In this document: positions 1 to 13,478 of the stretch, one piece after another | Numbering within the stretch: the stretch's first letter is position 1 | Layout: each line of letters starts with the position of its first letter | Origin: Entrophospora sp. SA101 | Lineage: Eukaryota > Glomeromycota > Glomeromycetes > Entrophosporales > Entrophosporaceae | Direction of reading: 5' to 3' | NCBI GenBank assembly: GCA_958430865.1 | Contig: CAUDNR010000387.1 | Location: forward strand, 14,629 to 28,106 | Length of the DNA stretch: 13,478 nt | Translations under genes and position numbers: made by a program | Notes under the pieces: generated by a model | What the model saw: only the letters and a program-made list of their open reading frames with translations | Database searches by the model: none | What the model was told of the DNA's origin: nothing

Positions 1-46
1 AAATGTGTCACGTTTCTAATGTAAATATTTATGTACCACCCCGATG

Positions 47-1238
47 TTACACATGACTTCGGAGTAATTTGTTACAGGAGCCAACAGTATCATTGTGAGT
101 ATTTTCTTGCTTTTTTTTATGCCATATTACTGTCTCACGCCTAATGCTTATACCTGCTCCTGCAAATGTTTCAATGGCTGAGGATGATGCACCTGTACCA
201 TCTAACATATATCCAATTTCAGCATTAATTCCATTGATGAATTTATTATTCAAATCTGCTAGAAAATAACAAAATAATACTAATCTTTCTTTATTTTTTC
301 ATTAGTCATATTATTTTTATCTTTTGGATTTGTTCCAGCATAAAGTTGATTAAAAAAACCTTTTAATGCTGGTTCAGATTCTTCTAACATTTTATTAAAT
401 TCATCAGGTTCTAAAATGGGTTTTTCGTTATTTACCCTATGTCTTATATATAATACACCTGCCATTAATTTGATTTTTTTATCAAGAGGCATTTTTTTTA
501 AAATAAAGCAAATAAGCTAGTTAAATATAATTATTGACAATAAAATAACAGCAATTTATTTGATAATTTATTAATTTATTAAAAAAAATAAGATATATAT
601 TTTCATTTTGTTCAATAATAATAACATTATTATTTTTAGTATATTGGTGTGTAAACAATTAGAAGAATAATTAATTACTTACCTAACTTTGCTTTCTCAA
701 GTTCTGCACACACTTCATGATATGCAGACTCTAATTGTTGAAATTCTTCCTCAGAATAAAAAATATCATCATGTAAAGCATATGTTTTATTTTGAAATTT
801 CTGAATTTTTATAATTAGGTGAATCTAAGTATTCTGGATCATTGTCAGTCTTATACAAACAGTGATGACACATCATTGCTGTCTCTAATAATTTAAAATA
901 ATTAATTAATCATCCAGGTGCCTTCCAGAATAAAATTCTTTCTTTTTTTTGTGCTGTAGAAAGATAAATATCATGCTTAGGATGGGAACAAGTGTTAATT
1001 ATTTTGTTTTTAGCATTAACAATTAATTTACTATAATGCCTTTTACATAATGCTTTTCCAACCAAATTTAAATGTTTGTTAATATCTGGAATAGTAACTT
1101 TATCAGATACTATGGAAGCATTATTAATTTTATAATCACAGATAATGTCATCTTGGCCTTCTAAATCACAATATTGTACTTATCTTTACATTCATTACTG
1201 GAGGGTGTTTCTTGAGACAAATTTTGTATGACATCCAT
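47..1238 (-). pseudogene. Decayed multi-exon gene of a dispersed fungal (probably transposon-linked) family
   Basis: I place a single broken gene here, read leftward from an ATG at 1236-1238. Pieces in order: MDVIQNLSQE..., a frame change near 1180, a stretch rich in Cys/His (C-K-R-H-Y near 1040, CSHPKH near 985), an in-frame TGA at 910-912, a CHHC motif near 870, a frame change near 800, then an acidic segment (DDIFYSEEEFQQLESAYHEV). That exon ends at 683 with a canonical GTAAGT donor. After an AT-rich gap (possible intron 517-682, acceptor CTAG, though the join is out of frame) the reading resumes at 492 (MPLDKKIKLMAGVLYIRHR...). A one-base shift near 275 then leads to LNNKFINGINAEIGYMLDG... 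ending at TAA 47-49. The style (internal CxxC/CxxH, then LMxGVLYIRHR and FLAxLNNKFINGI) resembles proteins I remember as highly repeated in Rhizophagus genomes. Function unknown. Several independent breaks argue for a pseudogene rather than a sequencing error. Confidence 0.6.
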
Positions 1239-1862
1239 TTTCTGTAAGGCAAGTTGCTTAAAATGTAGCTATATATTAAATTATATATTAAATTAAGTAT
1301 ATAAAATTTCTATTGCAAAAAAGACTACTATAACTAACTTCTGAATTACTTCACCTTTTACCGAATTACTTTGGCAGTCTATAAAATAGAAGGTGAGAAG
1401 TCAGAATATATTGTTGTTATTGCCGCAAAATTGATTTTGGTGATGCAAAGTCAAGCTAAAGTCAGATGACGGTCAGTTTGTATATGAAACATATGTGGTG
1501 TAATTAATGCTGATTATTTCTTAAAATTGAATACCCGCTATGTTTATCAGTATGAATGAAGGTCTTACCATATATGATAAAAAATGTTGATTATATACAT
1601 ATATATTTTTAAAGTAACTCAATTTTTTATTAATTTGGGGCATGCTGTAACAAAACCAGACAAAGTGAACGTTGGTATTACATATGGTTTTTTTTTTGTT
1701 CAGTGAGGTCTGATTAGTTTATTTATGTTAATGATTTTCAATATACATGATTATATATATCTATACATTTATATTAGAACAAAATAAAACTAACTCGATC
1801 TAACTTACGAACCCGTATTTTAAACCACAACCTACCACCACACATATAATATACATGGGGGT
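1239..1862. other. Intergenic stretch without a recognisable gene
   Basis: AT-rich DNA between the decayed gene and the first MITE. I see no ORF with protein-like composition on either strand. There is an imperfect short hairpin around 1350-1400 (ACTTCACCTTTTA against an AAGGTGAGAAGT arm) and poly-A/T runs, nothing more. Confidence 0.5.
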
Positions 1863-2058
1863 GGTCCAGACTATACATGCAGCCCAAAGTATTTTAACAC
1901 TGTCATAAAGGGGGGTTACACATGTAGTAAAAGGGTGTTACACTTATGTTTTTAATAGTGAATGCCGTAATTAATTTCTACTTACTACCATCAAAATTGG
2001 AATAATTTTGACCATCAAAATCACCAAACCAATTTGGGCTGCATGTATAGTCCAGACC
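1863..2058. mobile_element. 196-bp MITE with 26-bp terminal inverted repeats
   Basis: The left end 1863-1888 (GGTCCAGACTATACATGCAG then CCCAAA) and the right end 2033-2058 are inverted copies differing at two of 26 positions. There is no coding capacity inside. The flanks (GGGGGT on the left, TAATGTCC on the right) show no convincing target duplication, so the superfamily is unassigned. The internal part contains GGTTACAC and GTGTTACAC repeats. Confidence 0.75.
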
Positions 2059-2130
2059 TAATGTCCCAGGAAAACCCCACAACTACCCTCCATACTCATC
2101 CCCTTTTCTATATAATTTTTTATTATACTA

Positions 2131-2308
2131 CATCAGGAAAATGGGTACAAATATTATGTGTATATAATACGCAATTGCAGGGATTAAGCATATAATATAT
2201 GTACAATTTGCATACATAAAAAAATACATGATTTGTACGCATATTATATGCTTAATCCCTGCAATTGCGTATTATATACGCATATTATTTGTACCCATTT
2301 TCCTGATG
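2131..2308. mobile_element. 178-bp near-palindromic foldback MITE
   Basis: The two halves (2131 to about 2207, and about 2233 to 2308) are inverted copies over roughly 77 bp with only about five mismatches, leaving a loop of about 25 bp. The ends are CATCAGGAAAATGGG and its complement. The element is flanked on both sides by TACTA (2126-2130 and 2309-2313), which could be a 5-bp target duplication or a TA duplication with chance extension. It would fold into one long hairpin as single strand. It has no ORF of its own; the neighbouring minus-strand ORF runs into it. Confidence 0.85.
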
Positions 2309-2600
2309 TACTACTTAATTTGTTGATATTATCTACACTTTGATTACTAGTATTATCAACATTATTTTTATTATTACTATTATTGATATTTTTACAATCA
2401 CCAATACCACCACTAGTACCTGTGTTATTAATTATTTTTGTTTTATACTTCATATTTTTTTCTATTCCTATTTTCTTCTCCCACTTTATCACCTCATTGC
2501 ATCTCTCTATCCAAATTTTTTCTCTGGTTACTGATATTATTTTTTGATTGGTATTACATATGTAAACTCGATAAGTTGGTTTACTTGATAAGTCAGTCAT
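2244..2600 (-). CDS. Hypothetical Asn-rich ORF, probably an exon fragment
   Basis: This is a 118-codon ORF with a Trp/Arg/Lys-containing N-terminal part (YRVYICNTNQKIISVTREKI, then WIERCNEVIKWEKK) followed by an Asn/Ser-rich low-complexity stretch. Trp is encoded by TGG, unlike the block just downstream. The last ~20 residues come from the foldback MITE at 2131-2308, so the present C-terminus is not original. The ATG lies inside a small inverted repeat (2556-2644), and a GTAAGC donor-like site sits just upstream at about 2604-2609, so the real 5' end may be an upstream exon. No family is recognised, and it may be a relic. Confidence 0.3.
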   Translation of the reverse strand: MTDLSSKPTYRVYICNTNQKIISVTREKIWIERCNEVIKWEKKIGIEKNMKYKTKIINNTGTSGGIGDCKNINNSNNKNNVDNTSNQSVDNINKLSSTSGKWVQIICVYNTQLQGLSI

Positions 2601-2644
2601 ATGAGCTTACCCCCACATGACTGAATTATCAAGTTTACATATGT
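2556..2644. repeat. Nested inverted repeat
   Basis: The outer arms 2556-2574 and 2626-2644 (ACATATGTAAACTNGATAA) match at 18 of 19 positions. A second overlapping pair, 2584-2600 and 2617-2633 (CTTGATAAGTCAGTCAT), matches at 16 of 17. Alternative hairpins can therefore form. It may be a tiny foldback element or the remnant of one. Confidence 0.6.
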
Positions 2645-2765
2645 ACCAAGAGTTCCAGGGATCAAAATTTAGTCATTTGTAATGTGATTATAATTATCAG
2701 TTTTATAATATCCATTTGTTATCTTAAGTGATATATAGAATTACCTCTAGATAAAAATAGTTAAT

Positions 2766-3014
2766 ATGAAACTCATTTGCATCCAATCTACTATGAAACC
2801 CAAGAATCATAGTACTATCAGAAGCATTTTGAAGAAAGAACAGGGTGAAAAAATTGCTCCTTACATTTTTAAATTAGCAGATACCAAATCTTTGCAAACA
2901 TATTTAGACAAAGAAAGGATTACCTATGAAATTTATCAAGAGGAAAGAGTTTTCAAAAGAGTATTAGAGAATTCTAGTAAAGAATCAAGAAAAAAAAGAA
3001 AACTGGCAGAATAA
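2766..3014 (+). CDS. Small basic protein of unknown function (82 aa)
   Basis: The ORF begins at ATG 2766; an in-frame TAG lies 18 bases upstream, which fixes the start at or after this codon. The product is Lys/Glu-rich (KKEQGEKIAPYIFKLADTKS in the middle, SSKESRKKRKLAE at the end), has no Trp or Cys, no signal peptide and no membrane segment, and looks largely helical. It is convergent with the coiled-coil gene on the minus strand, with only about 40 bp between the two stops. That tight packing is more like a bacterial arrangement than the rest of the window. I do not recognise the family. It probably belongs to the same transferred block as its minus-strand neighbours, but has no TGA codon to prove it. 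Confidence 0.5.
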   Translation: MKLICIQSTMKPKNHSTIRSILKKEQGEKIAPYIFKLADTKSLQTYLDKERITYEIYQEERVFKRVLENSSKESRKKRKLAE

Positions 3015-3054
3015 CTAAAACAAATAATTACTTTTTTTTCAACTTTGTTAATTT

Positions 3055-3875
3055 TTAATTACCTTTTATTTTCAATCAAGATCATTTTTTAGTTTCTTTA
3101 ACTTCAATTTGTGCAATTAGTTGAGTCTGCTGTTTCTTTAACTGTTCAACTTCACTTTCAAGTTTTTGAATTTTATCTAATAATTCTTGCTTTTGCTTAT
3201 TATGTCAATCCTTCAAAACTTCTAAGGCTTCCAAATGAGAACTGATTTCTTCTTTAGCACTGGATAGTTGCTGTTTTAAGTCTTTATTCTGCTGTTCCAA
3301 TCTGCCAACATAACTCTGTGCTATTATTTCTGTTATGGTTGGGTTTTTGAAAACAATCTACCCTGTTTCTCATAATTCTACCACAATTAAGGTTTCTGGT
3401 CAAAACTGCTTCTATTAGTAGCCGAAATTGCCCAAATACTTTGGGCAAAAATTATTTTTTTATAAGCCCAAACTACTTTTTGTTATTAGCCGAAATTGGG
3501 CGAAATTATTTTAAAGTTGTTTAAGTTAAAACAAGTTGATTCATATAGTTTTTTAATGTTCATGCTTATAGAAAATGTTGAGAAGCCCAAATTGTCCAAA
3601 CTAGTTTTGGCTTTGAGAAACAGTTTGGACCAGAAACCTTAACCACAATAATTACAATATGGCAAAGTATCATTATCAAGAGCTTTTTTACACTCAACAC
3701 AAATATAAGTAATGTCATTGTAATCATTATTGCTTGTATTGTAAGATACTATTTTGTAAGCAGCAGTTAAACTCCTTTCTCTTTCAAAAGAACAGAAATT
3801 ACAATGCCATTTATATCCTCTCCTCAGCTTGTTAACTAATTTCATACTATTTATTCTTTTGTAAAATATAGGCAT
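3055..3875 (-). pseudogene. Zinc-ribbon plus coiled-coil protein using TGA as Trp, split by a MITE
   Basis: The first part (3875-3642) is Cys-rich with three CxxC pairs: WHCNFCS, ICVECKK and YCNYCG. These probably form a zinc ribbon or knuckle. A 254-bp hAT-type MITE (3388-3641) interrupts it directly after CNYCG. Removing the MITE and one copy of its target duplication keeps the Gly codon and reads on into RIMRNRVD. After a one-base shift near 3360 comes a long coiled coil (IVFKNPTITEIIAQSYVGRL, then Gln/Glu/Lys/Leu heptads) ending at TAA 3055-3057. In-frame TGA codons lie at 3205-3207, 3082-3084 and 3076-3078, where Trp fits (KD-W-HNK, KK-W-S-W-LK). The only TGG is in YKWHCNF. The segment resembles the next gene (4564-3908): both have a VVF/IVF...N..T.E.I motif and HLEALEV. 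It may be a paralogue or the 3' half of the same gene. Confidence 0.6.
3388..3641. mobile_element. 254-bp hAT-type MITE with perfect 8-bp target duplication
   Basis: The left terminus at 3388 (TAAGGTTTCTGGTCAAAACT) and the inverted right terminus ending at 3641 (TAAGGTTTCTGGTCCAAACT) match at 24 of about 26 positions. The element is flanked by ACCACAAT at 3380-3387 and again at 3642-3649. An 8-bp target duplication with a TA-starting terminus is the hAT superfamily signature. The inside is noncoding, with repeated GCCCAAA and GCCGAAATT motifs. The insertion interrupts the zinc-ribbon ORF of the gene on the minus strand. Confidence 0.9.
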
Positions 3876-3907
3876 TGAATTTTTCTCTGGTTATTTCTTT
3901 TATTTGG

Positions 3908-4564
3908 CTATCTTTTGTTTTTTACTTTGTTGGTAAGGAGTTTAAATTTGTTTTCTTTCCTTGGTAAAACTGGTAGTTCTTGAAGTTGCTTGTCTGCTAA
4001 ATAATTCTGCCATGCCACAGTGTTTTCTAGCAGTTCTATTTTTTCTCAAAGCTTTTCTAAGTTGTCATATTTTTCCTTGCTTTGCCTTACTTTTCATTGT
4101 CTAGCTACTTCAAGAGCCTCTAAATGATATTCAGATGTTTCCACTTCTAATGCTTCTTCCAACTCTTGATTAATTTGCTGTAACTCAACAACCTTTTTTT
4201 CTAGAAGAGCATCCTTTTCTTTTAATTCTTCTTTTTCTTGATAAGTAAAACCAAAAGCTTCTTCATAATTTAATGCTTCATGACCAAAACTTTTAACAAT
4301 GTTTTCAGGAGTGAATTTGTTGCTAAAAACAACTCTTCCAATTTCAATTCCATTCTTTTCTGGATAACTTACTTAACCGTTGTCAACTCAAGTAAACCTT
4401 TCTAAGGTTCTTAAACTTGTTCCAGTATATTCTGAACTTTCAGTAAGACTGTTAACTGCATTTCAGATTTTAGCTTAAAGTTTTCTTTTTTTAGCCAATT
4501 GCTTTTTCAATAATTCTATTTCATTTATTAGTGCTTTATTTGTTTGTTGTTGTTTGTTTACCAT
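3908..4564 (-). pseudogene. Coiled-coil protein gene using TGA as Trp (degenerate)
   Basis: The frame starts at ATG 4562-4564 (MVNKQQQTNKALINEIELLK), preceded closely by a purine-rich AAAGGGA. It stays open to TAG 3908-3910 except for TAA at 4475-4477 and 4373-4375, if TGA is read as Trp. TGA occurs at 4463-4465, 4388-4390, 4094-4096 and 4046-4048, in contexts such as ERFT-W-VDN, ARQ-W-KVR and LEKL-W-EKI; there is one TGG (TVAWQNY). A globular-looking stretch (GIEIGRVVFSNKFTPENIVK, then SFGHEALNYEEAFG) is followed by a heptad-rich coiled coil. Near 3915 another frame continues (SQIKEITREKFNAYILQKNK) toward the zinc-ribbon part, so this may be the 5' half of one longer gene. It lies about 200 bp below the transposase-like gene (a 75-bp gap to the end of that gene's shifted frame) on the same strand, operon-like. 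Function unknown. Confidence 0.6.
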
Positions 4565-4595
4565 GTTGGTCCCTTTTTTTAATTTATTCTTTTAA

Positions 4596-4633
4596 TATAC
4601 TTATATCCTTTTTATAAGGATATGTTAAGTATA
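4596..4633 (-). other. Intergenic hairpin between the two minus-strand TGA=Trp genes
   Basis: The arms TATACTTA(ACA)TATCCTT and AAGGATATAAGTATA form a 15-bp stem with a 3-base bulge and a 5-base ATAAA loop. It lies between the transposase-like reading and the ATG of the coiled-coil gene. The pairing resembles bacterial intergenic hairpins, but no T-run follows the stem in the direction of transcription, so a rho-independent terminator is not supported. Confidence 0.5.
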
Positions 4634-4767
4634 TAAATTATTTTAGTACTTTTTTTACTTTAAAAGTGGAAAAGCTAACAATATTTGTCAAAAGATTAAA
4701 CTTAATGACAGTAAGGGGACAAATTAACAAGTGGTGAAGTAACAAAGGTAATTTTATTCTAAATATT

Positions 4768-5883
4768 TTATTCATTGCCAGTATAGATTGGTCTTGGGCA
4801 AGTGATATCTTTGAATTCATTTCTAACAAATGGATGAATATTCTGGTAAAGGTATTCTGCCTTTTGTAATCCAAAGGAGGTGGTGTTAAGACTAAAATAG
4901 ATAAAGATTTAATCTCTTCAAAAATATCTGCTTTCTTAGTTTTCAATAAATTGAATTCAGTAAAAGGACCATTAGCAACTTCTTGAACTTTCACTGTACC
5001 AAGATTAGATGATTCAAAAAGAAAATGTTGATATTTCTGTATACTTGGTAATTTCTTAAAATAAATTCCCAAAATAGCTTTAATATCTAAGCATTGAAAA
5101 CCTTTTCCACCTTCATAACACTGAGTTTTATTTAATCCAGCTGGACTAGACTTTTTTATTACCTCAACTACATGACTCAGACAGTCTACTCTTGTTCTTC
5201 TATAGAGTTTTTTAATCATGCCGAAGTTACCATCACATTTGAATTTTGTATGTCCAGGAATCATGAAATTCAATTCAATGCTTTCATAATAACCACAAAT
5301 TACCAAATGTAAATAAAATCAAATAGTTGTATTATTTTTATTTTGTCCACCAGCATTATCACAAGTAATCTTTAAATGCTTTTCACCTTTATTCAATTTC
5401 TTGATTCCATCAAAGATCATACTAAGGGTGCCATTAGGACCTTTTCCTATAATTTCATCATCATTAAGAACATAGTTAATTTGCTCCCTTACTGCTTCAT
5501 CTTGAATACCAAATAAATGAACTTTACATGGACTAAGGTAATAAATTTTACTTAATTGTTGATCTAAATGAGGCACATGAACATTTTGGGCTCAATCATA
5601 ACTATAATGTGCAGTAGCATCAATACTGCAATACTGTGTTTTACCCTTTGAATATTTTTGGTGACCAGTTTTTCTTGTTCTTCTGCTAATTTTGTATTTT
5701 TATTATAATAATTTCTTTCTAGTTTGGCTTTAGACAGATCCTCTTTAAATCTTTAGCTTCTTCTTCTTGCTGAGCATTATAATGTAAACCATCTCTAAAA
5801 TGTTGATGAGTATCACACAAGTCAGTTCTTGGACTCATAATTTGAATTTCTGGTGTCAATTGATGTCACAATTTTCTGAATAA
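4768..5883 (-). pseudogene. Transposase-like (fungal repeat family) gene, 5'-truncated, with TGA at Trp positions
   Basis: Read leftward from just below an in-frame TAA at 5884-5886. Segments in order: FRKL-W-HQLTPEIQIMSPR then TDLCDTHQHFRD; a helical EDLSKAKLERNYYNKNTKLA; GKTQYCSIDATAHYSYD-W-AQ; VHLFGIQDEAVREQINYVL; ITCDNAGGQNKNNTTI-W-FY; ESIELNFMIPGHTKF; GMIKKLYRRTRVDCLSHV; KKLPSIQKYQHFLFESSN. The CDNxGGQNKN and IxGHTKF...G.IKKLYRRT motifs recall a multicopy transposase/nuclease-like family I remember from Rhizophagus (assignment from memory, no search). Each bare W above is a TGA (5866-5868, 5592-5594, 5319-5321); no TGG is present. One-base shifts occur near 5745, 5645 and 4862. After the last shift the frame ends EFKDITCPRPIYTGNE at TAA 4768-4770. 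The N-terminal part of the family appears to be missing, cut off at the minisatellite border. Confidence 0.65.
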
Positions 5884-5937
5884 TTATTTTTTGAATATAA
5901 ATAATTATATATCTTGGTTGGATAAAAAGGGTCTGAT

Positions 5938-6210
5938 TCATTTTGTCAACAATCATTTTGTCAACAATCATTTTGTCAAAAGTTTATTTTGTCAAAAGTT
6001 CATTTTGTCAAAAGTTTGTTTTATCAAAAGTTCATTTTGTCAAAAGTTCATTTTGTCAAAAAGTTCATTTTGTCAAAAATTATTTCATCAACAATCATTT
6101 CGTCAACAATCACTTCATCAACAATTATTTTATCGACAATTATTTTATCGACAATCATTTTGTCGAAAGTTCATTTCGTTGACAGTTTATTTTGTTGACA
6201 GTTCATTTCA
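5938..6210. repeat. Minisatellite, 15-17 bp unit, about 17 copies
   Basis: Units follow the pattern TCATTTTGTCAAAAGT (16 bp) or TCATTTTGTCAACAA (15 bp), with a gradient of substitutions (TTTTATCGACAA, TTTCGTTGACAGT) toward the right. It lies exactly between the truncated 5' end of the transposase-like gene and the left terminus of the 1.55-kb transposon. The + strand reading frames across it are open only because the unit lacks stops; they give Val/Asn/Phe low-complexity peptides. Confidence 0.9.
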
Positions 6211-6526
6211 TAATTGTGTAGTTATCCGCAAAAATACCCGCAAATTTGCGCAGTATTTTGTGAAACCGTGAGAATATTCGAAATTTGCGCAGCAATATTA
6301 TTAAAATATCCGAATTATTTTTTTTTTTTTTATTTAAATGACATATCATGTATAGGAAGTATAGGAAAAATAGACAATTTTTTAGTTCTTGGATTTTAGT
6401 ATCTTATAAATGATGTCCTTTAGAATACATATTATTAAATATAAATTTAAAATAAAAAAATAAAATATTAATAAATAAATAATTATCAAATAAATTATGA
6501 ATTAGATTTTCATGATTATACACATT

Positions 6527-6846
6527 TTATATAATTTTAATTATAGCATTTTTATCAATCCAAGAATTAATTGCATCTAAGGTATTGTTACATTTTGGTA
6601 TATCTGTACCATTGTATATTTTCAATATCATTGATTGATTTAAACCAATTTCAACTTTGGAATTTAGACAAATTTCTTTGGCAATCTGTTTTTGACTTGT
6701 AGTTGTAATATTTTTGCGATAATCTACTACAGATTTAAATCTTTCCACAAGCATCCTTTCCTCTTTTGTAAATAGTTTACACTTTCTTTTTTGCCAGTCT
6801 TCACTTGGATCATCTATAATTTTTTGGTCAGTTCAAGGAAATTCTC
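6527..6846 (-). pseudogene. Degenerate exon inside the transposon, function unknown
   Basis: The reading starts after an acceptor-like ATATAG at 6847-6852 and runs GEFP, an in-frame TGA (6833-6835), TDQKIIDDPSEDWQKRKC, then KLFTKEERMLVERFKSVVDY and a C-terminal part with NQSMILKIYNGTDIPKCNNT and LDAINSWIDKN before the stop at 6527-6529. The C-terminal third looks like a small helical, possibly helix-turn-helix domain; that is an impression only. TGG is used twice, so the single TGA is as likely a disabling TGG-to-TGA mutation as a sign of a different code. It appears to be captured or residual coding DNA within the element. Confidence 0.4.
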
Positions 6847-7078
6847 CTATATTTATATCTTTTTAAAAAGCATGTTTTATTTTATATATCATTACACTTA
6901 AAAATAGTAAATACATTGACATGTGGTTAAAAATAATGAAGAATAAAAGCAATCTTAATTAATTAATCTAATAAAAAAAGAATGATTTGATAAACTTATG
7001 AATTAACCCCAAATCAGTCAAAATAACATTAATTATTTGAAAATAGATGGAAATCAAATGGTTTGAAATACATTAATA

Positions 7079-7255
7079 CAGTCAAACCTCGTTTCAATGA
7101 AGTGGCTGGACGTATAAGAAAATTTTGTTCAAAATCCATCAAAACGAAATTATGTTAATCATGGATTTTTATGTTTTCATAACGTGTAACAAGATTTTTA
7201 AAAATCCGTTGAAATGCGAATTTAATTATAATCCGTTGAAATGAGGGTTCAACTG
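7079..7255. mobile_element. 177-bp pogo/Tc1-mariner-like MITE, copy 1
   Basis: The termini are CAGTCAAACCTCGTTTCAAT and, inverted from the right, CAGTTGAACCCTCATTTCAA. TA dinucleotides flank both ends (7077-7078 and 7256-7257). The CAGTCAAACCTCG terminus and TA duplication resemble pogo-type elements. It is nested within the 1.55-kb transposon. Two related termini occur at 9840-10027 and 13284. Confidence 0.85.
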
Positions 7256-7258
7256 TAT

Positions 7259-7465
7259 GAATATGTGGTTTGGTTTAAAAAAAATCAAATGATTTGATAA
7301 TTAATTGTAGTCAGTTGGAAAAAAATAATGAATTATGAATATGTGGTTCAATTGAAAAAAATCGAATGATTTGATAATTAATTGTAGTCAGTTGGAAAAA
7401 AATAATGAATTATGAATATGTGGTTCGATTAAAAAAAATTGAATGATTTGGTAATTGATCCTTGA
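7259..7465. repeat. Tandem repeat, ~78-bp unit, about 2.7 copies
   Basis: GAATATGTGGTT begins units at 7259, 7337 and 7414. Each continues with A-rich sequence, a GAATGATTTGATAATTAATT-like core and GTAGTCAGTTGG. The third copy is partial. Looser relatives of the core occur upstream near 6980, so the array may extend into older, more diverged copies. Confidence 0.8.
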
Positions 7466-7788
7466 AAATTGGATATGTGGTTAAAAAAATAGCAAAAATT
7501 AAATGCATAAAAATTTTTTTTGGATATGTGGTTAATATGTTAATTTATATATATATAAATGTGGCAAAAATAAAATGCATTAACATGAACAAACATAATA
7601 GTATTAATTTTTTTCTATATTTATTTACTATAAATATTTCATTCATCAAATGAATAAATATGGATTCGGATATTTTAATAATATTGCTGCGCAAATTTGC
7701 GGATATTTTCGAATATTCTCACGGTTTTACAAAATACTGCGCAAATTTGCGGGTATTTTTGCGGATAACTACATGATTATATATATTT

Positions 7789-8231
7789 GTTATTCAATTT
7801 ATATTATATTTCCAATAATGATTTACATCATTTAGAGTCATCTAAAAAAAAATCACCAGAGAATAAAGAAAAAAATAAAAATTTTATTAAAGAAAAAGAG
7901 GAAGACAACATCAGCAATAATGATGGTATGTAATTATTTTAAAAAATTGTATTTTAAATTTAAATTATTTTTAATCTTATTGATGTTAAAATTTTAGATG
8001 TAATAAATGCTGCTGCTGATAATAATAATACTGATGGTAATACAATTCCTTGTGGTTGTAATTATAATTAAAAATAAATCTTTTTGAAGATGCATTAGGT
8101 AACAGCAAATTCATGAAGAGGGAAATGTATTTTTTTGATCATTTGTTGTTATTCAATTTATATTGTATTTCCAATAATGATTATTATTAATTTAATGATT
8201 TACATCATTTAGAATCATAAAAAAAAAAAAA
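7789..8231. repeat. Direct repeat pair flanking the small spliced gene segment
   Basis: 7789-7851 and 8147-8231 share about 63 bp (GTTATTCAATTTATATT, then ATTTCCAATAATGATT, then ACATCATTTAGA-TCAT and poly-A). The second copy has an ~18-bp insertion (TTATTATTAATTTAATGA). The first copy contributes the acceptor of the small gene's exon, so the arrangement suggests local duplication of an exon boundary. Confidence 0.7.
7836..8071 (+). CDS. 3' end of a small spliced gene, partial
   Basis: Exon 7836-7925 follows an ATTTAG acceptor and encodes a Lys/Glu/Asn-rich segment (ESSKKKSPENKEKNKN...EKEEDNISNND). It is followed by a 72-nt intron 7926-7997 (GTATGT...TTTTAG). The second exon, 7998-8071, reads VINAAADNNNTDGNTIPCGC and ends at TAA 8069-8071. 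The frame is continuous across the junction (GAT-GAT), and intron length and borders match those of the kinase gene. The frame is also open upstream of 7836 to a TAA at 7766-7768, with no ATG, so the 5' part is missing, perhaps replaced by the adjacent transposon. The product is a disordered tail with CxC; function unknown. Confidence 0.45.
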
Positions 8232-8599
8232 TAAGAAATATTAAAAACAAATGAATTGTTCTTATATTGACAAAAAATATATACATCTGTGTTTTTTAGT
8301 TAAAATTTATGGTTTCAGTTAGTGATGGGAATTTTTAACCATACATTCAATAATTCCAAGTTATTAATTAGTTAACCACTTATTAACTATTTCATTCTGA
8401 GCAAGAGTTATTAACCCAAGGAAAACCTATATACAGACCAAATCTTACTGGGGTATTCAATATAAGTTGATTAACAAATCTAATTAATGTCATAATGTAA
8501 ATCCATATATGCGGATTTTTTTATGGTGCCCCCTTTTTTTCTCTAAAAAAGGAAACAGTGTAACAAAATATTTTGCTATTATTTTTTAAATAAATATTA
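8232..8599. other. Intergenic stretch without a recognisable gene
   Basis: AT-rich, with no convincing ORF, splice pattern or inverted repeat. A short C/T-rich patch (GGTGCCCCC followed by T-runs) near 8525-8545 is the only compositional feature. Confidence 0.5.
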
Positions 8600-9292
8600 C
8601 GTTTTATTAGTATTATGAACTTTCAATCACTAAGGCTTCTGGAAAATCGTCACATTTATAAAATTATTAGAGGTTTTGATCAGGATATATTTGTAGAACA
8701 GTGCTATGGAGACAGAATCTTTATTTCATACAAATTTTTCGGAAGTTGCAATAGATAGAAGTATAATGATAAAGAAAGAAATTTTCTGTATTTCGAATGA
8801 GTTTTTTAATGCCACTGGTATTTTTAATCCATTAAATCTTTCCATAGCTCTAATCTATATTACATTTACTATCTTGTACACTAATTTGGTGTCTATATCT
8901 TTGAAAACGGAGGAGGAGTAGTGGTTTGAAAACAGCATGTTTTATCAGCGTTTTATTAGTATTATGAACTTTCAATCACTAAGGCTTCTGGAAAATCGTT
9001 ACATTTATAAAATTATTAGAGGTTTTTGATCAGGATACATTTGTAGAATAGTGCTATGGAGACAGAATCTTTATTTCATACAATTTTTTCGGAAGTTGCA
9101 ATAGATAGAAGTATAACGATAAAGAAAGAAATTTTCTGTATTTCGAATGAGTTTTTTTACGTCACTGGTATTTTTAATCCATTAAATCTTTCCATATCTC
9201 TAATCTATATTACACATACTATCTTGCACACTAACTTGGTGTCTATATCTTTGAAAACGGAGGAGGAGTAGTGTTTTGAAAACAATATGTTT
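8600..9292. repeat. 350-bp tandem duplication (two copies)
   Basis: Copy 1 is 8600-8948 and copy 2 is 8949 to about 9292, roughly 95 percent identical. Both begin CGTTTTATTAGTATTATGAA and contain the same 71-codon + ORF (8706-8921 and 9056-9271, starting METESLFHT and ending SLKTEEE). Across the ORF I count ten substitutions producing seven amino-acid changes and only one silent change. That is not the pattern of a conserved protein. The minus strand is also partly open (FNGLKIPVALKNSFEIQKIS), broken by TAG and TGA. I interpret the unit as noncoding or long-dead repeat DNA. Confidence 0.8.
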
Positions 9293-9470
9293 ACTATGTT
9301 CTTTATGTAAATTTCGGAAATTCTGTATATGATATGCAGATCACAAAAAAAAATCACATATAACCAATCAATATATGGCATTAATTAGTTTTGATTTTCT
9401 TAGAATGTCGCACACCCCAATAATACGTGGATAAATTGAAAAATTTTAAAATTTGACACATTTTTGAAAT
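9293..9470. other. Short intergenic stretch
   Basis: No gene seen. AT-rich spacer between the 350-bp duplication and the possible SINE head. Confidence 0.5.
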
Positions 9471-9538
9471 TGGCCACGAGGCGCAGTAAATGGTGGTTAA
9501 GGGTCCGCACCATACATTTCAAGAATTCAAACCAGTCC
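9471..9538 (+). repeat. Possible tRNA-derived SINE head (degenerate)
   Basis: GAGGCGCAGTAAATGGTGG and the following TTAAGGGTCCGCA resemble the box A region of tRNA-derived SINEs (GGCGCAGTGGTTAAGG type). About 35 bases on, AGAATTCAAACCAGTCC resembles a box B (GGTTCAAATCC). No cloverleaf with intact acceptor stem is visible, so it is not a functional tRNA. Only one copy lies in this window, so the SINE reading rests on motif resemblance alone. Confidence 0.35.
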
Positions 9539-9545
9539 AATTTGA

Positions 9546-9839
9546 TAAAATGTAATAAACCAATAAAATAATTAACTCACGGGAATTATAAAGAAAGTAA
9601 CATTTTTTTTTTAATTAGATTAAATTAAGAGTTTTTAGATAATTGAACTTTTAACTAAGGCTCCAAACAAATCTAATTGAATTGAATTTTAGAGTGATTT
9701 GATCTGATTCCTAAATTTTATATTAAATTTATATTACACAATGAATCTCAATGTAGTGTATGTGTATCTCAATTTAGTGGATACTAATGGATTGAGGTTT
9801 AATAATAAAATTCTTCTCCATATAGCAAATTACTTGATA
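9546..9839. other. Intergenic stretch without a recognisable gene
   Basis: AT-rich with short internal echoes (ATCTCAATGTAGTG and ATCTCAATTTAGTGG around 9745-9780; AATTGAATTGAATTTTAGAG near 9675). No ORF of note. Confidence 0.5.
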
Positions 9840-10027
9840 CAGTCAAACCTTGTCACAGCAGATGAATGAATGGGACACATAAGAAAATTTTATTTAAAAT
9901 CCATTGTGGCAAGATTGCTAATCTTGCCACAACAGATTTTTATATATGAAGCAAAAATTTAAAAATCCATTATGACAAGAATTTAATATTAATTATTATT
10001 ATAGTCTTCTGTGAGAAGGCTTGACTG
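9840..10027. mobile_element. 188-bp pogo/Tc1-mariner-like MITE, copy 2
   Basis: The termini CAGTCAAACCTTGTCACAGC and, from the right, CAGTCAAGCCTTCTCACAGA form an imperfect inverted repeat of over 20 bp flanked by TA (9838-9839 and 10028-10029). A second internal inverted repeat (TTGTGGCAAGATT...AATCTTGCCACAA, about 9913-9942) forms a hairpin in the middle. Same terminus family as 7079-7255 and 13284. Confidence 0.85.
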
Positions 10028-10060
10028 TATTAATTACTTCATATTCATGGTGTCAATTAT

Positions 10061-10310
10061 GTGATTGGCAACAAAACATTAGATGAGTTGATTAAAAATA
10101 CAACTTAAAGCAACTATACACTCTAATAAATATTATCTTGAATGGATTCCTTATAATGATTTAACAAATATTGAAAAGATGTGAAGGTGGTTTTTTGCAA
10201 CTGTATACCAAGCTATTTGTTATAAAGGTGTAGTTCACAGAAAAAGAATAGGAATGTGACATTAAAAAAATAGTTCATAAAATATTCCTGATGAATTTCT
10301 TAATGAGCAA
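10061..10310 (+). pseudogene. Decayed TKL-type kinase N-lobe fragment
   Basis: Read with shifts, this gives GNKTLDELIKNT, then QLKATIHSNKYYLEWIPYND then LTNIEK, then a broken glycine loop (GEGGF after an indel at about 10180), TVYQAI-C-YKGVVHRKRIG, NVTLKKIVHK and IPDEFLNE. The order (family N-terminal motif, LEWIPY linker, G-loop, VxLK-like lysine strand, helix C start) is that of a protein kinase N-lobe of the type expanded in these fungi. There is no catalytic loop, DFG or C-lobe, and at least three frame breaks. It is on the opposite strand to the intact kinase gene nearby. It is a truncated relic, not a functional gene. Confidence 0.7.
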
Positions 10311-10584
10311 AATTATTTTATTATATTTTTTATTATCCCCAAATAAAATTATGCCACATCTGTTATTCCCAGTTGATTTATTAATTAAAAATTTTTTTTC
10401 ACTTGTTCTAAAAGTAGCATTATTTACAAGGCAAATTTATAGTTTTCTCCAGGGTGGGGTAGTCCATGTCCATGTCAACAATGCTGGTTATATAAATAAA
10501 TACAATAAGAAATGAGAGTATGAATATAATATTAAATAATTCACATAATTTAAAATTACATTGTAATATTTTAATGTAGAATTT
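10311..10584. other. Spacer between kinase relic and kinase gene 3' end
   Basis: AT-rich with a short GC-richer patch (CCAGGGTGGGGTAGTCCATG near 10450). A 74-codon + frame here is hydrophobic only through T-richness. I see no gene; it contains the 3' flank of the minus-strand kinase. Confidence 0.5.
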
Positions 10585-13184
10585 TCAGAGTTCTGAAAGC
10601 TCTTTGACTTTATTATCAAAATCTTCTTGCAAGTGATCAATAGTACTGGGATAACTGAAAGAATTACTGTCTTCATTTTTTTGTTGCCCATAATTTTCCT
10701 CTCTATCAACTTTATCAACTATATTTGAGCCTGAAATCATTACATTAAGCATTTTTTCAACATATTGAATATCAGGCCTGCTTTTTGGGTCATCCTGCCA
10801 ACATGCTAGATACAAGTAAATTATCAAAAATTTAATGTATTTAAATATATAGTTTTTAAATACATATATAGATTTTTTACCTTTGTATAAATTAATGTAT
10901 TCATCAGGTGTATTAGGAATAGGTTCCTCACGAAATCCTTGAGAAATATCATACATTAAAGCAGCATGTTGTTGATGATGATTACTAAAAGGTGGTTTGT
11001 TACTAGTCAATTCCCATAATAAAACACCCACACTGTATACATCTGATTTTTTATTTGGCTTGCTATTATACTTGAAACATTGTGGGTCAATATAAGGCAG
11101 CACTCCTGCTAATTGGAATGCTGAAGTAGCTGTAAGTTCAAGTATTTTACGGGAAAATCCAAAATCTGCCAATTTTATGGTTTTTTGATGAACCAAGATG
11201 TTGTTTGAATGCTTTTCAAAAAAAGATAAACATTATTAAATATAATTTTTTTTTAAAAATAATAGGTTTATTATTTATTACCAAATCTCGATGGATAATA
11301 TTGTTTTCATGTAGACACAAAACAGATGATGCAATCTCATATGCAAATTTCAGCTTTAGATCCCAACTAATTGATTCTTGTAGGTAGCTTCTCAGTGTTC
11401 CACTATCTGCATACTCAAGGACCAATAAATATCTCTCTTTGCCTTTATATATAAATATAAATATTAGTTAATGGAGAAAATCAAAATAGGAAATAATTTA
11501 AACATACTTTCATTCTTAGTGACACCATAGAAATGAATAATATTTTGATGATGATTAACTTTACGTAACAATTTCAACTAGTTGAACCAATTGTTATCAT
11601 TAGTTGAAAATTTTTTTTAATTCACAACCAAAAATATATTATAATTTACCTCATTAGTAATTTCTTTCATATTTGTTATACCATGTTTATAGGATTTCAA
11701 GGCACAAATACTGCTATTATCCAATGTTGCCTTATAAACTTTTCCAGAATAACCTGAACCAATTTTTTGAATATTTTTAAACCTACTACCATAATCATAA
11801 AAATTAATGTGTTCCTTCTGAATTGCCTCATCAAGCCATCCTGACCAATTATCCTTAGATTTATCAATAGTTACTTTATTTTCATTGATCATTCTATTGT
11901 TTGGCTCATCCTTTGTTTCTTTGCTTGCTTGACTAATTGGAGCAGATGATGATGATTTGGATAATTGTAGTGAAGAAATTTCCTGTAGTTCTTTAATTTT
12001 AAATTCATCATTATTATTATTATGTGTTGTAAAAGTTAATTTATAATATAATACTTACGCTCTATGGAATAAAAAATAAAATTATTTAATTAGATGATGT
12101 CTTAATAATGTTTATTTTGTGTTGTAAAAGTCAATTTATAATATAATACTTACGAGCTATGAAATAAAAATAAAAATAATTAATTAGATGATGTTTTAAT
12201 AAAGTTTATTTTGTGTTGCAAAAGTTAATTTATAATATAATACTTACAAGCTATGAAATAAAAATAAAAATAATTAATTAGATGATGCTTTAATAAAGTT
12301 TATTTTGTGTTGTAAAAGTTAATTTATAATATAATACTTACCAACTATGAAATAAAAAAATAAAATTATTTAATTAGATGATGTTTTAATAAAGTTGTAA
12401 AAGTTAATCTATAATATAATACTTACCAACTATGAAATAAAAAATAAAATTAATTAGATGATATTTTAATAAAGTTTATTTTGTGTTGTAAAAGTTAATT
12501 TATAATATAATGCATACCCTCTATGAAATAAAAATTAAATTTACTTAATTAGATGATGTTTTAGTAAAGTTTATTTTGTGTTGTAAAAGTTAATTTAATA
12601 CTTACCCACTATGAAATGAAAAATAAATTTACTTAATTAGATGATGTTTTATTAAAGTTTATTTTGTGTTGTAAAAGTTAATTTATAATATAATACTTAC
12701 ACCCTAGTTATTATAATGTAATAAAAAATAAAATTATTTAATTATATGATGTCTTAATAATGTTTATTTTGTGTTGTAAAAGTTAATTTATAATATAATA
12801 CTTACACTCTATGAAATAAAAAAATAAGTTTATTTAATTAGATGATGTTTAGTAAAGTTTATATTATGTTGTAAAAGTTAATTTATAATATAATACTTAC
12901 GCTCTATGAAATAAAAATAAAAATTATTTAATTAGATTGATGTTTTAATAAAGTTTATTTTGTATTGTAATAGTTGACTTATAATATAATGCTTACCCTC
13001 TATGAAATAAAAAATAAATTTATTTAATTAGATGACGCCTTAATAAAGTTTATTTTGTAAAAGATTTATTTACCTTTAGCTAAATATTGTTTTATTATAA
13101 AGTAATATTAAATTATGATGTAAAATCCTTTTACTATTACTATGTATTTTTAAAATAGTGCAAGAAAAAAATACCTTCATTCAT
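10585..13184 (-). CDS. TKL-type protein kinase with an N-terminal micro-exon array (390 aa predicted)
   Basis: Catalytic exons: 11650-11990, 11508-11577, 11282-11442, 10881-11211 and 10585-10805, joined by GT-AG introns of 72, 65, 70 and 75 nt, all frame-consistent. Upstream are the start exon 13175-13184 (ATG at 13182-13184, in-frame TAA 39 bases before it, A-rich start context), one 6-nt and eleven 3-nt micro-exons. The total is 1173 nt, 391 codons including TGA at 10585-10587. Residue landmarks: Ser/Lys-rich tail about 20-60; glycine loop GSGYSG 94-99; ATP-binding Lys 115 (CALKSY); helix-C Glu about 130; HRDLHSNN from 204; DFG 223-225; GVLPYIDP in place of APE; DVYSVGVLLWEL; CWQDDPKSRP. 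All catalytic residues are present, so an active Ser/Thr or dual-specificity kinase is expected. Trp is TGG and TGA is the stop, i.e. standard code. No transmembrane or signal segment; substrate unknown. Confidence 0.88.
11991..13174 (-). other. Tandem micro-exon array: 11 units, each an intron plus a 3-nt exon
   Basis: Going 5' to 3' on the minus strand, the predicted exons are: CTAAAG 13074-13079; AGG 12997-12999; AGC 12901-12903; AGT 12806-12808; GGT 12701-12703; TGG 12606-12608; AGG 12518-12520; TTG 12427-12429; TTG 12342-12344; CTT 12248-12250; CTC 12154-12156; AGC 12059-12061. Each 3-nt slot is preceded by an acceptor, mostly TTTCATAG, and followed by GTAAGTAT or a variant (GTATGC, GTAAGC). 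Introns measure 74-102 nt, and the last (11991-12058, acceptor AAAG) 68 nt. Most contain CTAAT, a branch-point-like motif, about 30 nt before the acceptor, then a T-rich tract. All introns are phase 1, matching both the start exon (ends GAA-G) and the kinase exon (begins AA-CTA). Full inclusion adds AKEEQWLEVVASQ at residues 4-16. Splicing itself is predicted, not observed. Confidence 0.75.
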
Positions 13185-13283
13185 TTTTTTATTGGGAATT
13201 TTTTGAGTGCCAGGATTTTTGTTAAAATGTTACACTAATGGAATGGACCTAATGATTTGGCTGATGATCTTCAATATAGCATA
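13185..13283 (-). promoter_or_regulatory. Upstream region of the kinase gene (99 bp, no motif assigned)
   Basis: Only 99 bp separate the predicted ATG from the terminus of a pogo-like MITE at 13284. I see no clear TATA box or initiator. If the start exon is correct, the promoter either lies in this short segment or overlaps the MITE and the 19-bp repeat beyond it. An alternative is an untranslated first exon outside the window. Confidence 0.25.
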
Positions 13284-13478
13284 CAGTCAAACCTCGCCAC
13301 AGTGAATTCATGGTTCCAGCTATACATGTCGTCAAAATTAAAAGTCATGTGACGCAATTAGTTTAGTGTGAGACGCATTGACGCAGACGCAAGACGCAGA
13401 TGCAATTCGTGACGCAAGACGCAATTCGTGACGCAAGACGCAATTCGTGACGCAAGACGCAATTCGTGACGCAAGACG
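13284..13478. mobile_element. Left terminus of a third pogo-like MITE, truncated by window end
   Basis: The end CAGTCAAACCTCGCCACAGT is preceded by TA (13282-13283) and matches the termini at 7079 and 9840. The right end is not in the window, so the length is unknown. The 19-bp repeat array lies inside or beside it. Confidence 0.65.
13402..13478. repeat. GC-richer 19-bp tandem repeat running off the window
   Basis: GCAATTCGTGACGCAAGAC recurs with exact 19-bp spacing at 13402, 13421, 13440 and 13459, continuing to the last base. Looser GACGCA hexamers start near 13350 and look like the seed from which the array grew. The base composition differs sharply from the surrounding AT-rich DNA. Confidence 0.9.

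Follow-up and report, generated by a model that had tools for sequence, protein, structure and literature searches.

Whether a protein can be built from exons of a single codon each is the question raised by a protein kinase gene of Entrophospora sp. SA101, an arbuscular mycorrhizal fungus. The gene lies on the minus strand of a stretch of 13,478 nt (contig CAUDNR010000387.1, 14,629-28,106; assembly of 101 Mb in 2123 contigs), here called the window, and its features are given in window positions. A preliminary description of this DNA had reported ~90-bp tandem units, each with an acceptor, exactly 3 nt and a donor, and had joined a start exon, a 6-nt exon, eleven 3-nt exons and five kinase exons into one open frame of 391 codons, with phase 1 agreeing at both ends. 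Two readings were left standing, a genuine micro-exon array and a ladder of recursive splice sites. The answer favored here, with a probability of roughly 0.86, is that the window gene is one of a kinase gene family with consecutive single-codon exons, the triplets of which, judging from sequence, are spliced in and translated in order.

The anatomy originally proposed for the window matches in every coordinate, letter for letter. The start exon, ATGAATGAAG (13184-13175, minus strand), has a gt donor next to it and ends in phase 1. Intron 1 (13080..13174, minus strand), which by eye lies outside the array's repeat family, separates it from the 6-nt exon 2, CTAAAG (13079-13074, minus strand, placed by exon joining). 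Intron 2 resembles the array unit, by eye, over its 3' half only. Tandem Repeats Finder delimits the array of intron and 3-nt exon units at 12017-13058 of the minus strand (period 94, 11.1 copies, score 1386). The eleven 3-nt exons, all on the minus strand, are AGG (12999-12997), AGC (12903-12901), AGT (12808-12806), GGT (12703-12701), TGG (12608-12606), AGG (12520-12518), TTG (12429-12427), TTG (12344-12342), CTT (12250-12248), CTC (12156-12154) and AGC (12061-12059). The GGT triplet follows the acceptor ataactag, unlike the usual cat-ag, and both acceptor types alternate in relatives. The last intron (11991..12058, minus strand) ends at AAAG/AA, the first AG past the donor to lead into the kinase in an open phase-1 frame; with its non-pyrimidine acceptor, this last junction is the least certain join of the window model. 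The 3' part of the same intron is still like coding sequence of relatives (DEFKIKELQEI-like).

Five exons on the minus strand, placed by joining and Pfam, encode the remainder. The first long exon (11990-11650) runs from LQEISS to the start of the kinase domain and is followed by exons at 11577-11508, at 11442-11282 (ending in HRDL), at 11211-10881 (with HSNN and DFG) and at 10805-10585 (including the stop codon). Joined, the gene measures 1173 nt, or 391 codons (390 amino acids plus stop), with no internal stop and phase 1 throughout, which reproduces the frame described earlier. Residues 4-16 of the predicted protein, AAGAGGAGCAGTGG..., are those encoded by the small exons. The predicted product is a protein kinase of the PK_Tyr_Ser-Thr type: it scores against PF07714 (5.9e-50, 170 bits, cut-off 23.1) and PF00069 (8.5e-49, 167 bits, cut-off 31.7), and the translation carries the catalytic motifs HRDLHSNN (HRD) and DFGFS (DFG). 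An Rfam scan of the window gave no match at the gathering score.

Existing annotation stops short of the array. Five database proteins, all from Entrophospora, match the first 90 residues of the window protein, and none of the five contains the array peptide or the start MNEAK. One of them (P0003, Entrophospora sp. SA101) matches 81% of these 90 residues at 100% identity; it carries the label partial and starts with LQEISSLQ inside exon 11990-11650, right after the array. Most likely, the deposited model of the window gene lacks its start because the array went unrecognised.

An open frame in the window gene alone proves little. What takes the arrangement beyond chance is that 38 parsed arrays of the genome have the same layout, and stops are rare where their triplets are predicted to join. 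With the window array as query, a genome-wide DNA search returned at least 99 matches on at least 36 contigs, its own contig included, with 40 of 126 candidates scored; a single array intron as query gave at least 400 matches (40 of 150 candidates scored). Forty-three stretches were fetched for parsing, in batches of 20, 3, 5, 7, 6 and 2, and yielded 40 parsed entries (38 after removal of L015 and L016, near copies of L014) and 564 units. Unbroken runs reach at least 3 units in 37 parsed arrays and at least 10 in 25; the longest hold 32 (L014), 30 (L025) and 28 units (L013), besides 46 in the atypical L032. Identical blocks are common to some arrays. The arrays are not independent, since such blocks are shared, and a count of distinct pairs serves as guard.

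The borders of the array recur as well. In 18 of the 34 listed arrays, the start exon, ATGAATGAAG/GT (once with C), stands no more than 450 nt ahead of the first donor parsed, a count in which several fetched stretches stop short of its expected place; variants occur in L022, L027 and L019, and L044 also carries a start exon. Exon 2, of 6 nt in the window, is 15 nt long (CTAAATTCTATAAAG or close) in 16 of the 34. At the 3' end, a scan with author-chosen motifs of the LQEISS type (window, L021) or the KEFKER type, leaving out acceptors less than 45 nt from the donor, reached the kinase side in 23 of the 34 arrays, and the first usable acceptor is in phase 1 in all 23. Two more (L018, L020) have other kinase-like ORFs downstream, and in the remaining 9 the stretch is too short, is full of N or holds no frame of either type. 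An AG/GTAAA site, its motif starting 79-105 nt behind the last triplet, is present in 11 relatives; it may serve as a ratchet step of zero length or be what is left of a unit whose acceptor was lost.

Kinase assignments rest on Pfam for the window protein and for the ORF pieces beside L012, L018, L020 and L048, all of which exceed the kinase cut-offs; the other array genes were called kinases by eye. Six further places of the intron family were fetched. Three of them (L044, L045, L049) precede usual kinase genes; L044 has three units only, and its junctions fit phase 1 by eye. In L048, a longer kinase gene from another subfamily, three units are flanked by ordinary coding exons and, with junctions placed by eye, fit phase 1. 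The last two, L046 and L047, are alike copies with no gene visible in the stretch inspected. Among the parsed arrays, that of L020 sits behind one kinase domain and ahead of a second kinase-like fragment. As protein queries, neither the L048 gene nor the N-terminus of another kinase subfamily found a match at E 1e-3.

The array unit consists of an intron of ~91 nt (GTAAGT ... CTAAT ... AG) and nearly always exactly 3 nt. Of 455 strong donor matches picked regardless of acceptor, 429 have their nearest upstream [CT]AG at a distance of exactly 3 nt. Inspected by eye, ten of the other 26 also have 3 nt and a good donor once re-anchored (including the window TGG and an AGT of L019), six show 3 nt behind the acceptor AAG, and the remainder are mutated units or non-units; no exon of 6, 9 or 12 nt occurs among the 455. 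Genome-wide, TTCATAG followed by 0-30 free bases and GTAAGTATTATA matches 63 times, a count that covers one acceptor type and takes the near-identical contigs C852, C982 and C1846 apart. The gap is 3 nt in 61 of these matches, the two exceptions being a gap of 7 (3 plus a doubled GTAA) and a gap of 1, and the reversed control pattern has no match in the genome. The 473 distinct introns have a median length of 91 nt and fall evenly into the three length classes modulo 3 (166/162/145): array intron lengths are free in frame while exon length stays at 3.

A CTAA[TC] motif lies 12-48 nt ahead of the acceptor in 75% of array introns. The acceptor AG is missing in 10 of the 564 parsed units, by a parser that favored AG, and a few donors are mutated. 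Conservation amounts to 0.94-0.998 at the donor, 0.86-0.97 at the last three positions and 0.92 on average in the middle (median 0.95). It gives no evidence of splicing, because the splice-signal columns barely rise above the rest of the intron; with whole introns alike and a parser that favored AG, this line of argument was dropped. In length, the triplets fall well within the usual bound for micro-exons (up to ~30 nt between functional splice sites); use of the sites is judged from the avoidance of stops at junctions.

In phase 1, a junction codon combines the last base of one triplet with the first two of the next, which lie ~91 bp apart in the DNA. The pair tests exclude any unit that contains N or lacks AG and any pair less than 60 or more than 135 nt apart; pair, lag and unit counts are all without L015 and L016; L032 and L019 are omitted only in the places indicated, a choice made once they had been inspected. 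In a first set (24 entries, 22 used), stops appear in 1 of 336 distinct neighbouring pairs, against a mean of 16.8 in within-array shuffles (lowest value 6 in 10,000 trials); in phase 2, 40 were seen versus 43. A later set of 12 loci gave 4 stops in 136 pairs against a shuffle mean of 10.5 (P 0.002), all four in L032, with 0 of 91 elsewhere. Over all pairs, 5 of 477 carry a stop in forward order (4 of them in L032) versus 34 in reverse order. Without L032, the values are 1 of 432 forward and 30 reversed, or 1 versus 22 of 245 distinct exon pairs (Fisher p 3e-12; 1.4e-10 with L032); with L032, distinct exon pairs have 3 stops forward versus 24 reversed, of 267. Permutation of triplet order within arrays predicts 21.5 stops where 1 is seen (minimum 9 in 5000) without L032, and 27.0 where 5 are seen (minimum 14) with it. 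The most depleted junction codon is stop itself (1 seen versus 23.4 expected, without L032). Beyond adjacent triplets the effect fades strongly or disappears: without L032, 1 of 458 pairs has a stop at lag 1, versus 13/412, 18/368, 15/328, 12/288, 5/249, 7/212 and 4/178 at lags 2-8. Phase 2 stops, too, are mildly low: without L032, 48 were seen where 61 were expected (P 0.006), and with L032, 55 against 68. Base composition may therefore account for a small part of the phase-1 effect.

The five exceptions fall in two loci. In L032 (46 units), the usual start exon is absent from the fetched stretch, and there are four phase-1 stops and none in phase 0; it may be a dead array or part of a different gene, and it was set aside only after its phase-1 stops were seen. 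The sole stop outside L032 lies in L019, which is probably a decaying gene, because its kinase has HGN and DLR in place of the HGD and DLG of relatives.

As far as sequence can tell, the avoidance of stops at adjacent joints appears to have no cause other than the joining of neighbours in a translated RNA. It is strong in phase 1, in forward order and between adjacent triplets, and the triplets are therefore probably retained, ligated in order and translated. The array could instead be one long intron or a 5' leader, in which case the start exon would be joined to the kinase exon directly and no triplet would enter the mRNA; the frame would be kept regardless, the small exons being multiples of 3 in phase 1. 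This is improbable, as discarded triplets give no cause for stop avoidance at adjacent joints and as exon length is fixed at 3 while intron lengths vary freely. The junction stops also bear on the choice that the preliminary description had left between array and ladder: they are avoided at adjacent triplet joints in genomic order only, which favors the array, and they rule against a recursive ladder that discards its triplets, which would leave no such avoidance. Stepwise, ratchet-like removal of the array introns is a possible splicing route all the same. Agreement of phase at both ends, the 3-nt exon length genome-wide, the kinase domains downstream and the junction stops make it scarcely credible that the arrays are satellite-like repeats or the debris of pseudogenes, their splice motifs a product of chance, even though they are AT-rich tandem repeats and the alike copies L046 and L047 lack a visible gene. 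Triplets that are real exons but skipped in many combinations, giving many in-frame isoforms per gene, would be in keeping with donors and acceptors near-identical across units, which should make skips easy, and with every skip staying in frame. Extensive skipping is nevertheless unlikely, for the stops at ~4% of lags 2-5 (58/1396) and 2-3% of lags 6-8 would leave skipped products without the protection that the full product has; rare or tolerated skipping of triplets is possible.

As to origin, the triplets are close to random in sequence, the introns around them alike. Bases 1 and 3 of the triplet are the most variable positions examined (1.92 and 1.86 bits); base 2 has 1.47 bits, on a par with some inner intron columns at 1.5, and the first six donor positions have 0-0.47. 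Among 513 units, 43 different triplets occur. Even where flanking introns differ by less than 3%, triplets are nearly unrelated (0.52-0.62 differences per site in 514 pairs; random is 0.68), and over 399 units, with L015, L016 and L032 left out, they differ by 0.52-0.70 per site whatever the intron divergence. Plain neutral tandem duplication of intron plus codon does not fit triplets that are near-random at any intron divergence; low intron divergence may reflect nearness to a common consensus, not recent copying. These same unrelated triplets would suit an introner-like origin, in which mobile introns entered an existing coding exon at 3-nt intervals, in place of growth by tandem duplication, as would equal neighbouring triplets only slightly in excess of expectation (56 versus 42, sd 5.5) and an intron family found in other gene contexts (L048, L020) and as stray copies (L046/L047). 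Such an origin is doubtful, however: random insertion would leave 6-, 9- and 12-nt exons, which the strong donors lack; among array codons, 372 of 432 have T or G at the third position, compared with 209 of 375 codons in kinase exons of the window, a bias unlike cut-up ordinary coding sequence; and intron 2 of the window, by eye, matches the unit only in part. Mosaic blocks with sharp ends (the likeness of L012 and L017 runs as far as the unit-5 acceptor, and L011 and L013 share their last eight units) may, as a hypothesis, be the trace of recombination, and repeat mis-assembly could also yield them. Varied triplets between alike introns suggest a frame-proof diversification of codons.

Under the favored reading of retained, translated triplets, the array introns would be removed by the spliceosome through intron definition, to which their ~91-nt length, GTAAGT donor and CTAA[TC] motif make them suited. 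A 3-nt exon hardly has room for the factors of its two splice sites together, and close splice sites hinder each other. Since sites 3 nt apart can hardly be co-occupied, removal of the introns is probably stepwise; each removal would add one codon to the growing upstream exon and free the next donor, and the main product would keep all triplets in genomic order. The kinase would thereby gain a variable segment, usually near its N-terminus. Units could be gained, lost or exchanged without ever breaking the frame, because each contributes a complete codon and all are in the same phase. With less assurance, recombination in the alike introns may drive such gain, loss and exchange, and the array may act as a codon cassette that varies the length and sequence of the segment between paralogues. 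That the kinase family uses this device to gain, lose, shuffle and mutate codons in frame, and so to produce a hypervariable recognition or regulatory peptide, is put forward tentatively. In its logic of diversity, the codon cassette would resemble hypervariable receptor families.

Several known systems share part of this architecture. Recursive splicing, or ratchet points, removes introns stepwise through a ladder of paired acceptor-donor sites and leaves no bases in the mRNA; the arrays have a similar ladder of paired sites but apparently keep and translate 3 nt per step, and in place of a zero-length exon there are 3 nt between acceptor and donor that behave as if translated. Introners likewise form one intron family with many copies in many genes, but are dispersed singly between ordinary exons and are not known for exons of a fixed 3 nt. 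Schistosome MEGs contain runs of tiny symmetric exons that can vary without loss of frame. MEG exons measure ~6-36 nt, do not derive from one tandem unit and encode secreted proteins; frame-safe tiny exons are common to both systems, and the kinase arrays differ in their 3-nt exons, tandem units and kinase product. The exons of aphid bicycle genes each span more than a single codon, do not form a tandem series of copies of the same intron unit and encode most of the protein, whereas the kinase arrays have one codon per exon and a short segment beside the kinase. To our knowledge, neither the schistosome MEG nor the bicycle family consists of kinases. In the published account, bicycle genes have many small internal exons, nearly all in phase 2, and a fast-diverging protein, with more than 100 micro-exons in a 'megacycle' gene (PMC9168663). 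On that account, many small exons of one phase and rapid divergence are shared with the arrays, in which the exons are in phase 1, not phase 2.

Isolated micro-exons of the same size are established. Drosophila homothorax micro-Ex8, the 3-bp exons of troponin T and NCAM and a 1-bp exon of Arabidopsis APC-11 are among the cases given in one source, which also states that most micro-exons preserve the frame (PMC7392893). They demonstrate precise splicing of exons of 1-3 nt, as proposed for the arrays, but are single and in some cases alternative, whereas the arrays hold 3-32 consecutive homologous units (46 in L032) in dozens of genes and are apparently constitutive. SP7-like effector genes of arbuscular mycorrhizal fungi, a Glomeromycotina family with tandem repeats and a conserved intron, have their repeats within the protein, and the portion of the source at hand makes no mention of a micro-exon array or a kinase (PMC11333574). 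No run of consecutive 3-nt exons was found in the open-licence literature (subscription papers lay outside the search), in line with the earlier statement that no described run of one-codon exons was known. We rate the architecture of one-codon exon arrays as categorically new and its machinery as the ordinary spliceosome; more cautiously, the arrays may be called an extreme variant of micro-exon genes.

If true, these genes mark an extreme of exon size and number, with a protein segment built codon by codon at an intron-to-exon ratio of ~30:1, and would challenge the idea of mutual hindrance between splice sites separated by a few bases. The arrays would offer a natural system for studying in which order the spliceosome takes out dozens of near-identical introns and skips none. 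Such genes can escape annotation, as shown by the deposited partial protein that starts right after the array. For plant symbionts, varied triplets between alike introns suggest what may be a frame-proof route to peptide diversity.

Of 432 codons assembled from the micro-exon arrays, those of the window (12059-12999) and the others alike, 372 have T or G as their third base, a usage that differs from that of the window's kinase exons. At the second base of the triplet, A and C are avoided.

Behind eleven of the homologous arrays found elsewhere in the genome (L011, L012, L013, L017, L019, L029, L037, L039, L041, L042 and L049) lies an acceptor-donor site, AATTGAAG followed by GTAAA, whose motif starts 79-105 nt past the last donor. 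Its donor abuts the acceptor with no bases between them, and the site resembles a zero-length exon or a recursive splice site.

One array is atypical. L032, with 46 units on the minus strand (G000:C262:1900-7000), has no usual start exon in that fetched stretch, and its joined triplets contain four stops in phase 1, the usual array frame, seven in phase 2 and none in phase 0. It may be a different gene read in phase 0, or it may be dead. Stray copies of the intron unit also occur on contigs C661 (L046) and C440 (L047). These two are alike, lack the triplet at two acceptor-like ends, and have no gene next to them in the stretch inspected.

Several other features mark the window. Two minus-strand ORF pieces at 4638-5576 match DUF7869 (5e-8 and 0.016, the latter below the cut-off). 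They may belong to one gene that is broken or divided by an intron, and that it came from a mobile element is no more than a guess. An inverted repeat occupies 2126-2313 (arms of 81 nt, 94% complementary, spaced 26 nt apart), and a direct duplication of ~350 bp, with copies 94-99% alike, spans 8600-9292. Upstream of the start exon, at a distance of ~200 bp, the 19-bp tandem repeat GACGCAAGACGCAATTCGT occupies 13393-13478 and runs up to the window's end.

In two related Entrophospora database proteins, P0001 and P0002, the segment just behind the array position is itself a tandem repeat (DEFKIKELPQLSKSPPSAPISQDSKETKDEPN-like), and the N-terminal region therefore varies by ordinary protein repeats too.
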